From the NCBI RefSeq assembly GCF_001435295.1, contig NZ_CM003594.1:2562574-2626573 (forward strand): DNA of 64,000 nt. Reading direction: 5' to 3'. Below are positions 1 through 64,000 of this stretch, piece by piece. Position 1 is the stretch's first letter. Every line of letters starts with the position of its first letter. The notes beneath the pieces are model-generated. The model made no database searches and was not told where the DNA came from. It worked only from the letters and a program-made list of their open reading frames with translations. The translations under genes and the position numbers were made by a program. Source of the stretch: Psychrobacter sp. P11F6 (GTDB lineage Bacteria; Pseudomonadota; Gammaproteobacteria; Pseudomonadales; Moraxellaceae).

Positions 1-326
1 TGTCCAACGGTGACGTGATTGCTTTGAGAGTGCGGCAAACCTTGAACCTCTGCCATGAGTGCATGCAGGGACTTGTGCTGCGTATCAAGTGTATTTAGTA
101 CCGATGCCACCTCAGGTTTGGAGCTGCTATGAGGCTGTAGGGCATGAGCAATTAGATTGTCTTCAATCTGAAAATGCTGTTGCATCTCGTTAATATAAGA
201 CGTGATATTTAGCCAATGCTCGGCAATTGCGTTAGGTTCATCAGCACACTCTTTAGCATGGCGAGATAGATTTAGACCTAGATGATGTTGACGAGATAAT
301 GGTTGTAATTGTGCGGCGCGTTTCAT
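1..326 (-). CDS. Hemerythrin-like (HHE-type) protein, 3' part cut by window edge
   Basis: This is the first 108 codons of a minus-strand gene that runs off the left edge. The reading frame stays open from an ATG at 326. The translation is helical and His-rich: a His pair at residues 14-15, His23, and an HFQIED motif at 51-56 that matches the HxxxE iron-ligand pattern of hemerythrin/HHE four-helix proteins. Such proteins bind a di-iron centre and are used in O2 or NO sensing and iron-sulfur repair, but the role here cannot be told. It is divergent from the CopD-like gene. The missing C-terminal part should carry the remaining ligands, so the assignment is probable rather than certain. Confidence 0.6.
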   Translation of the reverse strand, partial: MKRAAQLQPLSRQHHLGLNLSRHAKECADEPNAIAEHWLNITSYINEMQQHFQIEDNLIAHALQPHSSSKPEVASVLNTLDTQHKSLHALMAEVQGLPHSQSNHVTVG

Positions 327-389
327 GATTAAGTACCTCAGTTAATCGACATAAAGCCCTATGTCAGTGGCATTTAAGGATTGTTATCT

Positions 390-830
390 ATGCTTAACTA
401 TATACTCATACTACACTTGTTAGGCTCTACTGTCTGGACAGGTGGTCATCTGATTTTGACCTTGGTGGTCTTACCAAAAGCGCTATCATCCCGAAATATT
501 GATGGTCTGATGCAGTTTGAGCAGCTGTTTGAGAGGGTTGGGATGCCAGCTTTGGTGCTGCAAATAATCACTGGACTTTGGATGGCCTACCAGCTATTAC
601 CCAACATTGCTGCATGGTTTAAACTTGATAATGATTTTAGTATTCTTATTACTCTCAAATTACTATTATTGCTAATGACTGTTCTGGTTGCCCTGCACGC
701 TCGTTTCTATCGAATACCCAGATTGTCTATTCACACCCTGAAAGGATTTTCAATCAATATCATATTGGTCACTTTGTTTTCTGTCGCCTTTGTTGTCGTT
801 GGTACGCTCTTTCGCACAGGATTAAATTAG
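390..830 (+). CDS. CopD-like integral membrane protein
   Basis: A 146-residue protein with four predicted hydrophobic segments. The N-terminal helix carries HLLGSTVWTGGHL, the His-containing signature of the CopD/DUF2269-like membrane family. Family members are linked to copper handling or to haem-containing membrane proteins; the role here is inferred only. I chose the ATG at 390 because an AAGGA Shine-Dalgarno sequence lies 9 bases upstream at 376-380. A TTG nine bases earlier is in frame but has no ribosome site. It is monocistronic, with a mobile-element remnant starting 23 bases after the stop. Confidence 0.65.
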   Translation: MLNYILILHLLGSTVWTGGHLILTLVVLPKALSSRNIDGLMQFEQLFERVGMPALVLQIITGLWMAYQLLPNIAAWFKLDNDFSILITLKLLLLLMTVLVALHARFYRIPRLSIHTLKGFSINIILVTLFSVAFVVVGTLFRTGLN

Positions 831-853
831 GACGTGTCATCGTTTAGGTTATT

Positions 854-1118
854 AGGGTCTGTTAAACATTCGACCACGGCACTGACAGTGACTATTTTTT
901 AGTCGCTTAGATTAAAAATATCTAGTTTAGTCGTTCTAAGCGGATGTTTTTAATGACGAAGCGGCAAAAAAGAGTCTTGTCTCTTTGATCTGATGTTAAA
1001 ATCGCTTCATACTGTGTTGCAAGTCTAGCTAAGGCACGAGCATTATCTTCAATTTGCGCCTTGTCTGAAACGATTTGATCAATCAGCAGTGCCTATTTGG
1101 GAATGTTCAACAGACCCT
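854..1118. mobile_element. 265-bp insertion-element remnant with 18-bp terminal inverted repeats
   Basis: The left end AGGGTCTGTTAAACATTC (854-871) is the reverse complement of the right end (1101-1118) except at one position. TA flanks both ends (TTAGGG...CCCTAA), consistent with a TA target duplication. The interior has no complete gene, but on the minus strand positions 1090 to 922 read an open stretch of about 55 codons that resembles the tail of a transposase. The best reading is an internal deletion derivative of an IS. The parent family cannot be named without a search. The element ends 34 bases before the eptA regulatory box. Confidence 0.7.
922..1090 (-). pseudogene. Possible transposase C-terminal remnant
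   Basis: This open frame sits inside the 854-1118 element and ends in TAG near the element's left terminus. It reads about 55 codons with a helical, charged sequence (ARALARLATQYEAI, then CRFVIKNIRL). That resembles the ATRYxK...IRL tail of IS5-group transposases. There is no start codon, and the catalytic DDE region is missing. The family assignment is tentative. Confidence 0.4.
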
Positions 1119-1151
1119 AATATGTCCTAATATCTTATTGAATTCAACCAC

Positions 1152-1185
1152 CTTAACATCTTCTTAACAGCATACTTGTTACTGT
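1152..1185 (+). promoter_or_regulatory. PmrA-box-like operator and promoter of eptA
   Basis: A direct repeat CTTAAC-ATCTT-CTTAAC occupies 1152-1168, with half-sites 11 bases apart. This is the layout of the PmrA box known from enteric bacteria (YTTAAK-N5-YTTAAK). A -10-like TACTGT follows at 1180-1185, eleven bases after the second half-site, so the box would occupy the -35 region as expected for an OmpR-family activator. The same arrangement recurs at 5118-5151 before dgkA. Binding is inferred. Confidence 0.65.
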
Positions 1186-1226
1186 AAGGCATTACACTCC
1201 TTACCATCCTGTTGAGAAGTACTTGT

Positions 1227-2948
1227 ATGTCAATATCTCAAGCCGCCAAAATCGCTGCGCCCAAAGCCAATAAAAAAAGCCGCTCCCTAAGCAAGCTCTA
1301 TAATCGCGAGATTAATCTCAATCATCTGATCATAGTTGTTGCTCTGTACTTAGTAGCGACGGCGAATATTGGCTTTTTTGAACAAGTACTCAGCGTTTAT
1401 CCATTGAGCACAAACACGGGCTTTATTTTTTCCATCATAGGCTTATTATTTGGGCTGATGTGGTTGGTGTTGTCACTGCTGTGTTATCGCTCAACGGCAA
1501 AAGTAATGCTCATCATAATGGTGCTGATTGCAGCTATCTGTGGTTACTTTACCGACGCCTACGGGACGATATTTAATCGTGATATGCTCATTAACGGCTT
1601 ACAAACCGATCAAGCAGAAGCCATGGGATTGATGGCACCCAGTCTATTTATTCGCCTGTTTTTACTAGGTATAGTGCCTGCTTTCATGATTGGTAACATT
1701 CGTATAAAGCGATTGTCTTGGCAACAAGCAACCCTTCAAAAATCAGTCACCCTATTATTATCTATCGTCTTGCTAGCGGTGTGTCTGGTGCCATTTGGTG
1801 ACCAATACGCCAGCTTTTTTCGCCAGCATAAAATAGTCCGTAGTTATGTCAATCCTATTACCCCTGTTTATTCTGTCATCAAACTGGGTACTGATTATAT
1901 CGCTGAGCGCCGTCGTCCCGATACGCTAATCCCTCATGCTACAGATGCAAAACGCAGTATTACTTTTAACACTAGCAACACTAGCAACAGCGCTGTAAAA
2001 CCTAAGTTGATGGTATTTGTAGTAGGAGAAACCGTTCGTGCTGACCATATTGGCTTAAACGGTTACGAGCGCAACACCACGCCTTTGCTTTCAAAACAAT
2101 CAGACATCTACAGCCTTAAAGACGCCTCGTCATGCGGCACATCCACCGCCTATTCAGTACCCTGCATGTTTAGCTACGCCAATAGAGAAAATTATGACCC
2201 TGATAGCGCTAGCTATAATGAAAACGTGCTCGATACACTACACAAGCAAGGCGTCAATGTCGTTTGGCGAGACAATAACTCTAGCGCCAAAGGGGTGGCT
2301 GACCGCGTAACTTTTGAGGATTATAAAACAGCCGCGCTCAATCCAGATTGTGATATTGAGTGTCGAGACAGAGGCATGCTTGATGGTTTTGATAAACTCG
2401 TTAAGTCAGGCAGCTCAAAGAAAGAGACACCTAAAGACACACTTATTTTGCTGCATCAAATGGGCAATCATGGACCCGCCTATTTTAAGCGTTACCCTAA
2501 AGATTTTGCAGTATATCTGCCCGTCTGTATGACCAATGAGCTATCAAAATGCGACAACCAATCGGTTATCAATGGTTATGACAATGCCATTCGTTATACA
2601 GATTATTTTTTAAATAGCGTGATCGACACCTTAAAACCTTATGAGCAAGATTATGAGGTGGTGATGGTATATATTAGTGATCATGGAGAAAGTTTGGGCG
2701 AAAACAATATTTACTTGCATGGTCTACCATATGCTATTGCGCCAAATGCACAAAAGCACGTGCCAGTGATTATTTGGTCACCGACTGGCAACGGCATTGA
2801 TAGCAGCACTATTGCTAAAAGCAGCCTAGCTAACATGATTGATCAGCCTGTATCACATGATTTTATTACGCCAACCTTGCTTCAGTTTTTTGGTATCACC
2901 ACTGACGAAACCAAAGCAGCACCCACCTTTTTTAAAGTGGCTAATTGA
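1227..2948 (+). CDS. eptA: Phosphoethanolamine-lipid A transferase (EptA/PmrC type)
   Basis: A 573-residue inner-membrane enzyme that moves phosphoethanolamine from phosphatidylethanolamine to lipid A, lowering surface charge and polymyxin binding. Five hydrophobic helices fill roughly residues 30-195, followed by a periplasmic sulfatase-fold domain. Metal-site and catalytic motifs are visible: VVGETVRADHIGLNGYERN near 265, the SSCGTSTAYSVPC loop near 300 whose Thr is the usual nucleophile, LLHQMGNHGPAY, and YISDHGESLGENN near 482. Cys residues that normally form disulfides are present. The ATG at 1227 matches family length better than an in-frame TTG at 1212. It heads a cluster with its probable two-component regulators, 40 bases upstream of the regulator gene. 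Confidence 0.93.
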   Translation: MSISQAAKIAAPKANKKSRSLSKLYNREINLNHLIIVVALYLVATANIGFFEQVLSVYPLSTNTGFIFSIIGLLFGLMWLVLSLLCYRSTAKVMLIIMVLIAAICGYFTDAYGTIFNRDMLINGLQTDQAEAMGLMAPSLFIRLFLLGIVPAFMIGNIRIKRLSWQQATLQKSVTLLLSIVLLAVCLVPFGDQYASFFRQHKIVRSYVNPITPVYSVIKLGTDYIAERRRPDTLIPHATDAKRSITFNTSNTSNSAVKPKLMVFVVGETVRADHIGLNGYERNTTPLLSKQSDIYSLKDASSCGTSTAYSVPCMFSYANRENYDPDSASYNENVLDTLHKQGVNVVWRDNNSSAKGVADRVTFEDYKTAALNPDCDIECRDRGMLDGFDKLVKSGSSKKETPKDTLILLHQMGNHGPAYFKRYPKDFAVYLPVCMTNELSKCDNQSVINGYDNAIRYTDYFLNSVIDTLKPYEQDYEVVMVYISDHGESLGENNIYLHGLPYAIAPNAQKHVPVIIWSPTGNGIDSSTIAKSSLANMIDQPVSHDFITPTLLQFFGITTDETKAAPTFFKVAN

Positions 2949-2988
2949 ATTCTTTATCATCGCTCCGCCTTTTTAGGTAATAATACTC

Positions 2989-3675
2989 ATGTACAAGATA
3001 CTCATCATTGAAGACAATCCCGATATCGTCGCCAATATTTATGCTTTTTTTGAGCCGAAAGGCTTTGAGCTAGACAATGCCCATAATGGCATTAGTGGCT
3101 TAACGCTCGCATCGAATAATCGATATGACGTCATCTTGTTAGATGTCATGCTGCCGGGTATGGATGGCACTAAACTGTGCAAAAAGCTCAGGGAAGATCT
3201 ACATGACAAAACGCCAGTATTGATGCTGACCGCTCGCGATACGATTTTAGATAAAGTGGCAGGATTCGATAGTGGCGCTGACGATTATCTGGTTAAGCCT
3301 TTCTCATTGGTGGAATTAGAATCTCGTATTAAGGCTCTCATACGCCGACATAAAGATAATCATTTTGAGCATGGTTTAACCGTTGGCACATTGTCTTTAA
3401 ATCATAGTGAGCATACGATTACACGTGAAGGTAAGTCGCTAAAACTCACACCAACAGGCTTCAAAATACTACATACCTTGATGAGTGCGGCGCCGCGCGT
3501 GGTTAGCAAAACCGAGCTGGAAGAAAAAGTATGGGGCGAAGACATACCAAGCAGTGATGCATTGCGCACTCACATGCATGGGGTCCGTGCGCAGGTAGAT
3601 AAGCCGTTCGATAAAATCATGATAGTCACGTTGCCTGGTGTCGGTTATCAGATTATTGATCCAGATAAAGCCTAA
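2989..3675 (+). CDS. OmpR-family response regulator, PmrA-like
   Basis: A 228-residue two-domain regulator. The N-terminal receiver has the acidic pair ED (residues 8-9), the phospho-acceptor Asp52 in LLDVMLPGMDG, and a conserved Lys in DDYLVKPFS. The C-terminal half (about 130-225) is a winged-helix DNA-binding domain ending in TLPGVGYQI. It lies between eptA and the sensor kinase on the same strand, so it most likely controls eptA. The two CTTAAC/T direct repeats found before eptA and dgkA are the kind of site recognised by PmrA. Whether it is the orthologue of PmrA, QseB or another relative cannot be settled from sequence alone. Confidence 0.88.
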   Translation: MYKILIIEDNPDIVANIYAFFEPKGFELDNAHNGISGLTLASNNRYDVILLDVMLPGMDGTKLCKKLREDLHDKTPVLMLTARDTILDKVAGFDSGADDYLVKPFSLVELESRIKALIRRHKDNHFEHGLTVGTLSLNHSEHTITREGKSLKLTPTGFKILHTLMSAAPRVVSKTELEEKVWGEDIPSSDALRTHMHGVRAQVDKPFDKIMIVTLPGVGYQIIDPDKA

Positions 3676-3747
3676 AAAATCATCGGCTGATGTCCTTATT
3701 TGACTCTCACTGTCTTTCATATCGTCTTTCACAACGAAGTAAATACC

Positions 3748-5094
3748 ATGTTTAATATCGACTCCATCGCCAATAAGTTTCGACTCTCCTACTTGTTATT
3801 TGCCCTATTACTGTGTGCCACTTTCGTCAGTATTTTCATGTATGCCGAAGTCAGAATGGAGCAACAACTGGTCAAAGCTCGATTATTGCAGCAGTTAGAG
3901 CTTAGCCAAGAAAAAGAAGGCGATCAGCCTATTTATACCGCTGAACCGGGTATTAAAATTTATCGCTTCGATAACGCACCGAGCAATCTGCAAAAACTGG
4001 CCACCCAAACCGTACAAGAAATGCCCGTCACTGTCACCACTGAAAATGGTCAATCGACAACAGAGTTACATTTTTTTAATTATAAAAAAGACAAAGAAAA
4101 CTACATTTTAACCTACTTAGAAAACACTGAAATGGTGATGGGGAATTACCCTGTTTTGGCCATATTTGAGCATTTAGAAGACATATTTGCCAACGCCCTA
4201 AAAGTAGCGGTCATTTTGAGCTTATTGATTGCAGCGATATTTTCATCGCTGTCCTCCAAGCAAATCATTAAGCCTTTATTAGACTTAAAACAAGCTGTAG
4301 AAACAGATCATCGCAACTTGACGGAATTGACGCATCTGCCCTCCGAGGTTGGCGTGTTAGCACGCGCAATCGATGAAAAAAACCACAAACTTGAGCAGTA
4401 CCTCAAACGCGAGCAGCTATTTACTGGTGATGTCAGTCACGAGCTGCGCACGCCTTTGACGATTATCATGGGGGCATCAGAAGTATTGTCCTCACAACTA
4501 GAAAACGACCCTCACTTGAGCGCATTTGCCACTCGTATCAGTACGACCGCCAAAGAAACCTCGGAGATTATCAGCGCCTTATTATTGCTGTCTCGTGCTC
4601 CTGAAAAACTGGATGCACCGCCAACGTCTATCAATGACATCGCGTTAAATGAAGTACAGCGCTTAAATTACTTGCTTCGCCATAAGTCAGTCACCTGTAA
4701 AATAGTCGCAGAACAGCTGTATGTCGCACACGTACGACCTGAACTGCTAAAAATGGCACTGGGTAATTTGATAAAAAATGCGTTTCAGTACACCGATGAG
4801 GGTGAGGTCATCATCACTATCGATGCTGAAAAAATCACCGTCACTGATACTGGTCTAGGTATTCCTGAGGTGATGATGCCGCTGCTATATGAGAGATTTG
4901 AGCGTCTAGAGCAGCATTATAAAGACATCTCATTGGATACAGAATCGTCATCAGCAGCTGACGCCCATTATCCAGCAGAAGGTACAGGCTTGGGACTCAG
5001 TATCGTACAGCGCATCATGACACATATGGGCTGGCAGCTTACTCATCAAGTCAATCCGTTAGGTGGCAGTACTTTTATCATCAATTATCATTAG
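3748..5094 (+). CDS. Membrane sensor histidine kinase, PmrB-like partner
   Basis: A 448-residue sensor kinase with a transmembrane helix at about 13-33, a periplasmic loop of roughly 120 residues rich in Glu and Gln, a second helix near 150-170, and a cytoplasmic kinase core. The H-box DVSHELRTPL places the phospho-accepting His at residue 231. The ATPase part shows the N-box (LGNLIKNAFQYT), DTGLGIP and GTGLGLSIV near 412. The loop contains acidic clusters including EHLED, but I do not see a clear ExxE iron-binding pair like that of Salmonella PmrB. It starts 72 bases after the regulator. I preferred the ATG at 3748; an upstream TTG would add 16 residues with no signal character. Confidence 0.88.
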   Translation: MFNIDSIANKFRLSYLLFALLLCATFVSIFMYAEVRMEQQLVKARLLQQLELSQEKEGDQPIYTAEPGIKIYRFDNAPSNLQKLATQTVQEMPVTVTTENGQSTTELHFFNYKKDKENYILTYLENTEMVMGNYPVLAIFEHLEDIFANALKVAVILSLLIAAIFSSLSSKQIIKPLLDLKQAVETDHRNLTELTHLPSEVGVLARAIDEKNHKLEQYLKREQLFTGDVSHELRTPLTIIMGASEVLSSQLENDPHLSAFATRISTTAKETSEIISALLLLSRAPEKLDAPPTSINDIALNEVQRLNYLLRHKSVTCKIVAEQLYVAHVRPELLKMALGNLIKNAFQYTDEGEVIITIDAEKITVTDTGLGIPEVMMPLLYERFERLEQHYKDISLDTESSSAADAHYPAEGTGLGLSIVQRIMTHMGWQLTHQVNPLGGSTFIINYH

Positions 5095-5117
5095 AGAAGA
5101 TCTCTATTTTAAAAAAG

Positions 5118-5151
5118 CTTAACGTTTTCTTAATGCCTGCCCGCTTATACT
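5118..5151 (+). promoter_or_regulatory. PmrA-box-like operator and promoter of dgkA-PAP2
   Basis: CTTAAC-GTTTT-CTTAAT spans 5118-5134, again two hexamers with a five-base spacer. A -10-like TATACT lies at 5146-5151, eleven bases after the second half-site, exactly as upstream of eptA. This suggests that the same response regulator drives dgkA and the PAP2 gene from a second promoter. The solo IS end at 5154-5178 begins just after this -10. Confidence 0.65.
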
Positions 5152-5153
5152 TA

Positions 5154-5178
5154 GGGCATGTTGAACATTCGACCATGG
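5154..5178. repeat. Solo terminal repeat related to the 854-1118 element
   Basis: GGGCATGTTGAACATTCGAC followed by CATGG resembles the left end and subterminal bases of the element at 854 (GGGTCTGTTAAACATTCGAC, then CACGG). No matching inverted end is seen before dgkA, so this is a single end left by decay or incomplete excision. It lies in the presumed 5' leader of dgkA. Confidence 0.5.
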
Positions 5179-5243
5179 TTAAATAATTAAATTATTAACA
5201 TTTACCGCATACCTTGATATTAATAGACTGTGAAGCATTTGAT

Positions 5244-5717
5244 ATGAATAAAGCAAACCCTATTAATCTTGAAGACCAGTCGGCCAGTCGTGGGGTTTTA
5301 AGCCCAATAACAGGCAAAAAACAACTGCTATCCCATAGCTATGCCAGTGAGGCCAAGGGTAAAACAGGATTTTACCGCATTATAAAAGCCGCTGGTTACT
5401 CTCTGGACGGCTTTAAAGCAGCTTACAAATTTGAGGCGGCTTTTCGACAAGTATTTTGGCTTAATCTCATATTATTCACGGCTATTATATTGTGCCCTTT
5501 CACTATCAGCGTCAAAATGCTACTGGTCGTCGCTTCTTTCTTATCGTTAATTGTCGAACTCATTAATACTGGAATCGAAGCCAGTGTCGATCACACATCG
5601 ACCGCCAAGCATCCACTGGCAAAGATAGCCAAAGATGTCGGCTCTGCGGCGCAATTTTTGGCATTACTGCTGCTATTTATCTTGTGGATGATGGCATTAT
5701 TGAGTGTTGTATTTTGA
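5244..5717 (+). CDS. dgkA: Diacylglycerol kinase, DgkA type
   Basis: A 157-residue inner-membrane enzyme that phosphorylates diacylglycerol to phosphatidate. The core, from about residue 50, has three hydrophobic helices and the family signatures FEAAFRQ, VELINTGIEASVDH and AKDVGSAAQFLAL; the Glu and Asn of ELINTGIE are the expected active-site residues. The N-terminal extension of about 35 polar residues is longer than in the 120-residue E. coli enzyme. EptA-type transferases leave diacylglycerol, so DgkA next to eptA fits lipid recycling. I chose the ATG at 5244; an upstream TTG at 5214 is possible. The end overlaps the next gene. Confidence 0.92.
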   Translation: MNKANPINLEDQSASRGVLSPITGKKQLLSHSYASEAKGKTGFYRIIKAAGYSLDGFKAAYKFEAAFRQVFWLNLILFTAIILCPFTISVKMLLVVASFLSLIVELINTGIEASVDHTSTAKHPLAKIAKDVGSAAQFLALLLLFILWMMALLSVVF

Positions 5718-6505
5718 AAATATATTCAGCCAATGGAGTCTGGCTTAAACTCCTATGTTTGACCATCATAGCGACACTGCTGTTTGAGCACAGCCAATTA
5801 GACATTCATATTAGTGAGCTTTTTTACACTAATGGACACTGGCTACTAGAAAAAGGCACACAACCTTTTGCCTTTATCTTTTATGACTTGCCTAAATTGC
5901 TACTCATCTTGCTTGGCATTTATCTCATAGCCGTTCTAATTCTGAGACATAGACAGAATTCAGACATCAATCTGGTAATAAAAAATACTAAGTACGATAA
6001 ATTGCTCACGCCTTTATCCACGCGTGAAATAAGTTATCTACTGCTTGTTTTAATTGCCGTTCCCAGTATGATTGCGCTACTCAAAGGTGTGACTCATGTC
6101 AGTTGCCCCAATCATTTAATACTGTTTGGTGGCGACTTGCCTTATCTAAATATTTGGCAAAATATAGTCGCTAACACGCCTGCCAAGTGCTTCCCAGCGG
6201 CTCATGCCAGTGCCGGATTTTCTCTATATGGCTTGGCATTTTTACCCACTCTACATCAGTATCGCTATAGAATATTTGAAATAGTCACGGTCGTAGGATG
6301 GACGATGGGACTGTATAAGATGCTGTTTGGTGATCATTTTTTTAGTCATACATTAGTATCGATGCTTCTATCATTGACCATAACCTGCGCGCTTGCAACG
6401 CTATTTTTTAAATACCCAGTAGCGAATAAAGCCAACAGTATCAATGCTAATGGCAAAAAACCTGATGCGGCAAGCTTTCAAAAATCGTCGAAAACCCAAT
6501 CTTAA
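5684..6505 (+). CDS. PAP2-family membrane lipid phosphatase
   Basis: About 273 residues with five or six hydrophobic helices. The PAP2 catalytic segments are present in variant form: KCFPAAHASAGF around 165-176 (in place of the usual PSGH) and KMLFGDHFFSHTLVS around 209-223 carrying the second catalytic His. The family dephosphorylates lipid phosphates such as phosphatidate, phosphatidylglycerol phosphate or undecaprenyl pyrophosphate. It overlaps dgkA by 34 bases if the ATG at 5684 is used. A TTG at 5714 would overlap the dgkA TGA in a TTGA arrangement typical of translational coupling, and since the first ten codons look non-native, that later start is a real alternative. A PAP2 gene also accompanies the mobile mcr-1 gene. 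Confidence 0.85.
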   Translation: MDDGIIECCILKIYSANGVWLKLLCLTIIATLLFEHSQLDIHISELFYTNGHWLLEKGTQPFAFIFYDLPKLLLILLGIYLIAVLILRHRQNSDINLVIKNTKYDKLLTPLSTREISYLLLVLIAVPSMIALLKGVTHVSCPNHLILFGGDLPYLNIWQNIVANTPAKCFPAAHASAGFSLYGLAFLPTLHQYRYRIFEIVTVVGWTMGLYKMLFGDHFFSHTLVSMLLSLTITCALATLFFKYPVANKANSINANGKKPDAASFQKSSKTQS

Positions 6506-6679
6506 CTGTTGAATAATAGCCAAATTAACAATGATACCCTTATGAAAATAAAGCTACTAAGCATTTGATAAATAATGTATAAATAGTTATTGCTGACTGA
6601 CTTAACATTGAGTAACAGCATGGATTGCGCTCGTCGACGACGTTCTTTATTTATCAATAGCCCGCAAAGGAATGTAGCT

Positions 6680-7306
6680 ATGAGCATCCTATCTTTTGTT
6701 CTACAAAGATCACCTATCTACCCTTTACTGACACTGACATTGGCACTGCCATTATTAATAATAAGCGCTGCACATAGCAGCCATGCCGCCAGTTATACCA
6801 TCAATCCTGCTGGTACCCATGTGCGCTTTGCCATTGAACGCTTCCAATCCCCTGCCACTGCGGGCGGCTTTTATAATGTCCAAGGTCAACTGCAATATGA
6901 CTCAAGTTTAAAAACTGGCAATATCTCCTTGGTCATTCCGATCAGCTCTCTAAATACGGGAAATAAAGCATTTAACCAGACTTTGACAGGCCCTATATTC
7001 TTTGATATGCAACGCTTTCCGTTGGCACGCTTTGATTCTAACAAATGGTATTTTAGCCAAGACAAATCACGCCCAATGGTCACAAAAGTAGACGGTCATC
7101 TAACGCTGCATGGCGAAACCCATCCTATTAGCTTAACAGCGACTAAGTTTGACTGTTATCTACACCCTACGCTCAAAAAAGATATTTGTGGTGGGGATTT
7201 TACGGCGATGATTGATCGCACCAAATGGAATATCGATAAATATGCGTGGTTTGGCGTCACTAAAAACCTTCACTTAAACATTCAGGTCGAGGCAACCAAA
7301 CAGTAG
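6680..7306 (+). CDS. YceI-family periplasmic protein
   Basis: A 208-residue exported protein with a signal peptide of about 36 residues ending in SSHAA, followed by a lipocalin-like YceI beta-barrel (SYTINPAGTHVRFAIERF at the start of the mature part, GHLTLHGETHPISL and the closing strand near the C-terminus). YceI proteins bind isoprenoid-type lipids in the periplasm; their cellular role is not well established. The mature protein has two Cys (in FDCYL and DICGG) that could form a disulfide. The ATG at 6680 follows AAAGGA with an eight-base gap. Its 175-base distance from the PAP2 gene argues for separate transcription. Confidence 0.88.
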   Translation: MSILSFVLQRSPIYPLLTLTLALPLLIISAAHSSHAASYTINPAGTHVRFAIERFQSPATAGGFYNVQGQLQYDSSLKTGNISLVIPISSLNTGNKAFNQTLTGPIFFDMQRFPLARFDSNKWYFSQDKSRPMVTKVDGHLTLHGETHPISLTATKFDCYLHPTLKKDICGGDFTAMIDRTKWNIDKYAWFGVTKNLHLNIQVEATKQ

Positions 7307-7397
7307 CAGTCCTTATCAGCATTAATTTTATGACATTAATTTTTATAGCACTGCTTTTTTAGAGCCTATCCTCATTTTAAAAATGGGCTAAAAATAG

Positions 7398-7811
7398 CTA
7401 AACGTGCTGAGGCGGTACGGAATACGTGCCAACTACGTGAGCCACCATGTCGCGAGAGCCTTCAGAATAAAGCGCAACCTCGCCAACGATTAGTGTGCGC
7501 CCAACTTTCATCAACGTACACTCAGCGATAATACGTGCTTCTGCTGAGGGTTTGCGCAGGAAGTTAATGGTCAAACTCGTCGTCACCGTTAAGGCCACAA
7601 TACCTATTTTACCAAGTATCGCCACATAGAGAGCCACATCAGCGATGCTCATCAATACTGGTCCAGAGACCGTACCACCGGGACGCAATTCATTGATACC
7701 AATATCGTGTGATAAGGTCGAGCGATTGTCACCGACTGCCTCGATGACACATTTGGTTTGTGGAAATTCCAACGCCATAAAGGCGACAATTTCTTCTTTG
7801 GTTGCAGACAT
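7398..7811 (-). CDS. PaaI-type hotdog-fold thioesterase
   Basis: A 137-residue single-domain hotdog protein. The motif LRPGGTVSGPVLMSIADVALY matches the helix and catalytic region of PaaI/YbgC-like acyl-CoA thioesterases, with the Asp in IADVAL in the expected active-site position. The substrate is not predictable. The start at 7811 follows AAGGA at a six-base gap. An in-frame ATG at 7844 would overlap the upstream DUF3124 gene in an ATGA junction, so the two are probably co-transcribed. Its stop codon falls inside a degenerate MITE-like patch at about 7363-7402. Confidence 0.82.
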   Translation of the reverse strand: MSATKEEIVAFMALEFPQTKCVIEAVGDNRSTLSHDIGINELRPGGTVSGPVLMSIADVALYVAILGKIGIVALTVTTSLTINFLRKPSAEARIIAECTLMKVGRTLIVGEVALYSEGSRDMVAHVVGTYSVPPQHV

Positions 7812-7840
7812 ATCCCTTCCTTGGATTTCGTTATCCTTAA

Positions 7841-8383
7841 TCAATGCACCACTGGCGTACCTTCTGTACTAAATGCAAAGCCTTTATTGCTAAAATTACC
7901 GATCATCACCGCCTCAATGACAGGCTTGACCGTCTCGTCTATCCCTTCGACTTCGATGATAAAGTTGGCGCCCGATCCGCCTTTATCCTCTTCTTTTTCG
8001 ACGATATAATTGAGCGTAGCCATTGCTGGAAGCTCAATCGGTTTGTTTAAATAGGATTTTATAAAGGTTCCATCAGTGCCATAGTAGTCAATTTTATTGA
8101 TATACAGTGATTTTTTTAGCGTGGTATTGCGTACACTCAAAGTCGCTGATAGCAAGACTTTACGATTGTCTCTATCGGTATAAATGTCAGAATAAATGGG
8201 CACATAAAAGGTTTGTTTATAGGCAAACTGGCTACGATCAACCGCTGTTGTCATCTCCAGCTCTTGAATGGGGTCTTGATGTTTTTCTGAATACAACACG
8301 TTCGGGTCTTGCGGCGTCTGGTCACAGCCTGACAACAATGCCAACGTCGCAAGCAACAAGACGGATATAGTGCGCTTACTCAT
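7841..8383 (-). CDS. DUF3124 lipoprotein
   Basis: A 180-residue lipoprotein: a short positively charged start, a hydrophobic stretch and the lipobox LLSGC with Cys20. The mature part shows the DUF3124 pattern, including TFYVPIYSDIYT near 62-73, LSATLSVRNT and a mid-region IDYYGTDG. This is an uncharacterised periplasmic domain of beta character. It is upstream of the thioesterase on the same strand, with overlap or a 29-base gap depending on that start. No function can be assigned. Confidence 0.78.
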   Translation of the reverse strand: MSKRTISVLLLATLALLSGCDQTPQDPNVLYSEKHQDPIQELEMTTAVDRSQFAYKQTFYVPIYSDIYTDRDNRKVLLSATLSVRNTTLKKSLYINKIDYYGTDGTFIKSYLNKPIELPAMATLNYIVEKEEDKGGSGANFIIEVEGIDETVKPVIEAVMIGNFSNKGFAFSTEGTPVVH

Positions 8384-8426
8384 AAGTTTCCCCTTTGCCT
8401 TTTCATGTCACGGCTGTTGCAAATGT

Positions 8427-9128
8427 TTATTTGATTTTTACACCGACACTACGCAGAAACTCGTTGATATGCTTGTTAGCACCGTAGATGACCAATACGT
8501 CTTTATCTTGCAATACTTGCTCAGGCGCCGCCAAACCTTTAATACTAGGCTTACTTTGCGTACGACCAAAGCTGTCTTCATAATACTCATAGCGCAGGGT
8601 ACTAAGCAATCGAATATTGAACTTTTGCTCCAATTGCAAGTCATCAACAGTCTGACCAATCAACGACTTGGGAATGCTAATCTCTACCATACTGAAATGA
8701 TCACTCAGCTCAAACGAGTCGACGAAATAACGTAGCGACAGCCGTTTGGCCCAGCGATTGGCCGCCTCTTTTTCAGGATGAATAAGGTCGTCCACACCGA
8801 TAGCTTGCAACACTTTTTCGTGCAGTGGATTGATACTGCGACTGATCAAACGTTTTGCTTTTAGGGTTTTAAATAATGCCGTCGCCATGACGTTTGCGCC
8901 TTGGTCTTCACCGATTGCGACAATAACGATATCGGTGTCGACAATCGGTAAACCATTGACGGTATATTCATCCGTGGCATCCATACAGATGGTATGAGAG
9001 ATGACTTCCTTATATGCCTCAACCTTTTGCATGCTACTGTCAATGGCAATCACTTCGTGCCCCTGACGGGTCAACGCCATGCCTAGCGATGAGCCAAAGT
9101 TCCCTAACCCTACGATGATATATTTCAT
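8427..9128 (-). CDS. KtrA/TrkA-type regulatory subunit of potassium uptake
   Basis: A 233-residue cytoplasmic RCK protein. The N-terminal Rossmann domain begins YIIVGLGNFGSSLGMAL, with GxGxxG at 7-12 and the acidic end of beta2 at Asp30, the nucleotide-binding pattern of KtrA. A TrkA-C domain occupies about 135-225. It gates the membrane subunit encoded just upstream at 9186-10946 (57-base gap, same strand). The single RCK_N and RCK_C unit fits KtrA rather than the duplicated TrkA of enterobacteria. Confidence 0.88.
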   Translation of the reverse strand: MKYIIVGLGNFGSSLGMALTRQGHEVIAIDSSMQKVEAYKEVISHTICMDATDEYTVNGLPIVDTDIVIVAIGEDQGANVMATALFKTLKAKRLISRSINPLHEKVLQAIGVDDLIHPEKEAANRWAKRLSLRYFVDSFELSDHFSMVEISIPKSLIGQTVDDLQLEQKFNIRLLSTLRYEYYEDSFGRTQSKPSIKGLAAPEQVLQDKDVLVIYGANKHINEFLRSVGVKIK

Positions 9129-9185
9129 AACCTTATTAACCTTTTTCAGTATTTTTTAATGATGAAATGGCTTATTTACGACCAT

Positions 9186-10946
9186 TTAATTGATCGTGAT
9201 TTCTTCAGTTGGATAGCGATAATTGCGCTGGCGTCTATTTTTAAGTAGGGCAATAAAGATGGTCAACATGCTGACGCGCCCAACAAACATAATGACAGAT
9301 ACCACCATTTTGCTAAAATCTGATAACTCTGTCGTCAAATTCAGACTTAATCCCACCGTGCTGTAAGCTGAAAAACACTCAAAAACCACCTTGATTAAAT
9401 CAAGCTCTGGTTGATCATAGCTGATGAGCGTCACCCCCATACCGATGACCAATAAAGACAGCCACATAATAGAAAATGCACGGCGAATTGAGATGTCAGC
9501 AATCTGCCGCTTAAAGACCTCAACATTGGTCTGACCACGTGCCAAACTCAAAGTATTTAACAGTGCAATCGCAAACGTACTGGTTTTGATACCACCGCCC
9601 GTCGAGTTTGGCGAGGCACCAATCCACATCAAAAATATCGTCAACATAATCGTGGGAAACGCGAGTTCACCCATGTCGATGGTATTAAATCCTGCGGTTC
9701 GCGGCGTGGCAGCAGTAAACAGCCCTGTGACAAGCTTACCGAAAAAACTGCGATGGTCTGCCAGCACATTATTATATTCAAATATCATCACACCGATGAG
9801 ACCTACCAGCAATAAAGCGCCCGTCGTAATCAAGGTTATGCGGCTATTAATATTGAGCAACCATGGTCGATAAATATAACGCTGATCATGGCGATATATC
9901 AGGCGCTCGGCACGATCACGCAAATAACGCAGCACATTGACCACAATGACAAAACCCATGCCACCAAAGATAAAGGTCGTAGCGATAATCAGTTGTAATG
10001 GATAATTAAAACGTAGCGCGTCATCATACATGCCAGCGCTAAATGTAGAAAATCCAGCATTACAGAACGCAGAAATCGCATGGAAAACAGAGAAGAATAA
10101 CTGCTCAGACCAATCCATATCTGGTATGTCATAAATACTGATATAAATGAGTGCCGCAGCCACTGCCTCAACGGCAAATGTCACATATAGGATGGATTTG
10201 AGGGTCGATACCACATCACCCATGCCGCGCATGTAAGACATCTCACTGATGCTCGCTTGCGTCTCATAACTGACACCGCCCTTAAAGAAATAACTAAAAT
10301 ACGTCACAAAAGTCAAAATACCCAAGCCGCCGATCTGTATCAGCCCCATGATAATGACTTGCCCAAAAGTTGTGAAATAAGTCGCCGTATCTACCACGAT
10401 GAGACCAGTCACACAGACAGCACTGGTCGCGGTAAAGAGCGCATCCATGAAAGACAGCGGCTGCGTCGTTGCATTGGGCATCATCAGTAGCAATGCCCCG
10501 ACCAATACTAATGACAGGAAGCTTAAGATAAAAAACTGTGCAGGGTTTAGAAAGGTACGATTGAGATTAAAATCGTGGTCAGATATTTCACGAATAAAGG
10601 TCACAAAGACGGCAATTTTGATGGCAACAAAGCCATCAACAGCGACCGACATCCCAGAGCGCACCAAATCAGTGAAATGCGCTACCAGTAAAATGACAAT
10701 CGCGATACTGGTCAGTAAGTCAAAGACCGCGACTTTATTTAGAGTCAGCGGCTTTTTGCTATAGAGGTAACGCCCTGCCGTCACAACAAAGCCTAAAAAG
10801 ATAATCGCCAGATAAAAAATATGGAAAACCTGTTGTAACCACATCGGCAGCGTGAAACCACTGTCTAATAAAGCAATGGCTACGCCGATAATACTAATAA
10901 CAATCGTGACATTATTTAACAATCGATAACGCTTGGCTGCATGCAT
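9186..10946 (-). CDS. KtrB/TrkH-type potassium channel-like transporter subunit
   Basis: A 586-residue membrane protein. Two or three extra helices at the N-terminus precede the four M1-P-M2 repeats of the Trk/Ktr/HKT superfamily. The selectivity-filter loops are visible in order: TSAVCVTGLIV, SAFCNAGFSTF, TPRTAGFNTID and SAYSTVGLSL, each with its conserved Gly. It forms an ion-conducting dimer controlled by the KtrA-like ring encoded downstream. Potassium uptake goes with osmotic adaptation, which matches the betaine cluster at 15.6-22.3 kb. The N-terminal extension of roughly 130 residues is longer than in minimal KtrB. Confidence 0.9.
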   Translation of the reverse strand: MHAAKRYRLLNNVTIVISIIGVAIALLDSGFTLPMWLQQVFHIFYLAIIFLGFVVTAGRYLYSKKPLTLNKVAVFDLLTSIAIVILLVAHFTDLVRSGMSVAVDGFVAIKIAVFVTFIREISDHDFNLNRTFLNPAQFFILSFLSLVLVGALLLMMPNATTQPLSFMDALFTATSAVCVTGLIVVDTATYFTTFGQVIIMGLIQIGGLGILTFVTYFSYFFKGGVSYETQASISEMSYMRGMGDVVSTLKSILYVTFAVEAVAAALIYISIYDIPDMDWSEQLFFSVFHAISAFCNAGFSTFSAGMYDDALRFNYPLQLIIATTFIFGGMGFVIVVNVLRYLRDRAERLIYRHDQRYIYRPWLLNINSRITLITTGALLLVGLIGVMIFEYNNVLADHRSFFGKLVTGLFTAATPRTAGFNTIDMGELAFPTIMLTIFLMWIGASPNSTGGGIKTSTFAIALLNTLSLARGQTNVEVFKRQIADISIRRAFSIMWLSLLVIGMGVTLISYDQPELDLIKVVFECFSAYSTVGLSLNLTTELSDFSKMVVSVIMFVGRVSMLTIFIALLKNRRQRNYRYPTEEITIN

Positions 10947-11319
10947 CGCCCTAATCCATGATAGGAATAACCACGATATTTATACTCCTTTTTTGTGTTA
11001 CTCACAAAAACTGATTTGAGATAATCGTAACCAATTATGATGCCCTATTGAACACTCATACCTAGCCATGCTGATTGCTAAAATGGCTGTAGATAAATTA
11101 TAGATTGGCAGTAACGGTAATATTTACGTTTTAACGAGGTTTTGTGAGGTTGGATTAGATAAAAAATGATCACTGTGAGGGTCGCATAGTGGCATTTCTA
11201 TATAGTGACATTTTTCCATGGCTACATTTTTGGATAGTTGCAGTGCAAACATATGCCCTAGTAAGTTCATTAGTTTATAGGTTGGCGTATTTATGAGCGC
11301 TATATCCTAATAATCATCT
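10947..11319. other. Intergenic, no gene seen
   Basis: This 373-base gap carries the ktrB promoter region and the end of the EamA gene. No credible open frame, RNA gene or strong hairpin was seen. A loose direct repetition of TAGTGRCATTT-like words occurs around 11185-11240 and looks incidental. Confidence 0.5.
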
Positions 11320-12264
11320 TTACGTAGTTTCTGTCGATGTGGTCGCCATTTTCACCCCGCCCCATGTCACCAAACCAACGCCCAGTGCGATCAATGAAGC
11401 ACCCAAAAACAGCCCTTCTGGCGGCATCTCACCCTGCAAAAAAATAGCCACTGGCACACCGACAACTGCGCCGACCGAGCCTAATAAACTTAATAAAACA
11501 GGACCGCCGGTTTTTTGTAATAAAAACAACAATAAGAATTGACCCGCAAATACGGCGGCTTGTATGCCAATCAAACCTAGCGGCAACCAGTCTAGCGGCA
11601 TTTTGACTGAAAAATTAGGCAATACACTGAATGACAGCAGCAACAGCGACGCCGCGATTAGCATACCTGGCGCGAGTGCGCTAGGTGATGCCTTATCAGG
11701 CCAGCGTAAGGTGCGATATATATTACCAATAGCCAGTAATACTGGCCCGCAAAGCGCGATCAAAATCCAAAAAGTACTGGCGTCTGGCGTCGAAAACTTA
11801 CGCGCTGCCAATACTCCTGCGCCAAGAAGCGCCGCGGCCACACCCAAAGCACGGACGATATTAAATCGCTCCATCCGCAGTGCCAATGCACCAAGATAAG
11901 TCAACAATGGTGGAAGCGAGATAATGAGCGCGACGAAACCTGCACCCACATGTGGGATAGCTGAAAACAGTAGTAAATTAGAACCTGCAACACTGATGAG
12001 CGCGGCCACAAAATAGTATTCAAAGCTACGCGCATTTAAGGGAGGTAATTCGTGCCGTATGAAGGCAATGATCAATAAAATAGCAGCAGCGCCCGTGATG
12101 GACCAAAAGAGAAATGCCAGTGGTGTAATATCTATCTCACCAGCATATTTTGCCAAATTGGTAGAAATACCAATCAGACCTCCTCCGCCTAACAAGCAGG
12201 CAAAAGGGATGAGCCATGTGCTGGTGTTGCGAGAAGCTTGCTGTTCTAAAGACTCACTCATCAA
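11320..12264 (-). CDS. EamA/DMT-family transporter
   Basis: A 314-residue protein with ten predicted membrane helices arranged as two five-helix EamA repeats, the pattern of drug/metabolite transporters (RhaT/YdcZ-like exporters). The first repeat opens with CLLGGGGLIGISTNLAK, and the second ends in ASLIALGVGLVTWGGV. The substrate is unknown. Its start overlaps the end of the broken amine oxidase frame by 11 bases, so the two form one transcription unit. This hints at an amine or amino-acid-derived substrate, but that is only context. Confidence 0.82.
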   Translation of the reverse strand: MMSESLEQQASRNTSTWLIPFACLLGGGGLIGISTNLAKYAGEIDITPLAFLFWSITGAAAILLIIAFIRHELPPLNARSFEYYFVAALISVAGSNLLLFSAIPHVGAGFVALIISLPPLLTYLGALALRMERFNIVRALGVAAALLGAGVLAARKFSTPDASTFWILIALCGPVLLAIGNIYRTLRWPDKASPSALAPGMLIAASLLLLSFSVLPNFSVKMPLDWLPLGLIGIQAAVFAGQFLLLFLLQKTGGPVLLSLLGSVGAVVGVPVAIFLQGEMPPEGLFLGASLIALGVGLVTWGGVKMATTSTETT

Positions 12265-13439
12265 CTATCCTATTGGATGGTAACGCTGATGACGATAGCT
12301 CATCAGACAAACCTAAATCTAAACCCTGTACCGCCTTATGTGCTGCGTCGATAGCACCAGCAATATAACCAGGGAATGACTCTGACCATTCACTAGCGCT
12401 GCCCGTTAGGCAGTCTTGCCATACCCCTGTGTTTGGCTTAGCGTTCGGTGCGACAGCATGTTGACCTGAGCCAATGGCATCAGCAGGCGTCGCGGTTAAT
12501 GAATCTTGCGCCCAGTCTTTCAGATATTCAGCCGTTGGCGTCTCTGCCTGTGCGCCAAATAAACGTACCAACTGCGCGCGGCAATGGGCTTTTAGCTCTG
12601 TTTCTGAGGACGTGAGCAGGAACGCCAAAGAAGCCAAATAATGCACCATTGCCCTCTACCAAGGACGCATCATGAATCTCAGTAAGTGGCCCTACTGCAC
12701 TGCGCGCTGAACCCGATAGTCCTTGATTGCGCCAAAAGGGCGACTCATAAACCGCCACATATTTGGCATGTGGCGCCATCCATGTCGCGGTCTCTTGCCA
12801 CTCTGCCAACAAATCCTGCGGTAAAGCTGGCTCGAATAGAAGATTAGCCACAGCCAAACGAGGCGGTAGCGCAAGGAGCACATGCTGCGCGTGATAAGTA
12901 GTTATTTGACCAGCTGTCATCTGTTCAGCGCTGCTCTCGCTCTCTATGTTGATACAGCGCTCAGTCTTGATCACACACTTTACGATTTGCCCTGTGATCA
13001 TGCGCGTAGGATTTAAGCGCGCATACAGAGCATCAATGAGCGCTGCCATACCACCGACGAGGCGCATAGACGGTGGCGAGCTTTGATAGCCTTGGGTACG
13101 GATAGGTAACTGATTGGCAGCACGTTCAACCATCATGTCGCCGTCCTCGAACTGCGCAAAACGTGGTAAATCTAATGCCTCGATAAGACTGCTCAACTGC
13201 GGCTGATACTCTGGCCAAAACCACGATGGCCCTAAGTCGAAGCCATCGTTTGATTTTTCATTATCGACACTTTGACTACTAGCATTCTGATCTACTGATG
13301 ATTTCGCAACAGCGATGCGCCCACCCAATCTATCACGCGCCTCAAGCAATATATAATCGATGCCTCGTTGCTCTAATAAAAATGCTGCATATAAGCCACT
13401 CAAACCACCACCGATAATTGCAATAGGTAGGTTTTGCAT
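12254..13439 (-). pseudogene. Flavin amine oxidase, frameshifted
   Basis: Two frames make one protein of about 395 residues. The N-terminal frame (13439 to about 12610) starts with the FAD dinucleotide fold IAIIGGGLSGLYAAFLLEQ and has ARDRLGGR near residue 37. Homology continues to LFGFFGVPA, after which this frame turns to unrelated sequence. The +1 frame takes over at about 12600 with ETELKAHCRAQLVRLFG and runs to 12254 with the flavin-binding end (ASEWSESFPGYIAGAI). A one-base insertion or two-base deletion between 12595 and 12615 explains this. No long homopolymer lies there. It could be true decay or a sequencing error. Confidence 0.78.
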
Positions 13440-13481
13440 AACAAATCATTCCTGCTTAGTTGAAGCTATTCAGTATCGAAG

Positions 13482-13904
13482 TTATTCAGCCAACAACTTG
13501 GTAAGCAGCTCGTCTATCTCAACCTTAAACTCTTTATCTTCAATCTTATTAGCCGTAATTTTAGCATTCTGTAGATTTAGAATAGCCGCATCCTTTTCAC
13601 CCATTTCGATCTCTAGAACCGCCATAGAAAAGGCAATCGATGACATGTGGTCTTTTGAATTAATCGCAGTCGCTTTGGCTAAGGCCTTGTCATAAATAAC
13701 TAAGGCTTCGTCTAAATCTTCGGTAAAGTCAGCCAATGTTTCCCACTGTTCTGGATGGTCTTTATCGGTATTTTCATTATCATTACAAATGGCTTCTAAT
13801 TCAGCATAAAACCCATCAAATGCTGCTTGATTGCCTATACGATCAGCTTCCAATAACTCTTCAGCTAAGGTATAAATTGCTTTATAAATTTTGGTATTAA
13901 TCAT
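13482..13904 (-). CDS. Small acidic TPR-like protein
   Basis: A 140-residue cytoplasmic protein without signal peptide or membrane segment, strongly acidic and helical. Residues about 60-135 show a TPR-like cadence (LDEALVIYDKALAKATAI, then MAVLEIEMGEKDAAILNLQNA), suggesting one or two helix-turn-helix repeats for protein binding. I do not recognise a named family. It lies 42 bases upstream of the amine oxidase on the same strand and may share its promoter. Confidence 0.6.
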   Translation of the reverse strand: MINTKIYKAIYTLAEELLEADRIGNQAAFDGFYAELEAICNDNENTDKDHPEQWETLADFTEDLDEALVIYDKALAKATAINSKDHMSSIAFSMAVLEIEMGEKDAAILNLQNAKITANKIEDKEFKVEIDELLTKLLAE

Positions 13905-14037
13905 TGCTCATAACCTTTTATGAATTAGGATCTATGGTACTTGTTTTTCAGCCAAGAGTACTTGGCGAATATTACTTGGTAAACAGTGCTTAGCTGGGAT
14001 TATAACGCAATTCCACTAGCCAAAATGACTGACACAA

Positions 14038-14072
14038 AAAAAGGATGCGATAGTCGATATCACACCCTTTTT
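14038..14072 (-). terminator. Intrinsic terminator after the DsrE-like lipoprotein gene
   Basis: An interrupted stem (AAAAAGG.TG.GATA paired with TATC.CA.CCTTTTT, five-base loop) lies 33 bases beyond the stop at 14105, with U-runs on both strands. Confidence 0.55.
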
Positions 14073-14104
14073 ATTCATCAAACTACTAATTATTTTTTAT
14101 CTGC

Positions 14105-14590
14105 CTAAAAGCTCATTATCTTGGTGGTTTGATCGACCATTAGCGCCCCGATATCAGCAGGATCAGCAGCACTCACGCCGTCAATCAGTGCCGACTGGTC
14201 AATACCCTTACCCGGTAGATAAAGTGCACAAACCTCAACCTTGGTATTGGTATTTTTCATGACCATTTGCATCAAACCCTGTGGGCTCATATTTTTAGGC
14301 GGTTGTGCTGTGGTCACACTTTTTGGCGCATCACGGAGTGCCATATCACCGGCTGGACCGCAGAGCAATACTCGAGTATTGGCACCTTGCTGCGCGGATT
14401 GCATGGTCAGTACCATCGACATCAGCTGCACTTGAGCATCCTCTGATGTCACATTTATCAACACCGATGGCGTCGGTTTTTTATTCTCTGGAATGACGTC
14501 ACTCTTTTGTGACATAGCATTGGTCGCTGTACAGCCAACCATCAGTGAGGCGGCGCTTATAGCAAGTGCAGTAGCAACTATCCGTTTCAT
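14105..14590 (-). CDS. DsrE-like putative lipoprotein
   Basis: A 161-residue protein with a lipoprotein signal (ALAISAASLMVGC, Cys about residue 20) followed by a low-complexity linker and a DsrE/DsrF-like alpha-beta domain: VLINVTSEDAQVQLMSMVL at the first strand and helix, RVLLCGPAGDMAL in the middle, VEVCALYLPG later. DsrE proteins usually act in cytosolic sulfur relay; a membrane-anchored periplasmic form is less common, and its role is unknown. A Cys is kept in LLCGPA and in EVCALY. I chose the start at 14590 because GGAG lies six bases before it; ATGs at 14593 and 14602 are also in frame. A VNTR lies 89 bases upstream. Confidence 0.65.
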   Translation of the reverse strand: MKRIVATALAISAASLMVGCTATNAMSQKSDVIPENKKPTPSVLINVTSEDAQVQLMSMVLTMQSAQQGANTRVLLCGPAGDMALRDAPKSVTTAQPPKNMSPQGLMQMVMKNTNTKVEVCALYLPGKGIDQSALIDGVSAADPADIGALMVDQTTKIMSF

Positions 14591-14678
14591 CATCTTCTCC
14601 ATTTATCAACAATCATTAAAATCATCGTTATTAAATTATACACTAAAATATATTAATAAAAGGTATAATGTTATTTAT

Positions 14679-14869
14679 GATAAGAAAATTATGATAAGAA
14701 AATTATGATAAGAAAATTATGATAAGAAAATTATGATAAGAAAATTATGATAAGAAAATTATGATAAGAAAATTATGATAAGAAAATTATGATAAGAAAA
14801 TTATGATAAGAAAATTATGATAAGAAAATTATGATAAGAAAGTTATGATAAGAAAGTTATGATAAGAAA
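14679..14869. repeat. 14-bp tandem repeat, 13.6 copies
   Basis: The unit GATAAGAAAATTAT occurs head to tail 13 times from 14679 to 14860, followed by a partial GATAAGAAA. The first eleven full units are identical; the last two carry A to G at the tenth base. The array sits between the YgjP-like gene and the 5' side of the DsrE-like lipoprotein gene. Such perfect low-complexity arrays change length by slippage. Confidence 0.95.
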
Positions 14870-14879
14870 TACAATCTGT

Positions 14880-14896
14880 GGCGTGTCCTCATTTTG
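14880..14896. repeat. Fragment of a 170-bp MITE end
   Basis: GGCGTGTCCTCATTTT repeats the left terminus of the MITEs at 22984 and 48753, with no matching right end nearby. It abuts the tandem repeat array. This is too short to be more than a likely relic. Confidence 0.45.
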
Positions 14897-14921
14897 AGAA
14901 GAAAAGAATACAGCACTGCGA

Positions 14922-15413
14922 TCAACTCATTTCGCGCCAGTGCAACCACAACCGCGTATCAAGCTCAAACTGATGATACTCAGGCTCCATATGGCAGCAT
15001 AATTGATAAAACGCTTTGTTGTGCTCATACTCTTTAAAATGCGCCAATTCATGCACGACAATCATGCGCAAAAACTCAGGCGGCGCTTCTTGAAACAAGC
15101 TGGCTACCGTAATGCTGTTATGCGATTTGAGCTTGCTGCCCTGTATGCGAGACTGGGTGGTATGAATACCTAGCGCATGTTTGAGAACCGTTAATTTACT
15201 GCTATAGCTAACATTCGATAGCTGTCCCACTTTACGCATATATTGGTTTTTTATCTCATTGATATACTGATAAAGCGCCTTATCACTTTTTATTTGGTGC
15301 TGAGTGGGATACTTTTTTTCTAGATATGCGCCCAATTTACCATCGCTAATCAGCAATGCCGCTTGGGTCTGAACTTGCTCAGAATAATGAGCGATGTACT
15401 TTAATGTGGTCAC
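14922..15413 (-). CDS. YgjP/DUF45-type zinc metallopeptidase
   Basis: A 163-residue cytoplasmic protein with the metzincin-like motif HELAHFKEYEH near 121-131, followed by FY at a fixed distance: the HExxH-x4-H arrangement of the YgjP-like metallopeptidase domain (DUF45). An LTVLKHALGIHTTQSRIQGS stretch precedes it, where the family has its W/S-rich strand. The Glu in HELAH is the presumed catalytic base. At 163 residues it is shorter than the 230-residue E. coli YgjP, lacking much of the N-terminal part. The substrate is unknown. Confidence 0.75.
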   Translation of the reverse strand: MTTLKYIAHYSEQVQTQAALLISDGKLGAYLEKKYPTQHQIKSDKALYQYINEIKNQYMRKVGQLSNVSYSSKLTVLKHALGIHTTQSRIQGSKLKSHNSITVASLFQEAPPEFLRMIVVHELAHFKEYEHNKAFYQLCCHMEPEYHQFELDTRLWLHWREMS

Positions 15414-15507
15414 AAACTTATCCTTTGCTAATATTTCGAAACTGATAATCCGAAACGTATCTTTATATATTTTACCCTATATCTACTTATTTTATTTTTC
15501 ATAAAAT

Positions 15508-15539
15508 AACCCCATAAGCTGCATTCAACTTATGGGGTT
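15508..15539 (-). terminator. Terminator of betT
   Basis: A perfect eleven-pair stem (AACCCCATAAG with CTTATGGGGTT) and ten-base loop sits 65 bases beyond the betT stop, followed on the minus strand by ATTTTATG. It separates betT from the metallopeptidase gene. Confidence 0.7.
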
Positions 15540-15603
15540 GTTTGTTACGATGTTTTTACTTAAGTGTTTTTACTTCAATATTCAGGACGTGTTGATAAAT
15601 CAA

Positions 15604-17649
15604 TTAACGCTCTAAATGTAGATACTGCAAATGGCGCTCGTACTGATTTAAGATATCGACCAACACTTGCTCTTTGGAGTAACCAACCAAGTCATACTCT
15701 TGTGAGCCTTCACTTAAGAACACTTCCGCACGGTAATAGTACTCTGCATTCTTAGTTGAGGTGCTCAATGTAAAGTTAGGACGCTCAGCTTTAATCAAAT
15801 TCACTTCATAAATAAAGTCGTCTTCATCGCCATGTCCAACTCGCAATTTTAGACCATCTATTTGACCGCTACTCTCATCCATTCCTTCATCTATATCTTG
15901 TCCGATATGTTCAGGGTTACGGATGTCCAAAGAGGTTTTTAGACCGCCTGCCGCAAACTCTTTTTCAACTTCCGTCATGGCAGGTCTAACCACATTTTGT
16001 AAAAAGCGTTCAACTTGTGCATGTCTAGGGAAACTGACGATACGTTGCAAGCGTGCTTTCCAGCTCTTACCACTATCAAGCACATTAGCCGTACCAATCG
16101 TACTGGCTTTGCGTTTATTACCTTCTTCTTTTAGCGACTTCCACATTGACATCATATAAAGTACAAGGATAAGCGAGAATGGCAAACCAGCAATTACAGA
16201 TACTGACTGCAATGAGGCAAAGCCACCAGCAAACAATAATCCCAAAGTGATAAGACCTGTTGCTGCTGCCCAAAACAGACGCAACCAAACCGGGGCATCG
16301 GTGTCATTGGTCATGCCGCGTGAGCTCAAGTTCGCTAATACTAAAGCACCCGAATCCGCTGAGGTCACAAAGAATACTAAACCAATGACCACACCAGCGA
16401 ATGATAAAACGTCACTGTAAGGAAAATACTCAAACAAGGCAAACATACCCATGGCGGCGTCATTAACAGCGATTTCACCAAGCTCAGTGGCACCATTAGC
16501 AACCAAGTCTATTGCCGAATTGCCAAAGATAGAGAACCAGGCAAAAATGAAACCAAGCGGAATAAACATCACGCCAAAGACAAACTCACGTAAGGTACGA
16601 CCACGGCTAATACGCGCGATAAATAGACCAACAAACGGTGCCCAAGCGACCCACCATGCCCAGAAAAATATCGTCCAGCCTGATTTCCAATCAGCACCAG
16701 CAGTACCGTCATAGGCATATACATCAAAAGTTTTAAAGAGAATGGTTTGGAAATATTGACCAATATTTTGGGTAAAAGTATTCAGCAAGTACACCGTATT
16801 ACCCATCACCAATATGGCGATTAATAGCAATATCGACGATAACATATTAAATTCAGATAAGCGGCGGACGCCCTTTTCCACACCTGTCATCGCCGAAATA
16901 GCCGCAGCAGCAACGACACCTACAATAATAAGCGTCTGCACTGTTTTGCTAGATTCAATACCAAAAACATGGGTCAATCCAGCATTGGCCTGCAATACGC
17001 CGATGCCTAAGCTGGTTGCAATACCCATCAAGGTGCAAACAACACCAAAGGTATCAATGCCATCGCCAAGCCAGCCCTTAATTAAACGCTCACCAAAGAT
17101 AGGCGTCAGTGGTGAACGTAGCGCTAATGGCATGTTTTTACGATACGCAAAGTACGCCAATGCCATACCGATTAAGGCATAAATACCCCAACCATGTAGC
17201 CCCCAATGTAAAAAAGTTTGCGCAAGTGCTTCGCGCATGGCTTCTGCACTGGCAGGCTCCAGCCCCGTATGCGGCGTTAAATAATGCATCAATGGCTCAG
17301 AGGCACCAAAAAACAGTAAATCAATACCGATACCCGCAGAGAACAGCATCGCGGCCCATGCTAGGAAAGGAAACTGGGCTTTTTCGTGGTCTTGCCCAAG
17401 CTTAATATCGCCGTATTTAGAAAAACCAACAAATAGTGCAAATATACTATAAGCGGCAACCACCAGCATGTAATACCATCCAAAACTCTCTGATACCCAT
17501 GCCATGCTTGAGCTTAACAATGTCTCACTATAATCTGGAAACGCAATCGTCCAGATAATTAATAAAATAGAAATAATAGCTGAACCTAAAAAAACCGTCT
17601 TGTTTAGAGTCAGGGGTTTCGTCGCATCTTTTGATGGCGAGCTGTACAT
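15604..17649 (-). CDS. betT: BCCT-family choline transporter, BetT type
   Basis: A 681-residue secondary transporter with twelve predicted helices and a long cytoplasmic C-terminal tail of about 170 residues, the feature that separates osmotically regulated BetT from shorter BCCT carriers. The Trp-rich substrate-site segment WAWWVAWAPFVGLFIARISR lies near the middle. Choline uptake is the likely function, since betA, betB and betI are next to it. I chose the ATG at 17649 because GAGG is six bases upstream; a longer frame to 17727 lacks a ribosome site. It is separated from betA by 257 bases and a terminator, so it has its own promoter. Confidence 0.9.
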   Translation of the reverse strand: MYSSPSKDATKPLTLNKTVFLGSAIISILLIIWTIAFPDYSETLLSSSMAWVSESFGWYYMLVVAAYSIFALFVGFSKYGDIKLGQDHEKAQFPFLAWAAMLFSAGIGIDLLFFGASEPLMHYLTPHTGLEPASAEAMREALAQTFLHWGLHGWGIYALIGMALAYFAYRKNMPLALRSPLTPIFGERLIKGWLGDGIDTFGVVCTLMGIATSLGIGVLQANAGLTHVFGIESSKTVQTLIIVGVVAAAAISAMTGVEKGVRRLSEFNMLSSILLLIAILVMGNTVYLLNTFTQNIGQYFQTILFKTFDVYAYDGTAGADWKSGWTIFFWAWWVAWAPFVGLFIARISRGRTLREFVFGVMFIPLGFIFAWFSIFGNSAIDLVANGATELGEIAVNDAAMGMFALFEYFPYSDVLSFAGVVIGLVFFVTSADSGALVLANLSSRGMTNDTDAPVWLRLFWAAATGLITLGLLFAGGFASLQSVSVIAGLPFSLILVLYMMSMWKSLKEEGNKRKASTIGTANVLDSGKSWKARLQRIVSFPRHAQVERFLQNVVRPAMTEVEKEFAAGGLKTSLDIRNPEHIGQDIDEGMDESSGQIDGLKLRVGHGDEDDFIYEVNLIKAERPNFTLSTSTKNAEYYYRAEVFLSEGSQEYDLVGYSKEQVLVDILNQYERHLQYLHLER

Positions 17650-17829
17650 AAAAGACCTCAATAGGTAAATTAAACAGGGTCTGATATTGATTTGTCCGTC
17701 ATAACTTGATGACTGTATGACGCACAAAGCAGTACCAATAAATAAAAATTGCTATGTAAATAAAAATTTAAATGACAATCAAAGGCAGCCACAACAGTAT
17801 TAAAAATACTTAATACGTTAGCGCTGATG

Positions 17830-17859
17830 AAAAAGACCTTTGCGTGGAAAGGTCTTTTT
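17830..17859 (-). terminator. Terminator of the bet operon (after betA)
   Basis: The hairpin AAAAAGACCTTT-gcgtgg-AAAGGTCTTTTT is perfectly paired with U-runs on both strands, 48 bases beyond the betA stop. It may also work for opposite-strand transcripts. Confidence 0.8.
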
Positions 17860-17906
17860 AATGAGATTCTCTTATATGATTATTGAATAAATAGTTCATC
17901 AGTCGC

Positions 17907-19607
17907 TTAGACAGCAGAGCCATATGCGCGCATCGGCTCAGTTCTAAGCGGTGCACCATTGGCAACGTAATAGTCTACCGTCGAGCGTGGTAGCTGCTTG
18001 CCACGCATCTTATCGACGATTTTTTCTGCCAGCATAATGGTGGTAGCGTTTAGATTACCACTGATGATATTTGGCATAATCGACGCATCAACGACGCGCA
18101 AGCCATCGATGCCGTGTACGAGTCCTTCGCCATTGACGACCGAATCATTACCTTCACCCATCGCACAAGTACACGACGGATGATAAGCTGTTTCGCTATG
18201 ATTACGAACATATTCGTCTAGCTGCGCATCGGTCACCAAATCATCGGTTGGCGCAATCGAGCGACCACGATAAGGGTCGAGCGCTGGCTGATGCATAATC
18301 TCACGAGTGATGCGCATTGCCGCACGGAACTCGTGCCAGTCTTGGTCGTGAGACATATAGTTAAACAAAATGCTCGGATGCGCGCTTGGGTCTTTTGAGG
18401 TCAGCTTGACGCGACCACGACTTGGCGAGCGCAATGAGCCTACGTGCGCTTGGAAACTGTGCGACTTCACGGCACTACGACCATCGTAGCGCACTGCTAA
18501 TGGCAAGAAGTGGTACTGGATATTAGGATGGGTAAACTTCTCATCGGTACGAATAAAACCGCCACCTTCGAACTGATTTGACGCGCCAAGTCCTGTGCCA
18601 TTGAACAACCACTCGGCACCGATGGCAGGCTTATTCCACCATTTATTGGCAGGCGCAATCGACACTGGCAACTTACATTCGTACTGCATATACAGCTCTA
18701 AATGGTCTTGTAGATTATTACCAACACCCGGTAAATCTAAAATCTCATTGACACCCAAATCTTTGAGCCATTGACCAGGACCAATACCAGAGCGCTGCAA
18801 TAATTGCGGCGACGCAATCGCACCTGATGAAACAATCACTTCACGAGACGCGTAAAAATTCTTGGTTTGACCTTGATGGGCGACTTTAACGCCGACAGCA
18901 CGTTTGCCATCGAACAAAATCACGTCAGTCAATGCACCCGTCAAAATGGTGATATTGCTACGCGGTTTGGCGCGGTCAAGATAACCGCGAGCTGTTGATG
19001 CGCGGCGACCATTAGGCGTCACAAAGCGATCCATCGGCCCAAAGCCTTCTTGTTGATAGCCGTTTAAATCATCCGTGCTTGGATAGCCTGCTTGCACGCC
19101 TGCTTCGATCATCGCTTGGAACAGCGGATTGACTCCTGGCTTTGAAGTGGTCATCTCGACGGGACCACCGACGCCATGATAGTCGTTCTCGCCAGCGTCG
19201 CGATTTTCTAACTTTTTGAAATACGGCAAGCAGTCCAAATAGGTCCAATCTTCTAAACCTTTGATTTGAGACCAATCGTCAAAATCCAAGGCATTACCAC
19301 GGATATAACACATCCCATTAATCAGAGACGAGCCACCTAACCCTTTACCGCGACCACAATCCATGACGCGGTTATTCATATAAGGCTCAGGATCGGTTTT
19401 GTAGCCCCAGTTATAGGTCGTTCCTTGCAACGGCATAGCGAGCGCTGCTGGCATCTGCGTACGAAAGTCTAAGCGATGGTCTGGACGACCTGCTTCTAAC
19501 AGCAACACCTTAATGTTGGCATCTTCGGTCAAGCGGGTGGCCAGCACATTGCCTGCTGAGCCTGCGCCGACGATGATGTAGTCATATTCAGGTGTGGTTG
19601 ATGTCAT
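17907..19607 (-). CDS. betA: Choline dehydrogenase
   Basis: A 566-residue GMC-family flavoenzyme that oxidises choline to betaine aldehyde (and can act on the aldehyde). The N-terminal FAD motif [18 protein letters not shown], the GMC signature [16 protein letters not shown] near 90 and the C-terminal [10 protein letters not shown] with its catalytic His, followed by [12 protein letters not shown], are all in place. The GGAG at six bases favours the start at 19607 over the ATG at 19619. It follows betB by 117 bases. Confidence 0.95.
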
Positions 19608-19724
19608 AAAACGCTCCATAATATTAAAAAATCCATCATTTCATATCAGTAAGGCGGTGCCAAAAGGACAAATTAGTCCTAATAATTCAGCCTTACCGTT
19701 TTAAAAATTTCACAGCAAAAGTGA

Positions 19725-21239
19725 TTAAAATACCGATTCAAACTTACCAAGCTCTACTTGGATAGACTTGGTCTGCATATAATGCTCAAGGGCTTCAATG
19801 CCGTTTTCGCGGCCGATACCTGAGTGCTTATAACCGCCCACTGGCATTTGTGCAGCCGACTCGCCCCACGTATTTAACCAGCAAATACCCGCTTCAATTT
19901 GAGCGATGACTCGATGCGCTCGGGTCAAGTCAGCAGTCACGACCCCAGCTGCCAAACCATACTCGGTATCATTGGCACGGCGAATCACTTCTTCTTCAGT
20001 CTCATAAGTCAATATTGACATCACTGGACCAAAGATTTCTTCGCGCACGATAGTCATTTCATCGGTGCAATCAGTGAATACCGTCGGTGCGACGAATGCG
20101 CCATTTGCCAATTTGCCTGTTGTGATACGTTCACCACCCGTCAATAGACGTGCACCGCTAGCCTTACCTTGCTCGATATAACCAAGCACTCTTTCCATAT
20201 GTGGGAAGCTGACCAATGGCCCCATATTGATGCTCTCGTCCAGCGGATTGCCGAGTTTGATACGTTTGACACGCGTTAAGATGGCTTCTTCAAACTTAGC
20301 TTGTAGCGCTTTAGGGATAAAGACACGCGTGCCATTGGTACAGACCTGACCGGTGCTATAGAAGTTCGCCATCATAGCGATGTCCGCCGCCATATCGATA
20401 TCGGCATCGTCAAATATAATCAGTGGCGACTTACCGCCAAGCTCCAAGGTCACGTCTTTAAGCGATGATGATGCCGCACTCGCCATCACTTTTTTACCCG
20501 TTGGTACGCCGCCCGTAAACGATACCTTTGCGATATCAGGATGCTGTGTTAACGCTTCGCCGACTTTATAATCCCCTTGCACGACGTTGAATACGCCGTC
20601 TGGTAAGCCCGCTTCTGTCAATATTTCTGCCAGTTTTAGCGCGGTTAACGGTGTGACTTCTGAGGGTTTAAAAATCATCGCATTCCCAGCGGCTAATGCT
20701 GGTGCTGCTTTCCACATCGCGATTTGAATCGGATAGTTCCACGCACCGATACCTGCGACGACGCCAAGTGGCTCGCGGCGAGTATAGACAAAGCTAGTAT
20801 CACGCAATGGAATCTGACGACCTTCAATCATCGACGCAAGCCCTGCATAATACTCAACGACATCAGCACCAGTCACGATATCGACATATTTGGTTTCAGA
20901 GAGTGCTTTGCCCGTGTCTTTGGTTTCAAGTAACGCGAGTACATCGTTGCGCTCACGTAATATCGCAACCGCCTTTAGCAAAATACGACTGCGCTCAACG
21001 GCAGTCATCGCCGCCCAAACCTTTTGACCTTTTTGTGCCGCTTTTACGGCTTCATCAATCTGTTCACTGGTCGTTTGCTGAACGGTAGTTAACACTTCAC
21101 CCGTGGCTGGATTGATGTCTTCAAAAGTAGCAAGCGATTCGTCGATTGCTAAGTAACGACCATTAATATAAGCAGTTTGTATTTGTTTTAAATCGATGAT
21201 GTCTGTTAAGTTGTTGAGGTCTGTTTTTGAATCTGTCAT
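19725..21239 (-). CDS. betB: Betaine aldehyde dehydrogenase
   Basis: A 504-residue NAD(P)-dependent aldehyde dehydrogenase. [13 protein letters not shown] carries the general-base Glu and [15 protein letters not shown] the catalytic Cys. The cofactor-binding FKPSEVTPL and the FTGG loop are present. The gene is between betI and betA in the standard bet order, which fixes the substrate as betaine aldehyde. The N-terminus has about 15 additional polar residues compared with E. coli BetB. It makes glycine betaine for osmoprotection. Confidence 0.95.
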
Positions 21240-21411
21240 GCGGTGCTCCTATTAACGACTGGCAAAAGCTCTATAAAAAAGTTAATACCGAATAATGTCG
21301 TCATGGGTTAAATGTTTAAAATAAATTTATATAGCCTATTGCTACAAGCCTGTCTTTCAATAATTTTTTGATAAAAAATGCTTATTTGATCAATCATTTA
21401 AGAACAATATT

Positions 21412-21984
21412 TTATTCATTCTCAGGTTGCGTCATTTTTATCAAGCGCTTATGGATGGATGCTTTATCTGAGATATTAATCCCCGAAAAATCAGAGAGCC
21501 AAATACCATCAGCCACCAGACGCACCATACATAATGTTTCGGTATTGTCGGTTGCTTGATGTTTCTTTAATTGTGCATTTGCCCACTTGGCCCACAACTC
21601 ACGTAACTCGCTATCGCCTAGCATCAATGCATATAAGGTTGCTTGACTATCGAGCTCTTCCTGCCCTTTTTCGCCTAAGCTAATCGTGGCATTGATATAG
21701 GCACGAGTAAAAGAGCCATAACGCACAGGGTCTTCTGCCATGGCTTGATTAACTTCTGCCTCAAACCTCGCCATCGCATCATGAAACACTTCAAGGATGA
21801 GTGCATTTTTAGTGGTGAAATGATGCATCACCCCGCCTTTGGTCACCCCGACCGCATCAGCGACCGCCTGAAAGGTCACTTTTGATAAGCCCTGCTCTAA
21901 CGTGATTCGCGCTGCCTGATCTAGTAGCGCACGACGGACAACTTCGGGCTGTTTTTTACGTTTGTAAGCGTTTTCCATTTCCAT
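21412..21984 (-). CDS. betI: TetR-family repressor BetI
   Basis: A 190-residue regulator. The N-terminal TetR helix-turn-helix covers about 10-60 (RRALLDQAARITLEQGLSKV, then ADAVGVTKGGVMHHF), followed by a helical ligand domain. BetI represses bet genes and is released by choline. It sits at the head of betBA, 172 bases upstream of betB, and one base after the stop of the SMR gene, so all four are probably one operon. An alternative ATG at 21978 is in frame. Confidence 0.88.
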   Translation of the reverse strand: MEMENAYKRKKQPEVVRRALLDQAARITLEQGLSKVTFQAVADAVGVTKGGVMHHFTTKNALILEVFHDAMARFEAEVNQAMAEDPVRYGSFTRAYINATISLGEKGQEELDSQATLYALMLGDSELRELWAKWANAQLKKHQATDNTETLCMVRLVADGIWLSDFSGINISDKASIHKRLIKMTQPENE

Positions 21985-21985
21985 A

Positions 21986-22330
21986 TCAGTGCACCACAGA
22001 ATTAGAGAATAAGTTCATCACCACGACACCGCCCACAATCATAGCGATACCAACCACAGCTGCTGTATCAAGACTTTGCTTAAAAAACACCAAGCCAACG
22101 AGCGATGTCAGCACAATCCCCAACCCGCCCCACAGTGCATAAGCAATACCAAGCGGTATGGTTTTGATGGTTTGTGTTAATAAGTAAAACGAGATGGCAT
22201 AAAGCACACCCATAATCAGGGTCGGCACCAAACGCGTAAACTGCTCTGACTTGACTAAAAAGGTCGTGCCAACCACTTCGCAAATAATGGCGATGGCTAG
22301 ATAACCGTAGGCAATAGTGGTGGGACTCAT
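21986..22330 (-). CDS. Small multidrug resistance (SMR/EmrE-type) transporter
   Basis: A 114-residue four-helix membrane protein. The first helix holds the proton and substrate-binding Glu14 in the EmrE-like pattern YLAIAIICEVVGTTFLVKS, and GIAYALWGGLGIV occurs in helix 3. The family exports quaternary ammonium compounds by proton antiport. It is the first gene of the apparent operon leading into betI, and choline and glycine betaine are themselves quaternary amines, so a role in exporting or balancing these osmolytes is plausible. This is inference; a biocide-efflux role is equally compatible. Confidence 0.88.
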   Translation of the reverse strand: MSPTTIAYGYLAIAIICEVVGTTFLVKSEQFTRLVPTLIMGVLYAISFYLLTQTIKTIPLGIAYALWGGLGIVLTSLVGLVFFKQSLDTAAVVGIAMIVGGVVVMNLFSNSVVH

Positions 22331-22367
22331 AATTAGGTTACCTGTTTCAGGTTAATCACATATTAAT

Positions 22368-22381
22368 AATGTATATACATT
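22368..22381. promoter_or_regulatory. Candidate operator of the SMR-betIBA operon
   Basis: AATGTATATACATT is a perfect 14-base palindrome located 38 bases upstream of the SMR start codon, within the likely promoter region. TetR-type regulators such as BetI bind palindromes in such positions. It does not closely resemble the E. coli BetI site as I recall it, so the assignment rests only on position and symmetry. Confidence 0.35.
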
Positions 22382-22551
22382 AAAGAAACCATACAGTCGG
22401 TATTCTATAGAAATATTCTAGCAATGTGAAGGGCTGTTTATGACTTTTTTGTTTCGAGGGAGGTACAGATTGCTTTACTATTCAAAAAGATAGTCGACTT
22501 GTCTAATCAAATTAGCGCTAGATTTTATATCCAACTTACATAAATAAGGGT

Positions 22552-22614
22552 TTTGACCACTTTTAGCCATTTTTAGCCCATTTAGAGATTTATCGATTGA
22601 ATTGAAGACACGCC
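22552..22614. mobile_element. Right-half fragment of the 170-bp MITE
   Basis: The sequence from TTTTAGCCATTTTTAGCCCA to ACACGCCC matches the last 60 or so bases of the complete copies at 22984 and 48753, ending in the same terminus and flanking TA. No left terminus is present upstream. It lies about 370 bases from the complete copy, on the other side of tRNA-Asn. Confidence 0.65.
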
Positions 22615-22731
22615 CTAGTCAAAAAATAATATTTTAGCGGTCAAAATTTGCCAAAACAGCCCGCTTTATAAGGGGTTACTGGTTATTTTTCACAGTTAAC
22701 AACAATATTTATAATTAATGGCATAATAAGG

Positions 22732-22760
22732 TTGACAGCCTATAACAACTTGGCTAAAAT
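22732..22760 (+). promoter_or_regulatory. Promoter of tRNA-Asn
   Basis: A consensus -35 TTGACA (22732-22737) is separated by 17 bases from a -10 TAAAAT (22755-22760), about 67 bases before the tRNA. Confidence 0.8.
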
Positions 22761-22826
22761 GTGCCCCACATAACGCAAACAAGACAAGCAATAGCGCTTA
22801 TCTAACTTATCGTTATACCAACTTAT

Positions 22827-22902
22827 TCTCCAATAGCTCAGTTGGTAGAGCAACGGACTGTTAATCCGTGTGTCCCTGGTTCGAGCCCAGGTTGGAGAGC
22901 CA
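22827..22902 (+). tRNA. tRNA-Asn (anticodon GTT)
   Basis: A 76-nt cloverleaf. The acceptor stem TCTCCAA pairs with TTGGAGA, followed by G and an encoded CCA. The D-loop region AGCTCAGTTGGTAGAGC and the T-arm GGTTCGAGCCC are canonical. The anticodon GTT is at 22860-22862, at tRNA position 34 as expected. Confidence 0.98.
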
Positions 22903-22910
22903 TATACTAA

Positions 22911-22943
22911 AAACCTTCATCATTATTTGATGAAGGTTTTTTT
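22911..22943 (+). terminator. Terminator of tRNA-Asn
   Basis: AACCTTCATCA pairs with TGATGAAGGTT around a short loop, followed by six T, nine bases beyond the CCA. Confidence 0.85.
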
Positions 22944-22983
22944 ATGGTTGCCGTTTTCAATTAAGAAGATAGTCGCAATCTTA

Positions 22984-23153
22984 GGGCGTGTCCTCATTTT
23001 AAAAATGGTGAAAAAAATGAGATAAATTGCCGTCAAACAAGGACAGTAACGCAAATAATATCGAGAGATTAATAAACTATTTGACGATGTTTGGCAAAAT
23101 TTAGCCATTTTTAGCCCATTTAGAGGTTAATCGATTGAATTGAGGACACGCCC
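22984..23153. mobile_element. 170-bp MITE, complete copy A
   Basis: The terminal inverted repeats GGGCGTGTCCTCA are perfect for 13 bases and extend imperfectly. TA flanks both ends. The interior has no coding capacity but includes inverted motifs such as CCATTTTTAGCCCATTTAGA. It has the same length and clear overall similarity to 48753-48922. It lies between tRNA-Asn and the RHH-like gene. Confidence 0.85.
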
Positions 23154-23276
23154 TAGTACGATTGGCATGGCTACGGTGTTCTTTTAGGCGTTTTTGTTGT
23201 ATGGTAAGGATAGTTTTGATTGGGTTAGTTTTTGTCTGAGTGCTTTACTCCTACTCACTAAAAATAATGGTTTATT

Positions 23277-23618
23277 ATGATACCTGTACGTGTGAAAAAT
23301 AAGTTTTCTGATCATCCGCAAAAAATCATGCGCCCGATCAGTATTCGTTTGTCTGAAGAGATGATTTCGCTATTAGAAGCCACTTCAAAAGAGTTGGGGT
23401 TTAAACGCATCCAAGGGCTTATTCGTTTATATATTCGTCAAGGGCTTGACCGCGATCATCAAGACTACACCCTAGCCCATGACGAGGTGTTCATCGAAAG
23501 CCTGCGTAAACGCGGGGTCAGCCAGCGTATTATTGATGAGGCCATTGTTGTGACCCACAATAATAATATTACTCACTCATTATCTGAGCTGCAAGAAAAT
23601 GACCAAGCTCATGACTAA
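23277..23618 (+). CDS. Ribbon-helix-helix-like small protein
   Basis: A 113-residue soluble protein. Residues about 18-58 (MRPISIRLSEEMISLLEATS, then GFKRIQGLIRLYIRQGL) follow the beta-strand, helix, helix pattern of CopG/Arc-type DNA-binding domains. The remainder is helical and acidic. It may be a transcription factor or an antitoxin-like protein, but no toxin-like partner is next to it. It is monocistronic with a strong terminator, and its promoter region lies beyond a MITE 120 bases upstream. Confidence 0.6.
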   Translation: MIPVRVKNKFSDHPQKIMRPISIRLSEEMISLLEATSKELGFKRIQGLIRLYIRQGLDRDHQDYTLAHDEVFIESLRKRGVSQRIIDEAIVVTHNNNITHSLSELQENDQAHD

Positions 23619-23654
23619 CTATTCAAACAGTCGTTAGCTGTTACAGCTGTTAAT

Positions 23655-23694
23655 AAAAAAGACTGAGTTTGCTTAACGGCACTCAGTCTTTTTT
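23655..23694 (+). terminator. Terminator of the RHH-like gene
   Basis: AAAAAAGACTGAGT pairs perfectly with ACTCAGTCTTTTTT around a 13-base loop, 36 bases beyond the stop. Confidence 0.85.
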
Positions 23695-23943
23695 TGTGGG
23701 CGTAATAAAAATATCTATTGTGAATAAAAATACCGATCATGATTGCTTGTCAAAACTTATTATAAATAGTACGTCTCCTGCCCCTTTTTTCTGTCATATA
23801 ACAAAAATATGCCTATTTTGCTTACGATACAGCATTTAGCGATAATTAAACACAACCTTTCATCAAACGAGGTATATTAAGAAAACGCTCATTATTTTGT
23901 TGTCATTCTTTATTATCCATAAAGATTTTTAAGGAGGTGTACG

Positions 23944-24678
23944 ATGGCGAGTTTACATCAACGCTTAAATAAAGCTTTGTTATTGACGATTGCCTTAGCG
24001 ATACTACCAATCGTTTCTGGTTGCTCACAGCCAACCGCTGATCCAACCAAAAAAACCATACCGACCAACTCTGACCAGTGGCAGAAAAAACTCGGCACGA
24101 CTTTTGAGCAGTTACCTCAATCTGAGCAGCAATTACTCAGCCGCTACATGTTGCGAATGAAACTCAGCGGTGCCTATGAGTCGGGGGCGATGCCGCGTAC
24201 TACTATCAAGCAAGCCCTTGTGCAGCAGCGTGAATACGAACGACTACATCCAAACAATCCAACAGGTAAAAAAAGCCCCATCGTCAGCAGCCAGCCAGCT
24301 TATAGTGCCAATGCGCAGAACTACCCTGTCGCTCTACTACCAGTCAAAACCAGCGATAGTGACAGCTTAAATCAAGTAAAACTGCAATTTATGCTCTCTA
24401 ATCACGGCAAGGTCGCCATTCAAAGCTTTAAGGGCACACTGACCATGCAAGATGCTAACTTGGCGCAGGGCAAAAGCTTTAACGTACCACTAACACAGTT
24501 TGACCCGCCTATTAAACCAGAGCAGTCTGGCAAGATCATCATCGAGAGCAGTATTGAAGACATCAACGTTATGCGTGCCATTAAAAACACCAAAGACTTG
24601 ACCATCATGATCAGTAAAGGCACATTGATATTGGAGAATGGGCAGGAAATTAAGTTTGATGAGTCGCTAATGAAATAA
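23944..24678 (+). CDS. Lineage-type lipoprotein of unknown function
   Basis: A 244-residue lipoprotein with signal LLLTIALAILPIVSGC and the lipidated Cys at residue 27. The N-terminal mature part is helical, with EQLPQSEQQLLSRYMLRMKL around 58-77 and a Lys/Pro-rich linker. The C-terminal half (about 130-244) is a beta-rich domain with repeated strands resembling an immunoglobulin-like or FxLYD-type fold (LQFMLSNHGKVAIQSFKGTL). A strong AAGGAGG ribosome site precedes the ATG by seven to nine bases. I do not recognise a named family. Confidence 0.7.
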   Translation: MASLHQRLNKALLLTIALAILPIVSGCSQPTADPTKKTIPTNSDQWQKKLGTTFEQLPQSEQQLLSRYMLRMKLSGAYESGAMPRTTIKQALVQQREYERLHPNNPTGKKSPIVSSQPAYSANAQNYPVALLPVKTSDSDSLNQVKLQFMLSNHGKVAIQSFKGTLTMQDANLAQGKSFNVPLTQFDPPIKPEQSGKIIIESSIEDINVMRAIKNTKDLTIMISKGTLILENGQEIKFDESLMK

Positions 24679-24726
24679 AAAAGTGCTGCAGAGTATTTAT
24701 AAAATTATAGGATAAATATCCAGCAT

Positions 24727-24763
24727 AAAAAAAGCCCCAATCATCACTGATTGGGGCTTTTTT
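24727..24763. terminator. Bidirectional terminator between lipoprotein and tRNA-Ser
   Basis: AAAAAAGCCCCAATCA pairs with TGATTGGGGCTTTTTT around a short loop. It ends the downstream tRNA-Ser on the minus strand and the lipoprotein gene on the plus strand. Confidence 0.85.
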
Positions 24764-24769
24764 CGAATT

Positions 24770-24860
24770 TGGAGGAGACGGAGAGATTCGAACTCTCGAA
24801 GGGCTACAAACCCTTGTCGGTTTTCAAGACCGGTGCATTCAACCACTCTGCCACGTCTCC
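24770..24860 (-). tRNA. tRNA-Ser (anticodon TGA), copy 1
   Basis: A 91-nt class II tRNA: acceptor GGAGACG paired with CGTCTCC, discriminator T, encoded CCA, a long variable arm and an anticodon loop CTTGAAA giving TGA. It is identical to the copy at 24944-25034. Confidence 0.97.
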
Positions 24861-24871
24861 ATTGGTGGACT

Positions 24872-24899
24872 ATTATAGCGATATAAAATAAAAATGCAA
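24872..24899 (-). promoter_or_regulatory. Promoter of tRNA-Ser copy 1
   Basis: On the minus strand TTGCAT (24899-24894) and TATAAT (24877-24872) are 16 bases apart, 12 bases before the tRNA. The promoter of copy 2 is nearly identical. Confidence 0.75.
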
Positions 24900-24903
24900 C
24901 AAA

Positions 24904-24937
24904 AAAAGCCGCAATCATTAATAATGATTGCGGCTTT
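24904..24937 (-). terminator. Terminator of tRNA-Ser copy 2
   Basis: AAAGCCGCAATCATTA pairs with TAATGATTGCGGCTTT, followed on the minus strand by TTTTTT. It separates the two tRNA genes. Confidence 0.8.
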
Positions 24938-24943
24938 CGAATT

Positions 24944-25034
24944 TGGAGGAGACGGAGAGATTCGAACTCTCGAAGGGCTACAAACCCTTGTCGGTTTTCA
25001 AGACCGGTGCATTCAACCACTCTGCCACGTCTCC
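24944..25034 (-). tRNA. tRNA-Ser (anticodon TGA), copy 2
   Basis: A 91-nt class II tRNA, identical in sequence to 24770-24860 including the encoded CCA and the GAATTTGG-type downstream junction. The repeat period of 174 bases includes promoter and terminator, so this is a tandem duplication of a whole transcription unit. Confidence 0.97.
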
Positions 25035-25045
25035 ATTTGTGCGTT

Positions 25046-25073
25046 ATTATAGCGATATAACATAAGAATGCAA
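25046..25073 (-). promoter_or_regulatory. Promoter of tRNA-Ser copy 2
   Basis: TTGCAT (25073-25068) and TATAAT (25051-25046) with a 16-base spacer, as in copy 1, differing at only a few spacer bases. Confidence 0.75.
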
Positions 25074-25196
25074 GCAATTAATTGAACGAATTTAAATTAT
25101 TTTGACGCTATCGTTGATTCAGTTTAAAAGAGAGTCAAGGCAACTGCGTGCAGAGGTATATATGATACTTGCCGCGAGGTTAGCGTGGTCACTCGT

Positions 25197-26387
25197 TTAT
25201 AGAGAATTGACGATAGGTTTTTTATGAGAAGCCAGATGTAGACACATATCTAGCAGTCTATTGGCATAACCCCATTCGTTGTCATACCATGCAAAAACCT
25301 TGTACTGGCTACCCACTTGCATGAGCTGCTGACCATCAATGATCAAAGACTCAGTCTGATGGATAAAATCGCTAGAGACCAGTGGCTCATCCGTATAAGC
25401 CATGATGTCACGCAAATGTGCCTGACTGGCAGATTTGAGTGCCTCGCGGACTGCCTCGACAGACACATCGGGCGTATCAAAAACAAAAGTCACATCAATC
25501 GCTGCGACATCAATGGTAGGTACGCGTATCGAATGCCCATTTATCTTGCCTACCATAGCAGGTAGCACACGCTCTGTCGCCGCGATACTGCTAGAGGTGG
25601 TTGGGATAATATTATAACCAGAAGCTCGTGCGCGTCTTGGGTCACGGTGCGCTTGATCGAGCACTGTCTGATCAGCGGTAACCGCATGAATCTCCGTCAT
25701 CATCGCTGACTTTACCCCAAATGCGGTATCAAGCGTCGCAATCAAAGGAACCAATGCCTGCGTGGTACAAGAAACGCTCGATATAATCGGCAGCTCACGT
25801 GTTAGCTCGTCGGTATTAACGCCCATAACGATACAAGCATCGACATCATCGAATGGCGCTGCGCCGATAATCACCTGCTGCGCACCAGCCACTATGTGCA
25901 GTTGTGCTTGCTCATAAGAGCGAAAATGTCCGGTACACTCTAGCACCACATCGACACCCAGCGCCTGCCAAGGCAACTGCGCAGGGTTAGATTCTGAGAA
26001 TAAATTGATACAGTAGGTATAATTGTTTTTTGTCAGACAAAGCTGTGTGGCGCTATTATTGTTACCGTCATCGCTCGTTTCATCGTTGTTACTTGCCACA
26101 ATATCAGCACTGACCCCAAGGCGACTTAGGCGACCATGCGTGCTGTCAAACTTTAATAAGTGCAGCAAAATATCCGCAGGGGCTAAATCATTAATTGCCA
26201 CGACATGGATCGCACGGCCTAATACCTCAAAGCGCTCTAGCAATGCCCGCAACACATTGCGCCCTATACGTCCAAAACCATTGATAGCAACCCTCAGTGG
26301 CTGTGTGTGCTCACTAGATGCATGAAACGCCGCTGCTGCTACTGGGTCAGACGTTAATTGATAAGTGGCGCTCGAAAAATCAGGCAT
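25197..26387 (-). CDS. GAPDH-superfamily dehydrogenase, probably erythrose-4-phosphate dehydrogenase-like
   Basis: A 396-residue NAD-dependent enzyme. VAINGFGRIGRNVLRALLE is the nucleotide-binding start (about residue 33), preceded by an unusual 30-residue extension. The catalytic Cys is in SSVSCTTQALVP; the usual Asn after SCTT is Gln here. DPRRARASGYNIIP, SIRVPTIDVAAIDV, a VSSDFIH segment and YDNEWGYANRLLDM follow. RRxRA and VSxDFxH resemble Epd, which starts vitamin B6 synthesis, more than glycolytic GAPDH, but I cannot exclude the latter. A polar insertion (DETSDDGNNN) sits near 100-110. It is monocistronic. Confidence 0.75.
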   Translation of the reverse strand: MPDFSSATYQLTSDPVAAAAFHASSEHTQPLRVAINGFGRIGRNVLRALLERFEVLGRAIHVVAINDLAPADILLHLLKFDSTHGRLSRLGVSADIVASNNDETSDDGNNNSATQLCLTKNNYTYCINLFSESNPAQLPWQALGVDVVLECTGHFRSYEQAQLHIVAGAQQVIIGAAPFDDVDACIVMGVNTDELTRELPIISSVSCTTQALVPLIATLDTAFGVKSAMMTEIHAVTADQTVLDQAHRDPRRARASGYNIIPTTSSSIAATERVLPAMVGKINGHSIRVPTIDVAAIDVTFVFDTPDVSVEAVREALKSASQAHLRDIMAYTDEPLVSSDFIHQTESLIIDGQQLMQVGSQYKVFAWYDNEWGYANRLLDMCLHLASHKKPIVNSL

Positions 26388-26562
26388 AAAAGGATATCGC
26401 TATAAAGGGATAAAAAATTGAGCGCTATAAAGTCAGCGCTACAATGAAATAAAACCAACAAGTTGTTAATCGGCTCTAAGGATTGTTATATAACAGCTAA
26501 ATGGCTTTGGTGAATGCTTGAACCCTGAATTGTCATACTCAGTATCAAGACGCCATTCAGTA

Positions 26563-28488
26563 TTAGGGCGTTATAAAAATCAGTGCCAAACGAATGGCAT
26601 TGTAATCAATACTTTGCTTAAGATGATCGAATATCGGACGCAATTTAATACTGCCATCATCATTGAAATCATTTGGATTATTAGCGACTTTAATCGCGAC
26701 GTAGGCATTGCCAACCGCCGTCATCACCTCATCCTCTGGACGCAAATGATCACAAGCGAGGCTTGGATCTTGAGATTTTAGGTCAGCAATATGACGCATA
26801 ATCGTTGATTGTGATAGCTGACGCGCTTGTGAGATTTCTGCAATCGACAAGCTCTCTTCTAGCAACACTCTGGTCGCAAGCAAGGTACTGTCTGATTTGT
26901 CAGAAACTTGATTGCCCAGTCTCTGTTTTTTGTCTATTTGCGCTTGTTGTTGCTCGCGGCGCTTTTTTTGCAAAGTGGCATAAGCATCAATCACTGATTT
27001 ACTCAGCGTACCGCCCGATTTTAAAATAAATTTCTCATGTGCCTGCGTCATGCTCTCTTCATCAAGCATCGAATAATTGGCATCAGCCTCATCAGACAGC
27101 ACCAAAAACCGTTTGTCCGCGCCGCGTGCTAGCGGATCAAGCTGCAAACTCATGTCATTCATACCTAGCAACTGCAAACCTGCCAATGACTTTAACCGTG
27201 ACAATGCCACATAGCCCTGCCCTAGCTCAAAGGTGCGCGACAAGTCAATCTCCGCCGCATCGAGGGTCATGCCTTGTGACTTATGAATGGTAATCGCCCA
27301 TGCTAGACAAAGCGGTACTTGCTCATAGCTTGCTAGCACGTCACCGGTCTCATCTTCGATGATCCATTCTTCAGGCTCAGCGATGACTTCACGCCCTGAA
27401 TTGAGCCGAACCACGGGCATTTTTTGCGTCGTTGGCTTTTTGGCTTTGGGTTTCTCTTTTATGGCTTTTTTACTTTTGCCTTTTACATTCTTATCAGTCT
27501 CACTTTCAGCACTGTCGTCATCGTCTTCGATTAAATCATTACTGCTGTCTTTGCTATCATCGATTTTAACAGCGGCAAAGCCAATTAGTTCACCCATCGT
27601 ACCGTTGGACACGCCAAGTTCGGTATTGTTTTTAATAAACATCACCTTGGCACCGACTTTTAATACCAAATCATCTTGGGTACGTACCGTTTTTTTGAGC
27701 GTCTCAACCAGCTTACTATCACCAGTAGAGGTGGCTTCAAAACGCATCATCTCACCATCTAGCGCAGCAAGTTCTTTATCATTGATGCTATTAACGTTAA
27801 GATTATGGGTATAAAGACGGGTACGTTTGATATCGACATTTTGGTCAAAAGTCGCCTCCAGCGCGGCAATCGATTCAAAAGTGACTTCCTGACGGCGAAT
27901 TTGGTTGAGAATATCGTCCAAATCTAGCCCACCATTTGCCGCTTCACTAACCTGCCTATGTTGCTCAGACAGATAGCAAATATGGAACTTGGCATCAAGC
28001 CACGCTTCAGACATAAAGGCAAATTTTTCACGGTTGGTTTCACCCTTACTACCAATCGGCGGCAGCTGAAAAAAGTCCCCTGCCACGACCACTTGAATGC
28101 CACCAAAGGCTTTGTCATTTTTGCGGACATGCTTGAGTACTTGGCTGACCAAATTGAGCTGCTTAGCATGCAACATCGATATCTCATCAATGACCAATAC
28201 CGCGGTATCTTTTAGTCGGTCTGCCAAAAACTGCTTGCGTGATAACGTAGTCAAGTCGCGGTCGCTTAACTCATCTTTGATACCGATGCCGGACCAGCTA
28301 TGAATCGTTGTGCCATTCATGTGTGTGGCAGCAATACCGGTACTCGCAGTAACGGCGACAGGCACACGGCGCGCACGCAGGTAGTCGATATATTGATTGA
28401 GAGTATAAGTCTTACCTGAACCTGCTGAGCCAGTCAAAAAGACATTTTGACCCGTTTTTAAGATATCAAGAGCAGAAGATTGACGCAT
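26563..28488 (-). CDS. Pif1-like superfamily 1 DNA helicase
   Basis: A 641-residue helicase. Motif I is FLTGSAGSGKTYTLNQY (about 18-34), followed by TASTGIAATHMNGTTIHSW, motif II VLVIDEISML near 98-107, GDFFQLPPIG near 147, and the late motif AWAITIHKSQGMTLDAAEID near 405. This is the Pif1/RecD2 arrangement. A highly charged insertion at about 300-350 (DDDDSAESE then Lys-rich) interrupts the core. The C-terminal 90 residues hold a helix-turn-helix domain (SIAEISQARQLSQSTIMRHI) like the one ending some RecQ and Pif1 proteins. It likely acts in replication or repair of structured DNA. It stands alone. Confidence 0.87.
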   Translation of the reverse strand: MRQSSALDILKTGQNVFLTGSAGSGKTYTLNQYIDYLRARRVPVAVTASTGIAATHMNGTTIHSWSGIGIKDELSDRDLTTLSRKQFLADRLKDTAVLVIDEISMLHAKQLNLVSQVLKHVRKNDKAFGGIQVVVAGDFFQLPPIGSKGETNREKFAFMSEAWLDAKFHICYLSEQHRQVSEAANGGLDLDDILNQIRRQEVTFESIAALEATFDQNVDIKRTRLYTHNLNVNSINDKELAALDGEMMRFEATSTGDSKLVETLKKTVRTQDDLVLKVGAKVMFIKNNTELGVSNGTMGELIGFAAVKIDDSKDSSNDLIEDDDDSAESETDKNVKGKSKKAIKEKPKAKKPTTQKMPVVRLNSGREVIAEPEEWIIEDETGDVLASYEQVPLCLAWAITIHKSQGMTLDAAEIDLSRTFELGQGYVALSRLKSLAGLQLLGMNDMSLQLDPLARGADKRFLVLSDEADANYSMLDEESMTQAHEKFILKSGGTLSKSVIDAYATLQKKRREQQQAQIDKKQRLGNQVSDKSDSTLLATRVLLEESLSIAEISQARQLSQSTIMRHIADLKSQDPSLACDHLRPEDEVMTAVGNAYVAIKVANNPNDFNDDGSIKLRPIFDHLKQSIDYNAIRLALIFITP

Positions 28489-28661
28489 ATATCTAAACCA
28501 ATTAAGTTAATAGTAATAAGAAAAACAGCTTAAGAGCAAACAATAAGAGAAAAAGCTGCCAACAATTATAGCAGCTACATCCGTTTCGCGGACGACTTTA
28601 ACCCTGATAAGCCACATAACTTAAAGTTATACGATACGAAATATATCATTATAAAAAGTCA

Positions 28662-28701
28662 TTATCACTCTGACGAAAAGCTCAGTACGATAGAGTGATA
28701 A
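28662..28701. promoter_or_regulatory. 10-bp perfect inverted repeat upstream of the aldehyde dehydrogenase
   Basis: TTATCACTCT and AGAGTGATAA are exact inverted copies separated by 20 bases, 62 bases before the ATG at 28764. No U-run follows. The spacing suits a dimeric or paired regulator site more than a terminator for the opposite gene. The regulator is unknown. Confidence 0.45.
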
Positions 28702-28763
28702 CTTGGTCAGGATGGCCAAGTATATCTGTCTATATAACCATAATACACAACAAGGAATCGTTC

Positions 28764-30290
28764 ATGTTATACGCTTATCCCAATACTGAAAACAGTGCCG
28801 TCCAATTCCGCAAAAAATATGACAATTTTATCAATGGTGAGTGGGTCGCACCAATCGATGGTGAATACTTTGACAACTCAAGTCCAATCGATGGTAAAAC
28901 CTTCTGTCAGATTGCGCGCTCTAAAGCTGCCGATGTTGAAGCTGCGCTAGATGCTGCCCATGCTGCAAAAGACGCTTGGGGCAAAACCAGTGTCACTGAA
29001 CGCTCTAATATGTTGCTCAAACTTGCCGACGGTATCGAAGCCAATTTAGAGGCAATCGCTATCGCCGAAAGTTATGAAAACGGTAAACCAGTTCGCGAAA
29101 CCCTTGCCGCTGATATTCCAATCGCCATCGACCATTTGCGTTATTTTGCGGGCGTTATCCGCGCACAAGAAGGCGGCATTAGTCAAATTGATGAAGATAC
29201 CGTTGCCTATCATTTCCATGAGCCTCTAGGCGTCGTTGGTCAAATCATTCCTTGGAACTTCCCTATTCTAATGGCGATTTGGAAAATCGCCCCAGCACTT
29301 GCAGCGGGTAACTGTATCGTCCTCAAACCTGCCGAGCAAACTCCAGCTTCTGTTTTATACATGCTTGACGTCATAGGCGCGGCGGATATTTTACCTAAAG
29401 GCGTACTAAACGTCATTAACGGCTTTGGTGTAGAAGCCGGTAAGCCAATCGCTTCCAACCCACGTATCGATAAAGTGTCCTTTACTGGTGAGACCACCAC
29501 GGGTCGCTTAATTATGCAATACGCCAGTGAAAATATCATTCCAGTCACGCTAGAGCTGGGCGGTAAAAGTCCGAATATCTTCTTTGCTGATATCATGGAT
29601 GAAGACGATGACTTCTTAGATAAAGCGGTTGAAGGTTTGGTCATGTTTGCACTAAACCAAGGCGAAGTCTGTACTTGCCCATCACGCGCCCTCGTACACG
29701 AAAGCATCTATGATGAATTTATGAAACGCTGTATCGCCCGCGTGAAAGCCATCAAAATGGGCAACCCGCTCGATACTGAGACTATGATTGGCGCGCAAGC
29801 CAGCTCAGATCAGTTAGAAAAAATCCTATCTTATCTTGATATTGGTAAAAAAGAAGGTGCAAAAGTCTTGGTCGGTGGTGAACTCGCCAAACATGATGGC
29901 GACATGGCGAACGGTTATTATGTACAGCCAACGATCTTTGAAGGCACGAATGATATGCGCGTGTTCCAAGAAGAAATCTTTGGCCCCGTACTCGCTGTCA
30001 CCACTTTTAAAGACGATGAAGAAGCAATGACTCTCGCCAATGACACTTTATATGGTCTTGGTGCTGGCGTCTGGACGCGTAATGGTACTCGTGCTTATCG
30101 TTTCGGTCGTGGCATTAAAGCTGGTCGCGTTTGGACCAACTGTTATCACCTTTATCCTGCGCATTCAGCCTTTGGCGGTTACAAGCAATCTGGTATTGGC
30201 CGCGAAAACCATCTGATGATGCTTGATCATTATCAACAAACCAAAAACATGCTGGTCTCTTATAGTCCTAAAGCGATGGGCTTCTTTTAA
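28764..30290 (+). CDS. NAD-dependent aldehyde dehydrogenase (ExaC/AcoD type)
   Basis: A 508-residue enzyme of the acetaldehyde dehydrogenase group. The Glu base is in [13 protein letters not shown], the nucleophile in [14 protein letters not shown], the cofactor site in [11 protein letters not shown] and the C-terminal signature is [12 protein letters not shown]. The CTCPSR context is typical of ExaC/AcoD enzymes that oxidise acetaldehyde from ethanol or acetoin. The ATG at 28764 follows AAGGA at seven bases. The alcohol dehydrogenase gene starts 97 bases later, and a DUF779 gene, a usual neighbour of this enzyme, is next. Confidence 0.9.
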
Positions 30291-30387
30291 TTCTGTTTTT
30301 CAAAGCACTTTATGGCAAAACTGTAAAGTGCGACCTCGATGCTCGCCGAGCATCTTAATGTAAAGAACGATGACAAGGAGTTACAAC

Positions 30388-31416
30388 GTGAGTAATAAAA
30401 TGAAAGCGGCCGTGCTGCATGAATTCGGACAACCCTTAGAAATTGAAGAAGTAGATATTCCAACCGCAGGTGCTGGTCAAATCGTTGTAAAAATGCAGGC
30501 ATCAGGTGTCTGTCATACCGATTTGCATGCCATTGAGGGCGATTGGCCAGTGAAACCTAGCCCACCGTTTATCCCAGGTCACGAAGGCGTTGGTCTTATC
30601 ACCGCCGTTGGTGAAAATGTCCACCATATCAAAGAAGGCGACCGAGTCGGTATCCCTTGGCTCTACTCTGCTTGTGGCCACTGTACCCATTGCTTAGGTG
30701 GTTGGGAAACCTTATGCGAAAGCCAACAAAACTCTGGTTACTCTGTAAACGGCAGCTTTGCAGAATATGTACTAGCAGATGCCAACTATGTCGGTATCAT
30801 TCCTGAAAGCGTTGACTCTATTGAAATTGCACCAGTGTTGTGTGCAGGTGTTACGGTCTACAAAGGTCTTAAAATGACCGACACCAAGCCAGGCGATTGG
30901 GTTGTCATTTCAGGTATCGGTGGACTGGGACATATGGCTGTTCAGTATGCCATTGCAATGGGATTGAACGTTGCTGCTGTGGATATTGATGACGAAAAAC
31001 TGGCATTCGCTAAAAAACTGGGTGCCAAAGTCACTGTCAATGCGAAAAATACTGACCCTGCTGAATATCTACAAAAGGAAATCGGCGGTGCTCACGGTGC
31101 GCTCGTGACAGCAGTATCTTCAAAAGCCTTTGATCAAGCATTAGGCATGTTACGACGCGGTGGTACTTTGGTCTGTAATGGTCTACCAACGGGCGAATTC
31201 CCAGTATCCATTTTTGATACTGTTTTAAACGGTATTACCATTCGTGGCTCAATCGTTGGTACGCGTCTCGACTTGCAAGAGTCGCTAGACATGGCAGCAG
31301 CAGGCAAAGTAAAAGCCACCGTTGCCGCTGAGCCACTAGAAAATATCAATGATATCTTTGATCGTATGCGTGATGGCAAAATCGAAGGTCGCATTGTCAT
31401 TGACTATAGTCTGTAG
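30388..31416 (+). CDS. adhP: Zinc-dependent alcohol dehydrogenase, AdhP type
   Basis: A 342-residue medium-chain dehydrogenase for primary alcohols such as ethanol. The catalytic zinc ligands are in [13 protein letters not shown] (Cys about 37) and GHEGVG; structural zinc Cys residues are in [15 protein letters not shown]. The NAD site is [15 protein letters not shown], followed by [23 protein letters not shown] at 30375-30380 is seven bases before a GTG at 30388, which I take as the start; the ATG at 30370 precedes the ribosome site, and the ATG at 30400 is too far from it. It makes the aldehyde that the upstream enzyme oxidises. Confidence 0.92.
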
Positions 31417-31497
31417 CAACAATTATGTAGCCACATGTTTTATGACATTTTGAGACTCGTAACACCGTCTCAATGACTGGCTAGAGTAATCATCAGT

Positions 31498-31566
31498 AAA
31501 GGGTCGTATCGTTTTCAACCACATATGATAAATCATGTGAGTGAATATGATGCGACCCTTTATTTT
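31498..31566 (+). terminator. Long structured terminator after adhP
   Basis: AAAGGGTCGTATC pairs with GATGCGACCCTTT over 13 positions (one G-U), followed by ATTTTC. Inside the loop CACAT pairs with ATGTG, giving a branched or extended hairpin. It lies 82 bases beyond adhP and 57 bases before the DUF779 gene. Confidence 0.6.
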
Positions 31567-31622
31567 CTACTCAGTATGATTATGAAGGACATCCGTTCGG
31601 GTCTAACGATAAGGAAATCATT

Positions 31623-31949
31623 ATGAACGTCACAGCGACAGAGTCCTGCAAAGCATTAATCGACTTACTAAAATCTAAGCACGGTGAGCTGATGTTTCAT
31701 CAATCAGGCGGCTGCTGCGATGGCAGTTCACCCATGTGTTATCCATTGGGCGAATTTAAAGTAGGTGGACAAGACGTACTCATCGGCGAGCTGGTTGGCT
31801 GCCCATTTTATATGGGTAAAGCTCAGCATAAGCTCTGGCAACATACCGATCTAACAATAGATGTGGTCGATGGACGCGGAGCCAGTTTTTCGCTTGAAAT
31901 ACCAGAAGGTAAGCGCTTTATCGTACGTTCAGAGATATGTGCTGTATAA
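31623..31949 (+). CDS. DUF779 family protein
   Basis: A 108-residue cytoplasmic protein with the family's Cys-rich motifs: HQSGGCCDGSSPMCYP near 26-41 and LVGCPFYMG near 59-67, plus the closing LEIPEGKRFIVRSE. DUF779 is commonly found beside acetaldehyde dehydrogenases of the ExaC type, as here. The conserved Cys and His suggest metal binding or a role in maintaining or helping the aldehyde dehydrogenase; this is inferred from context, and no activity can be assigned. Confidence 0.85.
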   Translation: MNVTATESCKALIDLLKSKHGELMFHQSGGCCDGSSPMCYPLGEFKVGGQDVLIGELVGCPFYMGKAQHKLWQHTDLTIDVVDGRGASFSLEIPEGKRFIVRSEICAV

Positions 31950-32145
31950 GTTTAAATAGCATACACCAGCGGTTTAATGTCCTAGTATTGTTTTGCCATG
32001 CCATATGTTGATCGACAAACACCCCTTAGTCATTTTTATTTTATTATTCCAGCAAAATAATAGATACTGTAATGCGTACCCTATTTCAATAAACGCGTTT
32101 TAACGAGCACGTTTTACTCAGCATGGATGCTAGAAGGAATGTAAA

Positions 32146-33789
32146 ATGGAATTTGATAAAAAATTTGATTACGTCATCGTTGGTGGTGGTTCAGCTGGCT
32201 GCGTACTTGCTAGCCGATTAACAGAAAACCCAGACATTAGTGTCTGCTTATTAGAATATGGCGGTGAAGGCAAAGACCTTGCTGTCCGTGTCCCTGCTGG
32301 ACTGATTTTGATGGTGCCAGGCAAGCCGCTGAAACTGAATAATTGGTGCTTTCACACCACGCCGCAAGCGCATCTGAACAACCGTCGTGGCTTCCAACCA
32401 CGTGGTCAATGCTTAGGCGGTTCATCCGCTATCAATGCCATGATTTATACGCGTGGTAGTGCGCTCGATTATGAACGTTGGGTAGAACAAGGCTGTACTG
32501 GCTGGGGATTTGATGATGTACTGCCCTACTTTATCAAAGCAGAAAACAATATCCATGGTAGCGACGAGCTGCATGGTGATAGTGGTCCGCTGCATGTCAG
32601 CGACTTACTGAGTCCGCGTGATATCTCCAAAGCATTCGTAGAAGCCGCCATCACCAATGGTTTAGATCATAATCAAGATTTTAATGGCGAAAAGCAAGAC
32701 GGTACAGGGCTATATCAAGTCACCCACTTTCATGGCGAAAAACAAGGTCAACGCTGCTCTGCGGCAGCGGCTTATCTACATCCAGTACAAAACCGATCAA
32801 ATCTGACCGTCATCACCGACGCCCAAGCCAACCGCGTCATCTTTGAAGACAAACAAGCCGTTGGTGTCGCTTATGAAAAAGATGGCGTCGAGCATGCGGT
32901 TATGGCGCGTCATGAAGTGATATTATCTGGGGGCACTTTTGGCTCACCCAAAGTCCTGATGTTGTCAGGCATTGGACCTGCTGAGCATCTACAATCGCAT
33001 GGCATCGACGTCGTGGTAGATGCGCCCGATGTTGGTGGTAATCTACAAGATCATTTGGACGTCGTTTTTGATTACGAGGTCAATACCACTGACGTCATCG
33101 GTATTGGTATGGCGACGATTTCGACATTGACCAAAAGTATTCGGCAGTGGAGAAAGGATGGTACAGGCCTTTTGTCTACCAACTATGCTGAAGCGGGCGC
33201 GTTCTTTAGTGTCGGTGATGATCCAAAAGAGTGGCCAAATACCCAACTGCACTTTGTCATATCCCGCGTGATTGAGCACGGTCGTGATCTCAGACGTGGC
33301 TTTGCGGTCTCTTGTCACAGTTGCTACCTACGCCCTGAAAGCCGCGGTACGGTCAGACTGGACTCCGCCGACCCCTCAGACGCGGTATTGATTGATCCAA
33401 ACTACCTCTCGCACCCAAAAGATGTGGAATATATGATTGCAGGCGCGGAGCGTACGCGCGCCATCATGCAAGAATCACCCATCGCCAAATATATTACTGA
33501 AGACTACCCTGCCCCCTATATCGAAAAAGACGGTATGCTCGGCTATATTCGCAACAAGTCAGATACCATTTATCATCCTGTCGGCACTTGCCGTATGGGC
33601 TCAGACAGCAATTCAGTCGTCGATTTGCAATTAAAAGTACGCGGCGTAAATGGCTTAAGGGTCATCGATGCCTCAATCATGCCGACTTTAATCAGCGGTA
33701 ATACCAATGCGCCAACGATTATGATTGCCGAAAAACTCGCAGACCTTATCAAAGCAAATCACGGTCATATCGAACGAGTCACGCCATAA
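32146..33789 (+). CDS. GMC-family flavin alcohol dehydrogenase (AlkJ/BetA-like)
   Basis: A 547-residue FAD enzyme. It starts [20 protein letters not shown], has the GMC signature [18 protein letters not shown] near 85, and ends with [10 protein letters not shown] and [14 protein letters not shown], giving the catalytic His and Asn. The sequence differs from the betA product at 17907-19607 and looks more like AlkJ-type aliphatic alcohol dehydrogenases. It stands 196 bases after DUF779 on the same strand, with a separate GGAAT ribosome region. Its position suggests work on alcohols along with adhP and the aldehyde dehydrogenase. The natural substrate is not shown by sequence. Confidence 0.88.
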
Positions 33790-34246
33790 AATATGGGAAG
33801 CTAAGCATCTTATAATTAATATTTTTATTTAAGAAGCTTATTTACTGAAACTTTATATTCAATAAAATGAAAATAAGCAGATTGTATAAAAGTTTAACCC
33901 ATATTTTTTCGTGGTTATTTTTATCAGCATTTCTAAAATAAGGAGAAACTCTAACAAATTCGGCAATAAAGATAGTAAAACAGAACGTTTTCTATCAAAT
34001 TAGCTTACGGATGTCTTGCATTACCACTGTTGAACAGAGTATATTTAAACAACTTATTTATATCGATATTTTTTGCAAATCTGAATAATGGTTAATACAA
34101 CCTAAAATATTTTTTATTTTGCATATTAGAAACACGATATAAACAATTGCTTTAAAGGGAATTAAAAGCACGCTCATTATATTTATAGTTCAAAAACGAT
34201 CTTATAAATATATTGGCGACTATTTATCATTACATAGGATGTAATA
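33790..34246. other. AT-rich intergenic region before dppA
   Basis: 457 bases, markedly AT-rich, without a credible frame. It must hold the dpp promoter and the end of the GMC transcript. A weak inverted pair, TAAGC and GCTTA near 33800-33840, is the only structure seen; no clear terminator or operator stands out. Confidence 0.5.
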
Positions 34247-35887
34247 ATGCAAAAATCACTCTTCAAACTGACGATGTTGGCGACAGTTATTCTAGGCATC
34301 AGTGCCTGTAGCGGCGACAACAAAACCACCGATGAATCTGCTGCCAGCTCAGATGCTAAAGCAGCCAAAACCTTACTTTATTGCTCAGAAGGTAGTCCGG
34401 CTGGATTCGATCCAGCACAGTACACTGCAGGTACTGATTTTGATGCGAGCGCCTTTCCCATCTACAACGGCTTAGTAGAGTTCAAAAGAGATGGTACTGA
34501 GATTCAGCCAGCCTTAGCCGAAAGCTGGGATATTAGTGAAGACGGCAAGACTTATACCTTTAACCTACGTAAAGGGGTTAAATATGGTAAGACCGATTAC
34601 TTTACCCCAACCCGTGATTTCAACGCAGATGATATTGTCTTTACTCTAGAACGTATAACCAATCCAGAGTTTGAATTTAATAAAGCCTATCCTGCTGAGT
34701 TCCCTTATTCGGTCGGTATGGGGCTACCTGATATTATCTCCAATATCGAAAAAGTTGATGACTCTACCGTCAAGATCACCCTAAGCGAAACCAATGCGCC
34801 ATTTTTACAGAACCTAGCGATGCCCTTCGCTTATATCGATTCTGCTGAGTATGCAGAAAAATTAATGGCTTCTGGTAATGCTGCTGATATCAACACCAAA
34901 CCCGTTGGTACAGGACCTTTCGTCTTTACTTCTTATCAAAAAGACGCGCAAATTCGTTATACCAAAAATCCAGACTACTGGAACAAAGATGATATTCATA
35001 TCGATAATCTCGTCTTTGTCATCACCAAAGATTCGGCGGTTCGTGCGCAAAAAGTGCAAGCAGGCGAATGTCATGTGTCCGCTTATCCAAAACCTGCCGA
35101 AATTGACTCTGTTAAAAAATCTGGTAAGGCCACCGTTCTCGATCAACCCGGCTTTAACGTCGGTTATGTCGGCTATAACGTTGAAAAACCGAAGCTTAGC
35201 GACCTTAAAGTTCGCCAAGCATTAGACATGGCAATTAATAAAGACGCTATTATCAATGCGGTTTATCAAAGCGAAGGATTAAAAGCCACCAATCCAATGC
35301 CGCCCACACAATGGGGTTACGACAAATCTATCAAAGATGCACCTTACGATGTGGAAAAAGCCAAGTCCCTTATAAAAGAAGCAGGCGCGGACAAACTTGC
35401 CATTAATCTATGGTATATGCCCGTTCAACGCCCATACAATCCTAATGCCAAACTCATGGCTGAAATGCTACAAGCAGATTGGGCAAAAATTGGTGTCGAT
35501 ACCAAGCTTGTGACTTATGAATGGGGCGAGTATCTAAACCGCGCTGCTAAAGGTGAGCCTGATGTCATTCTAGCGGGCTGGACTGGTGATAATGGGGATC
35601 CTGACAACTGGCTTGGTACATTACTATCTTGTGATGCGGTCGGTGGTAACAACTACTCACGTTGGTGTAATAAAGACTTTGACACTTTGGTGACTAACGC
35701 CCGTCAGATTACCAATCAAGATGAGCGCGTCAACGACTATGTACAAGCTCAGCAGATATTCAAAGAGCAGCTGCCTTGGACGACAATGGCGCATTCGGTG
35801 GTCACGGTATTCACCGCACCAAACGTCGTCGATTATAAAATTAGTCCGCTTGGCTCAATACGCTTCGATGGTGTAAAGGTTGAATAA
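34247..35887 (+). CDS. dppA: Dipeptide-binding lipoprotein of an ABC importer
   Basis: A 546-residue family 5 substrate-binding protein. The signal ends in ILGISAC, making it a lipoprotein with Cys21. The mature part has SEGSPAGFDPAQYTAGTDFD, the family signature PALAESWDISEDGKTYTFNL and the DppA-like GWTGDNGDPDNWLGTL followed by NNYSRWCNKDFD near 440-475. These match the E. coli dipeptide and haem binder. It leads dppBCDF, with a 205-base gap that holds a strong hairpin, so it is likely expressed above the membrane components. Confidence 0.92.
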   Translation: MQKSLFKLTMLATVILGISACSGDNKTTDESAASSDAKAAKTLLYCSEGSPAGFDPAQYTAGTDFDASAFPIYNGLVEFKRDGTEIQPALAESWDISEDGKTYTFNLRKGVKYGKTDYFTPTRDFNADDIVFTLERITNPEFEFNKAYPAEFPYSVGMGLPDIISNIEKVDDSTVKITLSETNAPFLQNLAMPFAYIDSAEYAEKLMASGNAADINTKPVGTGPFVFTSYQKDAQIRYTKNPDYWNKDDIHIDNLVFVITKDSAVRAQKVQAGECHVSAYPKPAEIDSVKKSGKATVLDQPGFNVGYVGYNVEKPKLSDLKVRQALDMAINKDAIINAVYQSEGLKATNPMPPTQWGYDKSIKDAPYDVEKAKSLIKEAGADKLAINLWYMPVQRPYNPNAKLMAEMLQADWAKIGVDTKLVTYEWGEYLNRAAKGEPDVILAGWTGDNGDPDNWLGTLLSCDAVGGNNYSRWCNKDFDTLVTNARQITNQDERVNDYVQAQQIFKEQLPWTTMAHSVVTVFTAPNVVDYKISPLGSIRFDGVKVE

Positions 35888-35937
35888 CCTGAGCTGACGA
35901 CGTCCGGTAAGACATGCATGGTTGTTTAATTTATATT

Positions 35938-35966
35938 CGGCTGGGTCAGACACTCTGCTCCAGCCG
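35938..35966 (+). other. Composite hairpin between dppA and dppB
   Basis: CGGCTGG pairs with CCAGCCG, and within the loop CAGA pairs with TCTG, giving an extended stem 50 bases after the dppA stop. No U-run follows (TATTTATAT), so it is more likely an mRNA-stabilising or attenuating element than a full terminator. Confidence 0.6.
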
Positions 35967-36092
35967 TATTTATATGAGTTAAACGCCTTATTAGGCACTT
36001 TTAAGCATTTTGTCACCGACTCTCTCATCTCTGCCAACATTCTACTCATCGATCTCAAACGATTGAACCACAACTATTGAATTGAGCAGCCC

Positions 36093-37109
36093 ATGCTACT
36101 TTATATTTTGCGTCGCATTGCCATTCTAATTCCTGTCTATCTTGGCTTAACGCTATCGACATTTACCCTAATTCGGCTCGTCCCTGGAGATGCCGTCGAG
36201 ATTATGATGGGTGAGCGTATGGTCGATCCAGAGCTACATGCTCGAGCGTTAGAAAGACTTGGCTTAGACAAACCCCTCATTGTCCAATATTGGGATTACT
36301 TAACCGGAATATTGACCGGTGATTTTGGTCAATCTTTTCGTACTCGTACTCCGGTATTACAAGACTTCTTTGCGCATTTTGTACCAACCTTAGAGCTGGC
36401 TTTGTGTGCCATTGTCATTGCCAGTGTTGTCGGTGTGAGCTTAGGTATCTTTGCCGCGCTGCGCCGTGGTACATGGATTGACTACACTTTAATGTCAGGG
36501 GCGCTGGCTGGCTACTCTATGCCCATCTATTTATTGGGGCCTATCCTCACTGGTATATTCGCCCATTATCTCGGCCTGTTGCCCGTCGCTGGTGTCATAT
36601 CTGTCGCGCAGTTTTTAGACGTCAAACCTTTATATGGATCATGGTTATTGGGTTCATTGACATCAGGCGAACCTGGCGCGTTTTGGGACGTGGTCAAACA
36701 CTTTATCCTACCGTCTATTGCCTTATCGACCATACCACTCGCAATGATAGCACGGATGACACGCTCGGCGATGCTAGAGGTGTTAGATGAGGACTACGTG
36801 CGTACAGCGCGCGCCAAAGGCCTATCGCCGCGCCGTGTGATATTGGTACACGTCATGCGTAATGCCTTAATCACGGTGGTGACTGTGATTGGTTTACAGA
36901 TGGCGACCTTGCTCGCGGGGGCTATTATCACTGAGACTATCTTTAGTTGGCCAGGTGTTGGTAATTGGCTGCTCGATGGGTTTTTCACTCGTGATTATCC
37001 TATCGTGCAAAACGGTATTTTATTGGTCGCCACCGCCCTGATTTTGGTTAGTTTATTTATTGATATTTTGTATGGTCTTATCAATCCGCGTATTCGACAT
37101 ACTTCTTAA
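36093..37109 (+). CDS. dppB: Dipeptide ABC importer permease DppB
   Basis: A 338-residue inner-membrane permease with six predicted helices. The N-terminus LRRIAILIPVYLGLTLSTFT and the EAA loop EDYVRTARAKGLSPRRVILV near 230 (contact site for the ATPases) are typical of DppB/OppB. ETIFSWPGVGNWLLDGF closes the domain. It pairs with DppC encoded 142 bases further on. Confidence 0.93.
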   Translation: MLLYILRRIAILIPVYLGLTLSTFTLIRLVPGDAVEIMMGERMVDPELHARALERLGLDKPLIVQYWDYLTGILTGDFGQSFRTRTPVLQDFFAHFVPTLELALCAIVIASVVGVSLGIFAALRRGTWIDYTLMSGALAGYSMPIYLLGPILTGIFAHYLGLLPVAGVISVAQFLDVKPLYGSWLLGSLTSGEPGAFWDVVKHFILPSIALSTIPLAMIARMTRSAMLEVLDEDYVRTARAKGLSPRRVILVHVMRNALITVVTVIGLQMATLLAGAIITETIFSWPGVGNWLLDGFFTRDYPIVQNGILLVATALILVSLFIDILYGLINPRIRHTS

Positions 37110-37251
37110 TTTAACATTGATAAATACTCATATTATAAATAGTGGTTATTGGTGTTTGTATGGTCTTGAGTGAGTTTTAGCACATTTTAAATGCTTGCTA
37201 GAAATGGAACTCTACATACTTGTAACGCGCTAGCCACTATAGGAACTGCTC

Positions 37252-38166
37252 ATGAAGCCTTCTGTTCTTCCCTCTGATGTCAACCTTATGGCCGCCACGC
37301 CGCCATCATCTTGGCAGCTATTTTTATCGACATTCTGCCGAAATAAAGGCGCGGTGCTTGGTTTTATTGTACTGGCATTGATGGTCATTATTGCCATCCT
37401 TGCGCCTGCCATTGCGCCCCATGACCCTTACGAGTTATTTACTGGTCAAGAGCAGTTGCCGCCTGCCTTTCTAAATGGCGGCAATACCATGTTTTGGCTA
37501 GGCACGGATGATGCTGGACGAGACACCTTGTCTCGGGTAATGTATGGCGCGCGTTATTCTCTATTTATCGGTCTGAGCGCGACGACTCTTGCCATGTTAG
37601 TCGGTGTTTCATTGGGACTTAGTGCTGCATTTTGGCCCAAGGTTTGGGGCAAAGCGGTCATGCTGGTCAATGATATTTTGATGTCTTATCCGAGCTTACT
37701 ATTGGCGATCATTATCGCCGCCATCCTAGGTCCTTCTATGACCAATACGATTATTACCATCGCCTTGGTCTGTACGCCACCTTTTATTCGTTTGACTCGT
37801 GCTACCGCGATGGTAGAGCTACAGCGTGAGTATTTTATCGCTTCGCAAGTGATGGGTGCTGGCGTGTTGCGTTTATTGTTTATCACCATTTTGCCCAACT
37901 GTATGGCACCGCTTATCGTACAAGCAACGATGATTTTCTCGTCTGCTATTTTAGAAGCAGGTGCAATTGGTTTCTTAGGCTTTGGTGTACAGCCACCCGA
38001 TGCTGAATGGGGTGCAATGCTTGGTACGGCGCGTCAATATATTCAAAGTAATGTTTGGCTCGCTATCTGGCCCGGTGTCGCTATTTTCTTAGCCGCATTG
38101 TCGATTAACTTGACTGGTGATGGCCTACGCGATGCGCTAGATCCCAAATTAAAGCAGGTGACCTAA
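37252..38166 (+). CDS. dppC: Dipeptide ABC importer permease DppC
   Basis: A 304-residue permease. An N-terminal helix after about 35 cytoplasmic residues is followed by [20 protein letters not shown], the DppC/OppC signature, and by the EAA loop [20 protein letters not shown] near 188. [20 protein letters not shown] near 245 is also diagnostic. It starts after a 142-base gap from dppB and ends one base before dppD begins, indicating coupled translation with the ATPase genes. Confidence 0.93.
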
Positions 38167-38167
38167 G

Positions 38168-39250
38168 ATGACTGAACCATTAATTAAAACGCCTACCACT
38201 CACACTTCTATGAATGACGCATCAAAAAAAGAATCACCATTGTTGTTAGATATTGAAAATCTTTCAGTGACTTTCGGGCAAGGGATACGAGCGTTTCGTG
38301 CAGTCGATGATGTGTCGTTAAAGATTACACAAGGCGAAGTCATCGCAGTCGTGGGTGAATCTGGCTCGGGTAAGTCGGTCACTATGATGGCACTGATGGG
38401 GCTACTGCCACCCTCTGCGACTGTCCGTTCCAAGCGTGTTATGTTCGATGATAAAGACATGCTCAGTATGTCAGCCAAAGAAAAACGCGGCATCATTGGC
38501 AAAGACATCTCAATGATCTTTCAAAATGCCATGTCTTGCTTAAACCCAAGCTTCACGGTTGAGATGCAACTGGGCGAAGTCTTACGCAAGCATCTTGGTT
38601 TGCGTGGTTCAGCAGTACAGACACGTATCTTAGAGCTGTTAGAGCTGGTCGAAATGCCCGATGCTAAAAACCGACTCAAGGTTTATCCGCATCAACTCTC
38701 AGGCGGCATGAGTCAACGAGTTATGATTGCGATGGCAATTGCTTGTGAGCCAAAACTACTTATCGCCGATGAACCTACCACCGCGCTCGATGTCACGGTA
38801 CAAGCGCAAATCATGGACTTGCTAAGCCGATTGCAACGCGAAAAACAAATGGCGATGATACTGATTACTCACGATTTGGGTTTGGTCGCGCAAAACTCGC
38901 GTGATGTCGCGGTCATGTATGCCGGACAAGTGGTTGAAACCAGTACCGTGCCGGAGATTTTTCAAAAGCCTGCGCACCCGTATACTGAGGCGTTGCTGCA
39001 AGCCATCCCAGAGCTGGCTATCGGTCACGACCGTCTGAATAGCTTGCCCGGTGTCGTACCCAGCCAATACGATCGCCCGAGTGGTTGCTTGTTGTCTCCT
39101 CGCTGCCCGTACAAAGAGCCTGCCTGTGAAGTGCCGCCGCCCATATTGGATACTCCTAATGGCAAAGTGCGCTGTATTCATCCAGAATTACCGAGCGCAC
39201 CTTCTCACCTATCCACCTCTCACGCTGCTACATTGGAGTCACAAGTATGA
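38168..39250 (+). CDS. dppD: Dipeptide ABC importer ATPase DppD
   Basis: A 360-residue ATPase. Walker A GESGSGKS is near residue 60, the ABC signature LSGGMSQR near 177, Walker [15 protein letters not shown] follows, and the switch His lies in [13 protein letters not shown]. The C-terminal oligopeptide-transport extension with Cys residues ([17 protein letters not shown]) likely binds an iron-sulfur cluster, as in the family. A 15-residue polar N-terminal extension precedes the domain. It overlaps dppF by four bases (ATGA). Confidence 0.93.
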
Positions 39251-40218
39251 GTAATAAAGTGGTCCTAAAAGCAGACAATCTACATAAACACTACCCAGTA
39301 TCACAAGGGTTGGGTAAAGCAAAAGCTTACGTTAAAGCATTGAATGGTGTGTCGTTTGAGCTTAAGGCTGGCAAGACACTGGCCGTCGTCGGTGAATCAG
39401 GCTGCGGTAAATCTACCCTTGCCCGCCAGCTCACACTCATCGAAGAGCCTACTGATGGCGAGCTATTTATCAATGATGAAGCCACCACTGGCTATAGCAG
39501 AAAAGCGCTCAAAGAGCTGCGTACCGAAATCCAAATGGTCTTCCAAAACCCTTATGGTAGCTTAAACCCGCGCCATACTATTGGCTATCAGTTGACTGAG
39601 CCATTAGATATTCATACCAAACTGTCCAAAGATGAAAAACGTGACAAAATCAACGAGATGATGCGAAATGTTGGTCTGCGTCCCGAACATGCTGGCCGCT
39701 ATCCACATATGTTTTCAGGGGGTCAGCGCCAACGTATTGCTCTCGCCCGCGCCATGATGCTCAATCCTAAAATTGTCGTCGCTGATGAGCCAACTTCCGC
39801 GCTCGATGTATCGATTCAAGCGCAAGTCTTGAATCTGTTTATGGACTTGCAGGACGAGTATCGTACTGCTTACGTCTTTATCTCGCATAACTTGTCAGTC
39901 GTGCGTCATGTGGCTGATGATGTGATGGTGATGTATTTAGGTCAAGCGGTCGAACACGGTCCTAAAGAAGCGATTTATAGTGCGCCAAAACACCCATATA
40001 CCATCGCCCTATTGGCTGCTGCACCAACGGTAAATGGTCATAAGAATGATTTGACCCTACAAGGTGAGCTACCAAGCCCGCTCAATCCACCAAGTGGCTG
40101 CGCCCTGCACAAACGCTGCCCATATGCCAAGCAGCAATGCAGCGAGATAGAGCCACAACTGCGCGAATGGGACGGTCGATTGGTGGCTTGTTTACGATTG
40201 GAAGAAATATATGGATAA
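39247..40218 (+). CDS. dppF: Dipeptide ABC importer ATPase DppF
   Basis: A 323-residue ATPase that pairs with DppD. Walker [10 protein letters not shown] near 54, the signature [14 protein letters not shown] near 157, Walker [15 protein letters not shown] and the His in [11 protein letters not shown] are present. The C-terminal extension again has a Cys cluster ([17 protein letters not shown]). The start ATG overlaps the dppD stop, and its own end overlaps the DUF4424 gene by eight bases. Confidence 0.93.
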
Positions 40219-41182
40219 GCGCCATCTGATGTTTAGCGGTACATTAGCTTACACTGTGCTGCTAGCAATGACTGCTGCCCAAGCAAACGACTCTACTGGC
40301 TACATAGGTACAGGCGGTGTTGAATATCTTAAAAATAAAAATATCAGCATGCACAGTGAAGACTTATATATCTCCAAAGATAAAATCCGCGTCAATTATG
40401 AGTTTAAAAACTTAAGCAATAAGGATATTACCGAAACCGTTTTATTTCCTATGCCAGCTGTCCCCAGCTCTACAGACTCAGATTTTGCTGATATTAATGC
40501 CACTTATGACAACTTTGAAGTTTGGATAAATGGTAAGCCTATCATTCCTAATCAGCATGTCCGTACTTTTATGCGGCCAATTGTCGTCAAAGATGGCGAT
40601 AGAACCTATTCAGACACCTCTATTGATACGACTGAAATATTTAAATCCTGTGGTCTTAACGAGGCTGATATGATGGGACCTTGGACGTATCAAGTTGACA
40701 CTGAATATGTCAATCAACAGCTTTTAGATTGTAATAATAAGGCACTAGATAGATTCATCTATGATAGAGAAAGTCTTTATATACCTTGGGATTCGCAGGT
40801 GATCTATAGTTGGGAGCAAAAATTCAAAGCCAATGCGACGACCAAAATCAAGCATTCATATACACCGCTCGTGGGTGGCTCAGTTCATCTAGGTGAAGAA
40901 CAATTCCCAGATTTTTGCGTAGACAGTTCAACTCAGAGAGGATTTCACAAGGGTGGTGGTCGTCCCTATCATGCCTTAAGCTATATATTGACTACGGGGG
41001 CTAACTGGGCAAAACCGATTAGCAATTTCAAACTTACCGTAGAACGCGATCCTAATGAATTAGTGTCGTTTTGCTGGAAAGGAAAGGGTAAAGTTAAAAA
41101 GGTAAGCGCGACGACGTTTGAGATTAAAGAAATTAACTTTGTGCCTACCCATGATTTTGATGTCGCTTTTATTATGAAATAG
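40211..41182 (+). CDS. DUF4424 family secreted protein, last gene of the dpp operon
   Basis: A 323-residue exported protein with a signal peptide ending in AAQA near residue 25. The mature part starts with an N-terminal beta domain (YISKDKIRVNYEFKNLSNKD, then VLFPMPAVPSS) typical of DUF4424, and ends in an LTVERDPNELVSFCWKGKGK segment. It contains several Cys residues, in SCGLNEAD, LLDCNN, DFCVD and SFCWKG, that could form disulfides outside the cytoplasm. The function is unknown. The eight-base overlap with dppF makes translational coupling very likely, suggesting a link with peptide uptake. Confidence 0.82.
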   Translation: MDKRHLMFSGTLAYTVLLAMTAAQANDSTGYIGTGGVEYLKNKNISMHSEDLYISKDKIRVNYEFKNLSNKDITETVLFPMPAVPSSTDSDFADINATYDNFEVWINGKPIIPNQHVRTFMRPIVVKDGDRTYSDTSIDTTEIFKSCGLNEADMMGPWTYQVDTEYVNQQLLDCNNKALDRFIYDRESLYIPWDSQVIYSWEQKFKANATTKIKHSYTPLVGGSVHLGEEQFPDFCVDSSTQRGFHKGGGRPYHALSYILTTGANWAKPISNFKLTVERDPNELVSFCWKGKGKVKKVSATTFEIKEINFVPTHDFDVAFIMK

Positions 41183-41243
41183 CAATTAGTTTATAGAGTA
41201 CCTCTAGCGCATCGATAAAACTTGTTTCGACGGTCATCTTGTC

Positions 41244-41270
41244 GCTGGGTTTTCGTGAACAAAACCCAGC
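41244..41270. terminator. Strong hairpin between convergent DUF4424 and NERD genes
   Basis: GCTGGGTTTT pairs perfectly with AAAACCCAGC over ten bases with a seven-base loop. The flanks lack a U-run in either direction (A-run on the plus side), so intrinsic termination is only probable. Position between convergent genes supports the call. Confidence 0.45.
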
Positions 41271-41353
41271 AAAAAAACAAAAATATTAGCCTCAGCATCT
41301 GATGCTTTAAAAGTGGGGAAATATGCGAAGCATGGGTCGGTGTTCTTTAAAGG

Positions 41354-42373
41354 CTAAGCAATATTTACTACACCTCGGCACTTTGGAAACTGCGCGCACC
41401 CATAAAAGAATTGTCCTTGGCGTTCGCCTTTTTTTGCAGTGCGTCTAACCATCTCTCCATTACATTTCGGGCAAGTTGGTGCTTGGACGAGATTAGCAGT
41501 AGGGTTTGTCGCCTCAAATATTGTAGGTGCTTCCACCTGTGGCTCAGGCTCTACAATCTCAAACGGTGTAAGGAACGCTTTATTGTCCATATCATATGGT
41601 GTATTTGTCTGCTGAATATTCAGACTCTCAGTTAGTAACTCGCTAGATTCAATCTCAGTCTGACCCGACCATCGCAGCACTTCTCGGCTTTTCAGCGTGG
41701 CTCGTTTAGCGGTTTCTTTTATTACCGGCTCGAGTGTAGGCTTACTGGCAGTTTTAGCAATTGTTTTATCAGTAGAGTTACTGCTAGGCTGTTTGTTTGA
41801 GGGGCTATGCTTGTCTTTTAGATAGGCTTTATGCTCTCTATTGGTGCGCCAAGATTTGCTAAATCTGTTGCTATTAATCTGCTCAACGATAGACTTGACC
41901 TCGTCTTCAGTCAGTATCTCATCTTGTTTCTTCTTCACATAAGATACCATCCCACCTGTCAATACGTGTTCAGGTAACTCATCACGGGTTTTCAGCTCAC
42001 ATTCACCGATGAAAGCAATCATCGAATGAAAGTAGCTCAGCTCCAATCCTAATAAATCTGCGAGAGTCCTAATGTGCAAGTAGTTTTGGCGCAATGGGTT
42101 CTGGAATTTGAATTTACTTCCATTCGGGAAAGCTTGTGTCCACTGCTTTTGCTTTTCGCTACCATATATCCAGCCTTTATAATTCTTGGTTTCGATGACA
42201 AAGATGCCGTATACAGAGACGATAATATGATCGATTTGGGTACTGCCACCATTGGCTCTTGGCAAGGTAATACCGTTTAATCGGTGATAGACATCTTTTT
42301 CAAGTTTTAGCCACATGGCGACATTGATAACGGTCTCGCCTAGAAAGCCTTTGAAAGTGGATTTGAGGGACAT
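41354..42373 (-). CDS. NERD-domain protein with topoisomerase-type zinc finger
   Basis: A 339-residue soluble protein. The N-terminal NERD domain (about 10-130) carries a nuclease-like core: TQIDHIIVSVYGIFVIETKN, where the Asp, Glu and Lys form the D...ExK pattern. A polar linker with Ser/Thr and Lys runs through the middle. The C-terminus has a four-Cys ribbon, CPKCNGEMVRRT and GQFFYGCAQFPKC, as in DNA topoisomerase I tails. Together these suggest a DNA-acting or nucleic-acid-sensing nuclease. The start at 42373 matches the domain; a longer frame to 42424 adds 17 residues. A defence role is possible but unproven. Confidence 0.78.
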   Translation of the reverse strand: MSLKSTFKGFLGETVINVAMWLKLEKDVYHRLNGITLPRANGGSTQIDHIIVSVYGIFVIETKNYKGWIYGSEKQKQWTQAFPNGSKFKFQNPLRQNYLHIRTLADLLGLELSYFHSMIAFIGECELKTRDELPEHVLTGGMVSYVKKKQDEILTEDEVKSIVEQINSNRFSKSWRTNREHKAYLKDKHSPSNKQPSSNSTDKTIAKTASKPTLEPVIKETAKRATLKSREVLRWSGQTEIESSELLTESLNIQQTNTPYDMDNKAFLTPFEIVEPEPQVEAPTIFEATNPTANLVQAPTCPKCNGEMVRRTAKKGERQGQFFYGCAQFPKCRGVVNIA

Positions 42374-42448
42374 GGTTTTTTTCTTGAAAGTGGTTATGAA
42401 AAAATAAATAACGTTCAATATCAATATACTAATTACTTTTGGTTAAAA

Positions 42449-43105
42449 TTACCGATCTACAATTGCTGTTCTGACGATAGTTAAACCAATGACGCCAAGC
42501 AACGCCCCTGTAACTTTGTCGATGTAATAAGCAACTTGGGTAAATTTAGCGCGTACTTTGCGAGTCGACAATAAAAATATGACAGCAGTGTCCCATGCGA
42601 ATACCACAACAGTCATCCAAACACCTAAGCCCAATTTGAACACAAAACTTATTTCTGGTGTCAACACTACAGTGAATAAACTGAGATAAAAGAGTAGATT
42701 TTTAGGATTAAATATTCCAGACAAAAACCCTGCAGTAAATTCCTTTAAAAAAGTTGTCTTAGGTATATTTGAATGGGCTGATTGGGCTACCTGAAATTGG
42801 TCATACGCATCTTTTCGTGCGCGTAACGCCTGTATCCCAAGGTACATTAAAAACAACCCACCAATGATTTTTAGCGTAATCATAATAGGTGCAGAGGCGG
42901 CTAAAATTGAGCCAACACCAATTAGACATAGACCGATGTACACTGCATTAGCAAAGGTGATACCGAGCGCAACCCCTATTGCGTCTTTACTGTCGTTCTT
43001 AATCGCACTCTTTACGATCAATACAAAATCCGGTCCAGGACTCAATAGTGCAAGAAAATGCGCCAAGCCGACCGTGATAAAAATACTCAACAAATCCCAG
43101 TTCAT
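42449..43105 (-). CDS. LysE/RhtB-family exporter
   Basis: A 218-residue membrane protein with six predicted helices. The N-terminal FLALLSPGPDFVLIVKSAIK and the central FLSGIFNPKNLLFYLSLF are signatures of the LysE/RhtB amino-acid exporters (homoserine, threonine or similar). The substrate cannot be told. It is transcribed on the minus strand, 75 bases upstream of the NERD gene start, and starts 133 bases downstream of the tkt end. Confidence 0.88.
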   Translation of the reverse strand: MNWDLLSIFITVGLAHFLALLSPGPDFVLIVKSAIKNDSKDAIGVALGITFANAVYIGLCLIGVGSILAASAPIMITLKIIGGLFLMYLGIQALRARKDAYDQFQVAQSAHSNIPKTTFLKEFTAGFLSGIFNPKNLLFYLSLFTVVLTPEISFVFKLGLGVWMTVVVFAWDTAVIFLLSTRKVRAKFTQVAYYIDKVTGALLGVIGLTIVRTAIVDR

Positions 43106-43177
43106 AATTAGTCCGTACTCTGTTTTTTTTAATTATGGACTAAATACCACTATGAATACACTGATTATTTAGCCAAT

Positions 43178-43215
43178 AAAAAGAGCCACCAGATTTCTCC
43201 GGCAGCTCTTTTTTT
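43178..43215 (-). terminator. Terminator of tkt
   Basis: AAAAAGAGC pairs with GCTCTTTTT, with inner CC and GG pairing, followed on the minus strand by TTTTTATT. It lies 24 bases beyond the tkt stop. Confidence 0.7.
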
Positions 43216-43238
43216 AAATACTGACTAAGTTAGGTTTA

Positions 43239-45236
43239 TTACACCAAACTATTTACTGCTTCAACCACAGCATCAGTGGTAATACCGAACTCTTTGTATA
43301 ACTGATCTGCAGGAGCAGATTCGCCATAAGTCGTCATGCCGATGACTTTGCCATCTAAACCAACAAACTTATACCAGTAATCTACATGCGCGGCTTCGAC
43401 TGCAACGCGAGCACGAATATTGGCAGGCAATACGGCTTCACGATAGCTAGCATCTTGCTCCACAAAGATTTCTGCACAAGGCATAGATACCACACGGACA
43501 CCAACACCATTTGCGCTCAATGTTTCGTATGCTTCCATCGCTAGGCCAACTTCTGAACCAGTGGCGATGATAATCGCTTGTAGCTCGCCCTGCTCTTTCG
43601 CCAATACATAACCACCTTTAGTGATGTTCGCTACTTGCTCGCTATCACGGGCTTGATGTGGCAAGCTTTGACGACTAAAAATCAATGCTGATGGATTATG
43701 TTCAGACTTAATGGCCTCAACCCAAGCACTGGCAGATTCGGTCGCATCACAAGGACGCCATGTGCGTAGGTTTGGCGTGGTGCGTAGACTAGTCAATTGC
43801 TCAACTGGCTGATGCGTTGGGCCATCTTCACCCAGACCGATAGAGTCATGCGTATAGACATGGATGACGCGCTGCTTCATGAGTGCACCCATGCGTACTG
43901 CATTACGTGCGTATTCCATAAACATAAGGAACGTTGCTACGTAAGGGATAAATCCGCCGTGCAATGCGATACCATTGGCAATCGCAGTCATGCCGAACTC
44001 ACGTACACCATAATAGATATAGTTGCCATCAGCGTCTTTTTCGATGCCCTTAGCGCCTTTAAATAGTGTCAGGTTTGAGCCAGCTAAATCCGCTGAACCG
44101 CCTAGCAATTCTGGTAATAATGGCTGTAAGGTATTGATGGCGTTTTGACTGGCTTTACGACTGGCAACATCGCCGCCCGCTTCTTGAGTTTGCTGAATAT
44201 AAGCTTGTGCTTGGCTATCAAAGTCAGCAAGCAAATCACCATTTAGACGACGCAATAGCTCAGACGCCAGTTCAGGATAGGCCTTTTTATACGCTTCAAA
44301 GTCAGCTTCCCAGTTCTTTTGTTGTACGTCGCCTTTCGCTTTGGCATCCCACGCTTCATAGATTTCATCATCTAATTCAAATGGAGCATGCTTCCAAGAC
44401 AATGCATCACGAGTCAAGGCGATTTCATCATCACCTAGTGGCGCACCATGACTGGCTGCTAAGCCTTGCTTGTTTGGGCTACCAGCACCGATTGTGGTTT
44501 TGCAAATCAGAAGACTTGGTTTAGTCGTTTCTTTAAGCGCTTGTTCAGTCGCTTTAGTAATCGCATCGGTATCATGACCATCAACTTTGATAACTTGCCA
44601 GCCATACGCTTCAAAACGCGCTTGCGTATCATCTGTGAACCAGCCTTCGACATTACCATCGATAGAGATGCCATTGTCATCGTAGAAGAAGACTAGCTTG
44701 CCAAGACCTAACGTGCCAGCTAGCGAGCAAACTTCATGACTGATACCTTCCATCAAGCAACCATCACCTAAAAATGCATAGGTATTGTGGTCAACGATGT
44801 TGTGGCCATCACGATTGAACTGTGCGGCTAAGGTTTTTTCAGCGATAGCAAAACCAACGGCGTTAGCAATACCTTGTCCTAGTGGACCAGTAGTTGTTTC
44901 GACACCTGGTGTATAGCCAAGCTCAGGATGGCCTGGGGTTCTTGAATGCAACTGACGGAAACCTTTCAGATCATCAACGCTGACGTCATAGCCAGATAAA
45001 TGTAGCAATGAGTAAATAAGCATTGAGCCATGGCCGTTCGATAAGACAAAGCGATCACGGTTGTGCCATTGTGGATCGGTTGGGTTGTGCTTCAGAAACT
45101 TGCGCCACAAAACTTCGGCAATATCAGCCATACCCATTGGCGCGCCTGGATGTCCAGAGTTGGCTTTTTGAACCGCATCAAACGACAGTACACGGATGGC
45201 ATTGGCTAATTTACGTTCGCTAATTGGAGCTGGCAT
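43239..45236 (-). CDS. tkt: Transketolase
   Basis: A 665-residue thiamine-diphosphate enzyme that transfers two-carbon units in the pentose phosphate pathway. [17 protein letters not shown] near 28, the cofactor site [20 protein letters not shown] near 150 and GSADLAGSN near 380 are visible, along with [20 protein letters not shown] near 465 (Asp and His for substrate). Length matches E. coli TktA (663). It is monocistronic, with its own terminator. Confidence 0.97.
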
Positions 45237-45439
45237 AGAGTGTCCTAGTATTGGGCTAAGAGGAGAGTTTACTCAAAGGAGTATAAGCATAAGGACGCCA
45301 AATGCGCCCCCAAGTTATAGACTATAAAATCAAAGTGCAATATTAACATATTTGCTATAGGGCTAGCTAAGAAATGGTATGACAGAATCGTTTGTGTTTA
45401 ATAATTATTCATATCAGTTTTATCAAACTACCCTATATT

Positions 45440-45473
45440 AAAAAGCTGTGAGTCATCTTAGTAACTCACAGCT
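45440..45473 (-). terminator. Terminator of serS
   Basis: AGCTGTGAGT pairs perfectly with ACTCACAGCT around a ten-base loop, followed on the minus strand by TTTTTAATA. It lies 20 bases beyond serS. Confidence 0.85.
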
Positions 45474-45492
45474 AGTACAAGCAATATAGATA

Positions 45493-46779
45493 TTAAACTG
45501 AAATAGTCTCAGCACCGCCCATAAACGGACGCAATACTTCTGGAATGGTGATACTACCATCAGCATTTTGATGATTTTCCATGACTGCCAGTAGTGTACG
45601 ACCTACTGCCAAGCCTGAACCATTTAGCGTGTGTGCTAAGCTGGTTTGCTTGCCATCTTTGACACGCGTACCCATACGGCGCGCTTGAAAGTCACCACAG
45701 TTAGAGCAGCTTGAGATTTCACGATAGGTATCTTGGCTCGGTAACCATACTTCGATATCATAAGTCTTTTGTGCTGCAAAGCCCATATCACCCGTACATA
45801 ACTGAACGGTGCGGTATGGTAGGTTCAACTGCTGCAAGATATATTCGGCTTGTCCAGTCATTGCTTCTAATAAATCATCAGACTGTTCAGCCGTGGCAAT
45901 ATTGACCATCTCAACTTTTTCAAACTGATGCTGACGGATCAAACCACGAGTATCACGGCCATGTGAGCCTGCCTCACTACGGAAACAAGGCGTATGCGCG
46001 GTAAACTTAAGTGGCAGCTCGCTAATATCTAAACGCTCGCCGCGTACCAAGTTGGTCATTGGCACTTCGGCAGTAGGAATGAGATAGAAGTCCATGTCTT
46101 CATTGTTTGTGTGATTTTTTAGCTTAAACAAATCATCTTCAAACTTTGGCAGCTGCCCTGTCCCTTTGAGACTGTCTGAATTCACAATATAAGGCACATA
46201 GGTCTCAAGATAACCGTACTTCATGGTATGGGTATTGAGCATGAACTGAATCAATGCACGATTCATCTGCGCTAGCTGCCCTTTTAGCACGTTAAAGCGA
46301 CTTCCAGTCAGCTTAGTCGCTGCTTCAAAATCAAGCATGCCAAGTGCTTCACCAATATAAGTATGGTCTTGAATCTCAAAGTCAAACGTGCGCGGCGTGC
46401 CCCACTTGCGCACTTCTACGTTATCATCTTCTGACGTACCCACTGGCACATCGGCTGCTGGAATATTTGGAATTTGCATAGCAGCTTTGTTAATACGCTC
46501 TTGTAGAGTGCGCAGCTCGTCTTCGGCTGTTTTAATCTCACCGCTGACATTCTGCATCTCAGCCAATAGCTCACTGGCATCTTCGCCTGATTTTTTCAAA
46601 GCACCCACTTGCTTAGCACCAGCGTTACGGCTCGACTGCAACTCTTCGGTTTTGATCTGCAAAGATTTACGTTCTGACTCAACCGTTTGCCAAAAATCTA
46701 TGTCAAGTGCATAACCACGAGTGGCCAGTTGCTGTTGTAAATCGCTTAAATCGCCGCGTAAGAGTTTTGGATCAATCAT
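45493..46779 (-). CDS. serS: Seryl-tRNA synthetase
   Basis: A 428-residue class II synthetase that charges tRNA-Ser (and tRNA-Sec where present). A long N-terminal coiled coil (about 25-100) grips the tRNA arm. The class II motif 2 [20 protein letters not shown] near 265 and motif 3 [20 protein letters not shown] near 383 are clear. The gene is alone, with a terminator. Two identical tRNA-Ser genes lie 20 kb away. Confidence 0.97.
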
Positions 46780-47212
46780 AATAGTTGCCTGTAACGCTAG
46801 AAGTGAGGAAGAGGTTCGAAAGTGTTATTTTTAAAGATACTGTTTTTAAAGGTGCTGATTTTATCAAAATAAGTGATAGCCGCTATAATACCAAGACACA
46901 GCAGATTTGACCATGTTTTGACCGCTGCTGATTGAATTTTCATTTATTACTTTCATTATCCGTAGCCAGTTATATTTGCTTTAAATACATCTCTCAAAGT
47001 TCAGCTTACCTCAATAAGCCTCGCCCATCTTTATTAAAACCATTAATATCACCTCTATCAACGAACAGAGCGGCTTATATGTTTCATTTAGAGGTACTTT
47101 TCGGTAAGATAAGCGCATACCTTTTATTCGACTTCTAGCCAAGTACGACGTAGCTGCTACGTTTTGTCGATTTAAACCCAACACTTTCAATACAAGTATT
47201 TGAGAAACCTTT
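46780..47212. other. Intergenic between serS and the YcxB-like gene, no gene seen
   Basis: 433 bases. It has a plus-strand TTATCA-N17-TATAAT near 46862-46890 that could be a promoter for the following gene with a long leader, and an odd-centred palindrome (ACGTAGC-T-GCTACGT) at 47148-47162. No credible frame was found. Confidence 0.4.
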
Positions 47213-47872
47213 ATGGCCTTGTACCCCTATACGCTACAACCTGTCGCCTTAAACCTAACCGAGGCAGAATTTCACCAAGCACAATACGAGCTATTTGCCA
47301 GTGCCAGCCCTTCTTTCGGTCTAAAAAGTATCAAAATGAAAGAATGGATCATTATGGCGGTAACCGTGGTACTAGCGATCGCAGGGTTGGTTTTTGTGAC
47401 AGGCTACTCAACCATTATCTTTTGGCTGATGCTAGTTTCAGTCGTCATTTATTTACTGGTTCGTACCCTTGGCTTTAAATGGTATGTGAAAAGAGAGTTT
47501 GACAAGCAAGTGGCTGACCAAGAAATGCCAGACGAGATGCGTCAGATGAAATTGGGCGTACAAAAGCATGGCCTCGTCATGGCGATGCCAGTGAATCAGC
47601 CTGACACATTTAATAACAACCAAATGCGCGGCATGCAAATGCGAGCAGGCACGACCCAGCAAGCCGTCATTCCATGGTCAGCTGTCAAAAGCTGGGATGA
47701 GACGGACGACTATATCTTTATGATGTTTGAGATGAAAGGTCAACAAGGCAGCCAAATTGTGCCAAAGCGCTTAGAAGCACAGAAGTTTCCGATCGATACA
47801 GTACGTCAGCATTTGCAAGAAGTTATCCCCGTTAAAGGTTTAAACCCTGAAAACTTACAGCCGCCAGCATAA
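47213..47872 (+). CDS. YcxB-like membrane protein
   Basis: A 219-residue protein with two adjacent hydrophobic helices (about 44-63 and 66-86) placed between a short N-terminal domain and a C-terminal cytoplasmic region. The latter has IPWSAVKSWDETDDYIFMMF, the pattern of the YcxB-like domain (PH-fold-related) that follows a helical hairpin. The function is not known. The C-terminal half is Met- and Gln-rich (NNNQMRGMQMRAGTTQQA). It is a single gene on the plus strand. Confidence 0.7.
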   Translation: MALYPYTLQPVALNLTEAEFHQAQYELFASASPSFGLKSIKMKEWIIMAVTVVLAIAGLVFVTGYSTIIFWLMLVSVVIYLLVRTLGFKWYVKREFDKQVADQEMPDEMRQMKLGVQKHGLVMAMPVNQPDTFNNNQMRGMQMRAGTTQQAVIPWSAVKSWDETDDYIFMMFEMKGQQGSQIVPKRLEAQKFPIDTVRQHLQEVIPVKGLNPENLQPPA

Positions 47873-48247
47873 AATAGTAGAAGACTTCTTTATTGCTTAC
47901 TATATGAGCGATAAAGAAGTGATCAATAAAAAATGCTTTTTGCAAAACCAATCATAATTATAAATTTATTGAAATTAACTTATTGATGGTGCTCTGCTAT
48001 TATAATAGCTATCAGAAGAAAGGTGATAATTGCTCTAAATTACATGAATGTATAGTTATGATTTTAGCTTAAGCTGACGCCATTCTATATGGCAGTTTTA
48101 TCATACTGTTTTCTAAGATTGTTACTTTTTAAGGCTGAAAAGCGTTAATATATTAAAGAGCATAGTAATGCAGCACACGAGTTGCTACACTTCTCACCTT
48201 CTTCATTTAATGTTTTATCTCAACACTCAAACTATAAGGATAATATT
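47873..48247. other. Intergenic before dps
   Basis: 375 bases, AT-rich. A perfect 14-base palindrome GCTATTATAATAGC at 47996-48009 contains a TATAAT at 48001-48006 and could be a -10 with an overlapping operator, but it would give dps a leader of about 235 bases. No clear OxyR or Fur site was identified by eye. Confidence 0.4.
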
Positions 48248-48724
48248 ATGAGTAACGCTACTAATCAAATCGGTCTAGAAAAAGCTGACATGAGCGAAGT
48301 CATTGCACAACTAAACAATTTATTGTCAACTTATCACGTCTTTTATTTAAACGTCCGTGGCTATCACTGGAATGTAAAAGGTGAGCATTTTTTCACCTTG
48401 CATCCAAAATTTGAAGAACTGTATACCGCGCTACAGTTACAAATTGATGAAATCGCTGAGCGTATCTTAACTTTGGGCGGCACACCGCTGCATGCTTATA
48501 GCGATTTTACTAAACATACTAGCATTCAAGAAGATAAAAACGTCAAAGATGGCAATGCTTGTGTGAAAGGTGTGGTAACGGGTTTACAAGCTTTGATTAC
48601 AGAGCAGCGTAAAGTATCTGCTCTAGCAGCAGACAGCGAAGATCAAGGAACAGCTGACCTCGTAGATGCCTATGTACAAGAGCAAGAAAAGCTCATCTGG
48701 ATGTATAACGCCTTTTTGGGTTAA
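48248..48724 (+). CDS. dps: Dps ferritin-like DNA-protection protein
   Basis: A 158-residue protein that forms a dodecamer, oxidises iron with peroxide and protects DNA. The ferroxidase motifs HVFYLNVRGYHWNVKGEHFF (His31 and His43-type ligands) and FEELYTALQLQIDEIAERIL carry the expected His, Asp and Glu. The length fits compact Dps/MrgA. AAGGA is seven bases before the ATG at 48248; a longer frame to 48182 lacks this. It is followed 28 bases later by a MITE. Confidence 0.93.
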   Translation: MSNATNQIGLEKADMSEVIAQLNNLLSTYHVFYLNVRGYHWNVKGEHFFTLHPKFEELYTALQLQIDEIAERILTLGGTPLHAYSDFTKHTSIQEDKNVKDGNACVKGVVTGLQALITEQRKVSALAADSEDQGTADLVDAYVQEQEKLIWMYNAFLG

Positions 48725-48752
48725 TCATTGCTAATGAAACAGTACATCACTA

Positions 48753-48922
48753 GGGCGTGTCCTCATTTTAAAAATGGTGATAAAAATGAGATAAATTGCA
48801 GTTAACCAAGGAAGATAGCGCTGTTAATATCGAGATATTGATAAGCTATTTGACGATGTTTAACAAAATTTAGCCATTTTTAGCCCATTTAGAGAGTAAT
48901 TGATTGAATTGAGGGCACGCCC
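48753..48922. mobile_element. 170-bp MITE, complete copy B
   Basis: It begins GGGCGTGTCCTCATTTTAAA and ends GCACGCCC, with TA on both sides. It matches copy A (22984-23153) along its entire length with scattered substitutions and identical size. It sits 28 bases after dps, so it could affect the 3' end of that mRNA. Confidence 0.85.
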
Positions 48923-48937
48923 TAAAATCTAAATCAT

Positions 48938-48966
48938 AAAAAAGCACCTACTTTAGGTGCTTTTTT
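48938..48966. terminator. Terminator between dps and the DUF2057 gene
   Basis: AAAAAAGCACCTA pairs with TAGGTGCTTTTTT around a three-base loop, with U-runs on both strands, 26 bases beyond the DUF2057 stop. Confidence 0.85.
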
Positions 48967-48991
48967 TGTGCTTGCTGTTGCTAATGAAACC

Positions 48992-49681
48992 TTATTTTTG
49001 CATCCATTGACGCATTTTTTCGCGCTCAGCAGGCGTGGCTTGTAACCAAATTTGCATAAATTGATCTAAGGTATTAGCAGATGAATTAACGCTAGTGATT
49101 TGCTTAGTGGTCGCTACCGTACCCGTATTCACATTCGGTTGATCTAATGCGGCAATCGCACGCTGATTCTGTAGCTCTGCATCATCTGCTCCGCCAAACA
49201 CACCGCCGAACGCCTTGCCTAAACCTGACAACAATCCACCTTGATTACCAGCGATACCTTGCTGACTTGCAACCACAGTATTGTTTTTCTCTACTGCCAG
49301 TATCGGACGCTTGGCATATTCTTTAGCTGCTGCATACTCTTCTGGCTGATTCGGCATGGTCAGACGATAGGTTTGATTGTCCGCCAATTCTGCCGTCACG
49401 CTCACATTACCCGAACGTAAATAATCATGCTCATCACGGCGCAAATCGTATAAGCGATCGTATTTTGCAGTAATCGCATGTTGACCCGGCTGAAGCGTGA
49501 ACTTTTTAGTCAATGGTTGAAAAGCGCTCTGCTGCACTTCTTGCCCATTAATAGCCGTAACTTTGATATGGTCATCAACCAGTAGCGTTACTTCAGCATG
49601 CGACAGCATAGAGACAGAGCCTGCACCAATAAGCAACGTGCTGATGGTCAGTTTTTTTAGCAAAGAAGCATTGGATTTCAT
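48992..49681 (-). CDS. DUF2057 (YccT-like) periplasmic protein
   Basis: A 229-residue exported protein with a signal peptide ending in MLSHA near residue 30. The mature part begins EVTLLVDDHIKVTAINGQEV and includes GQHAITAKYDRLYDLRRDEH, which is the DUF2057 pattern. It has a Gly-rich stretch (GGLLSGLGKAFGGVFGG) and a C-terminal helical tail (ATPAEREKMRQWMQK). YccT-like proteins are envelope proteins of unclear function. The start at 49681 gives a cleaner signal than the ATG at 49693. Confidence 0.75.
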   Translation of the reverse strand: MKSNASLLKKLTISTLLIGAGSVSMLSHAEVTLLVDDHIKVTAINGQEVQQSAFQPLTKKFTLQPGQHAITAKYDRLYDLRRDEHDYLRSGNVSVTAELADNQTYRLTMPNQPEEYAAAKEYAKRPILAVEKNNTVVASQQGIAGNQGGLLSGLGKAFGGVFGGADDAELQNQRAIAALDQPNVNTGTVATTKQITSVNSSANTLDQFMQIWLQATPAEREKMRQWMQK

Positions 49682-49756
49682 AAGTGATTCCATTAATAGT
49701 GAAAACGTTTTGGCAATAGTAAAAGCGTTTTGGATAAAAGACTTTAGTTGTTAATG

Positions 49757-50560
49757 CTAAAAATCGAGTGGCATCGTATGTTGATCTTGTTCCGCTGAAT
49801 CGTTATCTACTTGTGTCTCTTGCGCAATATCAGCAAGCTCTGCTGCTAGTGTCTGCTCATCAATGGTACGCAATGCGTCAGTGATGACTGCTTTGGATAT
49901 ATTGCTACGCCCAAGGTTCGAAAACATCGGCTGAATATAATTGAGTACTTCCATCATCGCACCGATGCGATGTGGTCCTTCAGTAAGCAAATAATCAATA
50001 ATTCGATCATCAAACTGCCAACCACGCCGACGCAAGATGGATTGTAATAACGCCTGACGGTCGGCTAAGTCATGACCATTGGGTACTTTAAACGTAGGTG
50101 CTTGTGCCAAACGAGTCAGCAAATCCCTCAATTGAAAGGGCAAATCACCAGCAGGCTTATTGGCTGCAAACAACAATTGACGCTGACCTTCACGACTGCG
50201 GTTAATCAAATGAAATAAGGCTTCTTGCCATTGACTGCTTTGCTCCAGCACCTCTAAATCATCGATCGCGATTAGATCGAAGTTTTCTAGAGAGGAGAGG
50301 ACGTGCACATCGGTATGAATCAACTCATTGAGTGACAAACAAATCGCGGACTTGTCCATCTCAATAAATGACTCACAGATAGCAGATAATAAGTGCGACT
50401 TGCCCGTAGCAGGACTGCCAAATAGGTACAGCTGACCAATCAGGCCGACATGTAGTTGCCGCACTGCATCAATAATTGACATCCAACCAGGACCGGCGAA
50501 GTCACTTAGACTTGCATCATGCTTAATGTCCAGATTGAGACTTAGCTGTGCTTCTGCCAT
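49757..50560 (-). CDS. hda: DnaA regulatory inactivator Hda
   Basis: A 267-residue AAA+ protein related to DnaA domain III. The N-terminal QLSLNL at residues 5-10 is the clamp-binding motif by which Hda docks on DnaN. Walker A GSPATGKSHL is near 49, Walker B LIAIDDLEVL near 95, and LLFAANKP (sensor 1) and LTRLAQAP (arginine finger) follow. It promotes hydrolysis of DnaA-bound ATP after initiation. An acidic Gln-rich tail of about 25 residues is added at the C-terminus. It is downstream of the PerM gene on the same strand. Confidence 0.9.
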   Translation of the reverse strand: MAEAQLSLNLDIKHDASLSDFAGPGWMSIIDAVRQLHVGLIGQLYLFGSPATGKSHLLSAICESFIEMDKSAICLSLNELIHTDVHVLSSLENFDLIAIDDLEVLEQSSQWQEALFHLINRSREGQRQLLFAANKPAGDLPFQLRDLLTRLAQAPTFKVPNGHDLADRQALLQSILRRRGWQFDDRIIDYLLTEGPHRIGAMMEVLNYIQPMFSNLGRSNISKAVITDALRTIDEQTLAAELADIAQETQVDNDSAEQDQHTMPLDF

Positions 50561-50895
50561 GAATCATCAACTCGTTTTGCGTAATGCAATAAATAAAAGG
50601 ATAAATTATTAATAACTGTCTTTGAGATGCTCTTATACTACCTGATATAAACTTGCTGCGTTAGCATCTCGTTGTTTTAATCGAGAGTATATCTGAGAAT
50701 TACCTAATCAAAAGTCATCTTGTTAACGACCAACTGGATAACGGCTGATACTGTCAATACTGCGCCTATATATAACATATTTGCAAAATGACTGACAAGT
50801 CTTTTACCTATTAAGCCTTATCAATCACCATTTATTATCCGTCATCAATTTTACTATCCCATTATGATGACCTCGTTACTCTAACGATAAAATAC
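50561..50895. other. Intergenic between perM-like gene and hda, no gene seen
   Basis: 335 AT-rich bases with no frame, tRNA or strong hairpin. The size suggests that hda has its own promoter here rather than relying on the upstream gene. Confidence 0.45.
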
Positions 50896-52002
50896 TTATC
50901 TCTTCTCAAACAAAGCCAATTGCTTACGACCTTTATAAAAATCAGTCGAACGATAGTAGATGTATAAATGGCGAAACAGTACATTAAGCACGGCAGACAC
51001 TGGCAGTGCGATGAGCATACCAACGAAACCCAATAAGCTTGCGCCTGCCAATACTGCAAAAATCACCCAAAGCGGCGATAGACCTATCTTATCACCCAAT
51101 AGTAACGGCTGTAGGATATAACCTTCGGCGGCTTGCCCAACTAAAAACGCTCCGACAATCAGCGACAAATACGTCCAATTTAGCCCAAACTGGAACAGGC
51201 AGGCGATAATGGCAGCGATAAAACCAATGCCAAAACCCAAATAAGGAACAAAGCTAGCAATACCGGCAACCATACCAATAATAAGCCCAAGCTCAAGCCC
51301 AATAAGCTGTAATTGCACCGCATAAATAGCGCCCAATAAGACCATCACCAATAGCTGACCTTTGATAAATGCCATCAATGCAAGGTCACACTCTCGAGCA
51401 ATCTGAATGACTTTTTCGCTATACGCAGCGGGAATCGCCAGCTTCCATGTCTGCAGACGCTGATCCCAATTGAACAAAAAATAAAAGGTTAAAATCGGTA
51501 CTAGCACAATGAGTCCAGCATTATTGATGAAGTTCATGCTCGACACCAATATTTGGTTCATCATGGTACTGGCATCTTCAAACTTATAATTGGTCTGCAT
51601 GTATTCAACCAATGTCTCAGAAAACCCTTTAGACTCCAACTCTGGCAGATTGATACGACTGTTGTTAACGAACCATTCACGTACGACTTCATTATACCAA
51701 GTTAAGACCTTAGGCAGATACTCCCACGCCGCTTGCAACTGATGCCACAAAGTCGGTATTAACCACCAAAGCAGTAGCACCATTCCTAAAGTGATGGTGG
51801 AATAGACAATGATAATCGCCACCCAGCGTTTGATATACTTCGATAAGCGTTTGACCAGCGGATTGAACAAATAAGCCAGTACGAAAGCAAAGACAAACGG
51901 TATAATGACTGGCATCATCAAATACAGTAACAATATACCCACCACCATCGCAACGACAATAAATAAGCGCCGAAAAAAAGGATCTATTGGTTGGTTCATC
52001 AT
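50896..52002 (-). CDS. AI-2E (PerM/YdiK-type) membrane protein
   Basis: A 368-residue membrane protein with seven or eight helices. FVLAYLFNPLVKRLSKYIKR near 35-55, FIKGQLLVMVLLGAIYAVQL near 210 and GFGIGFIAAIIACLF near 255 follow the family pattern. Family members have been proposed as autoinducer or ion exporters. Its location next to hda and divergent from purM is a conserved gammaproteobacterial arrangement. Start is one of two adjacent ATGs. Confidence 0.85.
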   Translation of the reverse strand: MMNQPIDPFFRRLFIVVAMVVGILLLYLMMPVIIPFVFAFVLAYLFNPLVKRLSKYIKRWVAIIIVYSTITLGMVLLLWWLIPTLWHQLQAAWEYLPKVLTWYNEVVREWFVNNSRINLPELESKGFSETLVEYMQTNYKFEDASTMMNQILVSSMNFINNAGLIVLVPILTFYFLFNWDQRLQTWKLAIPAAYSEKVIQIARECDLALMAFIKGQLLVMVLLGAIYAVQLQLIGLELGLIIGMVAGIASFVPYLGFGIGFIAAIIACLFQFGLNWTYLSLIVGAFLVGQAAEGYILQPLLLGDKIGLSPLWVIFAVLAGASLLGFVGMLIALPVSAVLNVLFRHLYIYYRSTDFYKGRKQLALFEKR

Positions 52003-52229
52003 GACAAGGAATCCTATGATAGGCTGATTTAAGATGGAAGTATAATTGAAAGAAATGATACGTCTTATCGTACAACAACGGTGTAATAGCGAACTGTTAT
52101 CGACAATAAATTTAGCGTTCCATTATCGCAGAGTACAGCAAAAAATCCGTCATTTTTTGTTTCTTAACTTTTTATTTACCACTTAAAGTCAGTCTTCGTG
52201 AAATATCCGCCAAATATCCGCAAGTTGCT

Positions 52230-52259
52230 TTGCGAGTAAGGGTTATTTTTGGGTATAAT
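52230..52259 (+). promoter_or_regulatory. Promoter of purMN
   Basis: TTGCGA (52230-52235) and a consensus TATAAT (52254-52259) separated by 18 bases, 85 bases before purM. Confidence 0.55.
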
Positions 52260-52343
52260 GCGCGCACTATATTCAGAATTAACACGACCAACTCGATTTT
52301 CTACTGACAGACCTTCATTCCCTATAAAATTTGTGAGATGACC

Positions 52344-53393
52344 ATGAGTAACAAGCCTTCTTTAAGCTACAAAGATGCTGGTGTTGATATTGATGCTGGC
52401 GATGCGTTGGTACAACGTATTAAATCAGTGGCAAAAGCCACCTCTCGTCCTGAGGTTGTGGGCGGACTTGGCGGCTTTGGAGCGCTTTGTCGTATACCAA
52501 CTGGTTACACCTCTCCTCTACTCGTGTCGGGCACTGACGGCGTCGGTACTAAGCTCAAGTTGGCATTACAGCTGAATCGTCATGACACTATCGGCATTGA
52601 TTTAGTCGCCATGTGCGTCAACGATTTATTGGTTTGCGGTGCTGAGCCATTATTTTTCTTAGACTATTATGCAACTGGTAAGCTTGATATTGATGTAGCA
52701 GCGACTGTGGTCACAGGTATTGGTGAAGGCTGTAAGCTATCAAACTGTGCTTTGATCGGCGGCGAAACCGCTGAGATGCCAGGTATGTATCAAGACGACG
52801 ATTATGACTTGGCTGGATTTTGTGTCGGTGTGGTCGAAGAAGCGGAAGTCATCACTGGCGAAAACGTCGCAGAAGGCGATGTATTGATCGCTCTTGCCTC
52901 AAGTGGCGCACACTCAAACGGTTATTCATTGGTGCGTAAAGTCATCGAAGTCAGCGGCATTGATGTGACTACTAGCGATGAGCAACTAGATGGTCAACCT
53001 ATCCAAGACGCGTTAATGGCTCCTACTCGCATCTATGTTAAAGCGATTAAAGCGCTACAAGATACTCTTGGTAGCTCAGCGCTGCATGCAATGTCACATA
53101 TCACTGGTGGCGGCTTAACCGATAATTTACCACGTGTATTACCAGAGAATTTAGCTGCTAGCATTGATACGACTAGCTGGCAGTTCTCAGAGCTATTCAC
53201 TTGGTTACAAACTCAAGGAAATATTGAACAAAGCGAGATGTACCGCACTTTCAACTGCGGCGTTGGTTTCGTCATTGTTGTACCTAAAGATAAAGCAGAT
53301 GCGGCTATTCAAACTTTGAACGATGCTGGTGAAAAAGCTTGGCAATTAGGCGAAATGGTGAAGCGTGAAGCGGACGCCGTGGTGTACCGTTAA
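52344..53393 (+). CDS. purM: Phosphoribosylformylglycinamidine cyclo-ligase
   Basis: A 349-residue AIR synthetase, the fifth step of purine synthesis. [20 protein letters not shown] at the N-terminus, [13 protein letters not shown] near 65 and [11 protein letters not shown] near 140 match PurM, as does the near end AWQLGEM. I prefer the second ATG (52344) since [13 protein letters not shown] aligns with known starts; the ATG at 52338 would add two residues. The stop overlaps the purN start by one base (TAATG). Confidence 0.96.
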
Positions 53394-54085
53394 TGTTAGA
53401 CAGTCAAAAAAAAATTGATAATAACCCTTTACGGATTGCTGTACTGGTATCTGGTAGTGGTAGCAACTTGCAAGTACTGATAGATGCGATGCAAGCTGGC
53501 GCACTGCCAATTGAGATTGTTGGCGTCATTAGTAACCGTGAGGATGCTTATGCCGTCACCCGTGCAAAAGACGCTGACATTCCTGTGGCAGTATTGTCAC
53601 ATGTTGCTAGCGGCAAACGCATGGGAATCAAGACTTTTGAGACTCATGCCAGCAGCCAACTAGCATCATGGCAACCAGATCTCATTGTGTTAGCTGGTTT
53701 TATGCGTGTCTTGAGTGCAGATTTTATCGATACTGCACCAGCGCCGATGATTAATCTGCACCCCTCTTTGCTACCTGTCTATAAAGGCCTTGACACCCAT
53801 CAGCGTGCGATACAAGCAGGTGAGCGACATCATGGCTGTAGTATTCATGTCGTCACTGCCGAGCTCGACGCGGGTACTGTTTTGACCCAAGCGCTGTTAG
53901 AGATACATCAAAAAGACACTGCCAATAGTTTGCAAGCACGCGTGCAAAAGCTTGAGCATCAATTGCTCCCTTGGACGATTTTATTATTGGCCAAAGGCGC
54001 ACTCTCGCTAGACCGTGCTCAAGCAGCCAATCAACAAAGTATGTCTTTACCAACGTTACCGTTAAAACTATATTTGAACGACTGA
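53393..54085 (+). CDS. purN: Phosphoribosylglycinamide formyltransferase
   Basis: A 230-residue enzyme for the third step of purine synthesis. IAVLVSGSGSNLQVLIDAM at the N-terminus and the catalytic region MINLHPSLLPVYKGLDTHQR near 120, followed by GCSIHVVTAELDAG, carry the Asn, His and Asp triad. A short N-terminal extension (SQKKIDNNP) and a longer C-terminus are seen relative to E. coli (212 residues). Translation is coupled to purM. Confidence 0.95.
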   Translation: MLDSQKKIDNNPLRIAVLVSGSGSNLQVLIDAMQAGALPIEIVGVISNREDAYAVTRAKDADIPVAVLSHVASGKRMGIKTFETHASSQLASWQPDLIVLAGFMRVLSADFIDTAPAPMINLHPSLLPVYKGLDTHQRAIQAGERHHGCSIHVVTAELDAGTVLTQALLEIHQKDTANSLQARVQKLEHQLLPWTILLLAKGALSLDRAQAANQQSMSLPTLPLKLYLND

Positions 54086-54146
54086 GTAAATAGCGACAAT
54101 CACAAATTATCAGGTACCAACTATCAAACTTAAACTCTTCGCATAA

Positions 54147-54180
54147 AAAAGCCCAGTCACTCAATGAATGACTGGGCTTT
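54147..54180. terminator. Terminator between purN and the semialdehyde dehydrogenase gene
   Basis: AAAGCCCAGTCA pairs with TGACTGGGCTTT around a nine-base loop. The U-run is strongest on the minus strand, serving the gene at 54236-55618. Confidence 0.8.
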
Positions 54181-54235
54181 CTAATAGCTACCTTTAAAAT
54201 CTTCTAAAGCATATTAATCCCGAAGACGTCAGCTA

Positions 54236-55618
54236 TTATTGACTTTTATGAACATGTAGCCCTTTAATATTTACAAATTCTTTGATACCAAAACCGCCAT
54301 GCTCGCGACCATGACCTGAGTTTTTCACTCCACCAAATGGCAACGCTGGATTTGCAAGACCGTAACCATTGATGTAGACCATGCCCGTATCAAACTCTTC
54401 ACGCGCTAGGCGAATGGCTTTGTCTTCGTCTTTAGAGAAGATAGCACCGCCCAAACCGTAGCGACTGTCATTGGCAATGCGTAATGCATCATCTTGGTCT
54501 TTGGCTCGTATTAATGAGGCGACAGGACCAAATAACTCGTCATCATAGGCAGGTTGGCCTTTTTCGACATTCTCCAAGATAGTGGCTGGATAAAAACTGC
54601 CTTTACCTTCTGGCAATTGACCACCAACAGCAATCGTTGCGCCTTTTGCCACACTGTCTTCTACTTGCTCATGCAACTTTTCTTGTAAATCTTTGCGGGC
54701 TAATGGACCAAGATCAGAGGCATCATCCATCGGATCGCCAGATTTAGCATCTGCAAATTTTTCGACAATGCGTTTACGGAAATCATCGTATAAGCTATCA
54801 ACGACGATAAAGCGCTTAGCGGCGACACAAGTTTCACCGTTATTAATGAGACGCGCTTGGGTACAGGTTTCTACTGCTAGTTCTAAATCCGCATCTTCTA
54901 AAACAATAAATGCATCGTTAGAACCTAATTCCAATACTACTTTTTTGATAGCTTTCGCTGCTTGCTGACCAACGATACTACCAGCGCCATCACTACCTGT
55001 GAGTGTAACACCGCGCACTTTGTCATGACCGATTAACGCTTCTGATTGGTCGTGATCGATTAAGATCGTACGGAACAAATCGTTTGGTAACTCTGACTCA
55101 TGAAATATTTTTTCAATCAATAACCCTGAGCCAGTCACGTTTGATGCGTGCTTGAGTAAGATACTATTACCCGCCATCAGATTCGCAATGGTATAACGGA
55201 ACACTTGATAAGCAGGAAAATTCCATGGCTGCATGCCATAGATGACACCGATAGGCTGGTAAGTCACAATACCTTTTTTCAAGCCTTCGATATCACGCTC
55301 ATCATCAGCAAGTGCAGCCACCCCTTTTTCTACGGTATAGTCACAAATTGCCTTACACAAATCTATTTCTTGTAAACTCTGGCTATAGAGCTTACCACGC
55401 TCCTCAGTCATGAGTTTAGACAACTCTTCTTTGTACTTGAGCAATGTCTCACCGATGGAATTGATGACTTTTGCGCGCGCTTTATGGCTGGTTTTACGCC
55501 ACTCAGTAAATGCTTGGTGCGAGGATTCAACAATCTTGTTCACCTCATCATTACTCATGTAATCGTATTCTTTAATCGCTTCACCCGTTGCTGGGTTTAT
55601 AGTAGTAATATCTGCCAT
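54236..55618 (-). CDS. Succinate-semialdehyde dehydrogenase, Sad/YneI type
   Basis: A 460-residue aldehyde dehydrogenase. The start ITTINPATGEAIKEYDYMS, the Glu-containing VLELGSNDAFIVLEDADLEL and the Cys motif NNGETCVAAKRFIVVDS, together with the size, match YneI (Sad), which oxidises succinate semialdehyde with NAD or NADP. No GABA transaminase is nearby, so the physiological source of substrate is unclear. A LysR regulator gene lies 414 bases upstream on the same strand and may control it. Confidence 0.85.
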   Translation of the reverse strand: MADITTINPATGEAIKEYDYMSNDEVNKIVESSHQAFTEWRKTSHKARAKVINSIGETLLKYKEELSKLMTEERGKLYSQSLQEIDLCKAICDYTVEKGVAALADDERDIEGLKKGIVTYQPIGVIYGMQPWNFPAYQVFRYTIANLMAGNSILLKHASNVTGSGLLIEKIFHESELPNDLFRTILIDHDQSEALIGHDKVRGVTLTGSDGAGSIVGQQAAKAIKKVVLELGSNDAFIVLEDADLELAVETCTQARLINNGETCVAAKRFIVVDSLYDDFRKRIVEKFADAKSGDPMDDASDLGPLARKDLQEKLHEQVEDSVAKGATIAVGGQLPEGKGSFYPATILENVEKGQPAYDDELFGPVASLIRAKDQDDALRIANDSRYGLGGAIFSKDEDKAIRLAREEFDTGMVYINGYGLANPALPFGGVKNSGHGREHGGFGIKEFVNIKGLHVHKSQ

Positions 55619-55957
55619 GATTATTATCCTTATTTATTAAACTATTTTATTGGTTTGAAAATTGATCGCTTTATCATCTGAAAACTTAGAAACACATAAA
55701 CCAAGAATGGTCATTTTATGAACACATATGATTAAATTGGACAACTTCTTCAACGATTTTATGAAATCCGATACTGTTGTATAACTTAACAATAGGCTAT
55801 GTATTTATCTTTTTTCTTAAGTGGAATTTATCATAGCAAAATGTACAACGAGTAGTTTTACAAGTTATAAAGAAGTGTTCGTAAGATGTTAAGAATGTGA
55901 CTGACAGATTTATTAGATCAAAATCTTGGACGAGATTTTTCAGCAAAATTACGACAA
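55619..55957. other. Intergenic upstream of the semialdehyde dehydrogenase
   Basis: About 340 AT-rich bases holding the promoter region of the 54236-55618 gene. No palindrome matching a LysR T-N11-A box was convincing, and no frame was seen. Confidence 0.4.
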
Positions 55958-55984
55958 TAAAAAACCAGCGCTTGGGCTGGTTTA
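55958..55984 (-). terminator. Terminator of the LysR regulator gene
   Basis: AAACCAGC pairs with GCTGGTTT around a six-base loop, followed on the minus strand by TTTTATTG, 49 bases beyond the stop at 56033. Confidence 0.75.
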
Positions 55985-56032
55985 ATAAATAAGCAACTGA
56001 TAACCAAAAATAAATGGCTTAAAACAAATGGC

Positions 56033-57022
56033 TTAAAACAAATGATTCATCACAGGAATTTCTTGTGGTGGATTCTCTTCTTCGTCAACAATTTGACGAG
56101 CCACATGCATGATAAGCTGACGCAACCAACGATGGGCGGGATGATGCTGCAACAAAGGCGACCACGCCATCGTTAGCTCAAATTCAGGGATAAAAAATGG
56201 TGGCTCGACCATCATGATACTGTCGTTATTAGCTTGCATTTTTGCCACACGCGTAGGCAAAGTTGCAACCAAATCTTTATTGGCTGCAAGCATGGCTGGC
56301 ATTTGATAGTGGCGGGTAAAAACACTGATTTGACGTTTTTGACCTAAACGTTGCAGTGCTTGATCAATTGAACCTAGGCCACCAGATTTTTCTGGATTGA
56401 CACCAAATCCTACACCCATACCAGTTTTAGAGACCCAAACGTGCTGCGCCTTAAGATAATTTTTCAGATTAAAGCGATGAGCATAAGGACTGTCAGAGGA
56501 CAATAGGCAGCTAAAGGTATCGCGCCAGACCAAAACTTGGTGGAAACTTTGCGGAATTTCATTAAAGCGGTTGATCGCCAAATCCACTCGCCCCTGCTCC
56601 ATATCACGATATGAGACGTCCGATGGCGTCAAGAAATCCAAGATGACATTTGGTGCCTCTGAGCGCAATGCTTTGACCAATTTTGGTACCAATGTCGCTT
56701 CAGCATAGTCTGAGGTCATGATACGAAAAACGCGCGAGGTACTATAAGGGCGAAACTCAGTACGTGGCTCTAATACTTGTGTCAAATCTGCCAGTATTTC
56801 ACGGATACGAGGCTGTAACTCCAAAGCGCGTTCAGTCGGCGTCATGCCTTCGGATGAGCGTACCAGCAACGGATCATTAAATAGCTTACGCAGCCGGCGC
56901 AAAATATTACTCATCGCAGGTTGGGTAATGCCAAGCTGCTCAGCTGCACGAGTGACGTTTTTTTCTCGTAACAACACATCTAGATGTACCAATAAATTTA
57001 AATCTACCCGCTGCAAATTCAT
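56033..57022 (-). CDS. LysR-family transcriptional regulator
   Basis: A 329-residue regulator. The N-terminal helix-turn-helix (about 3-60) has VRDxN-like features in LLVHLDVLLREKNVTRAAEQ and LGITQPAMSNILRRLRKLF; a periplasmic-binding-protein-like effector domain follows (about 90-300). It lies between the semialdehyde dehydrogenase and aceA, and is divergent from aceA. Regulation of either neighbour is possible. A 690-base gap separates it from aceA. Confidence 0.88.
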   Translation of the reverse strand: MNLQRVDLNLLVHLDVLLREKNVTRAAEQLGITQPAMSNILRRLRKLFNDPLLVRSSEGMTPTERALELQPRIREILADLTQVLEPRTEFRPYSTSRVFRIMTSDYAEATLVPKLVKALRSEAPNVILDFLTPSDVSYRDMEQGRVDLAINRFNEIPQSFHQVLVWRDTFSCLLSSDSPYAHRFNLKNYLKAQHVWVSKTGMGVGFGVNPEKSGGLGSIDQALQRLGQKRQISVFTRHYQMPAMLAANKDLVATLPTRVAKMQANNDSIMMVEPPFFIPEFELTMAWSPLLQHHPAHRWLRQLIMHVARQIVDEEENPPQEIPVMNHLF

Positions 57023-57711
57023 ATATGTCTCTTTACCTTAAAATAAATACCACTACAAACGCGGCGTTTTTTGCCCTGTTATTTAGTATAAATCATCTAT
57101 AACAGCATGAAATAAGGACAATTTTATATTAATTATTTTGATATACGCTTATTATAACTGAAATTATTCATTATAAGTCATTGTTTTATATATACTATCA
57201 TAAAATTAAATACCCAAGATAATAATCATAAACTAGATAAATCAAGGCAACCTAGCTATAGTGGCTAGCAAGCACTTAATTAGTCCTTGTTTAATGTTAG
57301 GCTGTCGCCGTGCGTTTTGATGGATTGACTACCACAGGTATTTTATCGCATTTTCATGCGGAAATACGGACATAACATTTATTACGCAAACTTAATTTTT
57401 TGCTCTCATTTGTTTTTAAGCTTGAATGAGTAGTTGGCACTTTTTAGGGCAATAAGCACTTTAAGAGTTAAAAAGACTTATAAAAAAGCGCATTCAACCT
57501 AAAACGAAAGACCTAATAATAAAAGCTGACCAATTCGACAGGTTTTATTTGCTTTTATCATAATTTTCTTATAGTTTAGTAGAGATTGCTAACGCACAAG
57601 GTTTATATTTTAGATTTTTACTTCTGCCAGCATCTTTCTACATATATCAAAATTACCTCAATACTTGTAATTTTCTAAGTTACTAATTTTCACCACCCCA
57701 AGGAGACATAG
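57023..57711. other. Long intergenic region between LysR gene and aceA
   Basis: 689 AT-rich bases, the largest gap of the window, without a frame of note on either strand. It should hold the LysR and aceA promoters. No tRNA or riboswitch-like fold was recognised. Confidence 0.5.
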
Positions 57712-59298
57712 ATGTCAACTGCATATAAATCAGCGATCGACTTAGTACGTGAATTAAAGCAAAAGCACGGTAACTGGCAGAATATCAGCGAAACCGATGC
57801 GGCACGTATGATGTCACAAAACCGTTTTAAAACGGGCTTAGATATCGCCAAATATACTGCAAAAATCATGCGTCAAGACATGGAAGACTATGACAATGAT
57901 ACGTCTCAGTACACGCAGTCTTTAGGTGCATGGCATGGTTTTGTGGCTCAACAAACCATGTACGCTAAGAAAAAATATTTTGGTACGACGTCTAAAACTT
58001 ACATCTACCTATCAGGTTGGATGGTTGCAGCCCTTCGCTCTGAGTTTGGTCCTCTTCCTGACCAATCTATGCATGAAAAAACCTCTGTACCTAAGCTAAT
58101 CGAAGAAATCTACACTTTCCTACGTCAAGCTGATGCTAAAGTATTGAACGACTACTTCCGTGAGCTAAACGCTGCAGAAGAAGCGGGTCAAGATACCTCA
58201 GCCATCCTAGAAAAAATCGAAAACTTTGATTCACATGTTGTGCCAATCATTGCTGACATCGATGCAGGTTTCGGTAACGAAGAAGCCACTTACTTGCTAA
58301 CTAAGCAAATGATCGAAGCTGGTGCTTGTGCTATTCAGGTTGAAAACCAAGTATCTGACGCGAAGCAATGTGGTCACCAAGCGGGTAAAGTCACTGTACC
58401 GCATGAAGACTATATCGCAAAAATCAACGCTATTCGTTATGCATTTTTAGAGCTTGGTGTTGAAGACGGCGTTATCGTTGCTCGTACTGACTCTGAAGGC
58501 GCGTCACTAACGCAAAAAATCCCAGTATCAAATGAGCCAGGCGATCTTGCTTCTCAGTACATCGATTTTATCGAGATGGAAGAAGTCACGCTAGAAAACG
58601 CCAAAGAGAACGACAGCTTGCTTAAGCATAACGGCAAACTAGTACGCCCAGTCCGTCTTCAAAATGGTCTATATCAATTCCGTGAAGAAACGAACATCGA
58701 CCGTGTCGTACTTGACTGTGTAACGGCTCTAGAAAATGGCGCGGATCTACTATGGATCGAAACACCGACTCCAGACGTCGCACACATCAAAATGATGGTT
58801 GATCGTATCAAAGAGCAACAGCCTAAAGCCAAGCTTGTATACAATAACAGCCCATCGTTCAACTGGACACTGAATTTCCGTAAGCAAATCATCGCTCAGT
58901 GGGAAGAAGAAGGCAAAGACCTATCTGCCTACAATAAAGATGACTTGATGAGTGCTGATTACGATGGTACTGAACTTGATACCGCAGCTGACGAAGCGGC
59001 TAGAAACTTCCAACGTGATGCGTCACGTGAAGCAGGTGTATTCCATCACTTAATCACGCTACCTACTTATCACACCACTGCGCTTAGCGTGCATGAGCTT
59101 GCTAAAGGCTACTTCGGTGAAGATGGTATGCTTGCTTATGCTGCTGGCGTACAACGTAAAGAAATCCGTGAAGGCATCGCTTGTGTTAAGCATCAAGCAA
59201 TGGCTGGTTCTGACCTTGGCGATGATCACAAAGAGATCTTCTCAGGTGAAAACGCCCTTAAAGCTGGCGGCGGTAAGAACACGATGAACCAGTTCTAA
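57712..59298 (+). CDS. aceA: Isocitrate lyase
   Basis: A 528-residue glyoxylate-shunt enzyme that cleaves isocitrate to succinate and glyoxylate, needed for growth on acetate and fatty acids. PIIADIDAGFGNEEATYLLT and the catalytic Cys region VSDAKQCGHQAGKVTVPHED near 220-240 are visible. KQCGH instead of KKCGH and the length above 500 identify the Pseudomonas/Acinetobacter-type enzyme rather than the 430-residue enterobacterial form. AAGGAG is eight bases before the ATG. It is monocistronic. Confidence 0.96.
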   Translation: MSTAYKSAIDLVRELKQKHGNWQNISETDAARMMSQNRFKTGLDIAKYTAKIMRQDMEDYDNDTSQYTQSLGAWHGFVAQQTMYAKKKYFGTTSKTYIYLSGWMVAALRSEFGPLPDQSMHEKTSVPKLIEEIYTFLRQADAKVLNDYFRELNAAEEAGQDTSAILEKIENFDSHVVPIIADIDAGFGNEEATYLLTKQMIEAGACAIQVENQVSDAKQCGHQAGKVTVPHEDYIAKINAIRYAFLELGVEDGVIVARTDSEGASLTQKIPVSNEPGDLASQYIDFIEMEEVTLENAKENDSLLKHNGKLVRPVRLQNGLYQFREETNIDRVVLDCVTALENGADLLWIETPTPDVAHIKMMVDRIKEQQPKAKLVYNNSPSFNWTLNFRKQIIAQWEEEGKDLSAYNKDDLMSADYDGTELDTAADEAARNFQRDASREAGVFHHLITLPTYHTTALSVHELAKGYFGEDGMLAYAAGVQRKEIREGIACVKHQAMAGSDLGDDHKEIFSGENALKAGGGKNTMNQF

Positions 59299-59343
59299 TC
59301 ACCGACCACTTATAAGTACATCTCGTAAGTACCAGTTATAAAG

Positions 59344-59375
59344 AAAGCCGTCCTATCTTGTAGGGCGGCTTTTTT
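59344..59375 (+). terminator. Terminator of aceA
   Basis: AAAGCCGTCCTA pairs with TAGGGCGGCTTT (one G-U) around a five-base loop, followed by TTTTT, 46 bases after the stop. Confidence 0.85.
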
Positions 59376-59435
59376 ATGTCTGCTTATTTGCACTCTAGCA
59401 TTATAAGATTTTGAGCATTGTGAGCTTGTTAATTC

Positions 59436-60674
59436 TTAATTTGAGTGGTTATTATCCTTACTATCAGTCTCTTTCATATTGTTAATGTTATCCTCTACCT
59501 GACTGCTCTGTATACCGACTGAATCGTGACTTTTTGGATTTTCACCCATCAGCTCACGCTTCATATTTTTTATACGGGGATCATGTTTAAAAAATCTACG
59601 ATAGATTGCTTTTATCATTCTATAAATTAGATAAAAAATACCGCCAAGTACAAGCAGCCACCACAGTTGTATCAATCCAAGCGCTACTGATCTAAGTATC
59701 TCCCAGCCATCTTTAAATGCTTGACTCACTTGACTACTAAAACTTGGCTGCTCAGCATCTAATAGCACATCTAGATTTTGTGTGGTTTCTTTATAGCTGA
59801 TATCTGGCTGCATAAAGGTTAGGTTAATGGTGCTATATTGAACTTTATCAGCGATAGCCAGTTGCTCAAGCTTGGCAAGCTTTTGCTGACGACGTGCCGC
59901 ATAAGTCGCGGTAATAGCATCAACATTGCTACCTTGGTCTTTATCATTTTTACTATTGAGGCGTTCTTGGCTAAGCTCGCTTGCCATATCACTATTTAAC
60001 TGGCTCGCTAGCTGTTCACGATAAATATCTAATGTCACATCTTGAGCACTAAACTGCTGCCCATTTAAAAATGCGACTTGCTGTTGTAATTGCGCTAGGA
60101 ACTTACTGACATTGGCGCGAGGGATACGAACCGTCATGTCAGCTTGACGAGTGTAGGTTGTAATCGTGATATTTTTATTGCCTTTTACAAAGGTTCGACT
60201 ATCACGTGGATGATTACTAATATTGCTAAGTGCCACATAACCAGCCTGTTGCCGTGTCAAACTCTCAATAGCATCACTAGTTTTGACGACATCTTCAACT
60301 TTAAAATCAGCACTGGCAGTTATCAATAGCGCTTTGCCCGCAATTTTAATGTCTGCTGCCTGACTACCAAGGGTCTGTTCACTAGTGCTCGATAGGTTTT
60401 CAACCTCTAAATCATTAGCGTTAGAGGCATTATTAGCTGCCACATCGGACATGATGCCAGCCATCTCACTATCAGCAACCTCCTCCGTTGCAGACTGAAC
60501 CGACTCCATATCAGCGCTACTCTCTGCGTATTCAGAAGAGCTATCGCAGCCGCCTATCAATAACACAGACCCAAGCATTATTGGTAGACATAAAACTGAT
60601 GGAAACGAGGCTTTAGGCAGTAATATCGAATGAGACTGCTGCGTGTCATACTTCTTTTGAGTGCATCGCGTCAT
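59436..60674 (-). CDS. DUF4349 putative lipoprotein
   Basis: About 412 residues. A hydrophobic segment LCLPIMLGSVLLIGGC ends in a lipobox Cys near residue 42, followed by a Ser/Glu/Asn-rich linker. The DUF4349 domain covers roughly 105-310 (ITASADFKVEDVVKTSDAIE, then MTVRIPRANVSKFLAQLQQQ) and is helical. A membrane helix with WLLVLGGIFYLIYR lies near 350, and a charged cytoplasmic tail follows. The function is not known. The start is uncertain: ATGs at 60674, 60692 and 60755 are in frame, and I take the shortest that keeps a signal. Confidence 0.7.
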   Translation of the reverse strand: MTRCTQKKYDTQQSHSILLPKASFPSVLCLPIMLGSVLLIGGCDSSSEYAESSADMESVQSATEEVADSEMAGIMSDVAANNASNANDLEVENLSSTSEQTLGSQAADIKIAGKALLITASADFKVEDVVKTSDAIESLTRQQAGYVALSNISNHPRDSRTFVKGNKNITITTYTRQADMTVRIPRANVSKFLAQLQQQVAFLNGQQFSAQDVTLDIYREQLASQLNSDMASELSQERLNSKNDKDQGSNVDAITATYAARRQQKLAKLEQLAIADKVQYSTINLTFMQPDISYKETTQNLDVLLDAEQPSFSSQVSQAFKDGWEILRSVALGLIQLWWLLVLGGIFYLIYRMIKAIYRRFFKHDPRIKNMKRELMGENPKSHDSVGIQSSQVEDNINNMKETDSKDNNHSN

Positions 60675-60925
60675 TATTTTATAATCCGGCATTTTATGAG
60701 ATATGGTAAACATATTGGATAAAAATATTTTAGCTTCTATTATAAAGCCAACCACCTTTATCCTACTTTTGTTTAATAATTAACGTTAATTATAATGATT
60801 ACTTACTAAAAGTATATCTCTAATATTGGCTCAGATTATTTATAGAAAAAATTTTGCTTGTTATTCGCCGATAGCTTTCATACGATGGTAGTCATTCAAA
60901 TTTATTAAAATAATCGGGAGCCATC

Positions 60926-62626
60926 ATGCAAGAGATAGAGCTAAAGTTTTTAGTACCAGAGTCGCGACTAAAAGGTTTGATGCGCCAAGCACGAGTCAAG
61001 TCTTCTGAGGTGACACAACTGGCTGCCCATTATTATGATACCCCAGACCAACAGCTTGCAGAGGCAGGCATTGGCTTGCGTATCCGTAAAGAAGGCGATG
61101 CTTGGGTACAGACCATCAAAGCGGGCGGCGATGGCATTGCAGCACGCCTAGAGCATAATGCGGTACTGGATAATGAACAAGTACAAGCGATGCTCGATAA
61201 TAATACGCTCATGCCTGATTTAACCATTTATAAAAACACCTCTGTCGCCCCTGCTCTGGCTGAATTTAAGCTAAAAAAACTGGCTAAAAATCTCACACGG
61301 CTATATGTGACCGATGTAGAGCGCACCACACGATTGCTAGTGGATGAGGGTGACGATGAAGTGATTAACCATATCGAGATGGCGTACGATTATGGAGAAA
61401 TTATTCACGGTAATGATGATACTCAGCGTGATGCTATTCAAGAGATTGAGTTTGAGCTGGTATCAGGAGATATTGATTTTTTATTTGCAACCGCCAAAAC
61501 TTGGTGTAAGCGCTACAAGCTTTGTTTGTCTACGGTGACCAAAGCTGAGCGCGGTGGTTTACTCATCACAGAACAGCAGCATAGTCCAGCTGTCCACGCT
61601 GACCTTGATCAGCTAAATATCGATAAGAAAATCAGTATGCCTGCCTTTGTGCGCGCAGCGGTACATAACTGTCTGTTGCAAATACTGCCCAATAGCAGCG
61701 CTATCGTCGCTGGCAGCGAAGAGGACGACCATGCATTACAACTATACATTGGTATTGTCCGCTTGCAAGCTGCCCTACAAGCATTTGCTAACTATTCTGA
61801 CGAAATCAATCCAGACTGGCTGCCGATACTAAAACAAACAGCCATGTTATTGAATGAATATCGAGAGCTTGCCCATCTTGCCTCACATATAGAGCCTAAT
61901 TTGCAACAACAAGGTGCACCTACTGTCGATTGGACAACAAATATGGATGCGCTGAAGATTACTCCGAAAGATGCTGTCAGTGCCAACGATTTTCAGCTGA
62001 CCTTACTTGAGCTGATGGCCTTTACCATGAGCGACCCAAGCCTCGAACCGCAGGCTGATCAACTCGCCATCGATAAACTGGCAAAAACCTTATCCAAACA
62101 GCAGGCAAAGCTTGGCAAAGCATTGCAAAGGCTACAGAGTAAAAAAGACGTTGGCTCAGATAACATTAATATAGAAAGCAATGATTTAAAAGATGACGAT
62201 TTACAAAGTGTTGACTTAGACGATAGTGACTTAGACGATAGTGACTTAGAAAACGTAGATTCAAAAAGTGACGATATAGAAAATATTGATCTAGACGATA
62301 ATAATGCAGAGCACGAGCTGCATGAGCAGTTAACCACCTTACTTTATATCAGTGAGTTTGCCACGCCATTATTAGATAAGAAAAAGTCAAAAAAGAAAAA
62401 AGCCAAGAAGGAAAGTAAACGCTGGCTAAAATACTTAGCAAAAGCGCAAAAGACTTTGAATAAATATCATAATCATAAAATGTACCAACAGCGCTATCAA
62501 TTAAAGTCGAAGACAGATAGCATTGCGTTGTATGGCGCTGGCTGGTTTGCAGCCATGCTAGTGAGAGACCTTAAGCGCACAGAAAAACGCTTGGCTAAAG
62601 TGGCAGACAGCTCAATATTTCGGTAA
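60926..62626 (+). CDS. CYTH-CHAD protein (inorganic triphosphatase-like)
   Basis: A 566-residue cytoplasmic protein. The CYTH domain opens with EIELKFLV (the ExExK motif, residues 3-7) and has GIGLRIRKEGDAWVQTIK near 49-66, which binds triphosphate; E. coli YgiF of the same layout is a triphosphatase. A His-rich CHAD domain runs from about 230 to the end, likely polyphosphate-binding. It is split by an Asp-rich insertion at about 412-462 (DLDDSDLDDSDLENVD) encoded by short direct repeats. GGGAG is five bases before the ATG. The gene stands alone. Confidence 0.86.
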   Translation: MQEIELKFLVPESRLKGLMRQARVKSSEVTQLAAHYYDTPDQQLAEAGIGLRIRKEGDAWVQTIKAGGDGIAARLEHNAVLDNEQVQAMLDNNTLMPDLTIYKNTSVAPALAEFKLKKLAKNLTRLYVTDVERTTRLLVDEGDDEVINHIEMAYDYGEIIHGNDDTQRDAIQEIEFELVSGDIDFLFATAKTWCKRYKLCLSTVTKAERGGLLITEQQHSPAVHADLDQLNIDKKISMPAFVRAAVHNCLLQILPNSSAIVAGSEEDDHALQLYIGIVRLQAALQAFANYSDEINPDWLPILKQTAMLLNEYRELAHLASHIEPNLQQQGAPTVDWTTNMDALKITPKDAVSANDFQLTLLELMAFTMSDPSLEPQADQLAIDKLAKTLSKQQAKLGKALQRLQSKKDVGSDNINIESNDLKDDDLQSVDLDDSDLDDSDLENVDSKSDDIENIDLDDNNAEHELHEQLTTLLYISEFATPLLDKKKSKKKKAKKESKRWLKYLAKAQKTLNKYHNHKMYQQRYQLKSKTDSIALYGAGWFAAMLVRDLKRTEKRLAKVADSSIFR

Positions 62627-62676
62627 AAAGACTCTTAGCAGCATGAACCAAGCTTAAAATAAACTAAGCTTAGAAT

Positions 62677-62714
62677 AAAAAAGACAACTCACTTTATATG
62701 GGCTGTCTTTTTTT
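62677..62714 (+). terminator. Terminator of the CYTH-CHAD gene
   Basis: AAAAAAGACA pairs with TGTCTTTTTT around an 18-base loop, 50 bases after the stop. Confidence 0.65.
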
Positions 62715-62842
62715 GAGCGCTTGCTTTGAGATGCTTTTTTTGATTGAATACTTAAACTCAGCCATTTGAAAAACGTAATACTTCAACTGAGTTAAACGTA
62801 ATTCAAAAATTACTATCAATTTTCTACAGCTAGCGTGTTTGT

Positions 62843-62944
62843 AAGCTTAAGTATTTTATAAGCTTAAGTATTTTATAAGCTTAAGTATTTCATAAGCTCA
62901 AGTATTTCATAAGCTCAAGTATTTCATAAGCTCAAGTGTTTTAT
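62843..62944. repeat. 17-bp tandem repeat, six copies
   Basis: The unit AAGCTTAAGTATTTTAT is repeated six times without gaps. Copies 1-2 are identical; later copies differ by T to C or A to G changes, with copies 4 and 5 identical to each other. The last four bases overlap the stop codon of the nitroreductase gene at 62941, so the array is its 3' flank. Confidence 0.95.
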
Positions 62945-63555
62945 AAACCCAGCACTTTCATACGCTCACTAACTGGCTGATACGTTTTCTCGCCAGCAGG
63001 CTCAACAATGTTGCCAAATGGCATTTGTGCCACCAATTCCCAACTATCCGGGATAGCATAAGCCTTAGCTGCGTCTTCATCCACAAGCGGATTGTAGTGC
63101 TGTAGGTTGGCACCAACATTTAAAGTACGTAGCTCTGTCCACATCGCATACTGATGCATGGCTGAGGTTTGCTGAGCCCAAACTGGGAATCTATCTGCAT
63201 ATAACGCAAACTGCTCTTGCAATGACTCAGTCACGTTTTTATCTTCATAAAACAGCACTGTACCCGCTGCCGCACGGAAGCCGTCTAACTTTTGCTTAGT
63301 GCCAGAAAAGTCGCCATCGCCGACGGCTGCACGCAGTGTTTCTTCAGCGATATCCCATAATTTCTGGTGTTCGGCACCAAACAGTACGACCAAGCGCGAA
63401 GATTGTGAATTAAAAGCAGAAGGCGTATGTAATAAAACACGCTCTGCCATATTGACAATTGCTTGTGGCTCTACTGGCAGCTCATTGCCCAAAGCATATA
63501 TTGACCGGCGTTCATCAAAGGCTTGTTGTAAAGTGACTAGGCTTTCTTTAGACAT
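62941..63555 (-). CDS. Nitroreductase-family FMN oxidoreductase
   Basis: A 204-residue flavin enzyme of the NfsB-like fold, subgroup related to Hbn1/YdgI. DERRSIYALGNELPV near 13-27 corresponds to the family's FMN-contacting Arg-Arg-Ser/Thr start, and LLHTPSAFNSQSSRLVVLFG near 45 to the second site. QMPFGNIVEPAGEKTYQPV near the end is typical. Native electron acceptors are unknown. The start at 63555 follows AAGGA by eight bases; a longer frame to 63579 has no ribosome site. Confidence 0.85.
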   Translation of the reverse strand: MSKESLVTLQQAFDERRSIYALGNELPVEPQAIVNMAERVLLHTPSAFNSQSSRLVVLFGAEHQKLWDIAEETLRAAVGDGDFSGTKQKLDGFRAAAGTVLFYEDKNVTESLQEQFALYADRFPVWAQQTSAMHQYAMWTELRTLNVGANLQHYNPLVDEDAAKAYAIPDSWELVAQMPFGNIVEPAGEKTYQPVSERMKVLGL

Positions 63556-63766
63556 CGATATTATCCTTATAATTATCATAAAATATAGGTCAAACGAGCC
63601 ATGTTTAGCATGACAAGTCGATCATTCATAAGCAAGCTATTATATCAAAACACTAAATAATATCTACAATATATAAAGTTTTATTTATCAATTACTCTAT
63701 GAAGTTATTCTGTTTTACTTAAGATGTAAGAAAATAATTTACCACGTAATTGTTAATAAATAGTCG

Positions 63767-64000
63767 TTAATTATCGACAATCGTCACCGTTGTACCCTCT
63801 TCCACTTGCTCGAACAATTCAATAATATCCTCATTACGCATACGTATACAGCCGTGCGAGAGTGGCACACCCATCGGCTCACTGTCTGGCGTACCATGAA
63901 TATAAATATAACGCTGATAAGTATCACAGCCACCTTGACTATTACTGCCTTTATTAAAGCCCTCTTCCACACCACTTAGCCAAAGAATACGGCTTAATAT
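63767..64000 (-). CDS. L,D-transpeptidase (YkuD), C-terminal part at window edge
   Basis: The frame is open to the right edge for 77 codons before a stop at 63767. It contains YIYIHGTPD and LSHGCIRMRNEDI, which are the His and HGCIR catalytic Cys motif of YkuD peptidoglycan L,D-transpeptidases. A visible ATG or GTG near 63970 is not the true start, because the frame and homology continue beyond the window. It likely acts in the periplasm on cell-wall crosslinks or lipoprotein anchoring. Confidence 0.88.
   Translation of the reverse strand: MLSRILWLSGVEEGFNKGSNSQGGCDTYQRYIYIHGTPDSEPMGVPLSHGCIRMRNEDIIELFEQVEEGTTVTIVDN

Follow-up and report, generated by a model that had tools for sequence, protein, structure and literature searches.

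A conserved direct-repeat box predicts shared control of eptA and dgkA-pap2 in Psychrobacter by a PmrA-like regulator that is probably not PmrA

The stretch of DNA analysed here (hereafter the window; 64 kb from Psychrobacter sp. P11F6) carries five consecutive forward-strand genes related to lipid A modification and lipid phosphate metabolism. The first, eptA (1227-2948), encodes a phosphoethanolamine--lipid A transferase (NCBIfam NF028537, 719.9 bits against a cut-off of 500; Pfam EptA_B_N and Sulfatase), although the narrower EptA model PRK11598 was not reached (430 vs 660). It is followed by genes for an OmpR-family response regulator (2989-3675; Pfam Response_reg and Trans_reg_C) and a sensor histidine kinase (3748-5094; Pfam HisKA and HATPase_c; 97.5 bits with the PmrB model, cut-off 314). 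We call the regulator PmrA-like for its place and inferred role, not as a sequence group; it is encoded alongside eptA and a histidine kinase in a single row, the gene context by which PmrA/BasR is recognised. Downstream lie dgkA (5244-5717), a prokaryotic diacylglycerol kinase gene identified by Pfam DAGK_prokar (88.7 bits, gathering score 22.3), to whose product no NCBIfam model matched, and pap2 (5714-6505), encoding a PAP2-family lipid A phosphatase (NCBIfam NF028538, 361.6 bits, cut-off 275; Pfam PAP2), with its start taken at a TTG that gives a 4 nt overlap with dgkA.

Each of the two gene groups is preceded, on the forward strand, by a direct repeat that we predict to be a regulator box. 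Box 1 (1152-1168; CTTAACatcttCTTAAC), upstream of eptA, reads CTTAAC-N5-CTTAAC, and 11 nt past it lies TACTGT (1180-1185), part of an extended -10 element, TGtTACTGT (1177-1185). Box 2 (5118-5134; CTTAACgttttCTTAAT), upstream of dgkA, reads CTTAAC-N5-CTTAAT and is likewise followed after 11 nt by a -10 element, TATACT (5146-5151). The first-pass annotation had located both repeats correctly, each exactly 11 nt before a -10-like hexamer, and had likened them to the enteric PmrA box, YTTAAK-N5-YTTAAK in the consensus that it quoted. In architecture they do correspond to a PmrA box, being TTAA direct repeats of 11-bp period beside the -10/-35 region. They fall outside the enteric consensus itself because C is the final base of three of the four half-sites, where K denotes G or T, and the same C places them outside HTTAAD-N5-HTTAAD, the box of Acinetobacter-type PmrCAB systems as given in PMC12654582.

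Traces of a MITE-like element were also identified near both promoters. A MITE-like insertion of ~270 bp (850-1122, no strand assigned), with 22-nt inverted ends that are 95% complementary, immediately precedes the eptA control region and is separate from the box. The insertion is absent from the close relatives L010 and L057, in which the flanks align, is present in six others, and has two more near full-length copies in the genome (74% and 68% identical) together with partial ones. A relic of the inverted-repeat end seen at 850-871 occurs at 5151-5178 on the forward strand (86% as a direct repeat; a pattern match with two mismatches), sharing its first base with the end of the -10 element and lying within the predicted dgkA leader of this strain; it is absent from L006, L007 and L010.

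Comparison across Psychrobacter loci revealed conservation of both promoters. The eptA box was exact in 61 of the 67 loci examined, carried one mismatch in four and was absent from two, with an information content of 1.96 bits vs 0.35 in the flanks; TAnnnT stood at the 11-nt spacing in all 65 anchored loci, preceded by a conserved TG. The dgkA box was exact in all 50 loci with dgkA found in the fetched stretch (1.92 vs 0.24 bits in the flanks), followed by TAnnnT in 47 of 49 anchored loci (TATACT in 38) and by CATACT in the other two. Three loci were excluded from the underlying footprint alignment, L067 and L043 for having <55% identity to the query and L064 for want of an anchor; where two boxes occurred (L032, L040, L054 and L055), the nearest was used. 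When any base was allowed at the half-site ends, the first half-site ended in C in 61/61 eptA and 50/50 dgkA boxes, and the second in C in 61/61 eptA boxes and in C (28) or T (22) at dgkA. Outside the system, the 500 nt upstream of eptA in 15 loci (L067, L070-L074, L076-L084) held one TTAA-N6-8-TTAA repeat, in L076, with CATCAT rather than TAnnnT at 11 nt. None of the dgkA genes of five other Moraxellaceae was preceded by the box; a sixth such stretch, L261, not readable in frame, was left out.

Because both promoters carry the same type of regulator box, lipid A modification genes and presumed lipid-recycling genes are very probably switched on together. We consider it likely, from these sequence comparisons, that the two repeats are boxes of the regulator encoded at 2989-3675, which would drive both operons and so do the job of PmrA while probably not being PmrA. 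The strongest of the less probable alternatives, itself rather unlikely, is that the dgkA box, though real, plays a secondary part, with dgkA-pap2 transcribed mainly by read-through from eptA-regulator-kinase and the coupling provided by the operon. The genes do lie on the same strand with 149 nt from the kinase stop to the dgkA start, and our scan found no forward-strand terminator-like site between them; against this, the box and the consensus-like TATACT persist amid otherwise changing intergenic sequence, and the repeat remains before dgkA with 0.6-4.5 kb intervening. Furthermore, the exact repeat still precedes dgkA in seven loci (L031, L032, L037, L040, L043, L054 and L055) that either have >600 nt separating dgkA and the kinase gene or lack the latter within the stretch. 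The box was also found before divergent pap2 genes in L222 and L226 (one mismatch each), and L332, which has lost dgkA, retains an exact box before pap2.

Across 105 Psychrobacter genomes, the box and the kinase gene were both present in 75 and both absent in 24, with three genomes having only the kinase gene and three only the box; the associated Fisher p of 2.5e-17 overstates the case, since genomes were counted rather than independent losses. In the three kinase-only genomes boxes with one mismatch are present. This pattern bears on a second, improbable alternative, in which another OmpR-family regulator recognises the box and the nearby regulator-kinase pair owes its linkage to eptA to something else. 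TTAA direct repeats do serve other regulators, such as BqsR with TTAAG-N6-TTAAG (PMC4682146), and one genome, G016, has an eptA box and lacks a kinase ortholog. Joint presence in 75 genomes and joint absence in 24 argue the other way, as does the finding that Psychrobacter loci with the regulator beside eptA all have an exact or one-mismatch box before the operon. The window half-sites, TTAAC and TTAAT, differ from the BqsR pentamer TTAAG. Like G016, locus L064 counts against the main reading: its eptA has neither a box nor a linked regulator. We looked at 19 dgkA stretches chosen for being a second copy, for lack of linkage or for odd spacing, and 14 had no repeat within two mismatches (one of them, G087, being readable for 173 nt only); six of the 14 are second copies, others come from two genomes without the kinase gene, and in six kinase-bearing genomes the copy concerned is the only dgkA. 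As far as seen, dgkA in those stretches lies outside control of the box. The predicted co-regulon is well supported by the sequence comparisons and not universal across dgkA copies. Of the first-pass proposal that the regulator encoded at 2989-3675 acts at PmrA-box-like repeats and makes eptA and dgkA-PAP2 one regulon, the shared control is supported as most likely, through conservation, the co-occurrence counts and the box found with moved dgkA or pap2; the identification of box and regulator with PmrA is not supported.

That identification, namely a genuine PmrA/PmrB pair, enteric or Acinetobacter in kind, reading an ordinary PmrA box, we judge to be improbable as well. In its favour, eptA, regulator and kinase are ordered as in E. 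coli eptA-basR-basS, the direct repeat has the same architecture, with an 11-bp period and a TTAA core, and BasR chains take third and fourth place in a list of 12 PDB matches. Conversely, both the PmrA and PmrB equivalog models score far below cut-off, the regulator reaching 167.7 bits with the curated PmrA model NF007928 against a required 330. In Klebsiella PmrA, alanine mutants at Asn188, Asn196 and Arg210 bind worse and lose activity (PMC4660055). These residues are replaced by Asp, by Gly/Ser/Thr and by Pro/Ala/Thr/Ser, respectively, in 63/63 regulators, a set that leaves out L074 and L082 and includes L049, whose record is labelled Planctomycetia, whereas regulators of another genus of the family (g15; genus name inferred) keep Asn, Asn/His and Arg in 12/12. 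In a tree of a chosen subset of 27 proteins, with long branches and few named references, the Psychrobacter regulators formed a clade with L074 and L082 (100/98) apart from BasR, QseB, PhoP and the PmrA-type set of g15 (100/97). Source names for the 120 regulator homologs listed, where given, were all generic. In the genus of G114 (four genomes), the best regulator was 43% identical. Because the contacts are replaced throughout, the tree places the protein elsewhere and the half-site ends in C, the regulator resembles PmrA but is probably a member of another OmpR-family lineage.

The first-pass annotation had also proposed a genome scan, the outcome of which depends on whether the -10 element is included. 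CTTAAY-N5-CTTAAY matched twice in the window against a dinucleotide-shuffle mean of 0.09, with no shuffle giving two or more matches. In the 3.5 Mb host genome the bare motif occurs four times (two for a reversed-pattern control) where the shuffle rate predicts about five; it is therefore not enriched, and we dropped its enrichment as evidence. Conversely, CTTAAC-N5-CTTAAY with TAnnnT 11 nt downstream recovered just the two window sites at zero mismatches, none at one and 22 at two; since the reversed-pattern control gave 15 at up to two mismatches, we claim no further regulon members in this genome. Across the 105 genomes, the exact pattern occurred at 184 sites in 78 genomes vs 2 when read backwards. 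Relaxing the pattern to TTAA-N7-TTAA, followed 10-12 nt beyond its second half-site by TAnnnT, gave results too noisy to use (31 vs 16 in the control). Chance repeats in AT-rich DNA would account for the bare-motif count, yet with the box-plus-10 pattern conserved and so abundant genus-wide this explanation is very nearly untenable. Of 31 further exact sites, 27 precede genes from a small set with envelope or signalling functions, the box in other species lying also before DUF347, YceI, cytochrome b561, lipoprotein, DedA and PAP2 genes; our literature search on COG4705 with two-component systems found no paper.

Returning to a single non-PmrA regulator acting at both boxes, we infer binding, activation, the direction of control and the enzyme roles as follows. 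Once phosphorylated by the partner kinase, the regulator would form a head-to-tail dimer on a pair of CTTAAC-type half-sites, placed at 11-bp spacing and overlapping the -35 position, and recruit RNA polymerase to the -10 element 11 nt downstream. Its targets would be the eptA-regulator-kinase promoter, implying a proposed self-activation, and, separately, the dgkA-pap2 promoter. Going by what is established for their families, EptA would take phosphoethanolamine from phosphatidylethanolamine, leaving diacylglycerol, which DgkA would convert to phosphatidic acid; the substrate of the PAP2 enzyme would be a phosphate on a lipid or on lipid A. With one regulator at two promoters, modification and the ensuing clean-up may thus be coordinated.

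Coregulation of eptA and dgkA is itself known already: E. coli BasRS controls dgkA (Wahl 2011, as cited in PMC8138132). As in Psychrobacter, enteric PmrA/BasR systems have eptA in one gene row with the two-component system and a direct-repeat box beside the promoter, CTTAAG-N5-CTTAAT being found upstream of E. coli eptA; in Psychrobacter the first half-site instead ends in C and the base-contact residues are replaced. Psychrobacter dgkA is, unlike that of E. coli, linked to the system and paired with a PAP2 gene, and the 171 nt upstream of E. coli dgkA hold no TTAA-N7-TTAA repeat at up to one mismatch. Acinetobacter-type PmrCAB systems share the order eptA-regulator-kinase. In g15, HTTAAG-N5-TTTAAG precedes eptA in 11/12 stretches and 7/11 dgkA genes carry HTTAAD-N5-HTTAAD (in shuffles, 0.26 on average and at most 3), but its regulators share only 33-38% with the window regulator and keep the PmrA contacts, the half-site ends in G, and dgkA lies outside the eptA operon (10/11 far off or on another contig, one 3 kb away on the other strand). 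Elsewhere, Vibrio vulnificus CarRS drives eptA and dgkA through a dgkA-eptA-mdoB operon, coupling them by operon rather than by separate boxes, with GACA-N6-TACA as its proposed motif (PMC10433830). The Pseudomonas putida ColRS regulon includes DgkA (PP1636) and the phosphoethanolamine transferase CptA (PP2579), under a different regulator and at separate loci (PMC4074579). The mcr-1-pap2 and mcr-3-dgkA cassettes, which pair a phosphoethanolamine transferase with PAP2 or DgkA, partners that slightly raise resistance, have by comparison no dedicated regulator, the two-gene constructs of that study being cotranscribed (PMC7559476).

What appears new is the probable non-PmrA regulator, its altered box and the predicted regulon. 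A broader reading, which we offer tentatively, is that PmrA was replaced in Psychrobacter by a non-orthologous OmpR-family regulator with the same job and box layout, C for G/T matching changes in the recognition helix; eptA-dgkA coupling would therefore have been rebuilt under several non-orthologous regulators, and the boxed dgkA, mostly kept or lost with the system, may be dedicated to clean-up after EptA. Each phosphoethanolamine transfer by EptA leaves one diacylglycerol, and it is still debated why mobile colistin-resistance genes are accompanied by dgkA or pap2. A TTAA-type 'PmrA box' beside eptA is, by itself, no proof of PmrA. Over most of the genus, the genes for EptA, DgkA and PAP2 are tied by one recognisable control box, with natural variants in which the box followed moved or lost genes and other dgkA copies that stand outside it, and the proposition that EptA needs DgkA and PAP2 therefore becomes directly testable.

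The predicted co-regulation of the eptA and dgkA promoters is well supported by sequence comparison. In the window, part of a Psychrobacter chromosome, eptA (from 1227), an OmpR-family response regulator gene (2989-3675), a sensor histidine kinase gene (3748-5094), dgkA and pap2, a PAP2-family lipid A phosphatase gene, all lie on the forward strand and are followed by a YceI-family gene. The two direct repeats (boxes) reported by the first-pass annotation, at 1152-1168 before eptA and at 5118-5134 before dgkA, were recovered exactly in position and spacing, with 11 nt separating each from a -10-like hexamer. Scanning the 3.51 Mb host genome for the bare motif CTTAAY-N5-CTTAAY returned 4 copies, approximately the number predicted by shuffling and without enrichment, whereas with a -10 at 11 nt (the strict pattern, CTTAAC-N5-CTTAAY, 11 nt, TAnnnT) the two window sites alone were exact. 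No further sites appeared at one mismatch and 22 were found at two mismatches, against 15 at up to two mismatches for the control; at strict-pattern stringency, the host regulon is predicted to comprise the eptA and dgkA promoters only. Across the genus, the strict pattern occurred 184 times in 78 of 105 Psychrobacter genomes, compared with 2 occurrences of the reversed pattern, and 47 of the 78 carried exactly two sites.

Conservation at both promoters was examined in 67 loci, comprising L005-L069 (65 loci), L075 and the window itself. Upstream of eptA, 61 loci possessed an exact box, four a box with one mismatch, and two no box, namely L064 and L067 (Moraxella), both of which lack a linked regulator; upstream of dgkA, the exact repeat was present in 50/50 loci with dgkA found in the stretch. 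When promoters were anchored on the repeat only, TAnnnT followed after 11 nt in 65/65 eptA and 47/49 dgkA promoters, the remaining two having CATACT as -10. Mean information content was 1.96 bits within the eptA box versus 0.35 in its flanks, and 1.92 versus 0.24 at dgkA. A TG preceding the -10 is conserved at the eptA promoter, while the dgkA promoter instead carries a consensus-like TATACT (38/49). With the sixth position of each half-site left free, the first half-site ended in C in all 111 eptA and dgkA boxes. The second likewise ended in C in 61/61 eptA boxes, and at dgkA 28 boxes had C there and 22 had T.

Repeats found away from the kinase gene suggest that the dgkA promoter is independent. 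In six loci (L031, L032, L040, L043, L054, L055) dgkA lies 0.6-4.5 kb from that gene, with an exact repeat near dgkA in all, and L037 contains no kinase gene in the stretch, yet has an exact repeat near dgkA. Genome G096 has lost dgkA and kept pap2, with an exact box upstream of the latter, and at L222 and L226, from two genomes whose pap2 and eptA diverge, pap2 follows a one-mismatch box. L032, L040, L054 and L055 possess two exact repeats approximately 200 nt apart upstream of dgkA, with CATACT as -10 at one and TATCAT at the other.

Kinase orthologs (E below 1e-100) were identified in 78/105 genomes. Exact box and kinase co-occurred in 75 genomes and were jointly absent from 24, with three kinase-only and three box-only genomes (p 2.5e-17), and dgkA and kinase in 75 and 25, with 3 and 2 discordant (p 1.1e-18), p values which overstate the case because the genomes are not independent. 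In the kinase-only genomes (G001, G071, G102) the boxes deviate by one mismatch. Among box-only genomes, G032 and G100 have an exact box before unrelated genes, probably by chance, and G016 (Psychrobacter frigidicola, L063) has one before eptA without the regulator-kinase pair, a kinase ortholog or a dgkA match. Of 19 dgkA stretches chosen as second copies, unlinked or oddly spaced, 14 showed no repeat at up to two mismatches, G087 being readable for 173 nt only. Among the five that did carry it, four have an exact repeat and CATACT or CATAAT as -10, and the fifth has TATACT and a single mismatch in the repeat. Six of the 14 come from kinase-bearing genomes with no other dgkA match (G006, G044, G067, G074, G087, G102), two belong to kinase-less genomes (G077, G078), and the other six are second copies; boxless dgkA therefore exists outside the regulon, and eptA-dgkA coupling is not universal. 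In G061, which contains L037, the regulator gene adjoins eptA and the best kinase match lies some 560 kb off beside a short dgkA-like remnant, such that the operon seems split. Matches to both the kinase gene and dgkA are broken in two in G051 (C40:50960-52932), and one kinase fragment contains two in-frame TAA codons, reflecting either pseudogenes or assembly errors.

The repeats had also been likened to the PmrA box, but identity of the regulator with PmrA was not supported. Profile scores fell far under cut-off (PmrA, 167.7 of 330 for the regulator; PmrB, 97.5 of 314 for the kinase). Klebsiella PmrA reportedly reads DNA through Asn188, Asn196 and Arg210, each alanine mutant weakening binding and abolishing activity (PMC4660055), and these residues are also present in E. 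coli BasR. At these positions all 63 regulators of our loci carry Asp, Gly/Ser/Thr and Pro/Ala/Thr/Ser (L049 deriving from a record labelled Planctomycetia). In g15, a genus of the same family and by inference Acinetobacter, gene order resembles pmrCAB, 12/12 regulators carry Asn, then His or Asn, then Arg at the contact positions, and the eptA box is HTTAAG-N5-TTTAAG in 11/12. In a 27-protein tree, which carried long-branch warnings, BasR, QseB, PhoP and the g15 proteins stood apart from the Psychrobacter regulators; these grouped instead with the regulators of L074 (Spongiibacteraceae) and L082 (Colwellia), both of which also adjoin eptA-pap2-dgkA. The regulator would therefore work like PmrA but, by scores, contact residues and tree, is probably not a PmrA.

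In other species the regulon may extend further. Hand-sorting the 184 exact sites by position left 31 neither before eptA or dgkA nor at the dgkA place, all of which were read (families from Pfam for representatives, by similarity for the remainder). The next gene encoded DUF347 membrane proteins (12), YceI (5), Lipoprotein_15 (3), cytochrome b561 (3), PAP2 (2), DedA (1) or another OmpR-type regulator (1); four are unexplained, with one of two G027 sites, G032 and G100 preceding other genes and G092 lying only 209 nt before a contig end. One-mismatch boxes precede four further DedA genes (L181, L183, L220, L221). Exact boxes before yceI occur in five other genomes; in the window, CTTAACattgaGTAACA at 6601-6617, shortly upstream of yceI, is perhaps a decayed box.

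Approximately 30 bp before the eptA box lies a MITE-like element of 270 bp (850-1122) with TTAGGGTCTGTT ends; it is absent from relatives L010 and L057. An end of the same family (5151-5178) begins within the dgkA -10, at its final base, and would therefore supply the predicted dgkA start and leader in this strain. Both box and -10 are intact. Six records under different names (L044, L047, L049-L052) share the eptA-regulator-kinase segment at 99.5-100% identity across 4 kb; between L049 and L052 the common block runs from eptA through pap2 (5.86 kb) with unrelated flanks, and L047, L051 and L052 also share the preceding 6.5 kb. This segment looks to have moved horizontally, regulator and boxes included, and several genomes carry it alongside another copy of the system.

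Published accounts place dgkA under BasRS control in E. coli (Wahl 2011, as cited in PMC8138132), list DgkA as a BasR target (PMC8415914), and join dgkA to a phosphoethanolamine transferase under ColRS of P. putida (PMC4074579) and CarRS of V. vulnificus (PMC10433830). mcr-1-pap2 and mcr-3-dgkA are described as known cassettes (PMC7559476, PMC10285318), and in g15 HTTAAD-N5-HTTAAD lies within about 200 nt upstream of 7/11 dgkA genes (shuffle mean 0.26, maximum 3). The eptA-dgkA pairing is therefore known in kind. Among titles of Psychrobacter literature on pmrAB, eptA or diacylglycerol kinase, a scope that leaves out most subscription papers, none concerned this regulon. What is new is a regulator that is probably not PmrA, the change in its box, and the wider regulon predicted for other species.
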